From Deltaproteobacteria bacterium (GTDB taxonomy: Bacteria > Myxococcota_A > UBA9160 > UBA4427): a DNA stretch of 64,000 nucleotides. Positions 1 through 64,000 of the stretch are shown piece after piece. The stretch covers positions 62,001-126,000 of the forward strand of contig JAJDAN010000024.1 of the NCBI GenBank assembly GCA_029261855.1, read 5' to 3'. The translations under genes and the position numbers were made by a program. Each line of letters starts with the position of its first letter. Within the stretch, counting starts at the first letter, position 1. Below the pieces are notes generated by a model that was not told the origin of the DNA, did not search any database, and saw nothing but the letters and a program-made list of their open reading frames with translations.

Positions 1-372
1 ATTCTCGAGCAGCCGCAGGACCTTGGCCTGGTGCGCGGGCGCCATGGCGCCGATCTCGTCGAGCACCAGCAACCCGTCGCGTGCCTGCTCGGCCGCACCC
101 GGACGGTCGACCGCCCCGGTGAAGGCGCCGCGCGAGGTGCCGAACAACTCGCTCTCCAGGTGGTCGCTCGGGACTGCGGGACAGTTGAACACCACCAACG
201 GACCCGGCAGGTGGGGCGACGAAGCATGGAGCGCGCGCGGAACCAGGTCCTTGCCCGCCCCGGTTTCGCCGAGCACCAGCAGGCACCGGACTGGCGTGCA
301 CGCCAGTTGCTCGATCTCGTCGCGAAGCCGCCGGATCGCCTCGGACCGACCGAGGATCATCTGTTCGATCAC
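1..372 (-). CDS. Sigma-54 interaction AAA+ activator (partial, N-terminal end)
   Basis: Fragment of an NtrC-type enhancer-binding protein cut by the left edge. Read on the minus strand it shows Walker A GETGAGKD, then LESELFG, an intact GAFTGA loop (here SRGAFTGAVD), and Walker B LLVLDEIGAM. Together these are the ATPase core that remodels sigma-54 RNA polymerase. The AAA+ domain begins almost at the proposed start (VIEQMILGRSEAIRRL), so there is no room for a receiver or GAF domain. The protein would be PspF-like in layout unless translation starts further upstream; the frame stays open to a TGA at about 523, but only non-ATG starts are available. GTG at 372 or ATG at 360 are both plausible and neither has a clear ribosome binding site. 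The C-terminal DNA-binding part lies outside the window. Confidence 0.8.
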   Translation of the reverse strand, partial: MIEQMILGRSEAIRRLRDEIEQLACTPVRCLLVLGETGAGKDLVPRALHASSPHLPGPLVVFNCPAVPSDHLESELFGTSRGAFTGAVDRPGAAEQARDGLLVLDEIGAMAPAHQAKVLRLLEN

Positions 373-526
373 GGCCCATTCCGGGAGCAATCCCCGTGCC
401 GCCGAGTTCCAGTGGGAACGGAAGCCTGCCAGCGCAAGCGGAAGGCCGCGAACGGCAGGACACGGCTCAACGTGGAATCGGGGGCTTCCGATGTAAGGAG
501 ACGCCCTCGATCGGGAGCCTCGTCAC

Positions 527-1837
527 ATGGAAATCATTCAGGCCGTCGCGGCCTTCTTCGTGGTATTTGCCGTCGCCGGTGCGATCGTCCAGGTGCTCTT
601 CGCCTATTCGCTCCAGGTCATCTCGGAAAAGAACGAGCTACCCGAGTTCGCCTCGTTCATCTCATGGCTTCCGCTGCTGCAGCTGTATCCGTACATCAAG
701 GTAGGCGGCGGGAACTTCAAACTGTTCCTGCTCGTCGGCATCGGCGGGACCATCGGCGTGGGAATCCTCGCCGGCTTGAGCGCCGCGATGGGCGAAGCCG
801 GCGGCATCATCGGCGGACTCGCGATCGGCGGCTTTGCGCTGGGCGCGATCGTCTACTTCGTGCGCATCGCGATGGCGACTGCGGAACGACGCGGGCTGTC
901 CAAGTGGATCGGGTTGCTGAGCTTCGTTCCCATCGCAAACTTCTTCGTCTATCCGTACATCGCCTTCCACGACGGTTTCCGGCCGCCCAACAAGGTCGGC
1001 GCCCTGCTCGGGCTGCTGCTGGCCTTCGGTCCCCTGCCCGGCCAGATCGCCATGGTCGACCAGATGGCGTCGCAGGCCCAGGAGGTCGCGCAAGCGGACA
1101 TGGGCGACGGCATGACCCTCGAGCAGGCCATGGGCGGGCTCGGTGCGGCCATGGAGATCGGCACCCAGCTGGCAATGCTCGACGGCATGGACCCGTCGGA
1201 CCCGGACCAGGCCCGCATGATGCGCGACTCGGTGATCGAGCTTCGCTCGAAGCTCGATCAGCACCGGGCTTCGCTCGGCGAGGAAGCGGCGGCCGACATG
1301 GAGGAGCTGCTGGCCCAGCAGGAGCAACGGCTGGGGATGGGATCCGCGCAGGCCCAGATCGACGCCGGGGACATGAACGCAAGCCCCGACGCAGATCCCA
1401 GCTACGCCGACAGTCCGCAGCAGGCCTACGAGCCTCCGACGCTCTCGATTCGTCCGCCGATCACCGACGGCATCGCCCGCAACGGCGACGACGGTTTCGC
1501 CGTCCCCGCCGATCCGCCCTGCCCTTCGGGCACCCAGCCCCGCGGCGCGGTCCCGCCGGAGGGCACGCGAACCTGGTGCGAGAAGATCGGTCAGGACGCC
1601 GGCATCAAGCACGGCTGGATGACCGAGTACCACGCGAACGGCCAGCCCCTGTCTTCGGGCGAGTACCGGGACGGACTCCGCGTAGGCGTGTGGTCGCGCT
1701 TCTACGACGATGGCCAGAAGCGCGTACAGGCCCAGTTCGAAGACGGGCTACAGCACGGCGTGCTGCTTTCGTGGAACCCGGACGGCTCACTCGCGTACGA
1801 GAAGCAGTTCTCCCAGGGAGCGCCGGCTTCGCGCTGA
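527..1837 (+). CDS. Membrane protein with C-terminal MORN/YwqK-type repeats
   Basis: This 436-residue protein has an N-terminal hydrophobic half with about four to five membrane segments (first at 6-26, then a Gly/Ala-rich block at 64-110 and one near 130-148). A polar central stretch follows (residues 170-330), rich in Asp, Gln, Ala and Met. The last 75 residues hold repeated units of the kind GxxxxYHANGQ, GEYRDGLRVGVWSRFYDDGQ and DGxxHGVLLSWNPDG, typical of the MORN_2/YwqK family. The N-terminal half resembles bacterial proteins with a DUF5684-like layout, but I do not recognise a specific function. It is divergent from the sigma-54 activator and convergent with selD, with only 22 bases between the stop codons. 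The ATG is preceded by a GGGAG about ten bases upstream. Confidence 0.85.
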   Translation: MEIIQAVAAFFVVFAVAGAIVQVLFAYSLQVISEKNELPEFASFISWLPLLQLYPYIKVGGGNFKLFLLVGIGGTIGVGILAGLSAAMGEAGGIIGGLAIGGFALGAIVYFVRIAMATAERRGLSKWIGLLSFVPIANFFVYPYIAFHDGFRPPNKVGALLGLLLAFGPLPGQIAMVDQMASQAQEVAQADMGDGMTLEQAMGGLGAAMEIGTQLAMLDGMDPSDPDQARMMRDSVIELRSKLDQHRASLGEEAAADMEELLAQQEQRLGMGSAQAQIDAGDMNASPDADPSYADSPQQAYEPPTLSIRPPITDGIARNGDDGFAVPADPPCPSGTQPRGAVPPEGTRTWCEKIGQDAGIKHGWMTEYHANGQPLSSGEYRDGLRVGVWSRFYDDGQKRVQAQFEDGLQHGVLLSWNPDGSLAYEKQFSQGAPASR

Positions 1838-1859
1838 CCGCCCTCCGCGCCCTCCGGCG

Positions 1860-2909
1860 CTAGCGACCCGGCAAGACCTCGATCGCGCCGGGTGCACCCG
1901 CGACGACTTCGCCGATGACCGCTCGCGCGGGCGTGCCGTTCGCCGCGAGTTCCGCGATCAGCTGCTCCTCGTTTTCGGGCGACACGGTCAGGAGCAGTCC
2001 GCCCGAAGTCTGGGCGTCCGCGAGTAGCAGGCGATCGACATCCGACACGCCGCCGTCGAAGCGCGTCGTCGCGGCGACATAGTCGAGGTTTCGCCGACTG
2101 CCGCCGGGCACGACGCCCTCCTCGGCCAGGGCCCGGACGAAGTCGAAGACCGGGACGGCCGCTGCCGACAAGCGTGCCGCGCAACCCGATGCCGCCAGCA
2201 CGTTGTGGAGATGACCCAGCAGCCCGAAGCCGGTCACGTCGGTGGCACAGCGGACGCCCGCCGCCAGGGCGGCGTCGCGCGCGCCCGCATTCAGGGTCGA
2301 CATGGACGCCACCACCTCGCGGAGCTGCGACTCGCTGAGCCGTTCCTTCTTGATGGCCTGCGCGGCGATGCCGGCGCCGATGGGCTTCGTCAACACGAGC
2401 TTGTCTCCCGGACGCGCAGCCGTCTGGGACAGGATTCGGTCCTCGTCGACCTTGCCGAGGACGCACAAGCCGTACTTGAGCTCGGGGTCGAGCACCGTGT
2501 GCCCGCCGGCCACGGCACAGCCCGCCTCGGCGGCCTTGTCGCGGCCCCCGCGGAAGATGCGCGTGAGGACTTCCCGGGAGACCTTCTCTTCCGGAAAGCC
2601 GCAGACGGCCAATGCGATCTGCGGCTCGCCGCCCATGGCGTAGACATCCGACAGCGCATTCGCCGCGGCGATGGCGCCGAAGTCCTCGGGATCGTCGACG
2701 ATGGGCGTGATGAAGTCGACGGTGAAGACGAGAGGCGAGCCGGATTCCGGACGCAGGAGTGCCGCATCCTCCATGGGCCCGGCTTCGTCGGAGAGCCACG
2801 GATGATCGAAGGGCGCAATGCCTCTCAGGACCTCGACGAGGCCCTCAGCGGAAAGCTTGCGTGCTCAGCCGCCGGCCGGCACGAGCGACGTCAGTCGAAT
2901 CTCGCTCAC
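1860..2909 (-). CDS. selD: Selenophosphate synthetase SelD, itself a selenoprotein (in-frame TGA = Sec15)
   Basis: Makes selenophosphate from selenide and ATP, the selenium donor for Sec-tRNA. The body (from residue 46) is clear SelD: FITPIVDDPEDFGAIAAANALSD, AVAGGHT, TDVTGFGLLGHL, VPGG and DAQTSGGLLL. The true start is GTG at 2909, with GGAGG five bases upstream (2914-2918). From there the frame reads VSEIRLTSLVPAGG, then TGA (2867-2865), then ARKLS. In E. coli SelD the essential pair is Cys17 and Lys20. Here TGA at codon 15 and Lys18 have the same spacing, and the LTSL/AGG context matches the family. I therefore read TGA as selenocysteine, not stop. A gene caller that ignores Sec would begin at ATG 2774 and lose 45 residues including the active site. 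Length as Sec protein: 349 residues. It lies 57 bases downstream of the ferritin-like gene. Confidence 0.92.
2828..2867 (-). promoter_or_regulatory. UGA(Sec) codon with candidate bacterial SECIS hairpin
   Basis: Bacterial Sec insertion needs an RNA hairpin just 3' of the UGA, read by SelB. Downstream of the TGA (2867-2865) there is a seven-pair stem, GGGCCTC (2844-2838) with GAGGTCC (2834-2828), including one G-U pair. Its apical triloop is GUC, centred about 29 bases after the UGA. The loop carries the G-U dinucleotide expected of SECIS loops. The distance is slightly longer than in E. coli fdhF and no bulged U was identified, so the exact fold is tentative. Confidence 0.4.
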
Positions 2910-2966
2910 CGTTCCTCCAGTGAAGTAGGGGACGCCGAGCATAACCCGTCTGACTGCAGGGGCGGT

Positions 2967-4043
2967 TCAGGCGCTTCCTTCGACCCACTCTTCGAGGTTC
3001 TCGGGCAGGCGATCGGCGAAGGCCATCGTCTTGGCCCGGTCCCCGAAGTTCGCCTCGAACATGCCTCGGAAATGCCCTTCCAGTCGCTCGCTGAAGAGCC
3101 CGACCGTCTTGAGCGACGGGATGATGAAGCCGCGAACCGGGCCGGCGACGCTGGTGCGCTGCATCTCCGGGTCGATCTTCTCGCGCTCCTTCGCAAGCTC
3201 GGTGAAGACCGTCTGCGGGTCGAGGCCGGCCTCCTTCCAGATCTCGAGCATGGAGGTGCGCATGGATCCGCCGGATCGCGAGTCGACCAGCAGACGGGCT
3301 GCTTCGAACGCGAAGTCCTCGAGTCCGTCGCGCTCGGCGTCGGAAAGCGACCCCACCACCTCCGACAGGTACTTGACTCCGTAGCCGCAGTGACGGGCCT
3401 CGTCACGGGAGACGTAGGTGAGCAACTGCTTGAGCAGCGGCTCCTGGGTCGCGTTGCGCATGTCCCGGAAGACGTGAAGAGCGAGTCCCTCCACCACCAT
3501 CTGCATGCCGACCGCCTTCTCGAGCCAGCTGCCCGTGGCGATGGTCGCGTCGAGCACCTTCTTCAGCGAAGGCATGATGGGGTTCACCTCGTCGAGCAGC
3601 TTGATGTACGCCGCGAAGACCTCGACGTGGCGGGCCTCGTCGAGGGTCTGTGTGGCGGCGTAGAACTTGGCGTCCATGTGCGGCACCGCGGACACCATCT
3701 GGGACGCGACCATCAGCGCTCCCTGCTCGCCGTGCAGGAAGTTCGAGAGCATGAAGGCCGTGCTCTTGCGCGAGATTTCCCACTTGATATCCGGGTCGAG
3801 GTTCTGCCAGAAGTCGGTCTTCTCGACGGGGAAGCCACCGAGTGAGAACGTGCGGGCGAAGGCCTCGCGATCGATTCCCTGGTCCCAGTCGAGATCGCGA
3901 ACGGCGATCCACTGGCGGTCCAGTGCATTCGCGTAGAGCGTACGCACCTGATCGATCTCACTGTCGTAGTTCCAGTTGTAGATGGCGTTGAGGGCGGCCC
4001 CGGTCTCGTCGGTTTCCGGGGGTCGGAGGGGAACTCCGCTCAT
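2967..4043 (-). CDS. Ferritin-like diiron oxygenase/oxidase
   Basis: This soluble four-helix-bundle protein of 358 residues has a complete set of carboxylate-bridged diiron ligands: Glu106 (HGEQGAL), Glu136 and His139 (DEARHVE), Glu185 (VVEGLALH), and Glu215 and His218 (DEARHCGYG). This is the arrangement of the ribonucleotide reductase R2 / AurF / long-chain aldehyde oxygenase superfamily, so O2 activation is expected. The substrate cannot be read from sequence. It sits between the GntR regulator (26 bases upstream) and selD (57 bases downstream), so the three probably form one transcript. The start ATG at 4043 is followed by MSGVPLRPPETDETGAAL. No signal peptide is visible, so a cytoplasmic location is inferred. 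Confidence 0.88.
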   Translation of the reverse strand: MSGVPLRPPETDETGAALNAIYNWNYDSEIDQVRTLYANALDRQWIAVRDLDWDQGIDREAFARTFSLGGFPVEKTDFWQNLDPDIKWEISRKSTAFMLSNFLHGEQGALMVASQMVSAVPHMDAKFYAATQTLDEARHVEVFAAYIKLLDEVNPIMPSLKKVLDATIATGSWLEKAVGMQMVVEGLALHVFRDMRNATQEPLLKQLLTYVSRDEARHCGYGVKYLSEVVGSLSDAERDGLEDFAFEAARLLVDSRSGGSMRTSMLEIWKEAGLDPQTVFTELAKEREKIDPEMQRTSVAGPVRGFIIPSLKTVGLFSERLEGHFRGMFEANFGDRAKTMAFADRLPENLEEWVEGSA

Positions 4044-4069
4044 GTTGGTTCTCCGTTCAGGAATGAGAG

Positions 4070-4798
4070 TCAGTGCGCGGACGGGCGTTCCATCCGCTTG
4101 AGGAGTTGCTCGCGGTGGGCGCGCAGCAGGGCTCGAACGCCTTCCTGGGCCTCACCGCTGTCGCGAAGCTGCAACGCATCGGAGATGCGACGGGCCAGAG
4201 GCGCGACGATCGCGCGCGAAGGCCGGTGGGCATGGCGCGGGCGAAGCGCGCCCGGCGTCTGGTCGACGTCCGAGCGCGGGTCCGAGAAGACCGATCGCAG
4301 GCCGTTGCGCACCAGGCGCAGGACGAGGTTGCGACTCGCCTTGGAGATCAGCTGTCCCAGCTCGTCGAGGTCGGCGCGGTAGTCGTCGTCCCCGAGGCCG
4401 GGGTCGGTCAGGCCGTCCAGCAGCCGCCTCGCGCGGGTGATCTCCTCGTCGCTTGCGTTGCGGACCGCGAGGGAGACTGCGGAGATCATCAGGATCTCGT
4501 GAACGTCGAGCAGCTGGGTCACGAGCTCGACGCCCGGTCCGCCCTCGAGCCGCAGGAGATGTCGCAGCACGTCGAGGCTCGCGTCTTCGACGGGCCTGAC
4601 GCGCGCCCCGCCTCCATGGCGGATCTCCAGCAGCCCCAGCTGGTCGAGCTGCTTCAGGGCCTCGCGGACGGAGCCGCGGCTGACACCGAGCTGCTCCGCC
4701 AGCTTGCGCTCGGAAGCGAGGCGCTCACCGGGCTGGTAGTCGCCGCGAAGGATGGCGTCGCGGAGCTGGTTGGTGACGGAGTCGGATGTGCTGCCCAT
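4070..4798 (-). CDS. GntR/FadR-family transcriptional regulator
   Basis: A 242-residue regulator with an N-terminal winged helix (VTNQLRDAILRGDYQPGERLASERKLAEQLGVSRGSVREAL in pieces, residues 7-50) and an all-helical FCD-type effector domain to the C terminus. FCD proteins of this class sense small carboxylates or acyl-CoA. I chose ATG 4798. A longer reading to 4927 would run through two perfect TGGTCGGACCA palindromes, which look like operator DNA rather than coding sequence. No Shine-Dalgarno sequence precedes this ATG, so the mRNA may be nearly leaderless. First gene of the probable GntR, ferritin-like, selD operon, and probably autoregulated through the twin operator. Confidence 0.88.
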   Translation of the reverse strand: MGSTSDSVTNQLRDAILRGDYQPGERLASERKLAEQLGVSRGSVREALKQLDQLGLLEIRHGGGARVRPVEDASLDVLRHLLRLEGGPGVELVTQLLDVHEILMISAVSLAVRNASDEEITRARRLLDGLTDPGLGDDDYRADLDELGQLISKASRNLVLRLVRNGLRSVFSDPRSDVDQTPGALRPRHAHRPSRAIVAPLARRISDALQLRDSGEAQEGVRALLRAHREQLLKRMERPSAH

Positions 4799-4805
4799 GA
4801 GGCGA

Positions 4806-4835
4806 TGGTCGGACCACTTTTGATTGGTCGGACCA
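4806..4835. promoter_or_regulatory. Twin GntR/FadR-type operator
   Basis: Two identical palindromes TGGTCGGACCA lie at 4806-4816 and 4825-4835, 19 bp centre to centre. TGGT-N3-ACCA is the established half-site pattern of FadR-subfamily regulators. The copies lie 8 and 27 bp upstream of the regulator start. On the minus strand a TTGCCA about 17 bp before AAAAGT overlaps them, consistent with autorepression. Confidence 0.7.
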
Positions 4836-5089
4836 TTTTGGCAACCAGGACCTGGGGCTGCAAGGGGCAGATTCGCACGGTGAGGTCCAGAAACGACGAA
4901 ACCCGCCGACTCGGAAGTGGCGGGCAAACTGTTTCGACTTGGTGACGGGAGAATTTAGCACAGATCGGATATCCGTCAAGGGGTGACCCCGAAATTCGTG
5001 CAAACCCGTCCCGGATCGCGAAACCAGGCTCCGAAAACGCCGGAATCCGCGCCGAAAACGGCGTTCGACCGACCGCTGGGGAGCCCCTC
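4836..5089. other. Intergenic region with terminator-like hairpins
   Basis: No gene seen. On the minus strand the stem CCCGCC/GGCGGG (4902-4924) is followed by TTTCGTCGTTTC, which looks like an intrinsic terminator for the dehydrogenase gene ending at 5090. A second small hairpin, CGCCG-AAAA-CGGCG, lies at 5050-5063, closer to that stop codon. The rest probably holds the promoter of the GntR operon. Confidence 0.4.
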
Positions 5090-6247
5090 TCAGGAAATCC
5101 CGGAGACGGACTCCGGCAGATCCTTCGCGATGCGGATGATCGGGATCCCGGTCTGGGTGTTCTGGTGCATCTCCTGGAAGCACCGGGGCACGTCCTCGAA
5201 CGCGTAGATCTCGCTGTGGATCGTCGGCTTGAAGACCGAGCCGTACAGCTCGGTGGCCGCAGAGCACCCGATGACAGTCTCGTAGTGGGTGTGGTCGAGG
5301 GTGATCTGCTTGATGGAGGCGCCCGCCGAGTTGTAGTCGACGCTGCGCGCCAGCTGCCAACCCGCGCTGATGTTGACCCCCTGGCGCGACGCCACCGCGA
5401 GTCCGGCCGGGAAGACGGGGCCCCGCATCATGTCGCAGACGATGTGCATGCCGACCCCACCCGTGAGTCGGCGGGCCTCCTTGGTAAACCCCTTCACGTC
5501 GTCCCGCCCGGCAAAGCGGTTGAAGGCCTTCTGGTCGATCCCGACGATGCCCATCTCTTCGAGCACCTTGCGTCGCTCGGGACTCCCGGAACAGAAGTAG
5601 GCGTTGTGCCCCTCGTGCTTCGCCAGCATCAGGAACAGTTCGCCGACGCCACCGCCGAAGCTCAACACGTTGAGCGTGGCCAGCCGCTCTCGGCCCACCT
5701 TCAGGCGGAAGATGCCGAGTGCGCGGCGCCACAGGTGGTAGGCGGTGGGTGCGCGCAGCGGCAGGGCAGCGATCTCCCAGAGATCCAGGCCGCAATCGAG
5801 GGGCGCCGGCACCAGCTGCCATTCGCCGACGACCGCCTCTTCACCGTACCAGCCGATCGAATCCGGCTGGTCGTAGGCCCAGATGTTCTTCGGGTAGCCG
5901 TACTCGTCCGGTTCGCCATTGCAGTGGGTGAGCGCAATGTCCCCCACCTGGAAGCGGGTGACGTCGGAACCCACGCCGATCACCTCACCGACGGCGGAGT
6001 TGCCCGGGTAGATCTTCCCGCCCCGCAGTTCCGCGATGTTGACGGTATCGGCGAGGGCGGCGTGCTCGATGTTGTGCTCGGCCGAAGCGGCGAGGATCCG
6101 CAGGTGAACGTCCTTCGAGCCCATCTTCGGAAGCTCGAGCTCGTCCAGAGCGATGATGCGGGAAACGTCCACCTGGGACAGGTCCTCGTTCACGCGCTTG
6201 CGCTCGGCGGCAACGGCTTCGGCGGAGATCGAATAGGATCGCGACAT
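5090..6247 (-). CDS. Medium-chain dehydrogenase/reductase (MDR) family, zinc-independent type
   Basis: A 385-residue MDR-superfamily oxidoreductase. The N-terminal GroES-like domain (about 25-150) leads into a Rossmann fold with the nucleotide loop LSFGGGVGELFLML (about 200-213). The structural and catalytic zinc motifs of alcohol dehydrogenases are missing: where GHE is usual it reads PGNSAVGEVIGVGS, and no CxxCxxC lobe is present. It is therefore more like quinone oxidoreductase or crotonyl-CoA reductase-type enzymes using NAD(P)H. The substrate is unknown. Transcribed alone on the minus strand and divergent from the alpha/beta hydrolase at 6432. The start is ATG 6247, reading MSRSYSISAEAV. 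Confidence 0.8.
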   Translation of the reverse strand: MSRSYSISAEAVAAERKRVNEDLSQVDVSRIIALDELELPKMGSKDVHLRILAASAEHNIEHAALADTVNIAELRGGKIYPGNSAVGEVIGVGSDVTRFQVGDIALTHCNGEPDEYGYPKNIWAYDQPDSIGWYGEEAVVGEWQLVPAPLDCGLDLWEIAALPLRAPTAYHLWRRALGIFRLKVGRERLATLNVLSFGGGVGELFLMLAKHEGHNAYFCSGSPERRKVLEEMGIVGIDQKAFNRFAGRDDVKGFTKEARRLTGGVGMHIVCDMMRGPVFPAGLAVASRQGVNISAGWQLARSVDYNSAGASIKQITLDHTHYETVIGCSAATELYGSVFKPTIHSEIYAFEDVPRCFQEMHQNTQTGIPIIRIAKDLPESVSGIS

Positions 6248-6431
6248 GGGGGGTCCTTTGGCTGGGCCTGGGCTGGAGAGCTGTGTGACTGAGGCAGGAG
6301 CTGGGGCTGTTTCGAGCGGCTTCTAGGGGATCCGGACGGTACAGGCGGGGGCCCCGGGACTTCAACCCCACGTTGCCGCCGCGGGGCGCGGCTTCTTGAC
6401 GATGCCGGACCAGGCGCTGCAGACTAGCGGC

Positions 6432-7460
6432 ATGACCCGCATCCTGATCGGGGCCGTGGTCCTCGCGCTCGTGGTCGTCGTGCTTCCTCCCATCGCCGCC
6501 GACCTGGGCGGCTACCGGGCGAATCCCGCACTGGTCCGTCAGGACGGCCGCATCGTCGAGATCGGCGACGGGCGCTTCTTGCACGTCGTAGAGCTGGGCG
6601 GTGACCGGGCCGGTACCCCGGTGGTCCTCATCCACGGCCTCCCCGGAACCACGACCGACTGGACCACGACGCCCGAAGAGCTGGCGGCCCTCGGACACCC
6701 GGTCTTTGTGTACGACCGCGTCGGCTACGGGTTCTCGAGCCGGGAGGAGGACCCGGAGAGCCGACACACCTACGCCTCGAGCGCCGACGATCTCGCGGCG
6801 CTGCTCGACGTGCTGTCCCTCGAGCGACCGATCCTAGTCGGCTGGTCCTACGGCGGCGGCGTCGTGCAGCAGTTCGCCGTGCGGGCGCCCGAGCGCGCGA
6901 GCGGAATCGTCCTGATCGGCTCCGTCGGACCCGCGAGCCTGCCGTCCGGGCACGAGGAGAGCGGCCCGACGAGGGACGACGAAGGGCTCGGACTCATCGA
7001 CCAGATGCTCGCGAGCCCGATTGGCGCGGGCATCTTCGACTGGGTGGGCTCGATCCCGCCCCTGGCGGACCGCATCGCCGGGGACGCCCTGGCTGCCGCT
7101 TTCGCCGAGCCAAGCGCGATTCCACCGGGCTTCGTCGAATCCACACGCGCCGCGCTCGAGCTTCCCGGGACCTTCACGGCGTTCGCGACGGAAGCGCGCA
7201 AGAACGACTTGTCGACCCTCCACCCCGAAGCCATCGCGCTGCCGGCCCTCGTCATCCACGGCACGGAAGACCGACTCGTCCCCTACGACGTGGGGCTCGA
7301 CCTCGAGGCGAAGCTCCCGCAGGCTCGCCTGGAGACGGTCTTCGACGGCAGCCACATGCTGCCGGCCACCCATCCCGAGCTCGTCGCGCGTGCGATCCAC
7401 AATCTCGCGATCGGCGGCTACATCCTCGAACCGGAACCGACCGAACGGAGCCTTGAATGA
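6432..7460 (+). CDS. Membrane-anchored alpha/beta hydrolase
   Basis: A 342-residue serine hydrolase. A hydrophobic N-terminal segment (residues 4-24, ILIGAVVLALVVVVLPP) probably anchors it in the membrane, facing the periplasm. The oxyanion loop is HGLPG (69-73), the nucleophile elbow GWSYGG has Ser139, and the acid and histidine are in HGTEDRLVP and DGSHMLP near the C terminus. The family includes haloperoxidase-like and epoxide hydrolase-like esterases, and the exact substrate is not readable. ATG 6432 is chosen over ATG 6402 because it places the anchor at the very N terminus. The last codons overlap the next gene (ATGA), so it is translationally coupled to the amidase. Confidence 0.85.
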   Translation: MTRILIGAVVLALVVVVLPPIAADLGGYRANPALVRQDGRIVEIGDGRFLHVVELGGDRAGTPVVLIHGLPGTTTDWTTTPEELAALGHPVFVYDRVGYGFSSREEDPESRHTYASSADDLAALLDVLSLERPILVGWSYGGGVVQQFAVRAPERASGIVLIGSVGPASLPSGHEESGPTRDDEGLGLIDQMLASPIGAGIFDWVGSIPPLADRIAGDALAAAFAEPSAIPPGFVESTRAALELPGTFTAFATEARKNDLSTLHPEAIALPALVIHGTEDRLVPYDVGLDLEAKLPQARLETVFDGSHMLPATHPELVARAIHNLAIGGYILEPEPTERSLE

Positions 7461-8887
7461 GCCTTCCCTTCCCCGAATACGAAACCCACGATGCCGTCGG
7501 GCTGGCGGATCTCGTCCGACGCGGAGACGTCAGTCCGTCCGAGCTGCTGGACGCGGCCATCGCGCGTGCCGCCGAACGCAACCCCACCTTGAACGCGGTG
7601 GTCATCGACATGGAAAAGGAGGCGCGCGCGGCGATCGAAGCCGGGCTGCCGGAAGGCCCGCTGCGCGGCGTGCCCTTCCTCATCAAGGACCTGCACCTTC
7701 TCTACGCCGGAGTCCGTTCGACCAACGGCAGTCGGCTCTTCCGGGACCAGGTCGCGGACCACGACAGCGTGCTCGTCAGCCGCTACAAGGCGGCGGGACT
7801 CGTCACCTTCGGCAAGTCCGCGTCGCCGGAGTTCGGCGTGACCGCCACCACGGAATCGCAGCTGTTCGGCGACACCCGCAATCCCTGGGCGCTCGACCAC
7901 AGCGCGGGCGGCTCGTCCGGCGGCGCGAGCAGCGCCGTGGCCGGGGGACTGCTACCCGCCGCCAACGCGAGCGACGGCGGCGGGTCGATCCGCATTCCCG
8001 CGTCCTGCTGCGGGCTGTTCGGATTGAAGCCGACCCGCGGCCGGACGCCCTTCGGCCCGGACGCCGGCGAGGGATGGAGCGGGATGAGCAGCATCCACGC
8101 GGTCACGCGGTCGGTGCGGGACAGCGCCGTGCTGCTCGACGCGACCCACGGCCCCGACCCGGGCGCCCCCTACCGCGCGCCCGAGCCCGAGCGACCGTAC
8201 CGCGAGGAGGTCGGCGCCGACCCGGGACGCCTGCGCATCGCCGTCCAGCGGAAGCCCTGGAACGGCGCGATCCTGCACTCGGATTGCAGCTCGGCCGTCG
8301 ACGACGCCGCCAGTCTGCTCAGCGGGCTCGGACACGACGTCGAGGACGCCCCCTTCGACGCGGACTTCGAGACCCTCGGCCCCGCCACCAGCGTGATCAT
8401 GAGCGCAAACCTGCGGGCCTCCGTCGACGACCGGCTCGCGCTGCTCGGGCGATCGCTCCGGGACGACGACCTCGAGCCGATCACTCGCACCATCTACGAG
8501 AGCGCTGGCAAACGCTCGGCGGAGGACTACGCGCGGGCGGTTCGTCGCATCCATGCCGCCACGCGCTGCGTCGACGCGCAGCTCGCGCAGTACGATCTCG
8601 TCCTGTCGGCCACGATGGCGACGCCGCCGCTTCCCCTGGGCGCGATCTCCCTCTCGAATGCAGACCTCGCCGCCTACGGCCGGGACATCATCGCCACCGT
8701 CGGGTTCACGCAGCTCTTCAATGCTTCCGGACACCCGGCCGCGTCGGTCCCCCTGTTCTGGAACGACGCGGGTCTGCCCATCGGCATCCAGTTGGCGGCG
8801 CATTTCGGCGACGAGGCGACGCTGTTCCGAGTGGGCGCGCAGCTCGAACAGGAACGTCCCTGGTTCGAGCGACGGCCCCAGCTCTAG
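7457..8887 (+). CDS. Amidase signature enzyme (6-aminohexanoate cyclic dimer hydrolase-like)
   Basis: A 476-residue amidase with the Ser-cisSer-Lys triad visible: Lys77 (FLIKDLH), cis-Ser153 in AGGSSGGASSA, and nucleophile Ser177 in SDGGGSIRIPAS. The SCCGLFGLKPTRGR continuation is typical of the NylA-like branch, which hydrolyses cyclic or linear amides. The length is normal. No signal peptide is present, so it is cytoplasmic. The start ATG at 7457 overlaps the stop of the preceding hydrolase. The two enzymes may act in sequence on an ester/amide substrate, which is inference from the coupling only. The stop overlaps that of the convergent membrane gene. Confidence 0.9.
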   Translation: MSLPFPEYETHDAVGLADLVRRGDVSPSELLDAAIARAAERNPTLNAVVIDMEKEARAAIEAGLPEGPLRGVPFLIKDLHLLYAGVRSTNGSRLFRDQVADHDSVLVSRYKAAGLVTFGKSASPEFGVTATTESQLFGDTRNPWALDHSAGGSSGGASSAVAGGLLPAANASDGGGSIRIPASCCGLFGLKPTRGRTPFGPDAGEGWSGMSSIHAVTRSVRDSAVLLDATHGPDPGAPYRAPEPERPYREEVGADPGRLRIAVQRKPWNGAILHSDCSSAVDDAASLLSGLGHDVEDAPFDADFETLGPATSVIMSANLRASVDDRLALLGRSLRDDDLEPITRTIYESAGKRSAEDYARAVRRIHAATRCVDAQLAQYDLVLSATMATPPLPLGAISLSNADLAAYGRDIIATVGFTQLFNASGHPAASVPLFWNDAGLPIGIQLAAHFGDEATLFRVGAQLEQERPWFERRPQL

Positions 8888-9279
8888 CGCGAGGCCCCAG
8901 TCCGTCGTGTGCGAGCCAGCGCGAAGGCAGCGGCCGCGATCCCCAAGGCTTCACCCGCGTGGAGCAGCAAGCCCGTGGAACCGGGCTCGCCAACGACGAA
9001 GATGCTGAGCACCCGGGCGGCAGCGAGTCCACCGAACGCGAGCAGCGAAGCGGTGAGCCCTGGGACAACCCAGGCGGGACGCGTCGCGGACAGCGCCAGG
9101 AACGATCCGATCCCGAGCTGCATTCCGCCGTAGACCGCGCGCACGTCGTTGTCGGCCAGCGCGTCCGCGACCGTCAGCCCCACCCGAGACGCCATGGGCG
9201 CCGGCCAGAACAGGAACGCGACGCCGATCCCGAGGAACGGCAGGGACGAAAGGGCCAGGACCCAGCGGCCGAGAGTCAT
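8884..9279 (-). CDS. Small four-helix membrane protein (DUF4345-like)
   Basis: A 131-residue integral membrane protein with four predicted segments: residues about 6-26 (LALSSLPFLGIGVAFLFW), 47-67, 73-95 and 103-124. The conserved-looking core DVRAVYGGMQLGIGSFL resembles the DUF4345 family of unknown function. ATG 9279 is chosen because GGGAGG lies eight bases upstream. An in-frame GTG at 9288 would sit on top of that site. It is convergent with the amidase with a four-base overlap. Nothing in the sequence points to a role. Confidence 0.75.
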   Translation of the reverse strand: MTLGRWVLALSSLPFLGIGVAFLFWPAPMASRVGLTVADALADNDVRAVYGGMQLGIGSFLALSATRPAWVVPGLTASLLAFGGLAAARVLSIFVVGEPGSTGLLLHAGEALGIAAAAFALARTRRTGASR

Positions 9280-9319
9280 GCGGAACACCTCCCGGGCCTA
9301 GCGTACCTGGCCTGGCCGC

Positions 9320-10129
9320 TCATGCGGCGGAGGCCGTGTCGAGCTTCACCGGCTCGGGCTCGTCCGCCGCTTCCGCGGCGTCCGGCTCCGGCCGGTCCGT
9401 CGAGCACGCCGCGCCGCGCAGCTGTTCGAGCAGCTCTGTCTGCGACCGCACGCCGAGCTTCCGGTAGATCGACTTCAGGTGGTTGCGCACGGTGTTCGGG
9501 CTGATCGTCAGCTCACGCGCAATGGTCGCAACGCGCAGGCCCGCCCGCAGGCGTTCGAGCACCTCCCACTCGCGGGGGCTCACCAACCGCAGACGCTCGA
9601 CGAGCGCGCTCGGATAGGCGGCTGAACGGCCGCTCCCGTCGATCCCCATCTCCGAGAGCTCGAGGGCGATCTTCCGGAGCCCGCGCTCGAACTGCTGCAA
9701 CCGCGTGCTCGACCGCGGCTCGCTCGTTGCGACGCTCGACAGATAGCCGATGAGCGCCATCGCGAGAGCGCGCTCGCTCTCGTCGAAGCCGTCCAGCTCG
9801 TGCGAGAAGAGCACCATCACGTCGCAGGGCCCCGATCCCGAGGTGCCGACGGGCACCAGGAAGGCCGACCGCACCTGGTAGCCGTCGATCCAGTGCTCGC
9901 CGCTCGGGCACTCGCAGTCGGCGACGTAGAGGGGCTCACCCTGGCGGGCCACCTGGGCGACGATCGCGTCGGGATCGGCCACCTGGAAGTGCAGCTTGGG
10001 GTCCATCTCTCGCGCGTCGACGGGCGAGCCTTCGGTGTCTCGCCAGATGCCGAAGCGGAGCTTCAGGCTCTCGTCCTGGGGGTCGTAGCCGAAGTAGCTG
10101 AAGTAGTACTCGGTTCGATCGAGGGTCAT
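9320..10129 (-). CDS. LuxR-family transcriptional regulator with GAF-like sensor
   Basis: A 269-residue regulator. Residues 1-150 form a GAF-like domain (LHFQVADPDAIVAQVARQGEP in part, a Cys pair in DCECPSGEH, and an SAFLVPVG strand). A C-terminal LuxR helix-turn-helix follows at about 185-240 (SPREWEVLERLRAGL, ISPNTVRNHLKSIYRKLGV). The paired cysteines in the sensor could bind a metal or respond to redox state, which is inference. The start ATG 10129 has AGGAG five bases upstream. The Asp/Glu/Pro-rich tail after the HTH is unusual and probably disordered. It stands alone, so its targets are not evident. Confidence 0.85.
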   Translation of the reverse strand: MTLDRTEYYFSYFGYDPQDESLKLRFGIWRDTEGSPVDAREMDPKLHFQVADPDAIVAQVARQGEPLYVADCECPSGEHWIDGYQVRSAFLVPVGTSGSGPCDVMVLFSHELDGFDESERALAMALIGYLSSVATSEPRSSTRLQQFERGLRKIALELSEMGIDGSGRSAAYPSALVERLRLVSPREWEVLERLRAGLRVATIARELTISPNTVRNHLKSIYRKLGVRSQTELLEQLRGAACSTDRPEPDAAEAADEPEPVKLDTASAA

Positions 10130-10291
10130 GTCCACTCCTGTTCTGGGGCAACACCGACCGGGGTTTCCCACGCTTTTCGGTGGATTTGGGTCTGGTCTGC
10201 GTGCGGGAGCGAACGTAGATGCGTGTCACCCTCCTGGAATGGCCCGGACAGAGCCCTTTGGCTAGCCCGTTTGTGGCCAATTTGGGCGAAA

Positions 10292-10317
10292 CCGGATTGT
10301 GTGCCGTTTCGATCCGG
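10292..10317 (-). terminator. Putative intrinsic terminator after the M1 aminopeptidase gene
   Basis: On the minus strand the stem CCGGAT/ATCCGG is followed by TTTCG, three bases past the aminopeptidase stop. A competing CGAAAC/GTTTCG pairing overlaps it. The U-tract is short, so this is tentative. Confidence 0.35.
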
Positions 10318-10319
10318 CG

Positions 10320-12986
10320 TCAGGAGCCGACGAAGAGCCCCTCGAGGGCCGGCTCGACGGTGGCGCGGAGACGCGCACACCGCGCGATGTCCTCGCTGAC
10401 CAGACGCACGTTGCGGGCAGTGCCCGACGGTGCCTCGTCACGCGACGCGAAGAACGCCGCGACCCGCTCGACGTCCTCGGGGCTACAGAGCCCGGACGCG
10501 AGATGAGGCAACCCGGTCGACGTCATCGGCCCGAGCCGGGCGACCAGCTGCGCGTAGTGGCCGGTGAGCCAGGCCCACGCCACCGGGCGTTCGGTGGGTC
10601 GGATGCCGCGTGCAAGGGTGCGGTAGTCCTGGCCGCGCAGCCTGCCGTCAACCACCAGGTCCAGACTCTTCGACAGCAGATCGGGGTCCTGGAAACGCCC
10701 GAGTGACTCCACCACGATCTCCCGCACCACGGGCGACGGCGGATCCAGCGCGATGGCCACCAACGCGTCCCACAGTGCCGCGTCGCCCTGGGCAGCGGCG
10801 ACGGGAAGCAGCAGCCCGACGACTTCCTCGTCGGCCGTTGCAGGATCGGCCACGAACGCGCTGGCCACGGTGCGCGCCCGGGCCAGGATCCACGGGTCGC
10901 GTCCCATCACGGCCAGCGCTTCGACCAGCGGCCCCCGGCGCAGACGCGCATCCGGCGACTCACCGGCCTGCGGCAGGACGCCGATGCGGTCGAGGTGTGG
11001 TCCGAGTGCGCCGCGCACCTCGCTCGCGAAGGCGGTGCCGACGGGCGAAGCCTCATCCGGAAGACCCACGTCATAGAGCGTCCAGTACGCGTCCGCGACG
11101 GCCCTCGTAACCTGGCGCGACCTCTGCGGCGCGAGCAGCCGCAACACCGTCACGAAGTCTGCGACGTCCAGGCGTTCCGCCTCGAGCAGCGCCCAGTAGT
11201 GCCCGGTGATCGCCACGATCTCCGCGGTCTCGAGCACCGACAGGTGGTCGCGCACCAGGGCAACACGCGCCGACGGCGGCAGGTCCCAGCGGTAGTAGCC
11301 CCGTTCGCCGGCATTGGGGTGCACGAAGACCGGGCAGCTGCGAACGCTCTCGAGAGCGACTTCCTGCTCGCGTCCCGCGAGCCGAAAGCACTCGCGCACC
11401 CGGGGCGCGTCGGGGTCACCCGTCCCCAGCCCGACGCACAGCGGAACCGTCCAGGGTTCGCCAACGGCGGCCTCGCTGCCCGCCGGCAGCGCGCGGGTCT
11501 GCTGCAGCCTGAGCCGCGGCGCCGACGCGTCCTCGCACGAAAGTTCGACCTGCACCAGCGGCGTTCCAGGCTGATCGAGAAAGTTCGCGAGGGTCTCGGC
11601 GACCGGCTGCCCGGAAGCCGTCTCGAGAGCCGCCAGCAGCTCATCGGTGCCACCGGACCCGTACGCGTGGTCTTGCATGTACGCGCGCACGGCCGTGCGG
11701 AAGGCGTCCTCTCCGATCCAGGCTTCGACCATGCGGAGCACGGCGGCACCCTTGCCGTAGGTGATGCCGTCGAACGCGTTGTAGACGTCCCCGCCATCGT
11801 GGATCGGTTGCCGGATCTGGCGTGCATCCCGCTTTGAATCGAGCTGCATCGTCCCCTGTGCGTAGGCGACCCCGTCCAGGCGGGATTCCAGCTCGGGGTC
11901 GATGTCCTCGAGCACCTTCGCGGCCATCCAGGTGGCGAACGACTCGTTGAGCCACAGGTCGTCCCACCACGCCATCGTGACGAGATTGCCGTACCACATG
12001 TGCGCCAGCTCGTGGGACACGATGGACTGCGCGGCGTAGCGGCTCCAGATGGGAGCCGTGGCGGGATCGAAGAGCAGGAAGCGTTCGCGGAAGGTCACGA
12101 GCCCGACGTTTTCCATGGCGCCGGCGCCGAAGTTCGGCACCGCCACGAGGTCGAGCTTCGCGAACGGGAACGGATGATCGAAGTAGTCGGTCAGCCAGGA
12201 CACGATTACGGGACTGCGCTCGAGCACGTACCCGGTCAGTTGCCCCTGACCTCTTCGCGCCACGACGCGCAGCGGTGGCGTGCCACCCCCGTCCACGATG
12301 TCGAACTCGCCCACCGCGAAGGCCACCAGGTAGGTCGGCAGCGGCTGCGTCTCCGCGAAGACGAAGACCTCGGCACCGGGCTCGCTGCGGCGTTCTACGA
12401 GGGGCCCGCCCGAGAGAGCCGTCTGACCGGGCGGGACCCAGAGGGTGACCGCGAAGGGAGTCTTGAATTCCGGTTGATCGAAGGACGGGAAGGCCTTGCG
12501 CGCTTCGAGGGGCTCGAACTGGGTGAACGCGTACCACGTGCCGTCCACCTCGACCCGATAGAGACCGAACGGGCTCTCGGGCAGGGGACCGTCCCACGCC
12601 AGGCGGAGCGTCGCGGGCCCCGCCGGCACGCGCGAAGCCAGCTCGAGGGCGAGCCCCCCGTTGCGTCCGTTCTCGATGCGCGCCTGGACCACGGCGTCAC
12701 CGGACTCGATCTCCGCTTCGCGCACATCGAGGTCGGACCCGTGCATCACGATACGACGGGTCGGGGACGCCACCTCGACCTGGATCATCGCCGTTCCGGA
12801 GAAGCGATCTCGCCCGGGATCGATCCGGAGATCGAGCGTGTAGTGGAGGGGAATGACTTCCCGGCCCAAGCGCCGATTCCCGTCCAGATCCGAGGCGTCG
12901 GTCCCGGCCGGGCGAGACCCTTCGCAGGACAGCAGCAGCCCAAACGCCAACACGACGACGACGCGCGCAGCGAAGCGGAGGCTCAT
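10320..12986 (-). CDS. M1-family aminopeptidase (lipoprotein)
   Basis: An 888-residue zinc metallopeptidase that removes N-terminal residues from peptides. All family hallmarks are present: GAMEN exopeptidase motif (289-293), zinc site HELAH (His325, Glu326, His329) and the third ligand Glu348 in NESFA. The N terminus (RVVVVLAFGLLLSC) is a lipoprotein signal with Cys21 as the lipidated residue, so the enzyme is exported and membrane-tethered, unlike cytosolic PepN. ATG 12986 is preferred over upstream codons because the signal then begins at residue 1. It probably shares a transcript with the amidohydrolase ending at 13019, 33 bases upstream, which acts on acylated D-amino acids, so a peptide-salvage role fits both. 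Confidence 0.93.
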   Translation of the reverse strand: MSLRFAARVVVVLAFGLLLSCEGSRPAGTDASDLDGNRRLGREVIPLHYTLDLRIDPGRDRFSGTAMIQVEVASPTRRIVMHGSDLDVREAEIESGDAVVQARIENGRNGGLALELASRVPAGPATLRLAWDGPLPESPFGLYRVEVDGTWYAFTQFEPLEARKAFPSFDQPEFKTPFAVTLWVPPGQTALSGGPLVERRSEPGAEVFVFAETQPLPTYLVAFAVGEFDIVDGGGTPPLRVVARRGQGQLTGYVLERSPVIVSWLTDYFDHPFPFAKLDLVAVPNFGAGAMENVGLVTFRERFLLFDPATAPIWSRYAAQSIVSHELAHMWYGNLVTMAWWDDLWLNESFATWMAAKVLEDIDPELESRLDGVAYAQGTMQLDSKRDARQIRQPIHDGGDVYNAFDGITYGKGAAVLRMVEAWIGEDAFRTAVRAYMQDHAYGSGGTDELLAALETASGQPVAETLANFLDQPGTPLVQVELSCEDASAPRLRLQQTRALPAGSEAAVGEPWTVPLCVGLGTGDPDAPRVRECFRLAGREQEVALESVRSCPVFVHPNAGERGYYRWDLPPSARVALVRDHLSVLETAEIVAITGHYWALLEAERLDVADFVTVLRLLAPQRSRQVTRAVADAYWTLYDVGLPDEASPVGTAFASEVRGALGPHLDRIGVLPQAGESPDARLRRGPLVEALAVMGRDPWILARARTVASAFVADPATADEEVVGLLLPVAAAQGDAALWDALVAIALDPPSPVVREIVVESLGRFQDPDLLSKSLDLVVDGRLRGQDYRTLARGIRPTERPVAWAWLTGHYAQLVARLGPMTSTGLPHLASGLCSPEDVERVAAFFASRDEAPSGTARNVRLVSEDIARCARLRATVEPALEGLFVGS

Positions 12987-13018
12987 GGCGCCCCAACGTA
13001 GCGCGGGCATCGCCCGAA

Positions 13019-14761
13019 TCAGAGCGGAGCGGACTGCTCCCCTCGGATGAGCTTGCCCGGGTGGGCGCCCGTGGGCTCACCGTCTCGCATGATCACCTGG
13101 CCGGCGACGATGGTCGCGCGATAGCCCTCGGCGCGCTGGACGAGGCGTCGCGCCTGGTTGGGCAAGTCGAAGACCATCTCCGGCAGCTTCAGCTGGACGG
13201 CGTCGAGGTCGATCACGTTCAGGTCGCCCTTCATGCCCACCCCCAGGGTTCCACGGTCGTGCAGACCATAGAGCTCGGCGGTGTCCTGGGTCATGCGCTT
13301 GACGGCGAACTCGATGGGGATCTTCTTGCCCCGGGTCCGATCGCGAACCCAGTGCGCCAGCATGAAGGTCGGGATGCTCGCGTCGCAGATGATCCCGCAG
13401 TGCGCGCCGCCGTCGCCGAGCCCGAGCGCGGCGCGCGGGTGATGGATCATCTCGTAGATGGGGTCGCAGTTGAAGTCGCTGTAGTTCAGCAGCGGGAAGA
13501 GCAGCAGCTCGCGACCGTCGTGCTGCAGCATCATGTCGTAGAGCATCGCTTCCGGGGCCACGCCTGCGCGCTCGGCCATGGCCGCGACGCTGTCTTCCGC
13601 GCTCGGCTCGTAGTTCGGAGGCTCGCCCATGGGGAAGAGCTTGTTGATGCTCGAGTAGACGAAGGCCTGCATCGGATCGTCGTACTCGACCTTCTCCTCG
13701 AGGATCGCCTTGCGCCGCTCGGGCTTGCGCAGCTCGGCCACGCGCTCGGCGAGCGGCAGGCCGGCGACTTCCTGGTAGGCCTGTTTGGCGGCGAAGGGGT
13801 GGTACTCGGTCTGGAATCCCACCAGCATGCCGAAGGGGCGACCGGCGATCTGCGGAAAGATCTGCGCTCCCTCGGCGACCGCCTCGGCGGAAAGCTCGAG
13901 CAGCTCGCGCCACAGCTGGGGTGCCGCGTCCACCTGGAGCATGGCGAAGGTGACCGGACGACCGATCTCGGCCGACAGTCGCCGCATCCATGCCATTTCC
14001 TTCTTCGGTCCGAGAATGTCCTCGCCGCCGGCGCCCGCCCCCGCGAGTTCGAAGATGCCCTGGCCCAGCTCGCCCAGCACCCGTCCGATCCCGAACAGCT
14101 CGTCTTCCGCAGCGAAGGTTCCGGGCACGGGCTCGCCGTCCACCGCCTTGTGCAGCAGGGTTCGCGACGTCGAAAAGCCGAGAGCGCCCGACTGGATGCC
14201 CTCCTTCACGATGGCCGCCATCTTCTCGATGTCTTCCGGCGTGGCGGGTTCGTTCTTGGCGCCGCGCTCGCCCATGACGTAGGTGCGCACCGAGCCGTGC
14301 GGAACCTGTGCGCCGACGTCGATGGCGAGCGGCGCCCTGGCGACGGCGTCCATGAACTCCGGGAAGGTCTCCCAATCCCACTTGATGCCTTCGGCAAGCG
14401 CGGTGCCCGGGATGTCCTCGACACCCTCCATCAGCTGGATCAGGTAGTCGTGCTGGTCCGGTCGCACGGGCGCGAAGCCCACCCCGCAGTTTCCGAAGAC
14501 CGCGGTCGTCACGCCATGCCAGCTCGAGGGCGTGAGATAGGGGTCCCAGGTCACCTGACCGTCGTAGTGGGTGTGGATGTCGACGAAGCCCGGGGTCACC
14601 GCACAACCGGCGGCGTCCACCACCTCGCGCGCCTCGCCTTCGATCGTTCCGCCGCGCTCGATGCGGACGATGACGCCGTCCTGGACGGCGATCTCGCCCT
14701 CGAAAGCGGGGGCTCCCGTGCCGTCGACGATCTTGCCATTGCGAACGATCAGGTCGTACAT
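13019..14761 (-). CDS. D-aminoacylase / N-acyl-D-amino-acid amidohydrolase-like enzyme
   Basis: A 580-residue metal-dependent amidohydrolase. The first strand [14 protein letters not shown], the metal motif [11 protein letters not shown] (His63, His65), [15 protein letters not shown] and the late segment GDGGAHCG are typical of the D-aminoacylase/dihydroorotase-like branch. It is expected to hydrolyse N-acyl or cyclic amides, and the stereochemistry cannot be read from sequence. GAGGAG lies seven bases before ATG 14761. It is divergent from apaG, with about 120 bases between them, and precedes the M1 aminopeptidase in the same direction. No signal peptide is visible. Confidence 0.88.
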
Positions 14762-14882
14762 GAGGCGCTCCTCGACTCGGGTCGGCGCGTGGCCGCCGAA
14801 GGGCCAGAGGGTACCACTCGCCCGGCTGGACCTCCCATGAACCGGGTTCACGTGACGTAGGTCGGCCTGCTAGGCTGCCGCC

Positions 14883-15305
14883 GTGTCCGAATCCCAACCG
14901 ACCGCTCCCTCCCTCTCTTCCGAAGCCTGCACCCGGGGCGTCCGCGTCCAGGTCCGCGCCGCCTACTCGGCGGAGCACTCGGACCCCCAACGCGGCCAGT
15001 GGTTCTTCCTCTACACCATCCGAATCGCCAACGAGGGCGAAGAGCCCGTCCAGCTGCTCACCCGCCACTGGATCATCACGGACGCGACCGGCCACGTAGA
15101 AGAAGTGGAGGGTCCGGGCGTGGTGGGCGAGCAGCCCCTGCTCCGGAAGGGCGAGGATTTCGAGTACACCTCCGGCTGTCCCCTGCCGACGCCCTTCGGC
15201 AACATGGAAGGGACCTTCCAGATGGTGTATCCGGAAACCGAGGGCGAGGACTTCGACGCGGTGGTCGCACGCTTCGAGCTCAGCGAGCCCCGCGCGCTGC
15301 ACTGA
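14883..15305 (+). CDS. apaG: ApaG domain protein
   Basis: A 140-residue protein with the ApaG beta-sandwich signature: QWFFLYTIRIANEGEEPVQL, LTRHWIITDATG, GVVGEQPLL, FEYTSGCPLPTPFGNMEG and a closing FELSEPRALH. ApaG is linked genetically to Co2+/Mg2+ tolerance and Ap4A metabolism in enterobacteria, while the biochemical role stays unclear. GTG 14883 gives the family's usual length. It is followed after only eight bases by the large phosphodiesterase-like gene, so the two are probably cotranscribed. Confidence 0.92.
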   Translation: MSESQPTAPSLSSEACTRGVRVQVRAAYSAEHSDPQRGQWFFLYTIRIANEGEEPVQLLTRHWIITDATGHVEEVEGPGVVGEQPLLRKGEDFEYTSGCPLPTPFGNMEGTFQMVYPETEGEDFDAVVARFELSEPRALH

Positions 15306-15313
15306 GCGGGCCG

Positions 15314-18300
15314 GTGCGAGTCGCGCGCGCGTGGTGGCGTCGCGCCAGCGCTGGGTGCGCAGGGCTCGCCGGCGTGTTGGTCCTCTCGGGCGGGTCGTGC
15401 ACGACGGCCCGGGCCGACCACCCGCTCGAGCCGATCGCGAACCGGGCACGGGTCTTCTATCACGAGATCTACGACCTCGCGTCCCGGGGCGTACGCCTTC
15501 CGGTGGATCTCGCACGCCCCATCATCGTCCGCACGGCGCTCAACACATGGGTGCGAGGGCTCCCCCTCGAGAAGGGCGTTCGCAAGCGCATCCTCGATCG
15601 CATCGACTCACCAGACCTGCTCGACGAGGTCGTTCCCTTCCTGCTGTCCCTCAAGGAGACCTATCTCGCCGACGGCGACTCCGTCGAGTCCTTCGACGCG
15701 TTCTTCCGTCGCACCTGGTCGGCCGCCGATCGCGTCCCGGGTATCGAACACAGCATGTTCTCCTGGCAGGAATCTTCGACGCCGGAATCCGCAGGCGCGG
15801 CCACAGGCTTCGTGCTCGACGAGGAGACCGCGGCGCGAATCGTGACCTTCTATGACGCGCTCTACCCGTCCTCGGGCCCGCGGGCGCCTCGATCCGAAGG
15901 CCTGAGGTCCTGCGACCGGGGCGACGACCCGCTCGCCCTTCGCGCGGCGGTCGAACGCGCTCGACCCATCGTGCGCGAGATCATCAGCGAGCTTCGCCCG
16001 CGTCTCGACCTCGACCCGGAGCTCGACGCGGCCGTGCAGGCGACTCTGGACGACCCCGCACGACTCGAAACCGTCACCACGACGGGGATCGAGTTCATCG
16101 ATCACTTCGTCTGCTCGAGCTACCGCGTGTTTGCGAACGGCATCCGCCGCGAGGTCGAGCTGAGGAGGTGGATGCGACGCCAGCTCGACGAGCCGGGCGG
16201 AGGCGACCTCTTTTCCTACCTGCGCTTCGCCAACGACGAACGGCGCTACGCCGCGCTGATCGTCGTCGACGGACTCCAGGGCCACCTGGTCGAGGCGCTG
16301 GCGAGTGGAGGCGGAGGACCCTTCCTGGACGCCGTCCGCCTCGAGCAGCAGCGGGCCGGAGGTGCGGCACCGCCGACCCAGCCGAGCCGCAGGGCGCCGG
16401 AAGTCGAGACCCGCTTCCTGACCTCCCTCGCCACGCGATCCTTCGATGACCCCCGCTACCTGCCGTTCTTCCGGGATCTGTACGACGATGGCGGGGAGTC
16501 CGATTCGCGACGCCCGCACGGCGTTGCGCAGATGGGCATCGCCACCACGCCCACGATCAGCGTCCGCAACCTCCCCATGGTGAAGACCGGCGCGACCGTC
16601 GCGGGCTCGGGCGGCACCGGGATCCCGAACTTCCATTTCGTGGATCGCAGTTTTCGGCGAGCCGGTGAGTCCCCGGACCAAGCCTCGGGTCGGCCCTATT
16701 ACTTCTTCGGAAACGACGCCATGCGCCTCACGCCGCTGACACGCGAGGCCGGCATGAGATCGCTGTTCGACCGGCTGCCGCGGCTCAACTCGTTCAGCTG
16801 TGCAGCGCAGTACGACGACGAAGCCCACTATCGCATCGACGCGCTGGTGAACCTCGCGCTCGGCGAATCGCTGCGCGACTTCGCGGAAACGCTCTGCATC
16901 AGCGAGCTGACGACCCGCGCGCGCAACGAACGCCGCCTGCGAAAGCTACGCACCCATCTGCTGGATGAGCAGGACAGCCTGACCCGCGAGATCCCCGTCT
17001 GGCGCATCTTCCGCGTCCTCGCCCAGCGCGACGAGCGCGCACTCGCCGAGCGCGCCATCGACGAGATCGCCCGGCTCGAACAGCGCACGGTTCCCGAGCT
17101 GCTTCTCTACTACAACCCCTGGCCCGACCACTTCGCCCACTTCAAGGGACCCTTCGGCGACGAGATCCTCGCGCCTTCCGGAGAGCTCGCGCGGCTCGAC
17201 TACTGGATCGGGCAACTGAGCAGGGTCTACCGCAGGGCGGGCGTCGAGCAGCGGACCCTGTTCGGCATGGCAGGCGATCACGGCCTGGCGCCGGTCTTCC
17301 ACCTGGTCGATCCGGAAGCGCTCGTCTTCGACGCGCTGCGCGAGGAGGGCGTCGATCTGCGCGTGTCCAAGATCTCGTCCGACGAAGGCGAGGGCCCGAA
17401 GCTGAACAGCTTGTTCGACCCGCCGGCGATGCGAGGCTACGACGCCGTGGTCGCCTCCACGGCGGGCGGCAACTACATGCTCGACTTCTTCGTCGATGCC
17501 AATGGGCCAGGCTGGAGCCGTCAACCGTTGTATCGAGAGCTCGTAACCCTCGAGCTGCTCGCGAGCCACGGCGCCGCCAAGACGAGCAAAGACGCCGCCA
17601 AGACGAGCAAAGACGCCGCCAAGACGAGCCAGGACGCCGCCAAGACGAGCCAGGACGCCGCCAAGACGAGCCAGGACGCCGCCAAGACGAGCCAAGCCGG
17701 TCGCGAGATCGACATCCTCTCCGAGCTCGTCTCGCGCCTCAGTGAGTCCCTCGACTATCTCGCCGTGCGCGAGGCGGCGAGCGGCGCGGACGGCGGCGAG
17801 ACCCGCCTGATCGGTACTCGCCCGAGCGAACGCGGCCCGCGCCGGGCCGACGGGTGGATCCTCCGTCGCGGCGATCGGATCTTCTACCGCTACGACCGCG
17901 CGGACCTTCTCGACACGGATCGCCTCACCCCCTACGAGCGACTCTCTCCGGCACAGCGGGCAGAGCACGCTGCGCTCCGCGAGCGCTGCGTCGATGACGC
18001 GAGCCGCGAGGTTCCGGAAACCTGGTGCCGCGAGTCCGACTGGCGTCAGCTGACGCGCTACACCCCACGTCCGGACTCAGTCGTGCAGCTCGCGCACCTC
18101 TACGACGTCGACCGGGCCGGCAGCGTCAATCTCTTCCCGCGCAGTGGCATCGCCTACAACTCACGGGTGCCGGGGCGCCACGCGGGCGAGTCCTTCCACG
18201 AGAAGGACGCCTTCGTGGGTCTCTGGGGGGCGCCCGTGACGCGCGGGCCGGACGCGGGTCGGATCGACGTCCTCGTCAACGGCTCGCTTGCCGGTGCCCT

Positions 18301-18388
18301 CTACGAGCATCTCACGGGCGAGCGCCCCTTCCCCGGCGAGAACGGATGGGGCTTCCCGGCGATCGGACCAGAGCTCTTCGCGGAGTGA
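15314..18388 (+). CDS. Large secreted alkaline-phosphatase-superfamily (phosphodiesterase-like) protein
   Basis: A 1024-residue protein with a probable export signal (AGLAGVLVLSGGSC near residues 17-30). The middle holds features of type I phosphodiesterase/nucleotide pyrophosphatases: IVVDGLQGHL (about 315), YYNPWPDHFAHFKGPFG (about 600), GMAGDHGLAP (about 652) and late His/Asp-rich segments such as NSRVPGRHAGESFHEKD. These fit a two-metal phosphodiester or phosphonate hydrolase, although the canonical Thr/Ser nucleophile is not obvious and activity is uncertain. Residues about 754-795 are six copies of a seven-residue AAKTS(K/Q)D unit, forming a charged linker. GTG 15314 is chosen as the first start after apaG. 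I do not recognise a named orthologue. Confidence 0.78.
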   Translation: MRVARAWWRRASAGCAGLAGVLVLSGGSCTTARADHPLEPIANRARVFYHEIYDLASRGVRLPVDLARPIIVRTALNTWVRGLPLEKGVRKRILDRIDSPDLLDEVVPFLLSLKETYLADGDSVESFDAFFRRTWSAADRVPGIEHSMFSWQESSTPESAGAATGFVLDEETAARIVTFYDALYPSSGPRAPRSEGLRSCDRGDDPLALRAAVERARPIVREIISELRPRLDLDPELDAAVQATLDDPARLETVTTTGIEFIDHFVCSSYRVFANGIRREVELRRWMRRQLDEPGGGDLFSYLRFANDERRYAALIVVDGLQGHLVEALASGGGGPFLDAVRLEQQRAGGAAPPTQPSRRAPEVETRFLTSLATRSFDDPRYLPFFRDLYDDGGESDSRRPHGVAQMGIATTPTISVRNLPMVKTGATVAGSGGTGIPNFHFVDRSFRRAGESPDQASGRPYYFFGNDAMRLTPLTREAGMRSLFDRLPRLNSFSCAAQYDDEAHYRIDALVNLALGESLRDFAETLCISELTTRARNERRLRKLRTHLLDEQDSLTREIPVWRIFRVLAQRDERALAERAIDEIARLEQRTVPELLLYYNPWPDHFAHFKGPFGDEILAPSGELARLDYWIGQLSRVYRRAGVEQRTLFGMAGDHGLAPVFHLVDPEALVFDALREEGVDLRVSKISSDEGEGPKLNSLFDPPAMRGYDAVVASTAGGNYMLDFFVDANGPGWSRQPLYRELVTLELLASHGAAKTSKDAAKTSKDAAKTSQDAAKTSQDAAKTSQDAAKTSQAGREIDILSELVSRLSESLDYLAVREAASGADGGETRLIGTRPSERGPRRADGWILRRGDRIFYRYDRADLLDTDRLTPYERLSPAQRAEHAALRERCVDDASREVPETWCRESDWRQLTRYTPRPDSVVQLAHLYDVDRAGSVNLFPRSGIAYNSRVPGRHAGESFHEKDAFVGLWGAPVTRGPDAGRIDVLVNGSLAGALYEHLTGERPFPGENGWGFPAIGPELFAE
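17573..17698 (+). repeat. Six tandem copies of a 21-bp in-frame repeat
   Basis: The unit GCCGCCAAGACGAGC plus two variable codons repeats six times without interruption. Copies 1-2 end in AAAGAC (Lys-Asp), copies 3-5 in CAGGAC (Gln-Asp) and the last in CAAGCC. The copies are otherwise identical, which suggests recent slippage expansion. They encode AAKTSKD/AAKTSQD inside the phosphodiesterase-like protein. Confidence 0.95.
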
Positions 18389-18391
18389 GGC

Positions 18392-18415
18392 GCGGCCGCG
18401 GCGAGAGCTGGCCGC
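18392..18415. terminator. Weak hairpin between convergent genes
   Basis: GCGGCC/GGCCGC with a 12-base loop lies in the 27-base gap between the phosphodiesterase-like gene and the DUF1302-type gene. There is no U-tract; it might serve both strands. Confidence 0.25.
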
Positions 18416-19945
18416 TCAGAAGCTGTAGTCCAAGCGCAGGAACAGGCGATCGTTGCGGCCGATCTCCTCGAAGACCGGGCTGCTGCCCGACTGATAGAGG
18501 ACGATGCCTCCGGTCAGCGCCAGGGCGTCGCGCAGGTCGTAGGACGACTCCAGGCGCACGACACTGCCGAGCTGGCCGTGGGTTCCCAACACCAGTGCCA
18601 CGCCCGTGACGTGCAGCCGCGCGTTCAAGAAGTCCGCGGTCGCGCGGAACGCAGCTTCGACGAGGTCCTCCTTCGCATACGCCACCTGCAGGCCGGCCAC
18701 CGTCTTCTTCATGTTGCTGTCGTAGTCGAAGATGTGGCGGTGGACGACCTCGACGGCGACGGTCAGGTCGCTCACGCCGTAGTACTCGACGCCCGCCATC
18801 CAGTCGAGACGGTCCTTGTCGACGACGCGCACGGGTGTCACCGCGCTGGCTTGGACCTGGTTGTACTCGACGCCGTGAAACCATCCGATCTCGGCCTTGA
18901 AGAGCCAGCTGCCGGCCGTCCAGTTGCCGCCGGCGCCCGCCAGGGTGACGAGGGGATAGCGCTGCAACAGCCCGGCGAAGGGCTCCGTCACCAGCGGCTG
19001 ATTGAGATAGACCCGCGCCCCGTAGAGCGACAGATCCCACCCGGAGAAGGTCGCGTTGAGAGCGCCGCCGTACTCGGGCGTGCTCCCGAACTGACTCGGC
19101 TTGTCCGAGGCGGGATCGACGACGACGGGCGTGGGGTTGAAGTCGTTGCCGATGGCCGGGTTCCGGTCCTGTCGGAATTCCGGCACCACCAGCAGCTGAA
19201 CGTTCCAATCCCCAAAGCCTTCCGGCACCCAGCCCGGGTAGTAGTCGACCCGGGCCATCGTCAGCGGCAGGCGCAGGTCTTCGATGTCGACGAGGCCGGG
19301 CTCTCGGTTGTCGAGGGGGTTGATGACGTCGAGCACCCGCACCGTATCCGAGCGCCCCCAGTTGACGATCTGTCTGCCGAGCTTCAGGTCGAGACTGGGC
19401 GCCGGACTCCCCTGGACCCAGACCTCACGAAAGTCGACCTCCCATTCATAGTCGTCGAGCACGTCGTCGGTGTACTGGTCGCGACCTCTCAGCAGATAGG
19501 CGAAGTCGTAGAACCCGTAACCCTCGATGCGTGCCTTCCAGTCCGCCGGCAGGCGCAGGTCCAGCTGCAGGTCCAACTGCGCGCGCAGGCGAGACAGGTT
19601 GCCGTAGTAGGTCCCCAGCGGCTGCGGGTTCGCGGGCGTCGGCTTGCGGGTGCCCGCAGCGGCGTTGTGGCTGAGGTAGTTGTAGGAGGCGCCGAGGCTG
19701 AAGTCGCCGTTCAAGTCCCAGAAGGGTTCGGCGACTTCGCCCGCCGGCTCCGGGGCAGGGTCCGACTCGTCTGCTTCTTCAAAGCCCGAGTCGTCAAAGC
19801 CCGAGTCGTCAAAGCCCGAATCGTCGAAGCCCGAATCGTCGAAGCCCGAATCGGCTTCGCTCTCGACATCCTCCGCGAAAGCCGCTTCCGGCGTCGCAGT
19901 GAGCACGACCGCGAGCGCAGCCACCAGCCAGAACGCCCGGCGCAC
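18416..19945 (-). CDS. DUF1302-type outer-membrane porin-like protein
   Basis: A 509-residue exported protein: signal peptide MRRAFWLVAALAVVLTATPEAAFA, then an acidic low-complexity segment with five DSGFD repeats (about residues 31-55). A long stretch of alternating amphipathic strands follows (NYLSHNAAAG, LDLQLDLRLPADWKARIEGYGFYDF, VNWGRSDTVRVLDVINPLDNREPG), ending in the aromatic DYSF expected of an outer-membrane beta-barrel. The VNWGRSDTVRV...INP motif is characteristic of DUF1302. It lies seven bases downstream of the LolA-like gene and divergent from the MMPL exporter. Such genes often travel together with MMPL pumps in lipid or steroid loci, so a role in moving a hydrophobic compound across the outer membrane is inferred. 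Confidence 0.88.
   Translation of the reverse strand: MRRAFWLVAALAVVLTATPEAAFAEDVESEADSGFDDSGFDDSGFDDSGFDDSGFEEADESDPAPEPAGEVAEPFWDLNGDFSLGASYNYLSHNAAAGTRKPTPANPQPLGTYYGNLSRLRAQLDLQLDLRLPADWKARIEGYGFYDFAYLLRGRDQYTDDVLDDYEWEVDFREVWVQGSPAPSLDLKLGRQIVNWGRSDTVRVLDVINPLDNREPGLVDIEDLRLPLTMARVDYYPGWVPEGFGDWNVQLLVVPEFRQDRNPAIGNDFNPTPVVVDPASDKPSQFGSTPEYGGALNATFSGWDLSLYGARVYLNQPLVTEPFAGLLQRYPLVTLAGAGGNWTAGSWLFKAEIGWFHGVEYNQVQASAVTPVRVVDKDRLDWMAGVEYYGVSDLTVAVEVVHRHIFDYDSNMKKTVAGLQVAYAKEDLVEAAFRATADFLNARLHVTGVALVLGTHGQLGSVVRLESSYDLRDALALTGGIVLYQSGSSPVFEEIGRNDRLFLRLDYSF
19781..19855 (-). repeat. Five tandem copies of a 15-bp in-frame repeat
   Basis: Units of the form (A/G)AAGCCCGA(G/A)TCGTC repeat five times, encoding DSGFD on the minus strand just after the signal peptide of the DUF1302-type protein. 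Copies differ by one or two bases, so the array is somewhat older than the 21-bp array at 17573. Confidence 0.9.
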
Positions 19946-19952
19946 TCGTCGG

Positions 19953-20768
19953 TCAGAGTCCCTTCTCGAGCTGCCGGGTCGAGAAGAGATCCTCGTCGAG
20001 ATCCTGGTTGAAGCGCACGTTGTCGTTCCGGAGGATCGTCTTGTGAAGGGTCGTCTTGCCCTTCTTCGTCGTCATCGTCATCTCCGTCGCCACCCAGATG
20101 CCGTCGATCTGGGAAAGCGAGATCACGTCGAGGTACTTGTTGCGTTGGCCCTTCTTCAGCCAGCTCTTCGAGCGGACGACCATGAAGTTGTCCTTGCGCA
20201 CGAAGACCACCGACTTGACGGTGCCGGTCTCGTCGATCTCCTTCTCGGTGCGCGGGACGGATTCGATCACCCACACGGGCGCGCCTCGCACCTCGCTCTC
20301 CTCGAGGATCTTGTAGTCGTAGGCCGAAAGCGGGCGGTCCGTCAGGTCCGCATAGCTGAAGTCGGACCCCATGAAGGAGCCGCTCTTGTCGCCCGTCGCG
20401 ATCCGCTTGGTCTTCTTGAGCGCGGGCAGATAGAGCCACTGGTCGTCGTCGCGCTCTTCCTCGTCGTAGTCGTAGGTGAGGAACCCGGTGTCCTTCACGT
20501 CCGCCGGCGACTGAAAGAACATCAGCGAGTAGTCGTCGTCGCCGAAGTCCTTCGAGAAGTTGCGCAGCCTCCGGACACGCTCGTTGCCGCGCTTGTCGAT
20601 CAGGATCATCTCGATGTCGGAGATGCCGTTGTCGCCGTCGTCGCGTTCGTCGACGGCCTGCATGATGGCGCGCGCATCCGTGGGATCGACGGCGAAGACC
20701 GGGCTCGCGGCGAGCGTCAACGTCGACGTCAACGTCAACGCGAGAAGGAGCGGGAGGCGGGTTCGCAT
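19953..20768 (-). CDS. LolA-like outer-membrane lipoprotein-sorting protein
   Basis: A 271-residue periplasmic protein with signal peptide (RLPLLLALTLTSTLTLAASPVFA). The mature part begins with a DARAIMQAVDERDDGD helix and contains LIDKRGNERVRRLRNFSKD, FFQSPADVKDTGFLTYDY, WLYLPALKKTKRI and FMGSDFSYADL. This pattern belongs to the COG2834-type LolA-like family found beside MMPL exporters. LolA-like folds carry lipid chains in a hydrophobic cavity, so it is probably a periplasmic shuttle between the inner-membrane MMPL protein and the DUF1302 barrel. First gene of the minus-strand pair and divergent from the MMPL gene. Confidence 0.88.
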   Translation of the reverse strand: MRTRLPLLLALTLTSTLTLAASPVFAVDPTDARAIMQAVDERDDGDNGISDIEMILIDKRGNERVRRLRNFSKDFGDDDYSLMFFQSPADVKDTGFLTYDYDEEERDDDQWLYLPALKKTKRIATGDKSGSFMGSDFSYADLTDRPLSAYDYKILEESEVRGAPVWVIESVPRTEKEIDETGTVKSVVFVRKDNFMVVRSKSWLKKGQRNKYLDVISLSQIDGIWVATEMTMTTKKGKTTLHKTILRNDNVRFNQDLDEDLFSTRQLEKGL

Positions 20769-20908
20769 TCACACAGTCAAGCAGTCATGAAGACGCCCAA
20801 CAAGGAGGGCTGCCGCGATGTGTTGCATGGTCACAGCGAATACGGACGGCCATGATTCGACGGCGCCCAGGTGGGGCTCCGGCGGAGCCCCCGATCCGAG
20901 AGGACTGC

Positions 20909-23404
20909 GTGGAACCCTCGCCTTCCTACGGCCAGCGAATCGAGCGCGCATTCGTTGGCTGGGGGTACTGGATCTGTCGTCACCGCGCGCTCGGCATCCT
21001 CGTGCCGATGCTGGTGACCGTCTTCTTCGTCTCGTGGCTTCCCGAGATGCAGGTCGACAACTCGGCGGAGAGTTTCCTCAACAAGGGCGAGCCCGAAGCC
21101 CTTCGCTTCGACCGCTTCCGCGCCGAGTTCGGGCGCGACGATCTCATCGTGATCGCCGTCCGCCCCGAGCAGGTCTTCGACCTCGCCTTTCTCGAGAAGC
21201 TGAGACGGCTTCACACCGCGCTCGACGGCGAGGTGCCCTACCTCGAAGAGATCACCAGTCTCGTCAATGCGCGATCGACTCGCGGCGAAGCGGACACGCT
21301 CATCGTCGAAGACCTGATGGAAGACTGGCCGGAGACGGAAGCCGATCTGGCCGCCCTGCGGGACCGGGTGCTCTCGAATCCGCTGTACCGCAACACCCTG
21401 GTCTCGGCCGACGGCACACTGACCACCCTCAGCCTCGAGCCCTTCACCTACTCGACCCACCCCGCGGGCGGTCGCACCGGCGCGGACACCGATGCGACCG
21501 GTGGATTCGACGACGAGAGAGCCGGCTTCGATGACGACGACTCGCGCGACGCGGGCCCCGACACGCCCACCTACCTCACGAGTCCCGAGCTGGCGGAAGT
21601 CGGCGCGGCCGTCGACGCGGTGGTTGCCCGCTTCCAGGCCGACGACTTCGAGATCTTCGTCGCCGGCGCGCCAACCCTCACCACCACCATCAACGACTAC
21701 ATGATCCGCGACCTGAGCGTGTACATGGGCCTCGCGTTCGTCGTGATCGGGATCCTCCTCTACGTGCTGTTCCGGCGCCTCCTCGGCGTCCTGATCCCGA
21801 TGCTCGTCGTATTCCTTTCTCTTCTCACGACCCTGGGCGTGATGGTCGTACTCGGCATGCCCGCGTCGGCGGCCGCCCAGATCCTGCCCATCTTCCTGCT
21901 GGCGGTCGGGATCTGCGACGCCGTCCATCTGCTGGTGATCGTCTACCAGCGACTCGCGGACGGTGCCGAGCGCGAGGACGCCATCGCCTTCGCCCTCGGA
22001 CATTCCGGCCTCGCCATCGTCATGACCAGCCTGACCACCGCCGCGGGAATGCTGTCGTTTGCCGGCGCCGAGCTCGCACCCGTCGCGGCCCTCGGTCTCA
22101 TCACACCCATCGGGATCGGCCTCGCCCTCCTCTACACCCTGACCCTGCTGCCCGCGCTGCTCGCCAGCGTGCCCCTGGTCGCCCGCTCGCGTCGCGCCGG
22201 CCGACGCACATCCGACCTGCTCGGCGAGACGCTTGCCCGCATCGGCGACGCGGCGGCCCGGCATCCGGGGCCTGTCCTTGCCGCGACCGCGTTCATCGCA
22301 GTCGTCGCCCTCGTCGGCGCGACCCAGGTGCGCTTCTCGCACAACGGCATGACCTGGTTCCCGGAAGGCGAGCCCCTTCCCCGGGCCTCCGCCCTCATCG
22401 ACCACGAGCTGCGCGGCAGCATCACCCTCGAGGCGGTGGTCGACACCGGTCGCCCGAACGGGCTGCACGAGCCGGACGTGCTCCGGCGCATCGAAGACGC
22501 CATGCGACGGGTCGAGCGCATCGAGCAGCCGCCGGTGTTCGTCGGCAAGGCCACCTCCATCACCGACATCGTCAAGGAGACCCACCAGGCCCTCAACGAG
22601 AACCGTGCGGACCATTACAAGCTCCCCGACGACCGACAGCTGATCGCACAGGAGCTGCTCCTCTTCGAGCAGAGCGGGAGCGACGATCTCGAATCCATCG
22701 TCGACAGCACCTTCCAGCGGGCACGGGTCAGCTTCCGGATCCCGTGGGAGGACGCCCTCCTCTACCCCGCCCTGATCGCGGAGATCCAGCAGGAGCTGCG
22801 CGCCGCGTTCGACGATCGGGCCGGGGACGAGATCGAGCTGCGTTTCGAGATGACCGGCCTGCTCGTCGTGCTCGCCGAGGTGTTCGACGCCCTGCTCACC
22901 AGCATGATCCGGTCCTACGTCCTGGCGTTCGTGTTGATCACGCCGATGATGATCCTGTTGCTCGGCAGCCTTTCGCGAGGGTTGCTCAGCATGATTCCGA
23001 ATCTGCTGCCGGTCGCGGTGACCCTCGGCGTCATGGGCTTCCTGGACATGCCCCTCGACGTCTCGACGATCATGATCGGGGCCATCGTGATCGGAATCGC
23101 CGTCGACGACACGATCCACTTCATGCACAAGTTCCAGCGCTACTACGAGGAGACGGGCGACAGCAGTGAAGCGATTCGCTCGACCCTCCGGACCACCGGT
23201 GCGGCGCTGCTCTTCACGACCTTGGTACTGAGCGGCGGCTTCTACATCATCTCGTTCGGTACCCTGGTCAACATCCACAACTTCGGAGTCCTCACAGCGC
23301 TCGCCACGATCTCGGCGTTCCTGGCCGACCTGCTGGTCTCACCTGCGTTGCTGGCGGTCGCCACGCGCAAACGCGCTACGGCAGGAACGCCGCCAGCTCC
23401 GTGA
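20909..23404 (+). CDS. MMPL/RND-superfamily lipid exporter
   Basis: An 831-residue inner-membrane transporter with the duplicated layout of MMPL/HpnN proteins. Each half has one N-terminal helix, a large periplasmic loop and five clustered helices. Proton-relay acidic residues are visible in LLAVGICDAVHLL in the first half and GIAVDDTIHFMHKFQRY in the second. GTG 20909 has GAGGA five bases upstream and is preferred. An in-frame ATG at 20852 would add 19 Arg/Pro-rich residues without a ribosome binding site. It is divergent from the LolA-like and DUF1302-like genes, which likely complete an inner-to-outer-membrane route. The 3' end overlaps the convergent HAD gene by 29 bases. Confidence 0.93.
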   Translation: MEPSPSYGQRIERAFVGWGYWICRHRALGILVPMLVTVFFVSWLPEMQVDNSAESFLNKGEPEALRFDRFRAEFGRDDLIVIAVRPEQVFDLAFLEKLRRLHTALDGEVPYLEEITSLVNARSTRGEADTLIVEDLMEDWPETEADLAALRDRVLSNPLYRNTLVSADGTLTTLSLEPFTYSTHPAGGRTGADTDATGGFDDERAGFDDDDSRDAGPDTPTYLTSPELAEVGAAVDAVVARFQADDFEIFVAGAPTLTTTINDYMIRDLSVYMGLAFVVIGILLYVLFRRLLGVLIPMLVVFLSLLTTLGVMVVLGMPASAAAQILPIFLLAVGICDAVHLLVIVYQRLADGAEREDAIAFALGHSGLAIVMTSLTTAAGMLSFAGAELAPVAALGLITPIGIGLALLYTLTLLPALLASVPLVARSRRAGRRTSDLLGETLARIGDAAARHPGPVLAATAFIAVVALVGATQVRFSHNGMTWFPEGEPLPRASALIDHELRGSITLEAVVDTGRPNGLHEPDVLRRIEDAMRRVERIEQPPVFVGKATSITDIVKETHQALNENRADHYKLPDDRQLIAQELLLFEQSGSDDLESIVDSTFQRARVSFRIPWEDALLYPALIAEIQQELRAAFDDRAGDEIELRFEMTGLLVVLAEVFDALLTSMIRSYVLAFVLITPMMILLLGSLSRGLLSMIPNLLPVAVTLGVMGFLDMPLDVSTIMIGAIVIGIAVDDTIHFMHKFQRYYEETGDSSEAIRSTLRTTGAALLFTTLVLSGGFYIISFGTLVNIHNFGVLTALATISAFLADLLVSPALLAVATRKRATAGTPPAP

Positions 23405-24161
23405 GATCGTGGATCTGGTGGTCCGGCGCGGGGCCTTCGTGCTCTCGCAACCTGCGTTCCGGGTCGGCGACCCGGCGCGTGACCCAGGCGGTCCGCATCC
23501 CGATCGCGGCGGCGCCTCCCACGTCCGCAGCAAGATTGTCACCGACGTGGAGAGTCTCCTCCGGCGCCGTACCCAAGGCTTCCAGAACCGCGCGAAAGAT
23601 TTCCGGCCGCGGCTTGCGGAACCCCGCCGCGTCGGAAACCACGAGGACGTCCAGATGCTGGTGCAGATCCGATTCGCGCAGCACCCGCAGCGCGGTCTCG
23701 GAATGGCTGAAGTTCGAACACAGGGCCAGCGGCACCCGTGCGCGCAGGGACGCCAGCAGATCCGGATGGTGGGAGAGGACCCCGACCTGCGCGCGCAGTG
23801 CCGCCATGTGAACCTGGGTGAGCTCTTCCGCAAGCTCCTCGGCGTGAGCGGCAGGCAATCCCTCGCCCTGCGTTCCCAGGCGCCCGATCAATGTCGAGAA
23901 GCGTTCGACCGTCGGCAGCTCGAGTCCTCGGGCGTAGCGGCTCTCGCGGAATTCGCGGTCGACCGACGAGAGCGCGTCCGCAAAGCGGTCGAAGTCCACG
24001 CCCGGCAAGCTGCGCACGATGGCGGCATGCAGTGCGGGGGCCGTGCCGGCGACCCGCCTGCCCTTGTGCAAGATCGGTCCGATGTCCTCCATCCGCAGAT
24101 CCACGAGGGTGTCGAACAGATCGAACACGACGGCGCGAAGCGGCGGTCTCACGGCGCTCAC
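23376..24161 (-). CDS. HAD-family hydrolase
   Basis: A 261-residue haloacid dehalogenase-superfamily phosphatase. Motif I is VVFDLFDTLVD (the first Asp is the nucleophile), motif II lies in LALCSNFSHS, motif III Lys is in FRKPRPEIF, and motif IV is HVGDNLAADVGGA. The cap is helical, as in subclass I. Substrates of this class are small phosphate esters such as phosphoglycolate or nucleotides, not decided here. GTG 24161 overlaps the TGA of the upstream oxygenase (GTGA), so the two are coupled. The gene is convergent with and overlaps the MMPL exporter. Confidence 0.9.
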   Translation of the reverse strand: MSAVRPPLRAVVFDLFDTLVDLRMEDIGPILHKGRRVAGTAPALHAAIVRSLPGVDFDRFADALSSVDREFRESRYARGLELPTVERFSTLIGRLGTQGEGLPAAHAEELAEELTQVHMAALRAQVGVLSHHPDLLASLRARVPLALCSNFSHSETALRVLRESDLHQHLDVLVVSDAAGFRKPRPEIFRAVLEALGTAPEETLHVGDNLAADVGGAAAIGMRTAWVTRRVADPERRLREHEGPAPDHQIHDLTELAAFLP

Positions 24162-25135
24162 GACACGAGACCGATCTCGCGCAGCCGCTCCCCGAGGAAC
24201 TGCCCCGCGGTGATGGGCGGATGACGCAACGGTCGCTCGTCGCTGACGAAGTGCGGCAGCACCGACAGGTCGCTGCCGGGTCGGGGGTGGGCGAAGAAGG
24301 GCAGCGAGTAGCGATGGCCGCTTCCGTCGGGCGGGTTCACCACACGGTGGGTCGTCGCGGGAATCAGGTCGTTGGTCATGCGCGAGAGCATGTCGCCAGA
24401 GTCGACGACGAGTTGACCCGGTGGAACCTCGACGGGGATCCAGTCCGCGCAACCGGGCGGACGAATCTCGAGACCCGCGTCGGTGGCTTCGCACAGCAAG
24501 GTGATCAAATTGATGTCTTCGTGGGCGGCAGCCCGAAGACTGCCTGCGTGACCGGCCGCCGCACGCGGCGAAACCGGTGGGACGGGTGGCAGCGGTGGAT
24601 AGTGGAGCGCCCGCAGGATGCTGTTGCCTCCCACCACGCCCTCGGAGAAGACGTCGCGCGCCAGCTCGAACGACGCGGCGAGCTCCTGCAGGATCCGGAT
24701 CGCGCAGCGCTCGAGCGCCCGGTAGAGGGCCAGCGCGTCCTCTTCCAACCCGGGCAACAGGGCCTCGGCCGGCCAGACGTTCGCCGGATAGGACGCGCGC
24801 TCGGCACCGGCGCCCGGGTGTGGCTGGCCCACGTGAAAGAACTCCTTCAAGTCGGGAAACGCGCAGTCCTTCGCATGCTCGACGCCGAAGGGCGTGAAGC
24901 CCCGCTGGCCCCCCGCCACCCCGGAGCAGGCGCGCTTCGCGGCGTCGTCCATGGAAAAGAAGCGCTCGAAGTGCCCATACACCCGGCGAATCAGTGCAGG
25001 GTCCAGCCCGTGCCCCTCCACCCGAACGAAGCCCAGCCGGCACAGGGCATCGCGCAAGGTGTTTGCACTTCGATTGCGGACGCGCGCGTCCGGGGATTCG
25101 TCATCGGCCAGATTCACGACCGGAATGCTGTTCAT
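24158..25135 (-). CDS. 2-oxoglutarate/Fe(II)-dependent oxygenase (isopenicillin N synthase-like)
   Basis: A 325-residue non-haem iron oxygenase. The N-terminal IPNS-type domain (IPVVNLAD, GFVRVEGHGLD) is followed by the double-stranded beta-helix. The iron triad is His205 and Asp207 (AHEDINL) and His263 (THRVVNP). Arg275 in the RYSLPFF motif binds 2-oxoglutarate. The proline-rich YPPLPPVPPVSP loop near 180 is like the substrate-side loop of the family. It may hydroxylate or desaturate a small molecule. Coupled to the HAD gene downstream and divergent from the acyl-CoA synthetase. Confidence 0.92.
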   Translation of the reverse strand: MNSIPVVNLADDESPDARVRNRSANTLRDALCRLGFVRVEGHGLDPALIRRVYGHFERFFSMDDAAKRACSGVAGGQRGFTPFGVEHAKDCAFPDLKEFFHVGQPHPGAGAERASYPANVWPAEALLPGLEEDALALYRALERCAIRILQELAASFELARDVFSEGVVGGNSILRALHYPPLPPVPPVSPRAAAGHAGSLRAAAHEDINLITLLCEATDAGLEIRPPGCADWIPVEVPPGQLVVDSGDMLSRMTNDLIPATTHRVVNPPDGSGHRYSLPFFAHPRPGSDLSVLPHFVSDERPLRHPPITAGQFLGERLREIGLVS

Positions 25136-25154
25136 GGCGATCGATCTCCCCGCC

Positions 25155-25170
25155 CGACCTATAATACGGC
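25155..25170. promoter_or_regulatory. A/T-rich promoter core in a divergent intergenic region
   Basis: TATAAT at 25160-25165 is a perfect -10 hexamer toward the acyl-CoA synthetase gene. Its complement offers TATTAT toward the oxygenase gene. It is the only A/T-rich patch in the 92-base gap. No convincing -35 box is seen for either direction. Confidence 0.45.
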
Positions 25171-25227
25171 GGCCCGCTCGATCCGCCCGAAGCCGGGGAT
25201 GAAACCCAGGCCGCGAAGGAGAACCCC

Positions 25228-27048
25228 ATGGTGACCAGCCTCGTCGGCTCGATTCGTCGGGACGTGCAGTACCTGGGAACCGGAGTCCGGATCCTGATGA
25301 AGATGCGGAGCATGCTCTCCGACGACTTCACCGCGGCCGACCTCATCGAGCAGTGGGCCCGGCGCACCCCGGACGCCGAAGCCGTGCGCTTCGAAGGGCG
25401 CGGCCTGAGCTACGCCGAGCTCGACGCCGCGGGGAATCGCATCGCCAACTGGGCGCACGCAACGGGCATTCGTCACGGCGACGTGGTCGCCGTCTTGATG
25501 GAGAATCGCCCCGACTACATGGCTTGCTGGCTCGGCCTCGCGAAGGTCGGCGCCGTCGGTGCGCTCATCAATACGAACCTCGCGGGTTCGCCCCTCGCCC
25601 ACTGCCTGCAGGTGTCCAAGGCACAGCACCTCGTGCTCGGAGACGAGCTTCGCGACGCCTTCGTCGGAGCCCGGGACCTGCTCGAAGAAGTTCCTCAGGT
25701 CTGGCTGCACCGCGACGGCGACAAGGAGCCCCCGCCCCTCGAGCCCGGCTGGAACGATCTGGACGCCGCGCTCGCCGAATCCTCGCCGAGCGCGGGACGC
25801 GAGCTGCGTGCGGACCTCTCCCCCAAGGACAAGCTCTTCTACATCTATACGAGCGGAACGACGGGCAACCCCAAAGCGGCGAACATCTCCCACCACCGAT
25901 TCCTCTACATCTCCGCCGCCTTCTCCGGCATGGCGAAAGCTACGGCGCGCGATCGCATGTATGTCGTACTGCCGCTCTATCACTCGGCCGGAGGCATGTG
26001 CGCAGTGGGTCTCACCATCGCCGCCGGCGGCACCGTCGTGCTGCGTCGGAAGTTCTCGGCGTCCCAGTTCTGGGAAGATTGCCGCCGTGAGCGAGTCACG
26101 CTCTTCCAGTACATCGGAGAGCTGTGTCGCTACCTGCTGAACGCACCGCCCGAGATGGGAGAGAACGAGCACCGCCTGCGGCTCTGCATCGGCAACGGAC
26201 TTCGTCCGGACATCTGGGAGGAATTCCAGGATCGCTTCGCGATCCCGCAGATCCTCGAGTTCTATGGCGCCACCGAGGGCAACGTCGCCCTCTTCAACGC
26301 GGACGGGAAGGTCGGCGCGATCGGGCGCATGTCGCCGTTGATGCGCCGACTGATGAAGATCAAGCTGGTCCGCTTCGACAACGAGATCGAAGAACCGGTG
26401 CGCGGCGCCAGCGGCTTCTGCATCGAATGCAGCCCCGGTGAGCCCGGAGAGGCCATCGGCCTGATCCCCAAGGACCCGAACGCACCCGTGGGCCAGTTCG
26501 AGGGCTACACCGACCCGGCTGCCAGCGCCAAGAAGATCCTGCACGACGTGTTCGAGAAGGGCGACTCCTGGTTCCGCACCGGCGACCTCATGCGTTTCGA
26601 CGACGAAGGCTACTACTACTTCGTCGACCGCATCGGAGACACCTTCCGCTGGAAGGGCGAGAACGTCTCGACGAACGAGGTGGCCGAGGTGCTCGGCCGC
26701 CAGCCCGGCGTGCGCGAAGCGAACGTGTACGGCGTGAACGTTCCCGGAGCCGACGGCCGCGCCGGCATGGCGTCGCTGGTGGTCGACCCCGAGTTCGACC
26801 TGAAGAGCTTCCGCGAAGCGATCCACCGCGAGCTGGCCGCCTATGCGCGTCCCCTCTTCATACGCCTGCAGCGGGAAATGGAGATCACCGGCACCTTCAA
26901 GCATCGCAAGGTCGAGCTGGTGAAAGAAGGCTTCGACCCGGGCCGCATTCCGGACCTTCTCTACTTCGACGACCCCACGGAGGCAGCATTCATGACGCTG
27001 GACACGGCGACCTACGAGCGGATCACCAACGGCCAGGTCCGGATCTAG
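25228..27048 (+). CDS. Long-chain acyl-CoA synthetase (FadD6/FATP-like)
   Basis: A 606-residue AMP-binding enzyme that activates fatty acids as CoA thioesters. Seen in order: GLSYAELDAAGNRIANW (about 53), the AMP/ATP loop YTSGTTGNPKAA (about 209), YGATEGN (about 348), the ATP-binding TGDLMRFDDEGYYYFVDR (about 451), and GENVSTNEVAEVL. The C-terminal HRKVELVKEGFDP is typical of very-long-chain/FATP-type synthetases. An N-terminal amphipathic segment may place it at the membrane. Two bases separate it from the VKOR-DsbA gene, so the two are cotranscribed. It could supply the acyl-CoA dehydrogenase at 57453, but that is inference. Confidence 0.93.
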   Translation: MVTSLVGSIRRDVQYLGTGVRILMKMRSMLSDDFTAADLIEQWARRTPDAEAVRFEGRGLSYAELDAAGNRIANWAHATGIRHGDVVAVLMENRPDYMACWLGLAKVGAVGALINTNLAGSPLAHCLQVSKAQHLVLGDELRDAFVGARDLLEEVPQVWLHRDGDKEPPPLEPGWNDLDAALAESSPSAGRELRADLSPKDKLFYIYTSGTTGNPKAANISHHRFLYISAAFSGMAKATARDRMYVVLPLYHSAGGMCAVGLTIAAGGTVVLRRKFSASQFWEDCRRERVTLFQYIGELCRYLLNAPPEMGENEHRLRLCIGNGLRPDIWEEFQDRFAIPQILEFYGATEGNVALFNADGKVGAIGRMSPLMRRLMKIKLVRFDNEIEEPVRGASGFCIECSPGEPGEAIGLIPKDPNAPVGQFEGYTDPAASAKKILHDVFEKGDSWFRTGDLMRFDDEGYYYFVDRIGDTFRWKGENVSTNEVAEVLGRQPGVREANVYGVNVPGADGRAGMASLVVDPEFDLKSFREAIHRELAAYARPLFIRLQREMEITGTFKHRKVELVKEGFDPGRIPDLLYFDDPTEAAFMTLDTATYERITNGQVRI

Positions 27049-27050
27049 GC

Positions 27051-28496
27051 GTGGCTGAATCCGCAGGCAAGCCCGCGCACGCGGGCGACTCGAAGCAGCG
27101 CCCCACCCCCCTGGCCCTTGCCGCCATCATCGGCCTCGGCGTCGTCCACGCGCTCTGGGCGCTGTTCCAGTGGACGCAGCTGGTGGCCGCGCGCACGGGG
27201 GGAACCTCCTTCTGCGGGCTCGGCGAGAGCACCGCTTGCGCCGAGATCTGGGACTCCCCGTTCGCAACTGCCATCCAGGAAGCCTCCGGCATGCCCGTCG
27301 CGGGCTGGGGACTGGTCTGGAGCCTCGCCTCGGTCGCGCTGCCGGTCGTCGCGCTGAAACGGCGCGCGGAACCCGCGCGAGCCCAAAACGGACCCGACCC
27401 GGCCTGGGTCGCCACGATCTGGATGGCCGTCGCAGGTGTCGTCGCCGTCGTGGTCCTCGTGACCGCGTCCATCAGCTACGGCGCGCTCTGCACCACCTGC
27501 GCGCTGACCTACACCCTGGTGGCCGCGTACGCGGCGACCTGTTTCGTGCAGACGCCCCCGCAGAGCCTGCCGCTCGCGCGCGGAATCTCGCCCGCCACGA
27601 TCGCCCTGGCCGTCTCCCTCGCCGTGCTCTTCATCCCTGGCTTCAACACCCCCATGAGCGAGGCCGCCGAGGGCCGCAAGGCGCTGCTCAAGGTGGCCGG
27701 CGAGCAGAACGCGACTTTCGGCAGAGAGAACCCGAACGCATCCGAGGAGAAGCGCGCACCCGAGCCCGTCGCGGAGGCCAGTCTCGCTCCCCAGGAACCG
27801 CTTTCGGGGTTGCGCCAGCTCCTGACCGAGTTGCCACCCCAACTGAGACAGGTCTTCGCCGACGAGCTGTTGCGCTACGCGTCGGCGGAACCCGTCGCGC
27901 TTCGTGAGCCCCGGGGCCTGGTCGGATCTCCGGATGCTCCGATCCGTTTGACGGAGTTCACCGACGCTCTCTGCAGTCACTGCGCGAACCTGCACGAGAC
28001 CGTCGGGCAGCTCCTGACCGCGCTGCCGCCGGGCAGCTTCTCCGTCGAAGCACGACACTTCCCGCTGGATGCCGCGTGCAACTCCGCTCTCACCGGCGAA
28101 TCGACTCTGCCCGTCCGGTGCCTCGCCGCCCGCGCGGAGATCTGCATGGAGGGACGTGCGGACGCATTGGACTTTGCGGGGCTCGTCTACCAGAACCAGC
28201 GCAACCTGACCGAAGAACAGGTCTACGACCTGGCCGCACGCTTTCGCCCGAGAGACGATCTCGCGGCTTGCGTCGCAAGCGACGCCACCCAGGCCAAGCT
28301 ACAGGCCGACATCGACTGGGCACTCGAGCACGGTATCGAGGGCACCCCGCTGGTTCTCCTGAACGGCCGGCCGGTCGCGCCATTCGGCCCCCTGCTCTAC
28401 GCGCTGATCCTGACGGGTGGCGACGCCGCGCACCCGGTCTTCGCGGATCTTCCAGAAGGTGTCCTGCGCGACCCCCACGAAGGTCACGCCCACTAG
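27051..28496 (+). CDS. VKOR-DsbA fusion (disulfide-bond formation enzyme)
   Basis: A 481-residue fusion that couples disulfide formation to the quinone pool. The N-terminal vitamin K epoxide reductase domain has membrane helices near 22-42, 84-102, 121-141 and 149-165. It carries the loop pair Cys55/Cys63 (FCGLGESTAC) and the active-site CTTC (Cys147, Cys150). A fifth helix (about 183-197) leads through a charged linker to a thioredoxin-fold DsbA-like domain with CSHC (308-311) and a later GTPL cis-proline loop. The tail is His-rich. The GTG start lies two bases after the synthetase stop. Replaces DsbA/DsbB in lineages lacking DsbB. Confidence 0.93.
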   Translation: MAESAGKPAHAGDSKQRPTPLALAAIIGLGVVHALWALFQWTQLVAARTGGTSFCGLGESTACAEIWDSPFATAIQEASGMPVAGWGLVWSLASVALPVVALKRRAEPARAQNGPDPAWVATIWMAVAGVVAVVVLVTASISYGALCTTCALTYTLVAAYAATCFVQTPPQSLPLARGISPATIALAVSLAVLFIPGFNTPMSEAAEGRKALLKVAGEQNATFGRENPNASEEKRAPEPVAEASLAPQEPLSGLRQLLTELPPQLRQVFADELLRYASAEPVALREPRGLVGSPDAPIRLTEFTDALCSHCANLHETVGQLLTALPPGSFSVEARHFPLDAACNSALTGESTLPVRCLAARAEICMEGRADALDFAGLVYQNQRNLTEEQVYDLAARFRPRDDLAACVASDATQAKLQADIDWALEHGIEGTPLVLLNGRPVAPFGPLLYALILTGGDAAHPVFADLPEGVLRDPHEGHAH

Positions 28497-28512
28497 CTGG
28501 CGAAGCCGCCGG

Positions 28513-28528
28513 TTCCGGCCTGCCGGAA
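28513..28528. terminator. Bidirectional terminator-like hairpin
   Basis: The perfect palindrome TTCCGGC-CT-GCCGGAA lies in the 35-base gap between the convergent VKOR-DsbA and PDZ-protein genes. There is no U-tract, so confidence is moderate. Confidence 0.4.
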
Positions 28529-28531
28529 GTC

Positions 28532-29359
28532 CTAGTACCGGGGACGCACCGGTTCGGAACGCTGGGTCAGCAGCGCGATCCCGAGTGGACCCCGGGCGGG
28601 GTAGAGGTGAACGACCTCGCCCTCGCGTAGCACCTCGACCTGTACGGTGCGCCCGGCTTCGCCGTCGTTCGTCGCACGCTGCAGCGCCTGCGGGTCGAAG
28701 ACACGTTGGTCGTCGTAGCGCAGGAACACATCGCCAGCCTCGAAGCCCACGCCCGCTGCTTCCGAAGCCTCCATCACGCGCTGCACCACGACTCGGTTCT
28801 TGCGACCGGACGCGTACAGGATCCAGTCGTAGGCCTCGTCTCCGAACACCTCACGCAGCGCGCCGTAGCGGGCGTCCAGCTCGCGCATCTGCCGCGCGTA
28901 ACGCGGCTTGGAATTCCAGCCTTCGCGCGTCGCCTGGTCCCGCAGGTAGAGCTTCTCGAGCTCGATGGCTTCGAAGCGCGCGCGCAGGTCCTGGATCTCC
29001 GACGTCGTAAAGCCCCCTCGCGCCAGGACGTCGGCATCGATCCAGTCGTCGCCGACCTGGGGCTCTGCTTCCTCGCCAGCGGACGGCACCGGCACCGCTT
29101 CGTGGCCGCGTTCGGCCAGGCGACGCTCGAGCGCCTTGCGACGCGCGACTTCTTCCTCGAGCCGCAGGCGAAGCACGTCGAGCTGAAGCAAGCCGTCATC
29201 CGGGCTGTCGGGTTTCGACGCCTGGGAGACGGCCACATCGCGAGCCGGCGCGCTCTCTCCCGCGAGATCCGGTGCCAGCCACCAGCCCCCCGCGGCGCCC
29301 ACCAGGGCGCCGAGGGCGACACCGACCGCTCCTGCCACGAGCCAACCCGGGCGCGCCAT
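28532..29359 (-). CDS. Membrane-anchored PDZ-like protein linked to the RND pump
   Basis: A 275-residue protein with one N-terminal membrane anchor (about 6-27, VAGAVGVALGALVGAAGGWW), a coiled-coil (about 60-90, LRLRLEEEVARRKALERRLAE), a helical middle part, and a C-terminal PDZ-like domain. In that domain GVGFEAGDVFLRYDDQRVFDPQAL and VQVEVLREGEVVHLYPARGPLGI match the substrate-loop and last strands of GspC/HtrA-type PDZ folds. There is no protease domain. Its ATG overlaps the stop of the RND permease gene (TGATG), so it is translationally coupled and probably works beside the pump in the periplasm. I know no named family for this fusion. Confidence 0.82.
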   Translation of the reverse strand: MARPGWLVAGAVGVALGALVGAAGGWWLAPDLAGESAPARDVAVSQASKPDSPDDGLLQLDVLRLRLEEEVARRKALERRLAERGHEAVPVPSAGEEAEPQVGDDWIDADVLARGGFTTSEIQDLRARFEAIELEKLYLRDQATREGWNSKPRYARQMRELDARYGALREVFGDEAYDWILYASGRKNRVVVQRVMEASEAAGVGFEAGDVFLRYDDQRVFDPQALQRATNDGEAGRTVQVEVLREGEVVHLYPARGPLGIALLTQRSEPVRPRY

Positions 29360-32300
29360 CAACCGACCCGCGCGGACTCGCCCGCTACCCCCGACGAGCG
29401 GCCGACGACCCTTCGCAGGCCGCGCTTCGCCGCGTCCGCCATGTCGTCGAACACCAGGTAGAAGACGGGCACGATCAACAAGGTCAGAAGCGTGGACGAG
29501 AACATCCCCGCGGCCGTCGCGATCGCCATGGGCGCGCGACTCTCGGACCCGGGGCCGAAGCCGACCGCCGCGGGCAGCACGCCGAAGATCATCGAGATGG
29601 CGGTCATCAAGACCGGTCGCATGCGCACCGGCGCTGCCGTGCGCATGGCCTCGACCTTGTCGAGCCCCTCCCGGCGCAGCTGATTCGCGTAGTCCACCAG
29701 CAGGATCGAGTTCTTCGTCACCAGCCCGAAGAGCAGGATGATCCCGATCATGGAGAACAGATTCAGCGTGTTCCCGGTCAGGAGCAACCCACCCAGGGCA
29801 CCCACCATCGCGAGCGGCAGGGCCAGCATCACGGTCAACGGGTGGATCAGGCTCTCGAACTGCGCCGCGAGGACCATGTAGATGACGAGGATGGCGAGCC
29901 CCATGGCGAGCATGAACTGCTCGACCCCTTCGTTCATGGCCTCGGCCTCCCCGGCCAGCTCGAGGGTGACGCCTTCCGGCAGGATCTCCTTTGCGATGCG
30001 ACGGGCTTCGGCGACCGCAGGGCCCATGGCGCGACCGTCCAGATTGGCGCTGATGGTGACGCTGCGTTGGCGGTTGCTGCGGGTGATCTCCGAGGGAGCG
30101 GCCGTCACGCCAACGTCGACGACGTTGCGCAGCTCGATGGCCTCGCCGCTCTGCGAACGCAGGTACAGCTGGCCGATGGCTTCCGGGTCCCGACGGTGCT
30201 GCTCGTCCAGTCGCACCCGGATGTCATAGCGGCGACCCGCTTCCTTGAAGACCGCGACGTCGAGGCCCCCGATCATCACCTGCACGGTCCGCGCGATGTC
30301 GCGGGCGCTGACGCCCAGGTTCGCGGCCTTCTGACGGTCGGGATGCACGCGCAGCTCCGGCATCCCGAGCTTCAGGCTCTTGTCGAGCCCGACGAAGCCG
30401 CCGGATTCCTTGAGTCCGTCGACCATCTGCTGGGCCAGACGATCGAGGTCTTCGAGGGGCAGCTGCCCACGCAGCTCGACCTGGAAGCTGCCCGACGTGC
30501 CGCTCATCATGGCACCGGGATTGAAGATGCGGACGATCCGGCCGGGCACGCGGCCCAACTCGCGGCGGGCCGCACTCATGATCTCGAAGACGCTGCGCTC
30601 GCGCTCCGCAGCAGAAACGAGGTTCGCGAAGATCATCCCCTTGTGGGTCTCGTTTGCAGGACTGTGGCCCCCCTCGGTGCCGGCGGCACCGAAGATTCCC
30701 GCCACCTCCGGCTGCTCGAGGAACCAGCGCTCCACCTCGTACAGGTACTCGGTGCTCGCCTCGAGGGAGGTCCCCGGCGCAGCGGCGAACTTCACGAGGA
30801 AGATGCCTTCGTCCGAAGGGGGGAAGAACTCGGTGTCGAGCTGCGACCCGAAGATCCAGATGAGACCGATGGACGCGAGGGCCGCGGCGACCGTCTTGAT
30901 GCGATGCTCGAGGGTCCAGTAGAGGAGCTTCCTGTAGCCGCTCTCCAGAGCATCGAAGCCCTGCTCGAGCCGGTGATAGACGCCGCCGTGGGAGCGTTCT
31001 GCGGGCGGGGGCATGCGCGCCGCCAGCATCGGCGTGAGGGTGAGGGCGACGAACAGGGAGATCAGCACCGACCCCGCGACAGTCACGCCGAACTCGCCGA
31101 GGAAGCTGCCGACCACGCCCTCGACGAAGAAGGCGGGCAGGAAGACCGCTGCGACGGAGATCGTGGCTGCGGTGGCCGCGAAGGCGATCTCCCGCGTCCC
31201 CGTGCGAGCGGCAGTCATGGGGTCGGCACCGCGTTCCCGGTGTCGTTCGATGTTCTCGAGCACGACGATCGCATCGTCGATCACGACGCCGACCGCCAGG
31301 GTCATGCCGAGCAGGGTCATCGTGTTGAGGGTGAAGTCGAAGAGCCAGACCAGCCCGAAAGTCGCCATCAGCGACACGGGGATCGCGGTCGCGACGATCA
31401 GCGTGGGACGCGTGCGCCGCAGGAACACGAAGACCGTCAGGACCGCGAGCGCGGCGCCGAAGATCAGCGCGAACTCGGTTTCCGCCACGGCCTCGCGCAC
31501 ACCGCGGGAGAAATCGATGAAGCCGGACGGATCGCGAATCGAGATGCCCGAGGGCAGGATCTCTTCGATCTGGTCGAGTCGCGCGAGCACCTGGTCGACG
31601 ATGGCGACGGTGTTTCCGCCCGACTGTCTGCGGATCCCGACGCCCACGGCTTCGCGGCCGTTGTAGTGCATCTCGACGTCGAGGTCCTGGGCACCGTCTT
31701 CGATGCGCGCCACGTCGCGCAGCAGGACCGGGGCACCGCCGACGTGCGCGACGACCATCCCGCCGAGCTCGTCGAGGGTGCGGAACTCGGCATCGGTGCG
31801 CACCGAGTACTCGACACGACTGTTCTGGACCTCGCCACCAGGCGCCTCGACGTGCTCGCGTCGGATCGCTTCGAGCACGTCCGTGGCGCCCAGGCCGCGC
31901 GCGCGCATCTCGTTGCCGTCGAGCCAGATGCGGATGTTGCGGTCCCGGCGCCCGAACATCGCGACGCCCGCCACCCCGGGGATGGTCTCCAGGTACGGGT
32001 TCATCTGGCGCTTCACGAACTCGCTGGTCTCGACCAGGCTGCGCTGGGATTCAATCGGGATCCACAGCACCGGCGAGTCGTTCGGATTGAAGTCGCCGAC
32101 GATGGGTGGTTCGATCTCGCTGGGCAGCTCCCTCCGCGCCAGCGCGACCTTGTCGCGAACGTCCTGGATGGCCACATCCATGTCGGTGCCGAGCTGGAAC
32201 TCGACCGAGATCTGCGACGCGCCTTCTGCGCTGGTCGAGGAGATCCGGCGGACACCCGCGATCGTGTTCAGTTGTTCTTCGAGGACGTCGGTGACGTCCT

Positions 32301-32481
32301 CCTCGATGCCTTCCGGGCTGGCCCCTTCCAGTACGGCCTGCACCGACAGCACCGGGAATTCCATGTTCGGGAACTGGTCGACCCCGAGCCGGTTGTATCC
32401 GAGCACGCCGAAGACCATCAGCGCGAGGATCATCATCCACGTGAGGACCGGGCGTTCGATGGAGACGTCGGACAGGGTCAT
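29359..32481 (-). CDS. RND efflux permease (AcrB/HAE1 type)
   Basis: A 1040-residue inner-membrane pump of normal length. The N terminus is MTLSDVSIERPVLTWMMILAL. Twelve helices flank two large periplasmic domains. The proton-relay segment GVVIDDAIVVLENIERHRERG, the GXXFXPAFFVEGVVG helix and the late EAMRTAAPVRMRPVLMTAI loop are all typical. It exports drugs or hydrophobic compounds with the membrane-fusion protein encoded immediately upstream (four-base overlap). No TolC-like outer-membrane factor is present in the operon, so one encoded elsewhere must complete the channel. Confidence 0.95.
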   Translation of the reverse strand: MTLSDVSIERPVLTWMMILALMVFGVLGYNRLGVDQFPNMEFPVLSVQAVLEGASPEGIEEDVTDVLEEQLNTIAGVRRISSTSAEGASQISVEFQLGTDMDVAIQDVRDKVALARRELPSEIEPPIVGDFNPNDSPVLWIPIESQRSLVETSEFVKRQMNPYLETIPGVAGVAMFGRRDRNIRIWLDGNEMRARGLGATDVLEAIRREHVEAPGGEVQNSRVEYSVRTDAEFRTLDELGGMVVAHVGGAPVLLRDVARIEDGAQDLDVEMHYNGREAVGVGIRRQSGGNTVAIVDQVLARLDQIEEILPSGISIRDPSGFIDFSRGVREAVAETEFALIFGAALAVLTVFVFLRRTRPTLIVATAIPVSLMATFGLVWLFDFTLNTMTLLGMTLAVGVVIDDAIVVLENIERHRERGADPMTAARTGTREIAFAATAATISVAAVFLPAFFVEGVVGSFLGEFGVTVAGSVLISLFVALTLTPMLAARMPPPAERSHGGVYHRLEQGFDALESGYRKLLYWTLEHRIKTVAAALASIGLIWIFGSQLDTEFFPPSDEGIFLVKFAAAPGTSLEASTEYLYEVERWFLEQPEVAGIFGAAGTEGGHSPANETHKGMIFANLVSAAERERSVFEIMSAARRELGRVPGRIVRIFNPGAMMSGTSGSFQVELRGQLPLEDLDRLAQQMVDGLKESGGFVGLDKSLKLGMPELRVHPDRQKAANLGVSARDIARTVQVMIGGLDVAVFKEAGRRYDIRVRLDEQHRRDPEAIGQLYLRSQSGEAIELRNVVDVGVTAAPSEITRSNRQRSVTISANLDGRAMGPAVAEARRIAKEILPEGVTLELAGEAEAMNEGVEQFMLAMGLAILVIYMVLAAQFESLIHPLTVMLALPLAMVGALGGLLLTGNTLNLFSMIGIILLFGLVTKNSILLVDYANQLRREGLDKVEAMRTAAPVRMRPVLMTAISMIFGVLPAAVGFGPGSESRAPMAIATAAGMFSSTLLTLLIVPVFYLVFDDMADAAKRGLRRVVGRSSGVAGESARVG

Positions 32482-33638
32482 TTCGGACTCTCCGCTGTCG
32501 TCCCGGCGGCCACGTCCGTGGGGCGCTGACCGGTCGTCGACCGCACGTCGACCCGCGAGCCGTCGATGAGCTCGCCCTGGCCGCGGACGACGACCTGGTC
32601 GGTGGCCGTCAGGCCGCTCACGATCTCGACCATCCCGTCTCGGCGGATGCCCGTCGTGACGTTGACGCGCTCGACTTCGCCGGGGCCCGCCATCCGGAAG
32701 ACGACGGAGCCGTCTGCGCGCACGAGCAGCGCGTCCTCGGGCACCATGACGACCCCGCTTCGTTCACTCACGCCGAGGTCCGCGCGCGCGAAGAGCCCCG
32801 GCCGCAGCCTGCCCTCCCGGTTGTCGACCTGGGCCTTGACCCGCAAGGTGCGTGTGCGCGGGTCGATGGTCGGCGAGATCACGCTCACTGTCGCCGGGAA
32901 GACCTCGCCGGGGAACGGCGCGACGCGAACCTCCACCCGGTGGCCTTCGGACACCAGGCTCGAGTCGCGTTCGGCCAGGTAGAACTCCACTTCGATGTCC
33001 TCGAGGGCCACCAGGTCGAAGAGCGGCGCTCCGCCGGCCACGAACTCACCCTCGCTCACGTAGCGCCGGGCCAGGTGCCCGGCGAAGGGCGCGGAGACCG
33101 ACGAGTCTGCGAGGGCGCGTTCGGCGAGGCCGAGCCCCGCCCGCGCCGCCTCGAGCCGCGCCGCGGCCAGCTCGAGCTGGGTGCGCGCTTCGTCGACCTT
33201 CGCTTCGGACGCCGCGCCGCGACTCCGCATCTTCTCCACACGACCGCCTTCGCGCCGGGCGTCCGCCTGCTGCGCGAGCGCCTCGGCCACGGACGCGCGG
33301 CGACTCGCGACCTCGAGACGGCGCAGCTCGGGATCGATCTCGACGATCACCTGGCCCTTCTCGACGAGCGCACCCTCGTCCACGTGGATGCGCGTGATCT
33401 GCCCGGCGACCTGCGCGGCGACCGCTGCTTCCGAACGCGCGAGCAGCTGGCCGGTCGCCTCGATGCGGTCGCGCACGTCGCGCACCGCGACCTCGCTGAC
33501 CGCGACTGGCGGAAGCAGGGCCTCGGGGACCGGTGCCTCGTCGCGACAGCCGGAGAAGAGAGCGATGCAGGCGACTCCACAGGTCGTGCGCCATGCAATC
33601 CGCCACGTGGCGTGAAGAGCGGCTCGACGCAACATCAT
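32478..33638 (-). CDS. RND periplasmic adaptor (membrane-fusion protein), lipoprotein
   Basis: A 386-residue adaptor of the HlyD/AcrA class. Signal and lipobox are ACIALFSGC, so it is anchored in the inner membrane by lipid. In order: a barrel-sandwich half (VAAQVAGQITRIHVDEGALVEKGQ), an alpha-hairpin coiled coil (about 90-165, rich in Ala/Glu/Arg), the second lipoyl half (VSAPFAGHLARRYVSEGEFV), a beta-barrel (VEVRVAPFPGEVFPATVSVI) and a membrane-proximal domain. It connects the RND permease to an outer-membrane channel. Translationally coupled to the permease. The next gene upstream is the TetR repressor, two bases away. Confidence 0.93.
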   Translation of the reverse strand: MMLRRAALHATWRIAWRTTCGVACIALFSGCRDEAPVPEALLPPVAVSEVAVRDVRDRIEATGQLLARSEAAVAAQVAGQITRIHVDEGALVEKGQVIVEIDPELRRLEVASRRASVAEALAQQADARREGGRVEKMRSRGAASEAKVDEARTQLELAAARLEAARAGLGLAERALADSSVSAPFAGHLARRYVSEGEFVAGGAPLFDLVALEDIEVEFYLAERDSSLVSEGHRVEVRVAPFPGEVFPATVSVISPTIDPRTRTLRVKAQVDNREGRLRPGLFARADLGVSERSGVVMVPEDALLVRADGSVVFRMAGPGEVERVNVTTGIRRDGMVEIVSGLTATDQVVVRGQGELIDGSRVDVRSTTGQRPTDVAAGTTAESPK

Positions 33639-33640
33639 GT

Positions 33641-34246
33641 TCAGCGGGGCTCCGGCACGACCAGGCCATCGATCATCGCGTCGATGGCGCGTTCGGTGAG
33701 ATCCGGGGCCCAGTCCACGTCGGGACGGGACCTCCGGAGGGAAATCAGTCCGTGCACCAGGGCCCAGAAGGCCTGGCGGGAAGTCTCGAGGTCGGCGCGC
33801 AGTCGCCCGGCTTCGTGCAGGGCGGTCACGGGCTGGTCCAGCAGGGCGCGCGCCTCCTCACCGGCTGCAAGGGCTTCCGCGCGCTGGCGGTGAACGGTGA
33901 GCAATTCGTAGTGGGTCGGGTTGGCGGTCCCCCAGGCCGCGAAGGCACCGAACAACAGACGCAGATTCTCCACGGCATCGGGCCCCAGGCGGACACGCCG
34001 GAAGGCCTCGACGGCCTCCGACATGCGCTCCTCGACGAGCGCGTCGAGCAACCCCGACTTGTCGTCGAAGTAGTGGTAGATGGTCGGGGGCGTGTATCCG
34101 CAGCGTGCCGCGAGCTTCCGCATGGAAAAGCGCTCGAAGCCCGCGCTGACGAGCAGGTCTTCCGCCGCGTCGAGAATCGTTCGACGGGCCTCTTCGCGCT
34201 GGCGTTGCCGCCTTTCGTCGGAAGTCTGGGCCGGGGGTGTCGACAT
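33641..34246 (-). CDS. TetR-family regulator of the RND operon
   Basis: A 201-residue repressor. The N-terminal HTH reads ILDAAEDLLVSAGFERFSMRKLAARCGYTPPTIYHYFDDKSGLL in the standard TetR arrangement (about residues 20-63). A helical ligand-binding domain of WHG/TetR_C type follows. ATG 34246 is chosen. A GTG at 34261 is possible; neither has a Shine-Dalgarno sequence. It is the first gene of the TetR, adaptor, permease, PDZ operon, so it probably controls itself and the pump through the inverted repeat at 34274-34303. Confidence 0.9.
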   Translation of the reverse strand: MSTPPAQTSDERRQRQREEARRTILDAAEDLLVSAGFERFSMRKLAARCGYTPPTIYHYFDDKSGLLDALVEERMSEAVEAFRRVRLGPDAVENLRLLFGAFAAWGTANPTHYELLTVHRQRAEALAAGEEARALLDQPVTALHEAGRLRADLETSRQAFWALVHGLISLRRSRPDVDWAPDLTERAIDAMIDGLVVPEPR

Positions 34247-34273
34247 CTGAGGGGGAAGCACCGCAAGAGGGCC

Positions 34274-34303
34274 GAACAGTGTACTAGATGTCGAACACTG
34301 TTC
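34274..34303. promoter_or_regulatory. Putative TetR operator (9-bp inverted repeat)
   Basis: GAACAGTGT (34274-34282) and ACACTGTTC (34295-34303) are perfect reverse complements separated by 12 bp, in an otherwise AT-richer patch 28 bp upstream of the TetR start. The size and position suit a TetR dimer site. The DNA GAACACTGTTC at 34293-34303 is itself a palindrome and may be the core. Confidence 0.6.
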
Positions 34304-34364
34304 AAGTCTCTCGGCGACGTCAGGCCCCTCTCCGCCCGGCTGTTCCCCGGATCTGCCGGGTCCC

Positions 34365-35222
34365 TCAGCCCTGGCTGGGGAGCCCGGGCTTCACGGCCTG
34401 GAACAGGTAGCGATTGACGCTGAAGAAGTACTCGCCGGCCTCGCCGAGATCGCGCAGGTCCGACGCCCAGGCGTCGGCCTCGTCCTGGGTGATGCCGTTG
34501 CGGCCGAGGACGAAGGTACGAATGCCCTCCAGAATGCCGGCGCTGTACGAGTCCGGGCTGTACTCGGGATTGAACATCGGATGCACGTCCCGCCGGACGA
34601 CCTGGAAGCCTGCCTGCTTGAGCTTCGGTGTCAGTGTCGCGGGAAGATGCGGATCGACCAGATGCTGATCCCAGGCCTCGAGCACCCGCTGCATGCGCAC
34701 CGGGTCGCTGTTGTTCCAGACCGTGCTGCTCCAGTCCGTGTCCACGATGAACGCCCGGCCACCCGGGCGCAGCACGCGGAACAGCTCGGTCAAGGCGACT
34801 TCCACGTCTTCGACGTACTCGTAGACCTGCGTCGATACCGCCGCATCGAAGATGCCGGACTGGTACGGGAGATCCGTGGCCTCGCCCACCTGGATGTCCA
34901 CCCAGTCCTGGTCCTGACAGCGCGCACGGGCCAGGGCCACCATCGGCTCGCTCTGGTCGATGCCGGACACGACGCCGGAAGCACCGACGATCGCGGCCAT
35001 GTTCGTCGCGAGGAAGCCGGGACCAGGACCGACGTCGAGCACCACCTCGCCCGCCCGGAGTGCCATCGAGTGCAGCACGATCGCCCGCTGGAGCGCGACC
35101 TCCGGTGCCTGGTACATCCGCTCGAGGGCCCGAGCGGTCGCTTCGTTGAAATCGAGCCCGGTTCCGATGCGTTCGTCGATTCCCTGGCCGCGGGTGGGCT
35201 CACCGTCGATCGTCTCTGCCAT
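34365..35222 (-). CDS. SAM-dependent class I methyltransferase
   Basis: A 285-residue Rossmann methyltransferase. Motif I is VVLDVGPGPGFLATNMA (about 60-76), motif II acidic is GIDQSEPMVALAR, the post-I site is WVDIQVGEATDLPYQSGIFD and motif IV is FRVLRPGGRAFIVDTDW. This layout is that of UbiE/arsenite-type methyltransferases acting on small molecules. The substrate is unknown. The start is ATG 35222, reading MAETIDGEPTRGQ. A much longer upstream open frame is not used because it would cross the promoter of the divergent hotdog-like gene. It stands alone on the minus strand. Confidence 0.9.
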   Translation of the reverse strand: MAETIDGEPTRGQGIDERIGTGLDFNEATARALERMYQAPEVALQRAIVLHSMALRAGEVVLDVGPGPGFLATNMAAIVGASGVVSGIDQSEPMVALARARCQDQDWVDIQVGEATDLPYQSGIFDAAVSTQVYEYVEDVEVALTELFRVLRPGGRAFIVDTDWSSTVWNNSDPVRMQRVLEAWDQHLVDPHLPATLTPKLKQAGFQVVRRDVHPMFNPEYSPDSYSAGILEGIRTFVLGRNGITQDEADAWASDLRDLGEAGEYFFSVNRYLFQAVKPGLPSQG

Positions 35223-35276
35223 CCCGGGAGGGTAGAGGCAGCGGCGACGGACCGCGACCACGGGTACCCTGGCAGC

Positions 35277-35783
35277 GTGACCCGCGAGATATCCGGTCCC
35301 TTCGAAGCGCAGGAAATACGGCACTTCCTCGACACGCTCATCTACGAGCGCGAGGCGTTCCTGATCGACGAGATCGTGTCCCTCGACCCGGAATCCCGCC
35401 GCGTCGAAGCGCGCATGGACACCATGCGCCCGCTTCCCTACACCGCCATGCAGCGCGAGAGCGACGTGCACCCGCGCCACGTCGCTGCCGCCGAGCTGCT
35501 GATGCTGACCGGGAATCTCGGATTCCTGCACGCCTGGTTCTTCCACGGCTGTCGCTGGGACGAGGGCTGGGCCGGGTTCGGCAACCGCATCCACCGTGCC
35601 GATTTCAAGAATCTCGCGCGACTCGGACCGCCCCTTCGTCTGGAGTCCCAAGAGTCGCGCACCCGCGCGAGCGACACGCGCGTGATGATGCGTCTCGAGC
35701 TGAGCTTCTGGCAGGAAGACGCCCTGGTGTATCGCGGCGATCAGTCCGCGATGTTCTTCCGCGAGCGCAACCTCTCGGAATGA
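35277..35783 (+). CDS. Hotdog-fold-like protein (FabZ/acyl dehydratase-like)
   Basis: A 168-residue protein starting at GTG 35277. The layout EIRHFLDTLIYEREAFLIDEIVSLD, then HPRHVAAAELLMLTGNLGFLHAWFF resembles the opening strand, loop and central hotdog helix of FabZ/MaoC-type dehydratases and thioesterases. A later VMMRLELSFWQEDALVYRGDQ strand pair fits the fold. The catalytic Glu/His pair of FabZ is not clearly in place, so catalysis is uncertain. The ATG of the flavoprotein gene overlaps its stop (ATGA), so the two are coupled. A function in acyl metabolism is inference. Confidence 0.7.
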   Translation: MTREISGPFEAQEIRHFLDTLIYEREAFLIDEIVSLDPESRRVEARMDTMRPLPYTAMQRESDVHPRHVAAAELLMLTGNLGFLHAWFFHGCRWDEGWAGFGNRIHRADFKNLARLGPPLRLESQESRTRASDTRVMMRLELSFWQEDALVYRGDQSAMFFRERNLSE

Positions 35784-36913
35784 AGCAGCTGTTGCTCGTG
35801 GGCGGCGGTCACGCCCACGTGGAGGTCGTGCGGCGTTTCGGACTCGAACCTGTCCCGGGGTGGACCGTCCGCGTCGTGTCCGCCGACGCCGCGCCGATCT
35901 ACTCGGGCATGGTGCCGGGCTTCGTGGCGGGCCTGTATCGCGCGGACGAGCTCGCGATCGATCTGCCCGCGCTCTGCGCGCGCGCGGGCGCGAGCTTCGT
36001 GCACGACCGTGTGACACGCATCGACACCCGCGAGCGCCGTGCCCTGCTCGCCAGCGGCGAGAGTGTGTCGTTCGACCTCGCGTCTCTCGATGTCGGCAGC
36101 ACCGTCGCCGGTCGCGAGCTGCCCGGGGTGGCCGAGTACGCCCTGGCATCGCGACCGATCGCCGCCCTCGTCGACGATGCCGAGGGTCGCGTCGGACGTC
36201 TGCGAGACGCGGCCCCGGGTGCGTGTCGGGTGGTGGTGGTCGGCGCCGGTGCTGCGGGACTCGAGCTCGCCTTCTGTCTGCGCGAACGCCTGCGCCGAGC
36301 GGGCGTCCGGCGCCTCGAGACGTCCGTGCTGGACGGCGCCGCGACGATCCTCCCGGGCGCATCTCGATCCCTGGTCGCTCGAGCGTCGCGGGCCATGCAG
36401 CGACGCGGGATATCCCTGCTACTGGACCGCGAGGTCGCGGCCGTCGAAGCCGATGCGGTACGGCTTTCCAACGGGAGTCGCGTACCCGCGGATCTCGTCG
36501 TCTGGGTCACGGGACCCGCCGCGCTGCCCCTGGCGCGGGACTCGTCCCTGCCCGTCGACGCACGCGGCTTCGTGCGCATCGATGCAAGCTTCGAAGTGGA
36601 GGGCCAGCGCGACCTGTTCGCGGTCGGCGACTGCGCAAGCCTCGCCGGCATGAAACGGGCCGGGGTCTACGCGGTGCGGGCCGGACCGGTGCTCGACCAC
36701 AACCTGCGCGCCCGCATGTCGAACCGCGAGCTCCGGCGATACCGCCCTCAGGCGGACTTCCTCACACTGCTGACCCTCGGTGACGGAACCGCCATCGGGT
36801 CGAAATGGGGCATCAGCGTCGAGGGAGCCTGGGTCATGCGCCTCAAGGACCACATCGACCGCGCCTTCGTTGCGAAGTACAACACCCGGCACGACGAGAC
36901 GGCCGGCCGGTAG
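35780..36913 (+). CDS. FAD-dependent pyridine nucleotide-disulfide oxidoreductase (SelD-associated NDH-2-like type)
   Basis: A 377-residue flavoprotein. FAD-binding motif LLVGGGHAHVEVVRRFG opens the protein, followed by PIYSGMVPGFVAGLYRADELAIDLPALCARAG. The NAD(P)H Rossmann motif is VVVVGAGAAGLELAFCLRERL (about 150-170) and the second FAD motif is LFAVGDCASL near 278. The GGGHAHVEV...YSGMxPGFxAG signature belongs to the subfamily that is fused to the N terminus of SelD in many bacteria and some eukaryotes. Here it stands alone while selD lies about 33 kb away. It may be involved in selenide handling or general quinone/redox transfer. It follows the hotdog-like gene with overlapping stop and start. 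Confidence 0.88.
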   Translation: MKQLLLVGGGHAHVEVVRRFGLEPVPGWTVRVVSADAAPIYSGMVPGFVAGLYRADELAIDLPALCARAGASFVHDRVTRIDTRERRALLASGESVSFDLASLDVGSTVAGRELPGVAEYALASRPIAALVDDAEGRVGRLRDAAPGACRVVVVGAGAAGLELAFCLRERLRRAGVRRLETSVLDGAATILPGASRSLVARASRAMQRRGISLLLDREVAAVEADAVRLSNGSRVPADLVVWVTGPAALPLARDSSLPVDARGFVRIDASFEVEGQRDLFAVGDCASLAGMKRAGVYAVRAGPVLDHNLRARMSNRELRRYRPQADFLTLLTLGDGTAIGSKWGISVEGAWVMRLKDHIDRAFVAKYNTRHDETAGR

Positions 36914-36976
36914 TCGGAGCGCGGCCCATCCGGGATCCGGCTATCCTGCGCGCCCGTACTGCCCGGAGCCCGAAGC

Positions 36977-38281
36977 ATGACCGAGAGCACCTGGATCCCC
37001 TGGATCTACCTGGCCTTCAGCATCTGGTGCGCCTGGTTCAGCGCGAACGCGCACCTGCCCATGAAGAAGCGCGCGAAGCGCGCGACGCTGAGCTTCGCAG
37101 CGGGCTGGCTGACCACCGAGCTGGCGCTGCATCACATCGCCTGGCAGGGCATCGCGACGGCGGTCTTCTGGACGCTGGGCGCCTTCGAAGCCTGGCCGGG
37201 CTGGGTCGGCCTCGGTATCAGCGGAGTCTCGTGGGCCGCCTTGCTCGTCGCCCAGACGCAGGCGGCACGCGCCAAAGCCGTCTGCGAAGAGGCGCTCAGC
37301 AACGCATTCGGGAGCGACTATTTCGAGAGGATCCGCCCGGAGTACCGCAAGCATCTCGGACACGAACTCGACTGGAAGCGCCTGGTGCGGCCGTTCAAGA
37401 TCCGCCGCAAGGGTGTCGAGCGGATTCGCGACCTGCAGTACGGGCGTGGCGGCGGGCTGGATCTTCATCTCGACATCTATCGCAGCATCGTGCCCCCGCA
37501 GAACGGGCCGGTGCTGTTCCAGATCCACGGCGGTGGCTGGATGATGGGGAGCAAGGACGAGCAGGCGCTTCCTTTGATGAACCAGCTCGCCGAGATGGGC
37601 TGGGTGTGCGTGACGGTCAACTACCGCTTGAGTCCCCACGCCACCTTCCCCGAGCACCTGATCGACTGCAAGCGCGCACTGGCCTGGGTGAAGGAGAACA
37701 TCGCCGAGTATGGCGGCGACCCCGACTTCATCGCCGTGACCGGCGGATCGGCGGGCGGACACCTGTGCGCGTTGATGGGACTGACCCAGAACGATCCGGA
37801 ATACCAACCGGGCTTCGAGCAGGCGGACACGAGCGTCGCGTGCTGCCTCCCCTACTACGGGGTGTACGACTTCGCGAATCGAAGCGAGACCCACTACAAC
37901 GACGGCCTGACCCAGGTGCTCGAAACGAAGATCATGAAGGGCGCCCCCCACGAGATCCCCGAATCCTGGGACCGGGCGTCGCCCGTGACCCGCGTCAACG
38001 AGAGCACGCCCCCCTTCTTCCTGGTCCACGGCGAGAAGGACACGCTGGTGCCCGTGCTGGAGGCGCGCGAGTTTTCGAGGGTGCTCGGTGAGAAGAGCCC
38101 CACGCCCCATGGCTATGCCGAGCTTCCGGGGGCGCAACACGCGTTCGAGCTCTTCCTGTCCCTGCGGACGGCCCGGGTGAACGACGCATCCTGCCGCTAC
38201 CTGTCCCTCATGCACAGCGAATACCTGGACCGGCGCGCAGCTCACTCCACAGACCCGTCCGAGACGACGGCGAGCACATGA
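36977..38281 (+). CDS. Membrane-anchored alpha/beta hydrolase of the hormone-sensitive lipase type
   Basis: A 434-residue enzyme. The first 100 residues contain two to three membrane helices (about 6-23, 45-65 and 75-95). The catalytic domain has the HSL oxyanion motif IHGGGWMMGS (about 183-192), the nucleophile elbow GGSAGG (Ser258), Asp in LVHGEKDTLVP and His in GAQHAFELF. These enzymes hydrolyse short- to medium-chain esters. The stop overlaps the start of the carboxylesterase gene (ATGA), so the two esterases are cotranslated. The combination of helices and lipase domain suggests action on membrane lipids or hydrophobic esters, an inference. Confidence 0.88.
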   Translation: MTESTWIPWIYLAFSIWCAWFSANAHLPMKKRAKRATLSFAAGWLTTELALHHIAWQGIATAVFWTLGAFEAWPGWVGLGISGVSWAALLVAQTQAARAKAVCEEALSNAFGSDYFERIRPEYRKHLGHELDWKRLVRPFKIRRKGVERIRDLQYGRGGGLDLHLDIYRSIVPPQNGPVLFQIHGGGWMMGSKDEQALPLMNQLAEMGWVCVTVNYRLSPHATFPEHLIDCKRALAWVKENIAEYGGDPDFIAVTGGSAGGHLCALMGLTQNDPEYQPGFEQADTSVACCLPYYGVYDFANRSETHYNDGLTQVLETKIMKGAPHEIPESWDRASPVTRVNESTPPFFLVHGEKDTLVPVLEAREFSRVLGEKSPTPHGYAELPGAQHAFELFLSLRTARVNDASCRYLSLMHSEYLDRRAAHSTDPSETTAST

Positions 38282-39783
38282 CCATGGATCCGATCGCACA
38301 CACGACCACCGGCCCCGTCGAGGGGCGCGTCAAGGAGGGCGTGCTGCTCTTCGCCGGGATCCCCTATGCGGCGCCGCCCGTCGGGCCACTTCGCTTCGCG
38401 GCGCCGCAGCCCCACCCGGCGTGGACCGATGCGCTGCCCGCTCAACGTTTCGGGAACGCCGCGCCGCAGCCCGCGGGCAGCGGCATGACGTCGAGCCCGC
38501 CCCGCCGCATGGGCGAAGACTGCCTCACCCTGAACGTGACCACGCCGGCCCTCGACGACGCCGGGCGGCCGGTGCTCGTGTGGATCCACGGGGGCGGCTT
38601 CCGGACGGGTCAGGGTGCCATCCCCTGGTACAACGGCACCTCGTTCGCGACCCGGGGCGACATCGTCACGGTCAGCATCAACTACCGCCTGGGCGCCCTG
38701 GGCTTCGCGAACCTGTCCTTCCTGGGGGATGAGACAGCAGACACGGGGGCGGCCGGCATCCTCGACCAGATCGCCGCGCTCGAATGGGTGCGGGACAACA
38801 TCCGCGCGTTCGGCGGGGATCCGGCCCGCGTCACCGTCGCCGGCGAGTCCGCCGGCGCCATGAGCGTCGGCATCCTGCTGGGGTCGCCCGGTGCGAAGGG
38901 TCTGTTCCAACGCGCCATCGCCCAGAGCGGTGCGGCGCATCACGTACTGCGCCGAGAGACGGGCCAGGCCGTTGGCCGCAAGCTCGCACTCGCACTCGGC
39001 GCCGACAGCCTCGAGGCACTGCGCGACCTGCCCGCCGAGCGGATCCTGGAGGCCCAGAATCGCGTCGAAGCCGAGTTGTCCGGAAGCTCCGAGCGCGGCG
39101 CGACCGACATCGCGGGTGCGGCGGGTATGCCGTTCCAGCCGAGCTTCGGCTGCGCGGCACTCCCGGAGGCCCCCCTCGAAGCCGTGCGCAAGGGCATGGC
39201 GTCCGACGTCCCGTTGCTGATCGGGACCAACGCCCACGAGTCGACGCTATGGCACCAGGGCGAGACCGACGCGCGACGCCTCGAGAAGATCGCCGGGCGC
39301 TATCTGCCGGAAGCCGCCGCAGCCCTCGACGCGTACCGCCTGGACCATCCCGCGGGCTCCCCCTTCGACATCCTGATCGCGCTGACCACCGATCACATGT
39401 TCCGGATCCCGGCGCTCCGACTCGCCGAGGCCCATACCGCGACGGGCGGGCGCAGCTGGAACTACCTCTTCAGCTGGAAGTCGCGGGCGTTCGGCGGACG
39501 CATGGGCGCGACCCACGCGCTCGAGATCCCGTTCATCTTCAACAATCTCGAACGGATGGGCGTCGACGCCTTCATCGGGGAAGGCCCGCTGCCTCAGGCG
39601 CTGGCCAGCGAGATGCACGACAGCTGGATCGCTTTCATCCGCGACGGGTCGCCGGAGACGAGCGCACGCGCCTGGCCGAACTTCGACCCCGATCGGCGCG
39701 CCGCCATGGAGTTCGGCGACGAGATCGGCGTGCGCGACGACCCCTTTCCGAACAGCCGACGCGTCTGGGACGGCGTGCGCTGA
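38278..39783 (+). CDS. Type B carboxylesterase (first of two paralogues)
   Basis: A 501-residue carboxylesterase/lipase. The opening GPVEGRVKEGVLLFAGIPYAAPP, the EDCLTLNV signature, the oxyanion WIHGGGFRTGQG (about 102) and the nucleophile GESAGAMS (Ser191) are canonical. The Glu is in ALTTDHMFRIPAL to FSWKSR context and the catalytic His in GATHALEIPFIF. No signal peptide, so it is cytoplasmic. Coupled to the HSL-type hydrolase upstream. A second paralogue lies at 54296, and each has a copy of the seven-helix module close by. The substrate is not predictable. Confidence 0.92.
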   Translation: MTMDPIAHTTTGPVEGRVKEGVLLFAGIPYAAPPVGPLRFAAPQPHPAWTDALPAQRFGNAAPQPAGSGMTSSPPRRMGEDCLTLNVTTPALDDAGRPVLVWIHGGGFRTGQGAIPWYNGTSFATRGDIVTVSINYRLGALGFANLSFLGDETADTGAAGILDQIAALEWVRDNIRAFGGDPARVTVAGESAGAMSVGILLGSPGAKGLFQRAIAQSGAAHHVLRRETGQAVGRKLALALGADSLEALRDLPAERILEAQNRVEAELSGSSERGATDIAGAAGMPFQPSFGCAALPEAPLEAVRKGMASDVPLLIGTNAHESTLWHQGETDARRLEKIAGRYLPEAAAALDAYRLDHPAGSPFDILIALTTDHMFRIPALRLAEAHTATGGRSWNYLFSWKSRAFGGRMGATHALEIPFIFNNLERMGVDAFIGEGPLPQALASEMHDSWIAFIRDGSPETSARAWPNFDPDRRAAMEFGDEIGVRDDPFPNSRRVWDGVR

Positions 39784-39831
39784 GCCGACTGCTCGTTCAT
39801 CGACTCCGACGCGCCCGCCAGGAGTACCGCA

Positions 39832-40296
39832 ATGTCTTCCCCGGATCGGCCCGTTCGGCGCGCGACACTCGCCTCGCTCGCGTTCACCGCCCTGCTCCTC
39901 GTGAGCTGCCAGGGCCCGAACGCACAGCCCGCGAAATCACACGACGGCCGCCTCGACTGGCATGCCGTCGCGAACGTCCAGGTCATCGAGATCCTCACGG
40001 TCGACGAGGACGGGGATCGCCGGGAGACGAAGGTCTGGTTCGTGCTGATCGACGGCATCCCCTACCTGCGGACCAGCGACTCGAGCTGGCTCGACAACAT
40101 CCGGCGCGATCCGAACGTCGTGATCCGGATCGAGGGCGCGGGCCACGCCCAGGTGGCACGCGAAGCAACGACTCCCGGGCTGATCGAGCAGGTCGACGCG
40201 GCCAGCCGGGCCAAGTACGGCTGGCAAGACGGCTTCATCCGCTTCTTCCGGGTCGGTGATCCGCAGATCCTGGAGCTGTCCGGCCCCGGATCGTGA
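39832..40296 (+). CDS. Lipoprotein with DUF2255 / split-barrel-like domain
   Basis: A 154-residue exported protein. Its signal ends in a clear lipobox (FTALLLVSCQG). The mature domain has ETKVWFVLIDGIPYLRTSDSSWLDNIRRDPNVVIRIEG, close to the pattern of DUF2255 and related FMN/F420-binding split-barrel proteins, which usually occur in the cytoplasm. AGGAG lies seven bases before ATG 39832. Function unknown. The TAT-exported protein at 43911 has a similar VWFV strand and may be a distant relative. Together they suggest a periplasmic cofactor or small-ligand binder. Confidence 0.75.
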   Translation: MSSPDRPVRRATLASLAFTALLLVSCQGPNAQPAKSHDGRLDWHAVANVQVIEILTVDEDGDRRETKVWFVLIDGIPYLRTSDSSWLDNIRRDPNVVIRIEGAGHAQVAREATTPGLIEQVDAASRAKYGWQDGFIRFFRVGDPQILELSGPGS

Positions 40297-40302
40297 CGAA
40301 CC

Positions 40303-40325
40303 GGGTTCCAGTCCCACTGGAATCC
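40303..40325 (+). terminator. Hairpin after the DUF2255-like lipoprotein gene
   Basis: The stem GGGTTCCAGT/ACTGGAATCC with a CCC loop and one G-U pair starts seven bases after the stop. There is no U-tract. It separates the esterase genes from the coiled-coil/seven-helix set. Confidence 0.4.
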
Positions 40326-40440
40326 GACCGATCCGCAGGATACGCGCCTTCTCCGCAACCTCTCATTTCAGAACCGCGGCCTTGCTGTCGATACGAAGCA
40401 CAGCCGTCGGGAGGGGTCCGGCGGATGGAGGACGCCGAAG

Positions 40441-41040
40441 TTGCACCCGCTTCTGGACCTAAGGCCCTGGCCGCGCGCCCTGCTGCAGTACCCCTTGCTG
40501 ATTCTGACGGCCGTCCTCCTGGGTGGCGCCCTCGCGTTCGTCTACTCGTACGCGCCGCTCCACCGCGCGAAGGACTGGGAGATCGCCTATCTCGAAGAGC
40601 GCCTGCAGACCCGCACCGAGCAGGTCGAGACTCTCGAGGCAGAGCTTCGCAAGGCGGAAGCGACCGTCCAGGGCCAGCCGTCGAATGACGAGGTCAAGTC
40701 TCTTCGGGCCCAACTCGACGAATCCCAGAGCCTGAGCGCGTCGCTGCAGAAGCAGGTCGGCGACCTCGAGCAGAAGCTGACCCAGGCGAATCGCAGCCGA
40801 GACTCCTGGAAGAAGAAGCACGGCGCACTGGTCGCCGAGGCCCAGACGCGGACCCGCAAGGCAGAGGTCGCGCGCGCCGAGAACGACAGACTCGAAGCCG
40901 ACGAGGTCGCGGGCGCTTCCGCGAACGCCACCCTTGCTGCGCCCCCCAAGGTCGATCCCGGACGAGACGATGCGTTCACGCCGCCGGCAGCGCCCGCACC
41001 CAACCTAGATCCGACGGAAGCCGACACCTCGGCACGCTGA
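40441..41040 (+). CDS. Single-pass membrane protein with long coiled coil
   Basis: A 199-residue protein of unknown function. It has one membrane helix (about 15-37, LLQYPLLILTAVLLGGALAFVYSY), then a heptad-patterned coiled coil from about 42 to 150 rich in Glu, Lys, Gln and Arg, and a Pro/Ala-rich tail. TTG 40441 is chosen because GGAGG lies nine bases upstream and no in-frame ATG exists nearby. It is 11 bases before the seven-helix protein gene with AAGGAA between, so it forms an operon with module copy 1. It has no counterpart beside module copy 2. Confidence 0.7.
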   Translation: MHPLLDLRPWPRALLQYPLLILTAVLLGGALAFVYSYAPLHRAKDWEIAYLEERLQTRTEQVETLEAELRKAEATVQGQPSNDEVKSLRAQLDESQSLSASLQKQVGDLEQKLTQANRSRDSWKKKHGALVAEAQTRTRKAEVARAENDRLEADEVAGASANATLAAPPKVDPGRDDAFTPPAAPAPNLDPTEADTSAR

Positions 41041-41051
41041 AAGGAACCTCC

Positions 41052-41807
41052 ATGCAACTCATCGCTGCAATCGGCGGTCTATCGTTCATTCTCGCGAGCC
41101 TGATCACAGGCGCACGCCTGCTGCTCGTTGCGCGCCGCACACGAGAGCTTCCGGAGCTGGCGCTCGGCGTCGGACTCTTCCTGATGGGCGGACTCGGCTA
41201 CCCGATGACGCTCCTTGCCGAGTTCGGAACCTTCCTGCCCGACGCAGCGCGCACGGGCCTCGTCGTGACGAACACCGTCTCCGGCGTGGTCGGCCTGACG
41301 CTGTTCGCCTTCTTCACGGCCCGCGTATTCCGACCCGAGAGCCGCGGTGCGCAGACTTCCGTGTGGTTCATCGGACTGCTCTTCTGCATCGCGTTCGTCT
41401 ACCGCGCGACCACCTACGGCTTCGCGCCGATGGCGCTCGACGGCGCCCGACCGCCGCTCCTCCACTCGCTCGTCACGGTCGTGGCGCTGGGATGGGCGGG
41501 GGCGGAGTCGCTCCTCTACCACGCGCGTCTGCGCAAGCGGATGCGCCTGGGCCTGACCGACCCCATCCTGGTCAATCGCATGTGGCTCTGGGCCCAGGGA
41601 ATGCTCGCTGCCATGCTGCTCACGGGCATCTCGAGCGCGTTCGCCGTCGCCGAGATTCCGTTCAACGACACGACGAGCGGAATCCTCACGATCGGGATCA
41701 TGGGAACCCTCGCCGCCGCGTCGATCTGGTTCGCCTTCTTCCCGCCCGGCGCCTACGTGCGCTGGATCCGGTCGCGCGCTGCCGCCATGACCACAGCGGC
41801 CGCTTGA
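41052..41807 (+). CDS. Seven-helix membrane protein, module copy 1 (unknown family)
   Basis: A 251-residue integral membrane protein with seven predicted helices: about 2-24, 36-58, 72-92, 104-120, 138-155, 173-193 and 205-227. It is homologous to the protein at 53063-53821. Shared landmarks are LLLxARRTRELPEL after helix 1, an xxGAES..Y...R.R.RLGLxDPxxxNRxxLWA segment leading into helix 6, and xFxPPxxYVRxIRSRA at the C terminus. No catalytic or transport motif is recognisable. The conserved charged loops face one side and could bind the small partner whose ATG overlaps this stop (TGATG). Role unknown. The repeated pairing is the main clue. Confidence 0.82.
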   Translation: MQLIAAIGGLSFILASLITGARLLLVARRTRELPELALGVGLFLMGGLGYPMTLLAEFGTFLPDAARTGLVVTNTVSGVVGLTLFAFFTARVFRPESRGAQTSVWFIGLLFCIAFVYRATTYGFAPMALDGARPPLLHSLVTVVALGWAGAESLLYHARLRKRMRLGLTDPILVNRMWLWAQGMLAAMLLTGISSAFAVAEIPFNDTTSGILTIGIMGTLAAASIWFAFFPPGAYVRWIRSRAAAMTTAAA

Positions 41808-42121
41808 TGCCCGATTCTCCGCTCTTCGGGTGGCTCTGCCACGAGCTGGCGGCGGCTACCGCGTTCAGCAGCATCGAGTCCCGCGGTACGGTCCGCATCG
41901 CGCTGAAAAAGGGCGGGCTCAATGCCGAGACCGTCACCGCGGTGCAGCTGCAGGTCGTCGTCAAGCGGGTCCTCCCCGAGGAGCTGCGTCGTCGCGGCTG
42001 CGACGACGGCCAGGCCGTCTGCGACGCCATCGCCATCCGGCTCAAGGACCAGAACTTCGGGGAAGCGGTCGACGGCCGCAGTCCGGAGGCGGTGTTCGCG
42101 CGACTCGGCTCGACGTCCTGA
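41807..42121 (+). CDS. Small soluble partner of the seven-helix protein, module copy 1
   Basis: A 104-residue helical protein without membrane segments. It is homologous to the protein at 53822-54151 through RGTVRIALKxxGLxAxxVTxxQLxVVxxxVLxxEL and a final AVFxRLGS/G. Its start codon overlaps the stop of the seven-helix gene (TGATG), so the two are made together. No known family was recognised; the fold looks like a small all-alpha regulatory or adaptor domain. Confidence 0.78.
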   Translation: MPDSPLFGWLCHELAAATAFSSIESRGTVRIALKKGGLNAETVTAVQLQVVVKRVLPEELRRRGCDDGQAVCDAIAIRLKDQNFGEAVDGRSPEAVFARLGSTS

Positions 42122-42132
42122 CCCACCCGCGC

Positions 42133-42161
42133 TTGACGCCTGCGACCCGGCCCCTTAGGGT
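42133..42161 (+). promoter_or_regulatory. Sigma-70-type promoter for the ABC-F leader
   Basis: TTGACG (42133-42138), 17 bases, TAGGGT (42156-42161). The start of transcription would be near 42168, just ahead of the leader ribosome binding site. Confidence 0.55.
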
Positions 42162-42191
42162 CTGCCCGATCCAACGGAGGTACCGAGCGGC

Positions 42192-42212
42192 ATGATACTG
42201 CTGGCTCTCTAG
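42192..42212 (+). promoter_or_regulatory. Candidate leader peptide (MILLAL) of an attenuator
   Basis: ATG ATA CTG CTG GCT CTC TAG, preceded by GGAGG at 42176-42180, encodes a six-residue hydrophobic peptide. Two hairpins follow before the ABC-F start: CCGAGG/CCTCGG (42232-42247) and GGCCCG/CGGGCC (42253-42270). Antibiotic-resistance ABC-F genes are often controlled by ribosome stalling on such short leaders. Here this is a sequence-based proposal. Confidence 0.45.
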
Positions 42213-42349
42213 ACGTTCCCCTGACGACCCGCCGAGGCTCACCTCGGTATGTGGCCCGACCATCCGGGCCCGCGCGTCGTCCCGGACGGATCGCTCGCTG
42301 CCGCGCACGCAGCAAGGCGACCGGACGGAGTCTGGAAAGCGAGCCCGCC

Positions 42350-43855
42350 GTGTCCCTCCTCGATCTCCGGGGCGTGCACTACGCCCACAGCGACGATGTT
42401 CCCCTCGTTCGAGATGCCAACCTCCGCGTCGAGCGGGGCTGGACCGGCGTGGTCGGACCCAACGGCGCTGGCAAGACGACGCTCCTGCGGCTCCTCGCCG
42501 CCGAGCTGTCTCCCGATGCCGGCCGGGTCCTGCGGACGCCCGCGGGTCTACAGGTGCATCTCTGCAGCCAGGAGGTCGAGCGACTCCCGAACGCCGTGAA
42601 GCAGTTCGCCGCTGATGAGACGCGAGAAGCGCAGCGCCTGCGCGGCCGACTGCGCCTCGAGGACCCTCAGCTCGATCGCTGGCCCACCCTGTCACCCGGT
42701 GAGCGCAAACGCTGGCAAGTCGGCGCAGCGCTCGCGCACCTTCCCGGTGCCCTGTTGCTGGACGAACCCACCAACCACCTCGACGCCGAAGCCCGGGACG
42801 ATCTGCTTCTGGCCCTCGCGGACTACCGGGGCATCGGGATCGTCGTGTCGCACGACCGCGCCCTGCTCGATCGTTTGACAGACCGCACGCTTCGCATCGA
42901 GCGCGGCCGGCTGACGATCTACCGGGGCGGCTACACCCAGGCGCGAACCAGCTGGGAAGCGGCCGAACAGGAACTGCGGTCCCAGCACACACGGCTCGCC
43001 CACGAAAGGCGAAAGGAACGCAAGCGACTTTCGGACAAGCGCCGCGCGCGTTCGCGCGCCGAGTCGAAGATGAAGACGAGCCACCTCATGAAGAACGCCC
43101 GGGACAGCGATGCGCGACTGCGCGGCAAGCAGAAGCGTCGCCGATCCGCCGAGGTCTCCCTCGGTCGCGACGTGCAGTTGAGTCGGCGCAAGCTCGACCG
43201 CATCGACGGCGAGCTCGCGAGCTTCCACTTCGACAAGGAACTCGGGAAATCGCTGTTCGTGGACTACGTCGCCGCACCGGTGCCGCGACTGATGACGCGG
43301 GAGCGCAAGCGCCTGGTGCGCGGGGGCGAGGTCCTGCTCGACGAGACGGAAGTCTCGGTTGCACGCGAGACCCGGGTGCATCTCATGGGGCCGAACGGAG
43401 CCGGCAAGTCGAGCCTGCTGGAAGAGCTCTACGCCGCCGCGCAGGTTCCGGCAGACCGGCTGCTGTACCTGCCTCAGGAGCTCTCCGAGCGAGAAGCGCT
43501 CGCCTTGCTCGACGCAGCCCGATCCGAAGCGTCGGAGCCCCGAGGGCGCCTGATGAACGTGGTGGCCGCGCTGGGCGTGGACCCGGAACCACTGCTCGCC
43601 TCCCGACGACCGTGCCCCGGAGAGGCGCGCAAGCTCGCGCTGGCGTTCGGGCTGGCCCGGCAAGTGTGGGGATTGGTGCTCGACGAGCCGACCAACCATC
43701 TCGATCTGCCCTCCATCGAACGCCTGGAGGAGGCCCTGATGAGCTATCCGGGAGCGCTCGTCATCGTGAGCCACGATGAGACCTTCGCGGCGCGGCTGTG
43801 CGAGGAGCAGTGGCGTATCGCGGCGCGCGGCATCGAGCAGAAGTGGACTGGATGA
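42350..43855 (+). CDS. ABC-F family ATPase
   Basis: A 501-residue protein with two ABC domains and no membrane segment, as in ribosome-acting ABC-F factors. The first domain has Walker A GPNGAGKTT, signature LSPGERKR and Walker B LLLDEPTNHLD. The second has GPNGAGKSS, a drifted signature PCPGEARKL and LVLDEPTNHLD. The linker (about 205-300) is long and strongly basic (RRKERKRLSDKRRARSRAESK in part), as expected for contact with rRNA or tRNA. GTG 42350 is chosen from the first family-like strand (VSLLDLRGVHY). Whether it is a housekeeping translation factor or a resistance protein is undecided; the leader upstream favours the latter. Confidence 0.9.
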   Translation: MSLLDLRGVHYAHSDDVPLVRDANLRVERGWTGVVGPNGAGKTTLLRLLAAELSPDAGRVLRTPAGLQVHLCSQEVERLPNAVKQFAADETREAQRLRGRLRLEDPQLDRWPTLSPGERKRWQVGAALAHLPGALLLDEPTNHLDAEARDDLLLALADYRGIGIVVSHDRALLDRLTDRTLRIERGRLTIYRGGYTQARTSWEAAEQELRSQHTRLAHERRKERKRLSDKRRARSRAESKMKTSHLMKNARDSDARLRGKQKRRRSAEVSLGRDVQLSRRKLDRIDGELASFHFDKELGKSLFVDYVAAPVPRLMTRERKRLVRGGEVLLDETEVSVARETRVHLMGPNGAGKSSLLEELYAAAQVPADRLLYLPQELSEREALALLDAARSEASEPRGRLMNVVAALGVDPEPLLASRRPCPGEARKLALAFGLARQVWGLVLDEPTNHLDLPSIERLEEALMSYPGALVIVSHDETFAARLCEEQWRIAARGIEQKWTG

Positions 43856-43910
43856 AGACAGCGGCTAGATTCCGACGCGCCGCCATCGAGTACGCCCCGA
43901 GGAGTCGTCC

Positions 43911-44450
43911 ATGAAGCTCGTATCTCCGTCGAAGCTCTCACGCCGCAAGTTCCTCGGGAGCGCGGCAGTGCTCACCGCCGGGCTCGTGCTCCCCGTTCGC
44001 GCGTTCTCGGACGCGACGTCCGACGCCGCGACACTCAGCCAGGCGCTGAAGGCGGCGAAGACCAGCCCGCTCATCTACGTGTCCCCTCTCAAGAAGGACG
44101 GGCTCGAGAGCCGCTGCCACGGCGAAGTCTGGTTCGTTGCAGCGGGCAACGACCTGCTCGTCGTCACGAACCCCGAACGTTGGCGAGCCGCGTGCATCGG
44201 CGCAGGCCTCGACCGGGCACGGATCTGGGTGGGCGACTTCGGCCTGTGGAAGAAGTCCGGGGGCGAATTCCGGAAGGCGCCGAGCTACGTCGCCACGGCG
44301 AAGCTCGACGGCGACCCCGCGAGCCAGAAGCAGGCTCTCGAGGCGTTCGGCAAGAAGTACCCCGACGAGTGGGACAAGTGGGGGCCTCGCTTCCGCGACG
44401 GTCTGGCGTCCGGTGAGCGCGTGATGATCCGATACACCCCGGCCTCCTGA
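43911..44450 (+). CDS. TAT-exported protein of unknown function
   Basis: A 179-residue protein with a twin-arginine signal (SRRKFLGSAAVLTAGLVLPVRAFS), hence folded before export and perhaps cofactor-bearing. The mature part includes SRCHGEVWFVAAGNDLLVVTNPERWR and FRKAPSYVATAKLDGDP, which recall a split-barrel flavin-type fold and partly resemble the lipoprotein at 39832. The C-terminal half is Lys/Asp/Trp-rich. No named family recognised. It is 55 bases downstream of the ABC-F gene and may be cotranscribed. Confidence 0.72.
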   Translation: MKLVSPSKLSRRKFLGSAAVLTAGLVLPVRAFSDATSDAATLSQALKAAKTSPLIYVSPLKKDGLESRCHGEVWFVAAGNDLLVVTNPERWRAACIGAGLDRARIWVGDFGLWKKSGGEFRKAPSYVATAKLDGDPASQKQALEAFGKKYPDEWDKWGPRFRDGLASGERVMIRYTPAS

Positions 44451-44582
44451 CCGGCGACATCCCGCGTCGGCAGCCCGTGTGCAGGGCATGCGCAAGTCCC
44501 GTGCGGCCCGGGGTCGCCCAGGGCGGGTCCCGCGAGAGGGAGGTTAAGCCGATTCACCAGCCCGGCCGATGAGTTGGGTTGG

Positions 44583-46238
44583 ATGGCCACCTACCTGAAG
44601 TACCACCAGCTCGAACGCTCTCCGTTCGAGGGCGCGGGCAGCGATCGCCTCGTTCTCGCGACCGAGGCGCTTCGACGTGCCTACGCCGAGATCAAGCTCG
44701 GACTCGACGAAGGCGCCCCCCGCATCTGCCTGGGTGGCGGACCCGGCATCGGGAAGTCGAGCCTCGCCCGCGCGCTTCCCAAGTTGCTCGCGCAGGAAGC
44801 GCACTGCGTCCTACTGCGCGATCCCAGCCGCGGCTGGGTGCGGCTGAAGGCTTCGATCATCAAGCAGCTCTCTCTCGAAGCCGGGCAGCTGTCGCGCGCG
44901 TCCCTCGTGACCGCACGCCGAGACGATCGCCGGATCGTGCTCGTCATCGACGAGGCCGAACACCTTTCCGCCGAGACCCTCGAGCACCTCGACGTCGTGC
45001 TGGGCTACAAGGACGACCACGGAGAGCAGCTGGTCCACGGCGTCCTGCTGGCGAACCTCGAGGGAGCGCCGCGAGGACATGACATTCCGCTGCTCTGGTG
45101 GCTCGACAAGCTGACGACGCGGCAGCTGACGCTGGCCGCGATCCCACTGTCGGGCCTGCGCAGCTACATCGACAAGCACCTCAAGAAGGCGGGTGCTGCG
45201 GACGGATCGATCTTCGAAGACGCCGCGATCGCGGCCATCCATCGCTATACAGGCGGCGTGCCGGGCGCGGTGAGCGCCCTGTGCGAGCAGCTGCTCGACA
45301 AGGCCGCATCGCGAAACTCGCCGACCGTAACCGAAGCGCTGGTCGCGGGTGTCTTCGGCGACCGGGCCGAGACGCCCGCCCGCAGCCTTCCCGAAGCAAG
45401 GTCCCTGCCGCCGGCGGCACGGATTCCAGAAGAGCAGCTTGCCGAGGCGCCGCTGATCGATCACTCGAACACACCTCCGCCGCCCGACGACACCCGGTCT
45501 GACCGCGCGCTGCCGCAGTTCGGTGACCGCCGCGGCGCTCGAATGCCCCCGGTGTCGCCGGAACGTGCGGCTCCGGCCGAGGAGAAGCTCGAGGTGCAAC
45601 AGGGGTTGCTCCCCGTCGACGCCGAGGAGACGAAGTCCGACGACTACGCGGACGAGCCGGACTTCTTCGCGATCCCCACATCCGAGTCCGTGGCTGCGCC
45701 CAAGCAGCAAATACGGCGGGCCATCGCTCGACCGATCACGGGGCGCGGCGCGCGCATCGCCCGAAACCTGATCACCCTGGCCATCCTCGCGGTGATCGCG
45801 GCCGCGGTGCACGCCGGGTGGAGCATCTGGACCGAGCTCGAAGCCAACCAGCCCGTCCAGACGACGCGCAAGGCGCGGAAGCGGATCCCCCCCTCCGTCG
45901 CCCATCAAGCAACGCAGGCGGGCATCCCGTCGCTCGCGAAGCTGGTCGCCCCCGTGAAGGAAGCCACCGAACGCGCGACGCGTCGGCTCAGCAACGAGAC
46001 CCATCCCATCGAAGAGCCGGGAGACGGACTCACATCCGACCTGCGACTGGGCGCCGCCGGCGCCGGGCAGCAGACCCCGGACGACCCCTCCCTTTCCATC
46101 GACCAGCTCAAAGAGATCGCCGAGAAGTCGAAGGCAAAGAGCACCGAAAGCGGCAGCCCGCCCGACAATTTCGAGCCCTGGACCCAACAGGGACCCGAGA
46201 CGGCACCCGCGGCACCCGCGCCGACCCGCAGCCGGTAG
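44583..46238 (+). CDS. ExeA-like AAA ATPase with C-terminal membrane anchor
   Basis: A 551-residue protein. The opening TYLKYHQLERSPFEG and the ATPase core (Walker A GGGPGIGKSS, Walker B VLVIDEAEHLS, then a DKHLKKAG/RYTGGVPGAVSALCEQ lid) match ExeA/MshM-type ATPases of type II secretion and pilus systems. A Pro/Glu-rich linker leads to one membrane helix (about 394-415) and a periplasmic low-complexity tail. In ExeA the periplasmic part binds peptidoglycan; no such domain is visible here. No other secretion gene lies nearby. ATG 44583 is preferred over TTG 44574. Confidence 0.82.
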   Translation: MATYLKYHQLERSPFEGAGSDRLVLATEALRRAYAEIKLGLDEGAPRICLGGGPGIGKSSLARALPKLLAQEAHCVLLRDPSRGWVRLKASIIKQLSLEAGQLSRASLVTARRDDRRIVLVIDEAEHLSAETLEHLDVVLGYKDDHGEQLVHGVLLANLEGAPRGHDIPLLWWLDKLTTRQLTLAAIPLSGLRSYIDKHLKKAGAADGSIFEDAAIAAIHRYTGGVPGAVSALCEQLLDKAASRNSPTVTEALVAGVFGDRAETPARSLPEARSLPPAARIPEEQLAEAPLIDHSNTPPPPDDTRSDRALPQFGDRRGARMPPVSPERAAPAEEKLEVQQGLLPVDAEETKSDDYADEPDFFAIPTSESVAAPKQQIRRAIARPITGRGARIARNLITLAILAVIAAAVHAGWSIWTELEANQPVQTTRKARKRIPPSVAHQATQAGIPSLAKLVAPVKEATERATRRLSNETHPIEEPGDGLTSDLRLGAAGAGQQTPDDPSLSIDQLKEIAEKSKAKSTESGSPPDNFEPWTQQGPETAPAAPAPTRSR

Positions 46239-46246
46239 CCGCGAGC

Positions 46247-47587
46247 ATGCTGCTCGTCGCCCTGCTCGTCGCATCCGTCGTCTTCATCGTGGTTGCGACG
46301 ACCCGCCTGGGTCTGCATCCATTCGCGGCGCTCATCCTGGCCGCGCTCGGATTCGGACTGCTCTCGGGGATGCCCGCCGCGGACGTCGTCGCGGCGGTCA
46401 ACCAGGGCTTCGGCGGCATCCTCGGATACATCGGCATCGTGATCGTTGCGGGCACCATCATCGGCACCTTCCTCGAGCGCTCGGGCGGCGCGCTGCGACT
46501 GGCAGAGGCCACCTTGCGTCTGACCGGTCGCAAGAACGTCCCGGCCGGGATGGCACTCGTTGGTTGGACGGTCTCGCTTCCGGTCTTCTGCGACTCGGGC
46601 TTCGTCATCCTCTCGCCTCTCTGCAAGGCGCTCGCCGAGCGGACGCGCACGACCCTGGCGGCGGGCGCCATCGCCCTCGGCCTCGGTCTCTACGCAACCC
46701 ACACCATGGTGCCGCCGACTCCAGGCCCGGTCGCCGCCGCAGGCATCCTCGGTGCAGATCTGGGACGCGTGATCTTGTGGGGCAGCGTCGTGAGCGCCGT
46801 CGCCCTCGTCGCGGGGTGGCTGTTCGCAACTCACTACGCCGCGCGCTTCGAGATCGCCCCCTATCCCGACGGAGATGCGAAGGACGCGCGGACGGTCACC
46901 GCCCGGGACGGTCCTTCCGCGAGCCACGCTCTTGCCCCGATCCTCGCCCCGATCGTGCTGATCGTGGCGGGTTCGATCGCGAAGCTTCCCGGCCAGCCCC
47001 TGGGCGACGGGGTCCTGTGCGACACGATCGGTTTCTTCGGCGCGCCGATGGTCGCGCTACTGGTCGGCGCCGCCCTGTCGATCACCCTGCCGCGGCACTT
47101 CGACCGCAGCCGCCTCGGGTCCGACGGCTGGATCGGTCACGCCGTCGTATCGGCGGCGACGATCCTGGTGATCACCGGTGCGGGTGGGGCCTTCGGCAAG
47201 GTCCTCCAGGCGTCTGGCATCGCGGATGCCCTGGGCGGGACGCTGTCCGGTTCGGGTCTCGGGATCTGGCTGCCCTTCCTGCTCGCGGCCGCGATCAAGA
47301 CGGCCCAGGGCTCGTCGACAGTCGCGATCATCACGACGTCGGGACTCGTGGCCCCGCTGCTCGATCCCCTGGGACTCGACGGCGAGACGGCGCGCGCGCT
47401 CTGTGTCGTCGCCATCGGCGCGGGCTCGATGGTCGTTTCGCACGCCAACGACAGCTACTTCTGGGTGGTCACCCAGTTCTCGAACATGGACGTTTCCACC
47501 GGCTATCGCCTGCACACCCTCGGGACCGGAGTCCAAGGCGTCGTCGCGGCCCTGGCGGTCTGGACGCTGTCGCTGGTCCTGCTCTAG
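46247..47587 (+). CDS. GntP-family gluconate/H+ symporter-like permease
   Basis: A 446-residue permease with about twelve to thirteen helices. Family landmarks are FGLLSGMPAADVVAAVNQGFGG, VSLPVFCDSGFVILSPL, THTMVPPTPGPVAAAGILGAD, AAIKTAQGSSTVAIITTSG and HANDSYFWVVTQFS. These match GntP/GntT and imply uptake of gluconate or a related hydroxy acid with protons. Length is normal. No sugar-acid kinase or dehydrogenase is adjacent, so the substrate is open. It follows the ExeA-like gene after eight bases, although the two have no clear functional tie. Confidence 0.92.
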   Translation: MLLVALLVASVVFIVVATTRLGLHPFAALILAALGFGLLSGMPAADVVAAVNQGFGGILGYIGIVIVAGTIIGTFLERSGGALRLAEATLRLTGRKNVPAGMALVGWTVSLPVFCDSGFVILSPLCKALAERTRTTLAAGAIALGLGLYATHTMVPPTPGPVAAAGILGADLGRVILWGSVVSAVALVAGWLFATHYAARFEIAPYPDGDAKDARTVTARDGPSASHALAPILAPIVLIVAGSIAKLPGQPLGDGVLCDTIGFFGAPMVALLVGAALSITLPRHFDRSRLGSDGWIGHAVVSAATILVITGAGGAFGKVLQASGIADALGGTLSGSGLGIWLPFLLAAAIKTAQGSSTVAIITTSGLVAPLLDPLGLDGETARALCVVAIGAGSMVVSHANDSYFWVVTQFSNMDVSTGYRLHTLGTGVQGVVAALAVWTLSLVLL

Positions 47588-47649
47588 ACCTGCTCTGTCC
47601 CCACGTCTTCCCGCGCCCCGCGCTCCTCCCACTCCCCGCGCGGCGACAC

Positions 47650-47683
47650 CGCAGATATTTAACTTGAAAGTTAACTATCTGCG
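47650..47683. promoter_or_regulatory. 34-bp near-perfect inverted repeat (operator) with overlapping promoter
   Basis: Left arm CGCAGATATTTAACTT (47650-47665) and right arm AAGTTAACTATCTGCG (47668-47683) pair at 15 of 16 positions around a 2-base centre. It is the most AT-rich spot in the region. TTGAAA (47664-47669) and TACGAA (47687-47692) with a 17-base spacer form a plausible promoter whose start would fall at the cupin ATG. A bound dimer would cover the -35 box. The ArsR protein of the operon is the obvious candidate. Confidence 0.65.
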
Positions 47684-47699
47684 TGTTACGAAGACGGGC

Positions 47700-48050
47700 A
47701 TGCAATCACACGATCCCCGCCAGGTGCTCGCGGATCTGCCCGAGATGGAGTTCCGCCAGCTCGCGAAGTTCAACCAGGGGCACGTCGGCGTCTTCTGGGC
47801 CGACGGCGGCCGATCGCCCTGGGAGCGGCATCCCGACGACGATGAGCTGCTCCAGATCCTCGAAGGCGAAGTCCTGGTCACCGTCCTCACCGAAGAGGGT
47901 CCCGTCGAGACGCGCGTACCGGCGGGATCGAGCTTCGTGGTACCCCGCGGCCACTGGCACCGGCAGGAGCTGCGCGGCAAGGTGCTCGAGCTGTACGTGA
48001 CACCGGGACGCTCGGAGCACTCCACCGCAGACGATCCGCGTGAAGACTGA
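47700..48050 (+). CDS. Cupin-domain protein
   Basis: A 116-residue single-domain cupin. The metal-binding motifs are recognisable: SPWERHPDDDELLQILEGEVLV gives His/Glu ligands and the second motif gives VPAGSSFVVPRGHWHRQEL with His. Small cupins of this type may be isomerases, dioxygenases or metal-linked sensors. First gene of a five-gene run (cupin, VOC, ArsR, SRPBCC, MFS) behind the strong palindrome at 47650. No Shine-Dalgarno is present and the predicted transcript start is at the ATG, so it may be leaderless. Confidence 0.85.
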   Translation: MQSHDPRQVLADLPEMEFRQLAKFNQGHVGVFWADGGRSPWERHPDDDELLQILEGEVLVTVLTEEGPVETRVPAGSSFVVPRGHWHRQELRGKVLELYVTPGRSEHSTADDPRED

Positions 48051-48060
48051 GGAGCGAGCG

Positions 48061-48495
48061 ATGTCATCGAACCCGGCGGGCGAAGCCCCGCGCCTGGTCC
48101 CCATGCTGAGCTACGCCGACGCCCCGGCCGCAATCGACTTCCTGGCCAAGGCGTTCGGCTTCGACGAGCTCTACCGGCTGGAAATGCCAGACGGCAAGAT
48201 CGGCCACGCCGAGCTCGGATACGACGGTGTACGGGTCATGCTCGCATCCGAGTACCCGGCCCTCGGGCTCGAGAGCCCCCGTGCGCTCGACACCCGCTAC
48301 AGCCAGATCTACGTCTCTGTAGACGACGTCGACGCGCACTACGCCCGCGCGCGGGAGGCCGGGGCGACCATCGCGGCGGCACCTGCCGACCAGGACTACG
48401 GTGACCGCATCTACCGCGCCTCGGACCCGGAAGGACACCGCTGGATCTTCGGGACCCGTCTCTCTCGAGGGCGCGTGACAGCCGAGCGCACGTGA
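48061..48495 (+). CDS. VOC-family (glyoxalase/bleomycin-resistance) protein
   Basis: A 144-residue protein built of two beta-alpha-beta-beta-beta units: PMLSYADAPAAIDFLAKAFGFDELYRLEM with GHAELGYDGVRVML, then IYVSVDDVDAHYARAREAGATI with YGDRIYRASDPEGHRWIFG. This is the PhnB/YdfO-like branch often encoded beside SRPBCC and ArsR genes. It may bind or modify a small molecule. GAGGAG precedes ATG 48061. Ten bases follow the cupin stop. Confidence 0.9.
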   Translation: MSSNPAGEAPRLVPMLSYADAPAAIDFLAKAFGFDELYRLEMPDGKIGHAELGYDGVRVMLASEYPALGLESPRALDTRYSQIYVSVDDVDAHYARAREAGATIAAAPADQDYGDRIYRASDPEGHRWIFGTRLSRGRVTAERT

Positions 48496-48535
48496 GAGCC
48501 GAGCCCATGAGAGCCGAGCACACATGAGAGCGAAG
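48476..48535 (+). repeat. Four imperfect repeats of RTGA(G/C)AGCCGAG across a gene junction
   Basis: Copies at 48476, 48492, 48507 and 48524 are spaced 16, 15 and 17 bases apart. Each begins with a GTG or ATG in a different frame. The second contains the VOC stop codon and the last contains the ArsR start codon. Confidence 0.7.
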
Positions 48536-48889
48536 CAGACCCGGCGCGTGGACGACGCCCTCGCAGCGCTGGCCGATCCGACGCGGCGCCAGATGATCGA
48601 CCTGCTGCGGGAGCGACCGCGCCGGGCCGGCGAGCTCGCAGCCGCCTTCGACGTGTCCGCCCCCGCGGTCAGCCGCCACCTGCGCGTCCTGCGCACACGC
48701 GGCTTGATCGAGGAAGAGCCGGCTCCCCAGGACGCACGACTGCGCGTCTATCGCCTGCGCCAGAAACCCTTCCAGGACCTGCAGGCGTGGCTCGACGAGG
48801 TCGAAGGCTTCTGGACCGAGCAGCTGGACTCGTTCCGCGCATTGGCCGACGCGCGCGGGCGCAGCCGGCGTCCCGGAGGCGACCGATGA
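48524..48889 (+). CDS. ArsR-family transcriptional regulator
   Basis: A 121-residue winged-helix repressor: ALADPTRRQMIDLL, GELAAAFDVSAPAVSRHLRVLRTRGLIEEE and a beta-wing with LRVYRL. No cysteine metal site is present, so it is of the non-metal type commonly encoded with SRPBCC proteins. It overlaps the SRPBCC gene (ATGA). Probable autoregulator acting at the palindrome at 47650. The next gene products may make or remove its ligand. The start ATG 48524 sits in the last copy of a short repeat. Confidence 0.9.
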   Translation: MRAKQTRRVDDALAALADPTRRQMIDLLRERPRRAGELAAAFDVSAPAVSRHLRVLRTRGLIEEEPAPQDARLRVYRLRQKPFQDLQAWLDEVEGFWTEQLDSFRALADARGRSRRPGGDR

Positions 48890-49386
48890 GCGAGGGCCAG
48901 CGCGAGCAGGATGCGGTCCACACCAGCACCGTCGTCTCCGTAGACCCCGCCCTGGCCTTCGAGATCTTCACCGACGAGGTCGACAGTTGGTGGAAGCACG
49001 GCCCGCGTTTCCGGACGGGCGCCCGCGACCAGAGCCGCATGCGCTTCGAGGCGGGGGTCGGGGGACGGCTCCTCGAGGTCTTCGACGACGATGCCGAGCC
49101 CTTCGTACTCGGCGTCGTCACGGTCTGGGAACCCCCTCGTCAGCTCTGCTTCGAGATGCGCGGCCGGGACTTCGGCCCGGGGGAGAAGACCGACGTCGAG
49201 GTGCGCTTCGAGACGACGCGGAGCGGCACCCGCGTGTCGGTCATCCACCGCGGCTGGGCGGCGTTCGCGAGCGACCATCCCGTACGCCACGGGCTCACGG
49301 GCGACGCCTTCGGCGCCATGATGGGCGTCTTCTGGGGTGACCTGCTGGTCGCACTCGGCGATCGGAGTCGGAGCCGGAGTCGGTGA
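48886..49386 (+). CDS. SRPBCC-family (AHSA1-like) protein
   Basis: A 166-residue START/Bet v1-like domain. The pattern VSVDPALAFEIFTDEVDSWWKHGPRFRTG, VGGRLLEVFDDD, VLGVVTVWEPPRQLCFEMR and a final helix GDAFGAMMGVFWGDLLVAL is typical of AHSA1-type SRPBCC proteins in ArsR operons. The cavity binds hydrophobic ligands. Coupled to ArsR by a four-base overlap, and its own stop overlaps the GTG of the MFS gene. The C terminus ends in a short Ser-Arg repeat (RSRSRSR). Confidence 0.9.
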   Translation: MSEGQREQDAVHTSTVVSVDPALAFEIFTDEVDSWWKHGPRFRTGARDQSRMRFEAGVGGRLLEVFDDDAEPFVLGVVTVWEPPRQLCFEMRGRDFGPGEKTDVEVRFETTRSGTRVSVIHRGWAAFASDHPVRHGLTGDAFGAMMGVFWGDLLVALGDRSRSRSR

Positions 49387-50636
49387 GCACAGGCTCCGGA
49401 TCCGGCGGCAGCCGCCATTCCCTGGCCTTCATCATGATCACGATCATGCTCGACTCGATCGGTTTCGGGATCATCCTCCCGGTCGTACCCGAGCTGATCA
49501 TGGAACTAACGGGCGAGGGCCTCACCGAAGCCGCGCGCTACGGCGGTTGGTTGCTCTTCTCCTATGCGTTGATGCAGTTCGTGTTCGCACCGGTGCTCGG
49601 GAACCTGAGCGATCGTTTCGGACGACGTCCCGTGCTGCTCTGCTCGCTGGCGGTCTTCGGCCTGGACTATCTGGTGATGGCCGCCGCTCCGAGCCTGGCG
49701 TGGCTCTTCGCAGGGCGCATCGTCGCGGGCATGATGGGCGCGACACACACCACCGCCAACGCCTACGTGGCGGACGTCAGTCCTCCGGAAACGCGCGCAC
49801 AGAACTTCGGCATGATCGGGGCCGCCTGGGGTTTCGGCTTCATCCTGGGCCCCGTCATCGGCGGCTTGCTGGGTGATCTGGGACCGCGGGTTCCCTTCGT
49901 CGCGGCCGCCGGGCTCGCGTTCGTGAACGTGATCTACGGCCTCGTCGTCCTGCCCGAAACGCTCCCGCGCGAAAGCCGCCGCCCCTTTCAGCTCACCCGC
50001 GCCAACCCCATCGGCGCTCTCGCGCAGATGCGCGCCTATCCCTTCGTGATCGGCGCCCTGGCGTCCGTGGTGCTGTACCAGATCGCTCACGACGCCAACC
50101 CGAGCACGTGGACCTACTACACGATGCTGAAGTTCGACTGGTCCGAGCGCGAGATCGGCTATTCCATGGGCGCGGTGGGCGCCCTGCTCACCCTCGTCCA
50201 GGCCGGAGGCATCCGCATCGCCATGGCCTGGCTCGGCGACCGTCGCTGCGTATTCGTCGGCCTGTCCTTCATGGCGATCGGCTACGCGGGCTTCGCGGCG
50301 TCCAGCGAGAGCTGGATGATGTACGTATTCATGGTCCCCTTCGCCCTCGGTGGGATCGCGATGCCCGCGCTGCGCGGGATCCTGTCGAACGAGGTCCCCG
50401 GGAACGCCCAGGGCGAGCTCCAAGGTGCCATCAGCAGCATCGGCAGCCTGACCGCCATCGGGGCGCCGGTCTTCATGACCCAGCTGTTCGGGCTCTTCAC
50501 AGCGAGCGCGACCCCGGTGTACTTTCCCGGCGCGCCGTTCCTGGCTGCCTCGGTCCTGGTCGTGTTCGGCACGCTCTGGTTCTGGCGGGTCCTGCGTGTC
50601 TCGCCGCCCCGCGCAGGCGGCCAGTCGAGCGCCTGA
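49383..50636 (+). CDS. MFS transporter (TetA-like drug/H+ antiporter)
   Basis: A 417-residue major facilitator with about twelve helices. The first helix [16 protein letters not shown] and the loop motif [14 protein letters not shown] (motif A) are characteristic of TetA/MdtG-type exporters. Motif C-like [16 protein letters not shown] lies in helix 5. Export of a hydrophobic small compound is expected. It is the last gene of the cupin-to-MFS operon, translationally coupled to the SRPBCC gene, which suggests ligand sensing, modification and export as one unit (inference). Confidence 0.93.
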
Positions 50637-50689
50637 TCGCGCCCCTCTCGCCTCCTCCCCCTCGTCCCCCTCCTCGAATCGGAGCCCGC

Positions 50690-52105
50690 ATGAGATCCTT
50701 CGAGAGCGTCCTGGCCTTCTTCCTGATCGCGCTGCTCGGTTGCGGCGGCGAGCCGGTCCCCACCGTCGACGTTCGCCTCCCCGCGTCGCCGCCGTCGTCG
50801 GTCCTGATCCAGGACGTCTCGGTGTTCGAAGTAGAGACGGGAACGGTCACACCCAACCGGGACGTGCTGCTCGAAGCTGCGTTGATCGTCGGCATCGAAC
50901 CTCACGGCCGGCTCGAAGGGCGTGGCGACACGCTGATCGTGGATGGCGCCGGCGCGACCCTCGTCCCCGGCCTGATCGACATGCACGGGCACATCGTTTC
51001 GAACAGCAACCCGAGCTGGAACCGCGGATCCCCCGACCCCGAGGCCAACCTGCGCGCCTACGCGTACGCGGGTGTGACGACGGTATTCGATCCATCGGAC
51101 ATGTCCGACGATCCCTGGGGACGGCGCGCGCGCGTCGCCGCCGGCGAACTCGTGGGGCCGCGCATCTTCACCACGGGACCGCTGCTCACCACCCCCGACG
51201 GTCACCCCATCGCGATCATCCAGCAGCTCGCACCCTGGTGGATCTCGTGGTACCTCGAAGGACTGGTGGCGGTTCCCCTCCCCGACGTCGCGGCCGCAGA
51301 GAAACAGGTCGATGCCATCGCGACGAATGGCGCCGACGCGGTGAAGATCGTGATCGACGCCATCCCGCTCGAAGCCCCTCGCATGCCGCCCGAAATCGCC
51401 AAGGCCGTCGTCGAGCGCGCGAGAAGCCACGGGTTGAGGACGGTCGCCCACATCGGGACGACCCAGGACGCCCGCGAGGCGGCCGACGCCGGAGTCGCTC
51501 TCTGGGTCCACGGTGTCTACAAAGAGCGGATCCCGGACGACCAGATCGCCGTGCTCGCCGCCTACGGCATCCCGATGGTCGCGACCGTCGAGGTCTTCGA
51601 CCGCTACGCGCGCGGCTCGCGGGGGCCGATCGTTCCCACGCGCCTGGAACGGGAGACCGTGCCGGCCGACGTGCTCGAGTCGTTCTACCCGGTGCCGTCG
51701 GACTTCGAAGTGGGCACGCTCCGCGGTTGGCTCGAGCTCGCAGGCGAGACCATGGACATCCGCATCGACAACGTGCGACGACTCCGTGAAGCCGGTGTCA
51801 CCATTCTGGCGGGCAGCGACACCCAGTCCGGGGTGTTCCCCGGCGCGGGACTCCACCGCGAGCTCGGCCACCTGGTGCGCACCGGCATGACCCCCGCGGA
51901 AGCCATTCGCGCAGCGACCCTCGACGCCGCGATCTGGCTGGCGGACGGGGACGAGCCCGATTCGGGGATCATCGCCGTGGGCAAGCGAGCCGACCTGCTG
52001 CTCGTGGAAGGAGATCCGACACGGGACCTGGACGCGCTTTCCGACCTGCGCGCGGTGTTCCTGGCGGGCATGCCCATCGAACGCACGCCGGTACCCGGCC
52101 CCTGA
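50690..52105 (+). CDS. Lipoprotein amidohydrolase (imidazolonepropionase-like)
   Basis: A 471-residue secreted metal hydrolase. The N terminus FLIALLGCGGE is a lipoprotein signal. The metal site opens with LIDMHGHIVSNSNPS, later ligands are in KIVIDAIPLEAP (Lys), VAHIGTTQDAREAAD (His), WVHGVYKE (His) and ILAGSDTQSGVFPG (Asp), and the C-terminal strand GIIAVGKRADLLLVEGDPT is typical of the family. It likely cleaves peptide-like or lactam bonds in the periplasm. GGAG precedes ATG 50690. A 53-base gap separates it from the MFS gene. Confidence 0.92.
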   Translation: MRSFESVLAFFLIALLGCGGEPVPTVDVRLPASPPSSVLIQDVSVFEVETGTVTPNRDVLLEAALIVGIEPHGRLEGRGDTLIVDGAGATLVPGLIDMHGHIVSNSNPSWNRGSPDPEANLRAYAYAGVTTVFDPSDMSDDPWGRRARVAAGELVGPRIFTTGPLLTTPDGHPIAIIQQLAPWWISWYLEGLVAVPLPDVAAAEKQVDAIATNGADAVKIVIDAIPLEAPRMPPEIAKAVVERARSHGLRTVAHIGTTQDAREAADAGVALWVHGVYKERIPDDQIAVLAAYGIPMVATVEVFDRYARGSRGPIVPTRLERETVPADVLESFYPVPSDFEVGTLRGWLELAGETMDIRIDNVRRLREAGVTILAGSDTQSGVFPGAGLHRELGHLVRTGMTPAEAIRAATLDAAIWLADGDEPDSGIIAVGKRADLLLVEGDPTRDLDALSDLRAVFLAGMPIERTPVPGP

Positions 52106-52142
52106 CGCACGGCGCACGCTGCTGGACTCAACACCTAGGAGC

Positions 52143-52164
52143 GTGCGCGGCAAGGGCCGCGCAC
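52143..52164. terminator. Hairpin 1 between convergent genes
   Basis: GTGCGCGGC-AAGG-GCCGCGCAC is a perfect nine-pair stem between the amidohydrolase and GDPD stop codons. It has no U-tract in either direction. Confidence 0.45.
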
Positions 52165-52173
52165 CCGCAGCAA

Positions 52174-52193
52174 GCCGGAACCCCGGTTCCGGC
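52174..52193. terminator. Hairpin 2 between convergent genes
   Basis: GCCGGAACC-CC-GGTTCCGGC is a second perfect nine-pair stem, ten bases after the first and four bases before the GDPD stop. The two probably form a bidirectional terminator. Confidence 0.45.
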
Positions 52194-52197
52194 CCGG

Positions 52198-53097
52198 CTA
52201 GGGCAGCGAGCCTGCCGAGCCCCGGTTCTCGAGCAAGCGGTGGATCAGCTTTTCCGGCCAGTCGATCGTCATGCCGTTACTCCCGACCGCGATTGCGTGC
52301 TCCATATCGTCCAGGCTCTTGATGCTCCAGGCACGGATCCAGAGGCCCCGGGCGCGGGCATCCGCGACGTGTTCCTGCGAGATCTCCTGAGCAGCAACGC
52401 CCACCTCGCGGAAGCCGGAGTCTGCGGCGCGCTCGATCCAGTCGGCGACTGAGCCCTCGCGACGATCGGCTTTCAGGATGAGCAGACAGATCGGCAGTTC
52501 GGGCGCGAGCTCGTGCATGCGCACGAGCTGATCGAATCGAAAAGAGGTGACGATGACCCGGTCGTGCAGCGCGAAGCGATCGACGACCTCGAGCACCCGG
52601 GCGGAGAGACCGGGCTCGCCGTCCTTGAGCTCGACGTGGTAGACGAACGCGCGGCCCATCTCCTCGAAGAGGTCTGCGAGGGCGGCGAGCTTCGTCCCCG
52701 CGAAGCGCTTCGGCGCGTCCGGGTGCGAGGCATCGAACCAGGCTCCGATGTCCACCTCGCGCAGCTCGGCGAGGGGATGGTCCCGGACGCTCCCGGCCTG
52801 CCGGGTCTTGGGACGGAGCAGGCTGTCGTGGAAGAGGACGACCTGATCGTCCGCGCTGAGCTGGACGTCGAGCTCGACCTCGACGGCACCCAGCCGCTGG
52901 GCCTCGCGGAACGCAGGCAGGGTGTTCTCGGGCGCATAGGCGGACGCACCCCGGTGGGCGATGACCTGGAACGGCCGCGGGAACGCCGTCGGGTGCGGCT
53001 CGGCGAGAGCCCGGCAGCTCGCGAGCGGCAGCGCTGCGAGCGCTGCAATCAGCGCAGCGATCCTACGCAGACGCGTGGGCGGCGTTCCGTTCGGCAC
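52198..53097 (-). CDS. Glycerophosphodiester phosphodiesterase, lipoprotein
   Basis: A 299-residue GDPD. The signal ends in lipobox LPLASC, so it is membrane-tethered and exported. The TIM-barrel active site shows VIAHRGASAYAPENT (His, Arg, Glu), VEVELDVQLSADDQVVLFHD (Glu, Asp, His) and YHVELKDGE. It releases glycerol-3-phosphate and an alcohol from deacylated phospholipids. GTG 53097 overlaps the end of the seven-helix gene by 35 bases, so it is in one operon with module copy 2. Confidence 0.9.
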   Translation of the reverse strand: MPNGTPPTRLRRIAALIAALAALPLASCRALAEPHPTAFPRPFQVIAHRGASAYAPENTLPAFREAQRLGAVEVELDVQLSADDQVVLFHDSLLRPKTRQAGSVRDHPLAELREVDIGAWFDASHPDAPKRFAGTKLAALADLFEEMGRAFVYHVELKDGEPGLSARVLEVVDRFALHDRVIVTSFRFDQLVRMHELAPELPICLLILKADRREGSVADWIERAADSGFREVGVAAQEISQEHVADARARGLWIRAWSIKSLDDMEHAIAVGSNGMTIDWPEKLIHRLLENRGSAGSLP

Positions 53098-53821
53098 GGG
53101 ACCGGATGTAGCGCACGTAGAAGGCCGGCGGAATGAAGGCCAGCGCGATGGCGATCGCGGCGACCAGGCCGTGCAGCGACGAGCTGACCATCACCCAACC
53201 ACCGTCGGTAGTCGTTGCGCCGCTGACGAGCTGCCCGACCAGTCCAACCGCCGTACCCCAGCCCGCGGCGAACGCACCGATGGCCCACATCAGGAAGCGG
53301 TTCGAGACGACGGGGTCCGCCAGACCGAGGCGCACCCGGAGCCGCATCTTCGTCCAGTAGGCGAACGACTCGGTGGCCCCCCAGAGCAAGCAGCCGATCT
53401 GGAGCGAGCTGCGGAAAAGCGAGCTCGGCTCGAGAGGATCGGGTGCCTGGAAGCCGTGGTAGAGGCCTGCGTAGACGAGGCTTCCGAACAAGCCGATGCC
53501 GGCGAGCAACGCGATCGCGCGGGCGACCTGCGAGTCCGGGTGGTAGACGCGCCAGTTGAAGACGAACTTCGCAAAGGCGCCGCAACTCACCGCGAACAGC
53601 GCCACAGCGAGCATCGCCGTGTAGACGGCGGGGCGCGTCGTCTCGAACTGACGGGCGAACACCATCAGGCCGAAGCCCACGGGCCCGATTCCGAGCACGC
53701 CGATGCCCATGAGCAATTCGGGTAGCTCTCGGGTCCGGCGCGCGAGCAGGAGCACACGGACGCCCACCACCAGCGCCACCACGAAGAAGGCGATGAAGCC
53801 GACCCACACGAGACCGCCCAT
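53063..53821 (-). CDS. Seven-helix membrane protein, module copy 2 (unknown family)
   Basis: A 252-residue membrane protein with seven predicted helices, homologous over its length to the protein at 41052-41807. Identical blocks are LLARRTRELPEL after helix 1, RLGLxDPxxxNRFLMWA-type loop before helix 6, and the C-terminal PPAFYVRYIRSRA. Helices 2-5 are more divergent. Its ATG directly follows the stop of the small partner gene with no spacing, so here the partner is translated first, the reverse of copy 1. Downstream it overlaps the GDPD gene. Function unknown. Confidence 0.82.
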   Translation of the reverse strand: MGGLVWVGFIAFFVVALVVGVRVLLLARRTRELPELLMGIGVLGIGPVGFGLMVFARQFETTRPAVYTAMLAVALFAVSCGAFAKFVFNWRVYHPDSQVARAIALLAGIGLFGSLVYAGLYHGFQAPDPLEPSSLFRSSLQIGCLLWGATESFAYWTKMRLRVRLGLADPVVSNRFLMWAIGAFAAGWGTAVGLVGQLVSGATTTDGGWVMVSSSLHGLVAAIAIALAFIPPAFYVRYIRSRAERNAAHASA

Positions 53822-54151
53822 CTACGAGCCACCGCCAAGGCGGCTGAAGACGGCATCGGGCGTCTCGCTGCCCCCGGCCATCGCGAGCTGTTGGCCCTCA
53901 CTGGCGAGCGCCGTGACGAAGCCCGCGCACAGGCTCCCCGCATCGGCGATCCCGCGAGCCGTCAACTCGGCCTCGAGAACCTTGTCGATCACCACCTTGA
54001 GCTGATCGGGTGTGACCGAGCGCGCGTCGAGACCGGCGCTCTTCAGAGCCAGTCGTACCGTCCCGCGTGCCTCGAGCCGGTCGAGCGAGGTGTCCTGCTC
54101 GAGCCGCGAGCACATCCAATCGAATGCCGGTGCGTCAGCCATGCGTCGCAT
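53822..54151 (-). CDS. Small soluble partner of the seven-helix protein, module copy 2
   Basis: A 109-residue helical protein homologous to the one at 41807-42121: LEARGTVRLALKSAGLDARSV, QLKVVIDKVLEAELTARGI and final DAVFSRLGGGS. GGAGGGG immediately precedes ATG 54151. ATG 54142 is an alternative start matching copy 1 more closely. It is the first gene of the operon with the seven-helix and GDPD genes, and divergent from the second carboxylesterase. Confidence 0.78.
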   Translation of the reverse strand: MRRMADAPAFDWMCSRLEQDTSLDRLEARGTVRLALKSAGLDARSVTPDQLKVVIDKVLEAELTARGIADAGSLCAGFVTALASEGQQLAMAGGSETPDAVFSRLGGGS

Positions 54152-54295
54152 TCCCCTCCAGAGAAACCGCTCATGCGCTTATCGGCCAACGGGACCGTCC
54201 CTGAACCAGAACCGCCCCGATCGCCATCCCGGGGCCGCTGGAAGAGGCTGTCCCGGGGCCGTTCCGGTGGCGAGTCCGGTCGCTATGGTGCCCGG

Positions 54296-55924
54296 ATGGA
54301 CCTCGACGAGCCCTGCGTGGATACCGGTGGAGGCCGCGTTCGCGGAGCGCGCGAGGACGGGATCTGCGCATTTCGCGGCGTCCCGTTCGCCGCGGCGCCG
54401 GTCGCCGCGCGACGGTTCCAGCCGCCGCAGCCGGCCGCCACCTGGCCCGGGACGCTGGACGCCCGGCAGTACGGTCCGGCCCCACTGCAACGGGTCGACC
54501 CATTGTCGAATCAGATCGGTCTCGACTTCCCCGGCCCCCTGGACGAGGACTGCCTGCAGCTGAACGTCTGGACTCCGGCGACCGACGACGGCGGCCGGCC
54601 GGTGATGGTGTGGCTCCACGGCGGGGCCTTCGCGACAGGCTCCGGGACCTCACCCGCCTACGCGGGTCACCGCATCGCCGCTCGCGGCGACGTGGTCGTG
54701 GTGACCCTGAACTACCGGGTCGGCGCCCTGGGCTTCCTGCACCTGGCGCCGCTCGTACCCGGCGTCGATGGCGCCAACCTGGGCCTGCTCGACCAGCTGG
54801 CCGCCCTGCAGTGGGTCCGCCGGGAGATCCGCTCGTTCGGCGGCGACCCGGACCGCGTTTGCTTGTTCGGCGAGTCGGCAGGCGCCGGCAGCTGCGTCGC
54901 CCTGCTGGCCATGCCGGCCGCCCGCGGCTTGTTCGCACGCGTCATCGTGCAAAGCGCGGCGCCCGACGGCATGCTGACCACCGAAGAGGGGACGGCGCGG
55001 GCGCAGCTCTTCCTCGACCAGCTCGACCTGCTCGACCCCGGCGGCGCGACATCCGGACTCGCACGGCTTCAGTCCGTGCCCACAGAGCAGCTGCTCGCGG
55101 CCCAGGCGGCGTGCATTGCCGCGGGCCCCCACCGGACGGGCATGTTCTTCGCGCCGGTCATCGGCGGGGAGAGCCTCCCCGAACGCCCGCTACACGCGAT
55201 CGCGCGCGGCAGCGCACGCGACGTCGGCGTCCTCATTGGAAGTACTGCCGAGGAGATGCAGCTGTACGCAACGGTGCCCGGCCTGGGCGACTTCCCCGAC
55301 GCGATCCTCGAGCAGGTGGTGGCGTCCCGGCTCGACGCCGACGCAGAGGAACGCGACGTACAGGCCGCACGCGCCGTGGCGCTCTACCGCGCAGAGCTGA
55401 CCCCCGCACCCCCAGCCGCCCTGTCCCAGCGCGACCTGTTCTTCGCACTCGAGACCGACCTGAGCCTGCGAGTGCCCGCGACGCAGCTCGCCAGTCGTCA
55501 GGCACAGCTCCAACCCGAGACCTTCATGTACCTGTTCGACTGGCGCTCGCCCATGTCCGACGGCCACGGCGGTCAGCTCGGCGCCTGTCACGCCCTCGAC
55601 CTGCCCTTCACCTTCGGCTGTCTGTCCGGGGGGCCGGCGCTGGCCTTCGCGGCCGGAGACGACCCGGGCATGCAGCAACGGGCACGCGTGCTTTCGGACC
55701 GACTCATCGACGCCTGGACGGCGTTCGCCCGGACCGGAGACCCGAGTCACCCGGGCATCGGCAACTGGCCGCGCTACGACACGCCGCAGCGCACCACCAT
55801 GCTGCTCGGTGACACCTGCCGCACCTGCGACGCGCCGCTGGAGGAGAGGCGCGCTGTCTGGGAGGGATGCTTCGGGTCACTGCCCGATCTCGAGCCCAGG
55901 CCCGAGCCCGGGCCCCAGGGCTGA
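54296..55924 (+). CDS. Type B carboxylesterase (second paralogue)
   Basis: A 542-residue carboxylesterase with AFRGVPFAAAPVAARRF, EDCLQLNVWTP, the oxyanion WLHGGAFATGSG, nucleophile GESAGAGS (Ser194) and His in GACHALDLPFTF. It is related to the enzyme at 38278 but diverged and longer. ATG 54296 gives the standard family N terminus; an in-frame upstream extension to 53891 would cross the divergent promoter. No signal peptide. The Cys pair near the end (TCRTCDAP) is unusual. The end is Pro/Glu-rich. Confidence 0.92.
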   Translation: MDLDEPCVDTGGGRVRGAREDGICAFRGVPFAAAPVAARRFQPPQPAATWPGTLDARQYGPAPLQRVDPLSNQIGLDFPGPLDEDCLQLNVWTPATDDGGRPVMVWLHGGAFATGSGTSPAYAGHRIAARGDVVVVTLNYRVGALGFLHLAPLVPGVDGANLGLLDQLAALQWVRREIRSFGGDPDRVCLFGESAGAGSCVALLAMPAARGLFARVIVQSAAPDGMLTTEEGTARAQLFLDQLDLLDPGGATSGLARLQSVPTEQLLAAQAACIAAGPHRTGMFFAPVIGGESLPERPLHAIARGSARDVGVLIGSTAEEMQLYATVPGLGDFPDAILEQVVASRLDADAEERDVQAARAVALYRAELTPAPPAALSQRDLFFALETDLSLRVPATQLASRQAQLQPETFMYLFDWRSPMSDGHGGQLGACHALDLPFTFGCLSGGPALAFAAGDDPGMQQRARVLSDRLIDAWTAFARTGDPSHPGIGNWPRYDTPQRTTMLLGDTCRTCDAPLEERRAVWEGCFGSLPDLEPRPEPGPQG

Positions 55925-55934
55925 GCGCTTCGTC

Positions 55935-56783
55935 TCAGGCCTTGCGCGGCGACGTGATCTCGAGGACCACCTCGGCGACGCCGTCTGCTTCGGTGACGAT
56001 CGGGAAGATCCAACCACCGCTCGGGAGGACGCCGTAGCACGGCGCTTCGAGCCGCAGCTCGTAGCCCTGCTCTTCCAGAGTCGCGACGACGTTGCCCATC
56101 ATGATGTTGAGGAACTCGCCCACGGCCTCGAGTGCGAGCTCCGAAGCCAGCGTGTCGAGTTGCATTCCCAGCAGACCCCGCGCCAGGCGCTCGCCGAAGA
56201 CGCGCTCCACCATCAGGGTGACCCGCAGGGGTCTCGTCCCCACCGCCTCCGTCGAGGCCAGCAACACTCGATCGGGCGCCTCGGTCAGCGGCTCGCCGCC
56301 CCCCAGCTTGACGGGCATGTCAGCGACCCGCCGAAACATCCGCTCGAGCAGGCCGACGACCAGGTCGGCGGTCGGGCTGCCGTGCAGCGGCGCGGGGAGC
56401 TCTACGCCGAGGCTGGGGAACTGCTCCTGTTCGCTCTTCCACTCGTCGTACAGGTCGCGCGCCCGGTCGTCCTGGAGGCATCCCAGCTCGACGAGCCCGG
56501 CGGCCAGGTCGACCCGGGTCTCGCGCTGCTGCTGGAGCAGCTCCTCGAGCTCGATCGAATTCAGCACGCCCATCTGCATGGCGAGTTCGCCAAAGGGGAG
56601 ATCGGTGCGGCGCTGCTCGTCGTTCACGCGACGACAGTCCGCCTCGGTTGCGAAGCCTTCCGCGACCGCCAGCTCGCCGATGTTCGGATTCAGCTCGTCC
56701 ATCAGGTCCAGGGCCTGGCGCAGCTGGACCTCTTCGATCTCGCCCCGGCGAAGCAGGAACTGTCCGAAGAACTCGGGCCTCAC
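55935..56783 (-). CDS. CheX-like phosphatase-type protein with N-terminal helical repeats
   Basis: A 282-residue protein. The N-terminal part has two related helical units (FGQFLLRRGEIEEVQLRQAL and FGELAMQMGVLNSIELEELL) like the N-terminal domain of type II/IV pilus ATPases. The C-terminal half resembles CheX/CheC: EAVGEFLNIMMGNVVATLEEQGYEL echoes the E-x2-N phosphatase helix, here Glu and Asn in GEFLNIM. It probably dephosphorylates or reads the state of the CheY-like protein whose stop overlaps its GTG (56780-56783). The pair is a compact two-gene signalling unit; the output is unknown. Confidence 0.78.
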   Translation of the reverse strand: MRPEFFGQFLLRRGEIEEVQLRQALDLMDELNPNIGELAVAEGFATEADCRRVNDEQRRTDLPFGELAMQMGVLNSIELEELLQQQRETRVDLAAGLVELGCLQDDRARDLYDEWKSEQEQFPSLGVELPAPLHGSPTADLVVGLLERMFRRVADMPVKLGGGEPLTEAPDRVLLASTEAVGTRPLRVTLMVERVFGERLARGLLGMQLDTLASELALEAVGEFLNIMMGNVVATLEEQGYELRLEAPCYGVLPSGGWIFPIVTEADGVAEVVLEITSPRKA

Positions 56784-57178
56784 GACCGGCCCTCCACACC
56801 GATCCGCTCCATCTCGCGTTCGAGAACGGACTCGATCTGATCCGCATCGAAGGGCTTGGCGATCATCTGGACCGCGCCGAGACGGAACGCTTCTTGTGCG
56901 GTGCTCTCGGACCCGGCGACGGAGGAGATCATGACGACCCGCGCCTTGGGCTGAGTCGCGCCGATGATCCGAAGCGCCGAGAGTCCGTCCATACCTGGCA
57001 TAACGATGTCCATGAGAATGAGATCGGGCTTCGTGAAGGCCGCAGTGCGCACCGCTGCGGCGCCATCGGTCGCCTTGCCAACCAGATCCACGCCGTCGAC
57101 CCCAGCGAGGATCTGCTCCAGCTGTGTGATCACGAGCTTGCTGTCGTCCACGATCAGGACCTTCAGGCCGTCGGCCAA
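56780..57178 (-). CDS. CheY-like single-domain response regulator
   Basis: A 132-residue receiver domain: acidic pair VLIVDDSK, phospho-acceptor Asp in PDLILMDIVMPGMDG, Thr/Ser position in VVMISSVAG and conserved Lys in MIAKPFDADQ. It has no output domain. It is translated with the CheX-like gene downstream. A kinase is not encoded in the window. Probably a shuttle or adaptor in motility, pilus or developmental control, an inference from the N-terminal domain of its partner. Confidence 0.93.
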   Translation of the reverse strand: MADGLKVLIVDDSKLVITQLEQILAGVDGVDLVGKATDGAAAVRTAAFTKPDLILMDIVMPGMDGLSALRIIGATQPKARVVMISSVAGSESTAQEAFRLGAVQMIAKPFDADQIESVLEREMERIGVEGRS

Positions 57179-57452
57179 GCGCCACCTCCCGGGTCGTTTC
57201 AGGCCGACCCTGCGGCGTCTCCGTCTATCGGCGGGTCCGGTGACGCGGTTGACACCCAGATGGATCGAAGGCGACTCTACGTGTTGCAGCGACAGCGGAA
57301 TCGCGAAAACTCTGAGTCACGCTTGCGCCGGCTCGCGCCCCTCGTCAAGGTCTCCGACCGACGGTTCGATGCGACCGGCAAGCGGCGCGCTGGTCCCCGA
57401 TCCAAGCGAGAATCCACGCCTGAACCCACGCCCCAAGCCCGAGAGGCCCCCC
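57179..57452. other. Divergent intergenic region
   Basis: 274 bases without a gene between the CheY-like and acyl-CoA dehydrogenase genes. TTGACA at 57249-57254 is a perfect -35 hexamer toward the dehydrogenase, but no good -10 follows (best is GACTCT at 57273). No strong hairpin noted. Confidence 0.35.
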
Positions 57453-59186
57453 ATGAGCTACCTCAACGACGCCATCCGCCTTTACGTCGACCAACTGATC
57501 GACTGGGAGAGCTACTACCGCTGGTACCGCGGAGGCGAGACCGATCTCGACGCCGAGCGCGCCGCCCTGATGGAGATCCTCGAGACTGCCGCCGGCGTCT
57601 GCGCGGAGATCGCGGAGCAGGCGCGCCCGAACTGGCACGAGGCCGCCCGCCTCGAAGACGGCGAGGTCGTGTACCCGGACCACATCCGCGACGGCTACGC
57701 CAAGCTCAAGGAAGTCGGACTCGTCTCCTTCGGCGTCGAGGCGAAGTACGGAGGCTTCGAGCTTCCCGCGGTGATCGAGAACATCATCATCCAGATGATC
57801 GCCCGCGCGGACGCGGGGCTGATGACGCTGATCGGCCTGCAGGCCGGCGTCTCCGAAGACATCCAGATCTACGCCAGCGACGCCCTGAAGGACGAGTACC
57901 TCCCGCGCTTCGCTAGCGGCGAGGTCATGGGGGCGATGGACCTGACGGAACCCCAGGCCGGTTCCGATCTCGGCGCGATCACCACTCGCGCGACCGAGCG
58001 CGACGGTCGTGTCTTCTTGTCCGGCAACAAGATCTTCATCACCAACGGCGGCTGCGAAGTCCATCTCGTTCTCGCGCGCGACGACGAGAACTTCGACGAC
58101 TCGAAGGGAACCACTCGCGGACTCTCCCTCTACCTCTGTCCGCGCCACCTCGCGGACGGTACGAAGAACGGCGTCGTCGTCGAGCGGCTCGAGCACAAGC
58201 TCGGCATCCACGGCTCCCCGACGGCCTCCATCCGCTTCGATGACGCAGAAGCCTTCCTCGTCGGCGCCAAGGGGAACGGCTTCAAGGCGATGCTCACGCT
58301 GATGAACAATGCGCGCCTCGGCGTGGCATCCCAGGGCATCGGGATCGCCGAGGCGGCGTTGGCCACCGCGGTGAAGTACGCGTCCGAGCGGGAGCAGTTC
58401 GGCGTGCCCATCGGCGAGCAGCCGCTCATGAAGAACATGCTCTCGCGCATGGTCATCGCCGTCGAGGGGAGCCGCGCGCTGCTCTACCGCGCCTGTCGTC
58501 TGGTCGACCGCAACCGCGCCATCGAGCGCGCGCTGATGCGATCCGCCGAGACGAACGAGTTTTCCGAGGCCGAGCGGGTCGAGATGGAAGAGCACCGCCA
58601 GGCCAATGACACCCGCATCCGCCTGCTCACGCCGCTCGCGAAGTACATGGCGACCGAGACCGCGGACGAGATCACGCGCATGGCGATCCAGGTGCACGGT
58701 GGCGTCGGGTTCATGGCCGAGTCCGAGGTCGGCAAGCTGCACATGGACGCCATCATCACGACGATCTACGAAGGTACTTCCGAGATCCAGGTGTCCTTCG
58801 CGCTCAAGGAGATCGGCAAGGGTGCGCTGGCGGCAGTCTTCGAGGCCCTCGAGGCCGAGCTCGCGGCCTTCGAGGAGGAGGCGTTGCGCGAGTACGCCGA
58901 CAAGGTGCGACAGGGCATGAAGCTGATCCTCGACGCGTCGAGCGCACTGCTGTCCGACTTCAGCTACGCGCTGATGTCGGCGCGTTCGCTCTCGGAGGTC
59001 GTGATCAGCGTGGTCGTCGGCGCCGAGCTGCTGATGCAGGCCAAGGCCGATCCGAAGCGCTTCGACCTGGCCGCGTCCTGGATCAACCGCCGCATGAACG
59101 ACCTCGAGGGCCGTACCGCGCGCATCAAGGCGGGCACCCTCGCTCGTGTCGACCGGGCGGACAAGATCATCGATCTCGTGCGGTAG
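57453..59186 (+). CDS. Acyl-CoA dehydrogenase (long form)
   Basis: A 577-residue flavoprotein, longer than the classical 380-residue enzymes and like the AcdA/FadE5-type group. The FAD/substrate loop is AMDLTEPQAGSDLGAI, followed by ITNGG, LGIHGSPTASI, the R-x2-FGVPIGEQ helix and the catalytic Glu in TTIYEGTSEIQ. The last 150 residues add an extra helical domain of the long form. It introduces the first double bond in fatty acyl-CoA beta-oxidation. ATG 57453 gives MSYLNDAIRLYVDQL. It is followed after nine bases by a GNAT gene. Confidence 0.95.
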   Translation: MSYLNDAIRLYVDQLIDWESYYRWYRGGETDLDAERAALMEILETAAGVCAEIAEQARPNWHEAARLEDGEVVYPDHIRDGYAKLKEVGLVSFGVEAKYGGFELPAVIENIIIQMIARADAGLMTLIGLQAGVSEDIQIYASDALKDEYLPRFASGEVMGAMDLTEPQAGSDLGAITTRATERDGRVFLSGNKIFITNGGCEVHLVLARDDENFDDSKGTTRGLSLYLCPRHLADGTKNGVVVERLEHKLGIHGSPTASIRFDDAEAFLVGAKGNGFKAMLTLMNNARLGVASQGIGIAEAALATAVKYASEREQFGVPIGEQPLMKNMLSRMVIAVEGSRALLYRACRLVDRNRAIERALMRSAETNEFSEAERVEMEEHRQANDTRIRLLTPLAKYMATETADEITRMAIQVHGGVGFMAESEVGKLHMDAIITTIYEGTSEIQVSFALKEIGKGALAAVFEALEAELAAFEEEALREYADKVRQGMKLILDASSALLSDFSYALMSARSLSEVVISVVVGAELLMQAKADPKRFDLAASWINRRMNDLEGRTARIKAGTLARVDRADKIIDLVR

Positions 59187-59195
59187 CCGGCCGCG

Positions 59196-59639
59196 ATGGA
59201 TCTGCGCCCCTACGCTGCGCGGGACGAGGCCGTCGTGGTGAGGCTTTGGCACGAGACCAAGCTTCACGCATACCCGTACCTCGCGACCGAGCAGGCCTAC
59301 ACGCTCGGGACGGACACGGCCTTCTTCCGCGAGCACGTTGCCGACTGCAGTACGATCTGGCTCGCGGTCGAAGGCGGCGAGACGGTCGGTTTCATCGCGC
59401 TCCAGGGCAGCTACATCGACCGGCTCTACGTCCACCCGAACGGCCAGCGCGCGGGTGTCGGCACGGCGCTCCTCGACAAGGCGAAGGCCCTTTCGCCCGA
59501 GGGACTCACCCTGCACACCCACCAGCAGAACATCTCGGGATGCGCCTTCTATGAGCGGCACGGCTTCGTGCCCGGCGACTACGGGATCAGCGCCCCGCCC
59601 GAATCCGCTCCCGACGTGCTGTACCGCTGGCGGCCCTGA
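59196..59639 (+). CDS. GNAT-family N-acetyltransferase
   Basis: A 147-residue acetyltransferase. Acetyl-CoA loop is LYVHPNGQRAGVGTALLDKAK (motif A), with motif B in HTHQQNISGCAFYERHGF. The N-terminal DLRPYAARDEAVVVRLW fits the PanZ/YjgM-like small-substrate type. Acceptor unknown. It is nine bases after the acyl-CoA dehydrogenase, hence probably cotranscribed. Confidence 0.92.
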   Translation: MDLRPYAARDEAVVVRLWHETKLHAYPYLATEQAYTLGTDTAFFREHVADCSTIWLAVEGGETVGFIALQGSYIDRLYVHPNGQRAGVGTALLDKAKALSPEGLTLHTHQQNISGCAFYERHGFVPGDYGISAPPESAPDVLYRWRP

Positions 59640-59670
59640 GGCGCTCGGTTCTTCTCTGAGCCTGCTTCCT

Positions 59671-59868
59671 TCAGCCCAGGATCCTCGGCGCCGTGACGAT
59701 CAGGCCACAGCCCGCTCCGCCGATGGCGCCCCCGGCTACCTTTCGGGCCATGGCCCACTCCGTGGGCAGGAAGAAGAGCCCGATGACGGACCCCACGATC
59801 GTGCACGCGACGATCGTGCCCGTGATGAGCGGGTAGCGACGGAGGATTTCGATGATGCGCGTTGTCAT
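59671..59868 (-). CDS. Small two-helix membrane protein
   Basis: A 65-residue open frame: MTTRIIEILRRYPLITGTIV, helix about 14-33 and a Gly/Ala-rich second helix about 44-60 (VAGGAIGGAGCGLIVTA). Composition and third-position GC fit a coding gene, and it fills an otherwise empty gap. Family not recognised. It could be a false call because of its size. Confidence 0.5.
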   Translation of the reverse strand: MTTRIIEILRRYPLITGTIVACTIVGSVIGLFFLPTEWAMARKVAGGAIGGAGCGLIVTAPRILG

Positions 59869-59978
59869 GATGTCATCCTATCTGCCCGGGTTGGATTCCG
59901 CGCGCCTCGAAGGGTTGCTGTTCGGGTTGCGATCGAACGATGCTGCGAAGCGCGGTGTCCCTGGTTCGGAGGATCTGC

Positions 59979-60575
59979 ATGAGCGATGAGCCGACGCAGC
60001 GACCGCCCTTCATCCGCCACGTGAGCGACCTCCCCTGCGGAGACGTCGTCTGGCCGGGGTCCGACGAGGTCCTGTCGATTCGCACTCCGCTGTCGCGGCC
60101 CCTCGGGCTGACCCGCCTCGGCGTGCACCACGAGCTGCTGCCGCCCGGACACCGCAGCAGTCTGCCCCACGCGGAGGCAACCGAGGAAGAATGCGTCTAC
60201 GTCCTCGAAGGCCACCCGGCAGCCTGGATCGACGGCGAGCTTCACACGCTCGAGCCCGACGACATCGTGTGCTTCACACCCGGGACGGGGATTCGCCACA
60301 CCATTACGAACCCGACGAACGATCCCGTTCGTCTACTCGTGATCGGCGAACGGGTGGCCGTGAGCCGCCAGCGCGTCGCGCGCTTCGTCGAATGGCTGGG
60401 TGCCGCTCACCCGGAGGTAGACCACCCGGACGAGCTCTCGCCGGACGAGCTCGTGCGACTGGCTGACGAGTTCGAAGGCGGGTCCGTGCGTCGCAACCGC
60501 GGCCTGCGCGAGAGCTGGAGGGTGGGGTTCATCGACCACCTGTTCGAGCGCGTCTCGGACTTCGAGGAAGACTGA
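59979..60575 (+). CDS. Cupin-domain protein (two-part)
   Basis: A 198-residue protein with a cupin core: GVHHELLPPGHRSSLPHAEATEEECVYVLEG gives the His/Glu motif 1 and FTPGTGIRHTITNPT gives motif 2 with His. A C-terminal helical extension (about 140-198) follows. This is the layout of uncharacterised cupins that bind divalent metal, often involved in sugar or aldehyde chemistry. ATG 59979 is fixed by GGAGG six bases upstream. The reading upstream of that is not used. Unrelated in detail to the cupin at 47700. Confidence 0.87.
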   Translation: MSDEPTQRPPFIRHVSDLPCGDVVWPGSDEVLSIRTPLSRPLGLTRLGVHHELLPPGHRSSLPHAEATEEECVYVLEGHPAAWIDGELHTLEPDDIVCFTPGTGIRHTITNPTNDPVRLLVIGERVAVSRQRVARFVEWLGAAHPEVDHPDELSPDELVRLADEFEGGSVRRNRGLRESWRVGFIDHLFERVSDFEED

Positions 60576-60636
60576 CGACTGCTCCGGGTGGAGCTACGCT
60601 CGCGGCCTGCACCTGCTGGACGAGGTTCCCGCCCGA

Positions 60637-61347
60637 GTGGCCACTCCCCTCCTGGATCAGATGGTCGAACTGCTGAGACGTTCGGCGCTGCTCGACACAC
60701 TTCCGGCGCAGGAGCTGCGCGAGCTCGCCACCCGTGTCCACCGCAGCGACTACGACACCGGAGACCTCATCTTCCACAAGGGAGGCGACGGCACGGGCAT
60801 GATGCTCGTGATGCAGGGGCGGGTGAAGATCACCTCCGTCAGTCAGGCGGGAAACGAGGTGATCCTGAACATCATCGAAGCGGGTCAGATCTTCGGAGAG
60901 ATGGCGCTGATCGACGGTGAGCCCCGGTCGGCAGACGCCGTCGCCGCCAAGAAGTCCGAGATCGTGACGGTGCTCCGGCGCGACTTCCTGCCGCTGCTGA
61001 AGCGACATCCGGACGCCGCCCTGGGCATGATGGTCGTACTGAGCCAGCGCATCCGACAGACGACGCAGTTCGTCGAGGATTCCGTCTTCCAGGACGTGGG
61101 CACGCGCCTGCTACATCGTATCGAACTGCTGGCGAAGGCCTACGGCCAGGAGGACGCAGAAACCGGATCCATCCGCGTCGAGCACGGCTTCACCCAACAG
61201 GACCTCGCGGACAGCGTGGGGCTCACGCGGGTCAGCGTCAATCGTCAGCTCGGAGCCTGGAAGGACCAGGGCCTCGTCGGCCATGGTCGTGGTTGGATCG
61301 TGATTCACGACCGGGGGGCGCTCGAGAACTTCGTGGGCGGCTGCTGA
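60637..61347 (+). CDS. Crp/Fnr-family transcriptional regulator
   Basis: A 236-residue regulator. The cyclic-nucleotide-binding beta roll (GDLIFHKGGDGTGMMLVMQGRVKITS, IFGEMALIDGEPRSADAVA) carries the GEMA and RSA residues typical for cAMP-type ligands. A long dimer helix leads to the winged helix FTQQDLADSVGLTRVSVNRQLGAW. No Fnr cysteine cluster is present, so oxygen sensing through Fe-S is unlikely. The start is GTG 60637. It is 52 bases upstream of nagZ; regulation of nagZ is possible but unproved. Confidence 0.93.
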   Translation: MATPLLDQMVELLRRSALLDTLPAQELRELATRVHRSDYDTGDLIFHKGGDGTGMMLVMQGRVKITSVSQAGNEVILNIIEAGQIFGEMALIDGEPRSADAVAAKKSEIVTVLRRDFLPLLKRHPDAALGMMVVLSQRIRQTTQFVEDSVFQDVGTRLLHRIELLAKAYGQEDAETGSIRVEHGFTQQDLADSVGLTRVSVNRQLGAWKDQGLVGHGRGWIVIHDRGALENFVGGC

Positions 61348-61399
61348 CGGATCGCTAGGTGCTCAGTTTCGCGGTCTCGCGAGACGATAAGCTCCGGTC

Positions 61400-62449
61400 A
61401 TGAGCACCCACACCAGCGGCCAGCCCGGACAGCTTCTCTTCTGTGGCTTCGAGGGGACTGCGGTCCCGGACGACCTCGCTGCGCTGGTGTCGGACGGACG
61501 CATCGGCGGCGTCATCCTGTTCGCACGCAACATCGAGAGTCCGACGCAGTTGCGGGCGCTCACCCGGGATCTCCACCGATTGGCGCCCGAAGGCGCACCG
61601 CTGCTGATCGCGATCGACCAGGAGGGAGGCCGCGTGCAGCGCCTCCGCTCGCCCTGGACCGAATGGCCACCCATGCGGAAGCTCGGCGACCTTGACGATG
61701 AGAACCTGACCGCCGAGTTCGCAACCGCCCTGGCGCGAGAGCTGATCGATTTCGGCATCGGACTCGACTTTGCACCCTGCATCGACGTGGACACCAACCC
61801 CGAGAACCCGATCATCGGCGACCGCAGCTTCGGGCGCGAGCCCGGCGTGGTCGCGCGCCATGCCGCCCGCTTCACCCGGGCGTTGCAGCAGGCAGGCGTC
61901 GCCGCCTGCGCGAAGCACTTCCCCGGTCACGGAGACACCTCGACCGACAGCCACCTCGTGCTCCCGCGACTGGACCACGACCTCGAGCGGCTGCGAGAGA
62001 TCGAGCTACCGCCGTTCCGCGCGGCGATCGACGCGGGCGTTGCGAGCATCATGACCGCACACATCCTGTTCCCGGCACTCGATGCCGACCGCCCGGCCAC
62101 CCTGTCTCCCGACGTCATGCGGATCCTGCGCCGGGACCTCGGCTACGACGGTGTGGTCTTCTCGGACGACCTCGAGATGAAGGCCGTCGCGGATCACTTC
62201 TCTCCCACACGACTCGTGGACGAAAGCCTGTCGGCAGGCGTCGATTCAGTGCTGGTGTGCCGGGACGCGGCCCTGCGCGACGAAGTGCTCGCCCTGCTCG
62301 AAGCCACCTCTCCCTCGCGCCTGGCCGCCAGCCTCGGTCGGATCGCCGCGCTCAAGCAGCGCTTCGGGGGGCTCTCCTCGTCCCCGCCCTCCTCGCCGCC
62401 GTATGCAGCCCATGCGGCGCTTGCGCGGCGTCTCGAGACGATCGCCTAA
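61400..62449 (+). CDS. nagZ: Beta-N-acetylhexosaminidase NagZ (GH3)
   Basis: A 349-residue cytosolic glycosidase of peptidoglycan recycling, removing GlcNAc from anhydro-muropeptides. Signature blocks are IDQEGGRVQRLR, the substrate loop CIDVDTNPENPIIGDRSFG, the catalytic acid/base loop KHFPGHGDTSTDSH and the nucleophile Asp in VVFSDDLEMKAV. Length is as in E. coli NagZ plus a short Ser/Pro tail. The start is ATG 61400. A hairpin closes the gene at 62463-62482. Confidence 0.95.
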   Translation: MSTHTSGQPGQLLFCGFEGTAVPDDLAALVSDGRIGGVILFARNIESPTQLRALTRDLHRLAPEGAPLLIAIDQEGGRVQRLRSPWTEWPPMRKLGDLDDENLTAEFATALARELIDFGIGLDFAPCIDVDTNPENPIIGDRSFGREPGVVARHAARFTRALQQAGVAACAKHFPGHGDTSTDSHLVLPRLDHDLERLREIELPPFRAAIDAGVASIMTAHILFPALDADRPATLSPDVMRILRRDLGYDGVVFSDDLEMKAVADHFSPTRLVDESLSAGVDSVLVCRDAALRDEVLALLEATSPSRLAASLGRIAALKQRFGGLSSSPPSSPPYAAHAALARRLETIA

Positions 62450-62462
62450 TCGTTTCGCCACT

Positions 62463-62482
62463 TCTGGCGGATTTCCGCCAGA
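62463..62482 (+). terminator. Hairpin after nagZ
   Basis: TCTGGCGG-ATTT-CCGCCAGA is a perfect eight-pair stem 14 bases past the stop. It has no clear U-tract but is strongly placed as a terminator. Confidence 0.5.
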
Positions 62483-62597
62483 GTCGGCGAACCCCGGCGA
62501 CACCGGACGCGTACGGACACACGCGTACGTCCATGTCGCGAGTTCCCGTTGCTTCTTCTCGGCGAGGTCTGCATAACGACTTCGAAGGAGGAGACTC

Positions 62598-63836
62598 ATG
62601 ACGACGGTGCTGGTGGTGGACGACCAGGAACGGGCTCGAAGGCTGCTGGGCTCGGAGCTCGCGACGGCGGGCTTCTCGGTGATCGAAGCCGCGGACGGCG
62701 AAGAGGGATGGGCGAGCTTCTGCGAGTCGCAACCGGAAGTCGTCGTCACCGACATGGCGATGCCTCGCTGCGACGGCATCGAGCTGCTGCGCCGCATCCG
62801 GTCGCGCTCCGACGTCCCGGTGATCGTGTTCAGCGGTCACGGATCGGTGAGCAGCGCCGCCGACGCGTTCAAGGCCGGTGCCGACGACTTCCTCGATTCT
62901 CTCGACATGGAGATCGACGACCTGGTGGCGCGAGTTCGACAGTCCGCCGGGTCGGACCAGAAGCCTCCGAGCAACGACGCCATCGAAGAGCGGATCGTGG
63001 GCGGGAGTCCGGCGATCTCGCGCATCCGCTGGCAGATCGCCGGACTCGCGCCACTCTCGACGCCGGTGCTCGTGACCGGCGAGCAGGGCACCGGCCGCTC
63101 CCTCGCGATCGATACGATGCACAGCCTCGGTGCGACGGGAAGTGGCACTCTGCGCCGCTTCGAGGCGGCGGCCTTCGTGCCCGCGGACTTCGCAGACCCC
63201 GGCACCATCGGCGCCGTCCACCTCGCAGACGTGGAGCGCTTGACACCGGACGCCCAACGCTACTGGGCGCACCGCCTGGCCCGGGACGAGCGATCCAGCA
63301 TGCCGCCCGCGCTGCGTCTCTTCGCGAGCACCGCCGTCCCCTTACCGGAACGCGTGGAAGCGGGTCGCTTCGACGCGTCCCTCGCCCGGGCACTGTTGCG
63401 CTTCCAGGTCGAGATGCCGCCCTTGCGGGAGAGGCCCGGGGACGTCCCGACCATCGCCCGCACCCTGCTCGGGCGAATCGGGCGCAGCGTCGGGCGGCCG
63501 CGGATCCAGCTGTCGCCCGCGGCGCTGGAAACGCTGGCGGCCTGCAAGCTGCCGGAGAACATCGGCCAGCTGGAGCGATTGCTCGAGCGCGCGGTCGCGT
63601 ACTCCCTCGGCAAGAGGATCCGACGGCAGACGATCGAGGACCTGATGGCCGATCTCGAACGGACCGTTGCGGGCATGCGCGAGGAGCATCGTCTTCACGA
63701 ACGCGAGCGGCTGCTCGAGACGCTCCAGGAGACCGGCGGAAACATCACGCACACCGCGGAGATCCTCGAGAAGAGCCGCGCGGCGGTGTACCGGCTGATC
63801 GCCAAGCACGACATCCCCCTCGCCCGACGCAGCTAG
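62598..63836 (+). CDS. NtrC-like response regulator with degenerate AAA+ domain
   Basis: A 412-residue protein with receiver, AAA+ and Fis-type domains. The receiver has VVDDQ, phospho-acceptor Asp52 (VVTDMAMP) and Ser79, but the conserved Lys is replaced (GADDFLDSLD, Ser101). In the AAA+ part, Walker A is GEQGTGRS (Lys to Arg, about 161-168), Walker B is only GAVHLADVERL, and the whole segment with the sigma-54 contact loop GAFTGA is absent. LRERPGDVP and the C-terminal Fis helix (GGNITHTAEILEKSRAAVYRLI) remain. It likely binds DNA but cannot activate sigma-54 polymerase in the usual way. AAGGAGG precedes ATG 62598. Confidence 0.92.
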   Translation: MTTVLVVDDQERARRLLGSELATAGFSVIEAADGEEGWASFCESQPEVVVTDMAMPRCDGIELLRRIRSRSDVPVIVFSGHGSVSSAADAFKAGADDFLDSLDMEIDDLVARVRQSAGSDQKPPSNDAIEERIVGGSPAISRIRWQIAGLAPLSTPVLVTGEQGTGRSLAIDTMHSLGATGSGTLRRFEAAAFVPADFADPGTIGAVHLADVERLTPDAQRYWAHRLARDERSSMPPALRLFASTAVPLPERVEAGRFDASLARALLRFQVEMPPLRERPGDVPTIARTLLGRIGRSVGRPRIQLSPAALETLAACKLPENIGQLERLLERAVAYSLGKRIRRQTIEDLMADLERTVAGMREEHRLHERERLLETLQETGGNITHTAEILEKSRAAVYRLIAKHDIPLARRS

Positions 63837-63841
63837 CGCCG

Positions 63842-64000
63842 GTGTACATCCTCGCTCGATTCTGTCTCCACCACCCGAAGGCAGCAGCGTTGATGCTTGT
63901 CTTCGCGACGGGTGTGCTGGCCCTCGGTCTGCCGCGCGTGCATCCCGAGTTCGGGTACCGCGTCCTCATCGGGGACGATCATCCTGCCGTCCGAAGCCTG
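63842..64000 (+). CDS. MMPL/RND-family transporter (partial, N-terminal end)
   Basis: Fifty-three codons before the window ends. They start at GTG 63842, with a first membrane helix (ALMLVFATGVLALGLPRV) and then PEFGYRVLIGDDHPAVRSL, the usual opening of MMPL exporters in which a short post-helix segment precedes the periplasmic domain. It begins five bases after the degenerate NtrC-like gene, so it is probably cotranscribed with it. Related in type to the exporter at 20909. Confidence 0.7.
   Translation, partial: MYILARFCLHHPKAAALMLVFATGVLALGLPRVHPEFGYRVLIGDDHPAVRSL

Follow-up and report, generated by a model that had tools for sequence, protein, structure and literature searches.

The window analysed in the present study, a 64,000-nucleotide stretch of a Deltaproteobacteria bacterium genome (GCA_029261855.1, contig JAJDAN010000024.1), contains two copies of a two-gene unit encoding a seven-helix membrane protein and a small soluble protein. 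Copy 1 lies on the plus strand, with the membrane gene (41052..41807, 251 aa) followed by the small gene (41807..42121, 104 aa), the stop and start codons overlapping as TGATG. Copy 2 lies on the minus strand 10.9 kb away and has the small gene first (53822..54142, 106 aa), its TAG stop at 53824-53822 directly abutting the ATG at 53821 of the membrane gene (53063..53821, 252 aa). The reading frame of the copy 2 small gene (54151-53822) is also open from an ATG at 54151; the start at ATG 54142 is more likely, judging from its alignment with the MAD... start of the family. The original prediction, that the same two genes recur about 11 kb away on the other strand in reversed order and with zero spacing, agrees with these coordinates and reading frames, and the homology of the copies that it assumed was borne out by alignment, with 35% identity between the membrane proteins over 243 aa (E=5e-26) and 42% between the small proteins (E=5e-28). 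Both copy 1 products also match the family profiles, the copy 1 membrane gene being in addition an open reading frame; the copy 2 calls are based on the open reading frames, AlphaFold2 models and, respectively, family alignment A4 for the small protein, and homology to copy 1 and charge distribution for the membrane protein.

Upstream of copy 1 is an open reading frame for a coiled-coil protein with a single transmembrane (TM) helix (40441..41040, plus strand), and the end of copy 2 is overlapped by a gene for a GDPD-family lipoprotein (52198..53097, minus strand; Pfam PF03009, E=1.6e-35). These companions had been correctly placed in the original prediction, but the GDPD gene is a neighbour and not a conserved partner or part of the module, being absent beside the pair orthologous to copy 2 in G001, G028, G024 and L015 (loci L106, L107, L108 and L015). 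A homologue of the coiled-coil gene ends contig C666 of G001, a genome of the same genus, in which the TM gene opens contig C701; it is possible that the coiled-coil gene adjoins the copy 1 orthologue across these contig ends. No match to the coiled-coil protein was found in G008 or G046, and the gene may be retained with copy 1 at the genus level only. A single G001 contig carries both pairs, with three genes between them (ABC-F, a 175-aa protein and an AAA protein); a block of ~7 kb between the pairs of the window (46247-53097), comprising transporter, cupin, ArsR-like, MFS, amidohydrolase and GDPD genes, is absent from the matching G001 interval (L106). Homologous type-B carboxylesterase genes (38278-39783 and 54296-55921, both on the plus strand; 39% identity) flank the two pairs of the window, and no esterase is present beside pair 2 at L106. 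A CheY-like gene and a gene for a 282-aa protein past pair 2 (55938-57178) are kept with the pair at the same G001 locus, a response-regulator link at the genus level. The loci read yielded no conserved neighbours of the pair beyond genus-level synteny and no fusion of TM genes to a signalling domain, predicted TM genes being at most 288 aa long; fusions hinted at by long open frames received no support from gene calls based on codon usage. Searches for Rfam families and tRNAs gave no match within the window.

The unit occurs in many copies in uncultured relatives of the myxobacteria. The source genome (7.0 Mb, 91 contigs) encodes 13 seven-helix and five small proteins, arranged as three pairs, two solo small genes and ten solo membrane genes, and copy numbers peak at 40 membrane and 23 small genes in one relative. 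Across 31 close genomes we identified 136 membrane genes and 65 small genes, 44 of the latter lying within 130 bp of a membrane gene on the same strand. Chance alone would place only 0.06 of them on the strand of a membrane gene and less than 1 kb from it; this adjacency is not a chance arrangement. Among 379 genomes of the phylum, 59 carry both families and 311 neither, with five having the small protein only and four the membrane protein only (Fisher p 5e-58, a statistic that ignores ancestry), and the copy numbers of the two families correlate across 19 carriers (rho 0.65). When 84,980 species genomes were scanned for the small protein with conserved peptide patterns, which may miss distant members, the named carriers belonged to Myxococcota or were delta-proteobacterial MAGs, a part of them bearing no label beyond Proteobacteria or bacterium. 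Pfam and NCBIfam gave no credible match for either protein. The weak matches are scattered and share no family: 7tm_2 (E 0.077) and PF07695 (E 0.066) in one of 52 membrane proteins each, and DEK_C (0.017) in two of the 65 small proteins. PADLOC, run with the TM proteins only, likewise gave no credible match, and a literature search of partial coverage found no paper on the two-gene family.

Adjacent pairs in the 31 close genomes comprise 38 in membrane-first and six in small-first order, with G008 supplying about half. In a tree of 104 membrane proteins, copy 2 clusters with small-first pairs of other species (support 100/100), whereas copy 1 falls beside its orthologue from the same genus, among further pairs that are membrane-first or part of arrays. 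The small-first label changes nine times on this tree, at least seven of these changes being forced by well-supported branches. In Polyangia-like genomes the small gene comes first in seven of nine single-copy pairs, the two membrane-first cases belonging to one genus, and small-first may be the ancestral order, with the caveat that the tree lacks a known root. Repeated flips of order with persisting adjacency argue for a joint function; to this extent the comparison favours the earlier proposal that the two products work together.

The same proposal held that a plain duplication would have kept the gene order, so that the genes must have been re-paired. Counting and ordering pairs in related genomes upheld the reversal, and indeed revealed repeated changes, but did not uphold a local event. 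Recent re-pairing after segmental duplication is extremely improbable: the pairs lie 10.9 kb apart on opposite strands and have homologous carboxylesterases nearby, but the copies are deeply diverged, copy 2 has orthologues of the same order and about 80% identity in other species, and the trees place the two copies in separate clades. The copies are old paralogues and not products of local duplication, each belonging to an older lineage. Head-to-tail tandem arrays of two or three repeats (L141-L143, L086, L040 and L046) offer a route to reversal without re-pairing. Where an array reads TM-sm-TM-sm-TM-sm, as at L141-L143, loss of genes at its ends would leave either order, as read from the array anatomy rather than from an observed event. 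The arrays and trees suggest that the family would have grown by tandem and dispersed duplication with single-gene loss, which would account for both the order reversal and the solo genes. The tempting inference from the reversed order is thereby corrected, as the order reflects old lineages.

The AlphaFold2 model of the copy 2 membrane protein (pLDDT 95.6) has seven TM helices and a C-terminal amphipathic cytoplasmic helix 8, and the placement of positive charges in all 52 relatives examined follows the positive-inside rule for a protein with the N-terminus outside and the C-terminus inside. In the outer fifth conservation is 0.72 bits, climbing to 2.25 bits in the inner fifth (rho 0.65), and the invariant polar residues gather in the inner half. 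Such a gradient suits a receptor whose inputs vary and whose inner partner stays the same; conservation on the cytoplasmic side would suit an enzyme as well. The nearest PDB folds of the model are nearly all G-protein-coupled receptors (GPCRs), with a best Z of 13.5, a best Foldseek E of 0.017 (none under 0.001) and top TM-scores of 0.53-0.56, and GPCRs also fill much of the realigned list. We regard the likeness of the predicted fold as moderate, at a level that helical bundles can reach by arrangement alone, and do not claim homology; a search of PDB chains with the family profile found none at E up to 10. A microbial rhodopsin identity was ruled out by the lack of a conserved TM7 lysine for retinal, lysine occurring at any TM7 column in at most one of 52 sequences.

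The copy 2 small protein is predicted to be all-helical, with four to five helices (pLDDT 88.5), and an RGTxR motif and a glycine further on (RGTxR..G) are invariant in 65 small proteins of the family alignment. Comparison of its fold with PDB and viral structures gave no good match (best Z 5.3; GIPC GH2 Z 4.0).

We compared 72 paired with 30 solo membrane proteins over 38 columns, ancestry not being removed. The largest differences are at Y235, P232, V92 and N174, followed by F88, all towards the cytoplasmic side. Y235 is kept in 97% of paired versus 70% of solo proteins, P232 in 99% versus 77% and N174 in 90% versus 63%, and for these three the difference persists among representatives sharing less than 50% identity (p 0.002 to 0.004). 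Equally kept in both groups are R22, E35, W147, E151 and R162, of which W147 and E151 are buried and E35 and R162 lie in loops. The inner face is likely a docking site, as suggested by these paired versus solo differences among 38 columns with ancestry not removed. A mirror-tree correlation seen within one genome was lost on removal of close duplicates (r=0.08, 12 pairs), and one-to-one matching of partners is therefore without mirror-tree support.

Genomics gives good support to a function that the two products have in common. As the genes stay side by side through order flips, it is probable that their products cooperate, with sensing as the most likely role, and we give a probability of roughly one half to the reading that the seven-helix protein is a membrane sensor whose cytoplasmic partner is the small helical protein. 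The reading draws directly on the existence of the two families, on the folds predicted for them, on their co-occurrence and their adjacency in two orders, and on the conservation gradient, from which we infer a sensing role, with a ligand and an output, and direct contact between the proteins. The variable outer face of the membrane protein would meet different signals, and the conserved inner face would act on a common partner, presumably the small protein, encoded adjacently or elsewhere in the genome. The small protein would dock at the inner loops and where TM7 meets helix 8, and once docked would pass the signal on or set receptor activity. A more specific version, in which Myxococcota possess a large prokaryotic family of GPCR-fold chemoreceptors signalling via a small helical adaptor of their own in the cytoplasm, a receptor-transducer system that relies neither on fused kinases or cyclases nor on rhodopsin, is put forward tentatively, as a possibility that we consider rather unlikely.

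Conserved inner residues (R22, E35, E151, D169, N174, R175 and Y235) could instead form the cytoplasm-facing active site of a membrane enzyme, for example one modifying lipids, with the small protein as an activator or assembly subunit. In favour are the gathering of invariant polar residues in the inner half and, with no background count taken, the many lipid and acyl-CoA genes among the neighbours, but no known enzyme motif was recognised, no credible family match was obtained, and a family whose outer half is free to vary and which reaches 40 divergent copies in a genome is more in keeping with sensing than with a single reaction; on balance we consider an enzyme unlikely. A transporter or channel regulated by a small subunit would also explain why a seven-helix membrane protein shares an operon with a soluble one, but is harder still to reconcile with an outer half that is hardly conserved, PDB neighbours that are receptors and the lack of a credible transporter family match, and is improbable. 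A toxin-antitoxin or immunity-type pair, in which the small protein neutralises the membrane protein, would suit a compact two-gene unit with many copies, a small gene that is often first and solo small genes, but is very improbable given that ten of the 13 TM genes of the source genome lack an adjacent small gene, that Polyangia-like genomes retain single-copy pairs and that the TM proteins have no credible PADLOC match.

The sensor and partner arrangement can be set beside three known systems. Anabaena sensory rhodopsin (ASR) and its transducer ASRT similarly combine, in one operon, a seven-helix membrane sensor and a 14-kDa soluble protein (PMC3267196), and by analogy with them the pair may work as a receptor that hands over to a soluble transducer encoded separately. 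In contrast to ASR, the family described here lacks the conserved TM7 retinal lysine and has many copies in both gene orders; ASRT is a beta-sandwich (PMC2739507), whereas the small protein is predicted to be all-helical. The 7TMR-DISM proteins likewise have seven helices, a proposed sensing role and several paralogues per genome (up to 14 in Leptospira; PMC6107284), but carry fused domains, cytoplasmic signalling and/or extracytoplasmic DISMED ones (PMC6107284), whereas the TM genes here encode ~250 aa without fusion, the soluble part is a separate gene, and a single one of 52 members touches the 7TMR-DISM model PF07695 (E 0.066). Membership of 7TMR-DISM was rejected on this fusion architecture (PMC6107284), as no fused signalling or DISMED domain was found in the loci read. 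Eukaryotic GPCRs of the adhesion/class B type resemble the modelled protein in the external N-terminus, seven helices, helix 8 and nearest PDB folds, but the profile search of PDB chains detected no sequence similarity, one of 52 members touches 7tm_2 (E 0.077), the structural scores are moderate, and the family has no known G protein or arrestin partner, its neighbour being a small unnamed helical protein. If the sensor reading is right, a bacterial lineage runs a GPCR-like receptor family of up to 40 copies per genome in which a separate small protein takes the signal, providing a simple prokaryotic model for the coupling of seven-helix receptors and a way to test how diversity of the outer face is linked to a common inner partner.

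Two further loci show irregular members of the family. A cluster of four solo membrane genes (L105:1208-5769) has no small gene nearby, and three of the four have degenerate TM7-helix 8 junctions. Just upstream of an intact small-first pair, a membrane gene is split over two frames (L108:2494-3124) and looks like either a copy in decay or an error of assembly.
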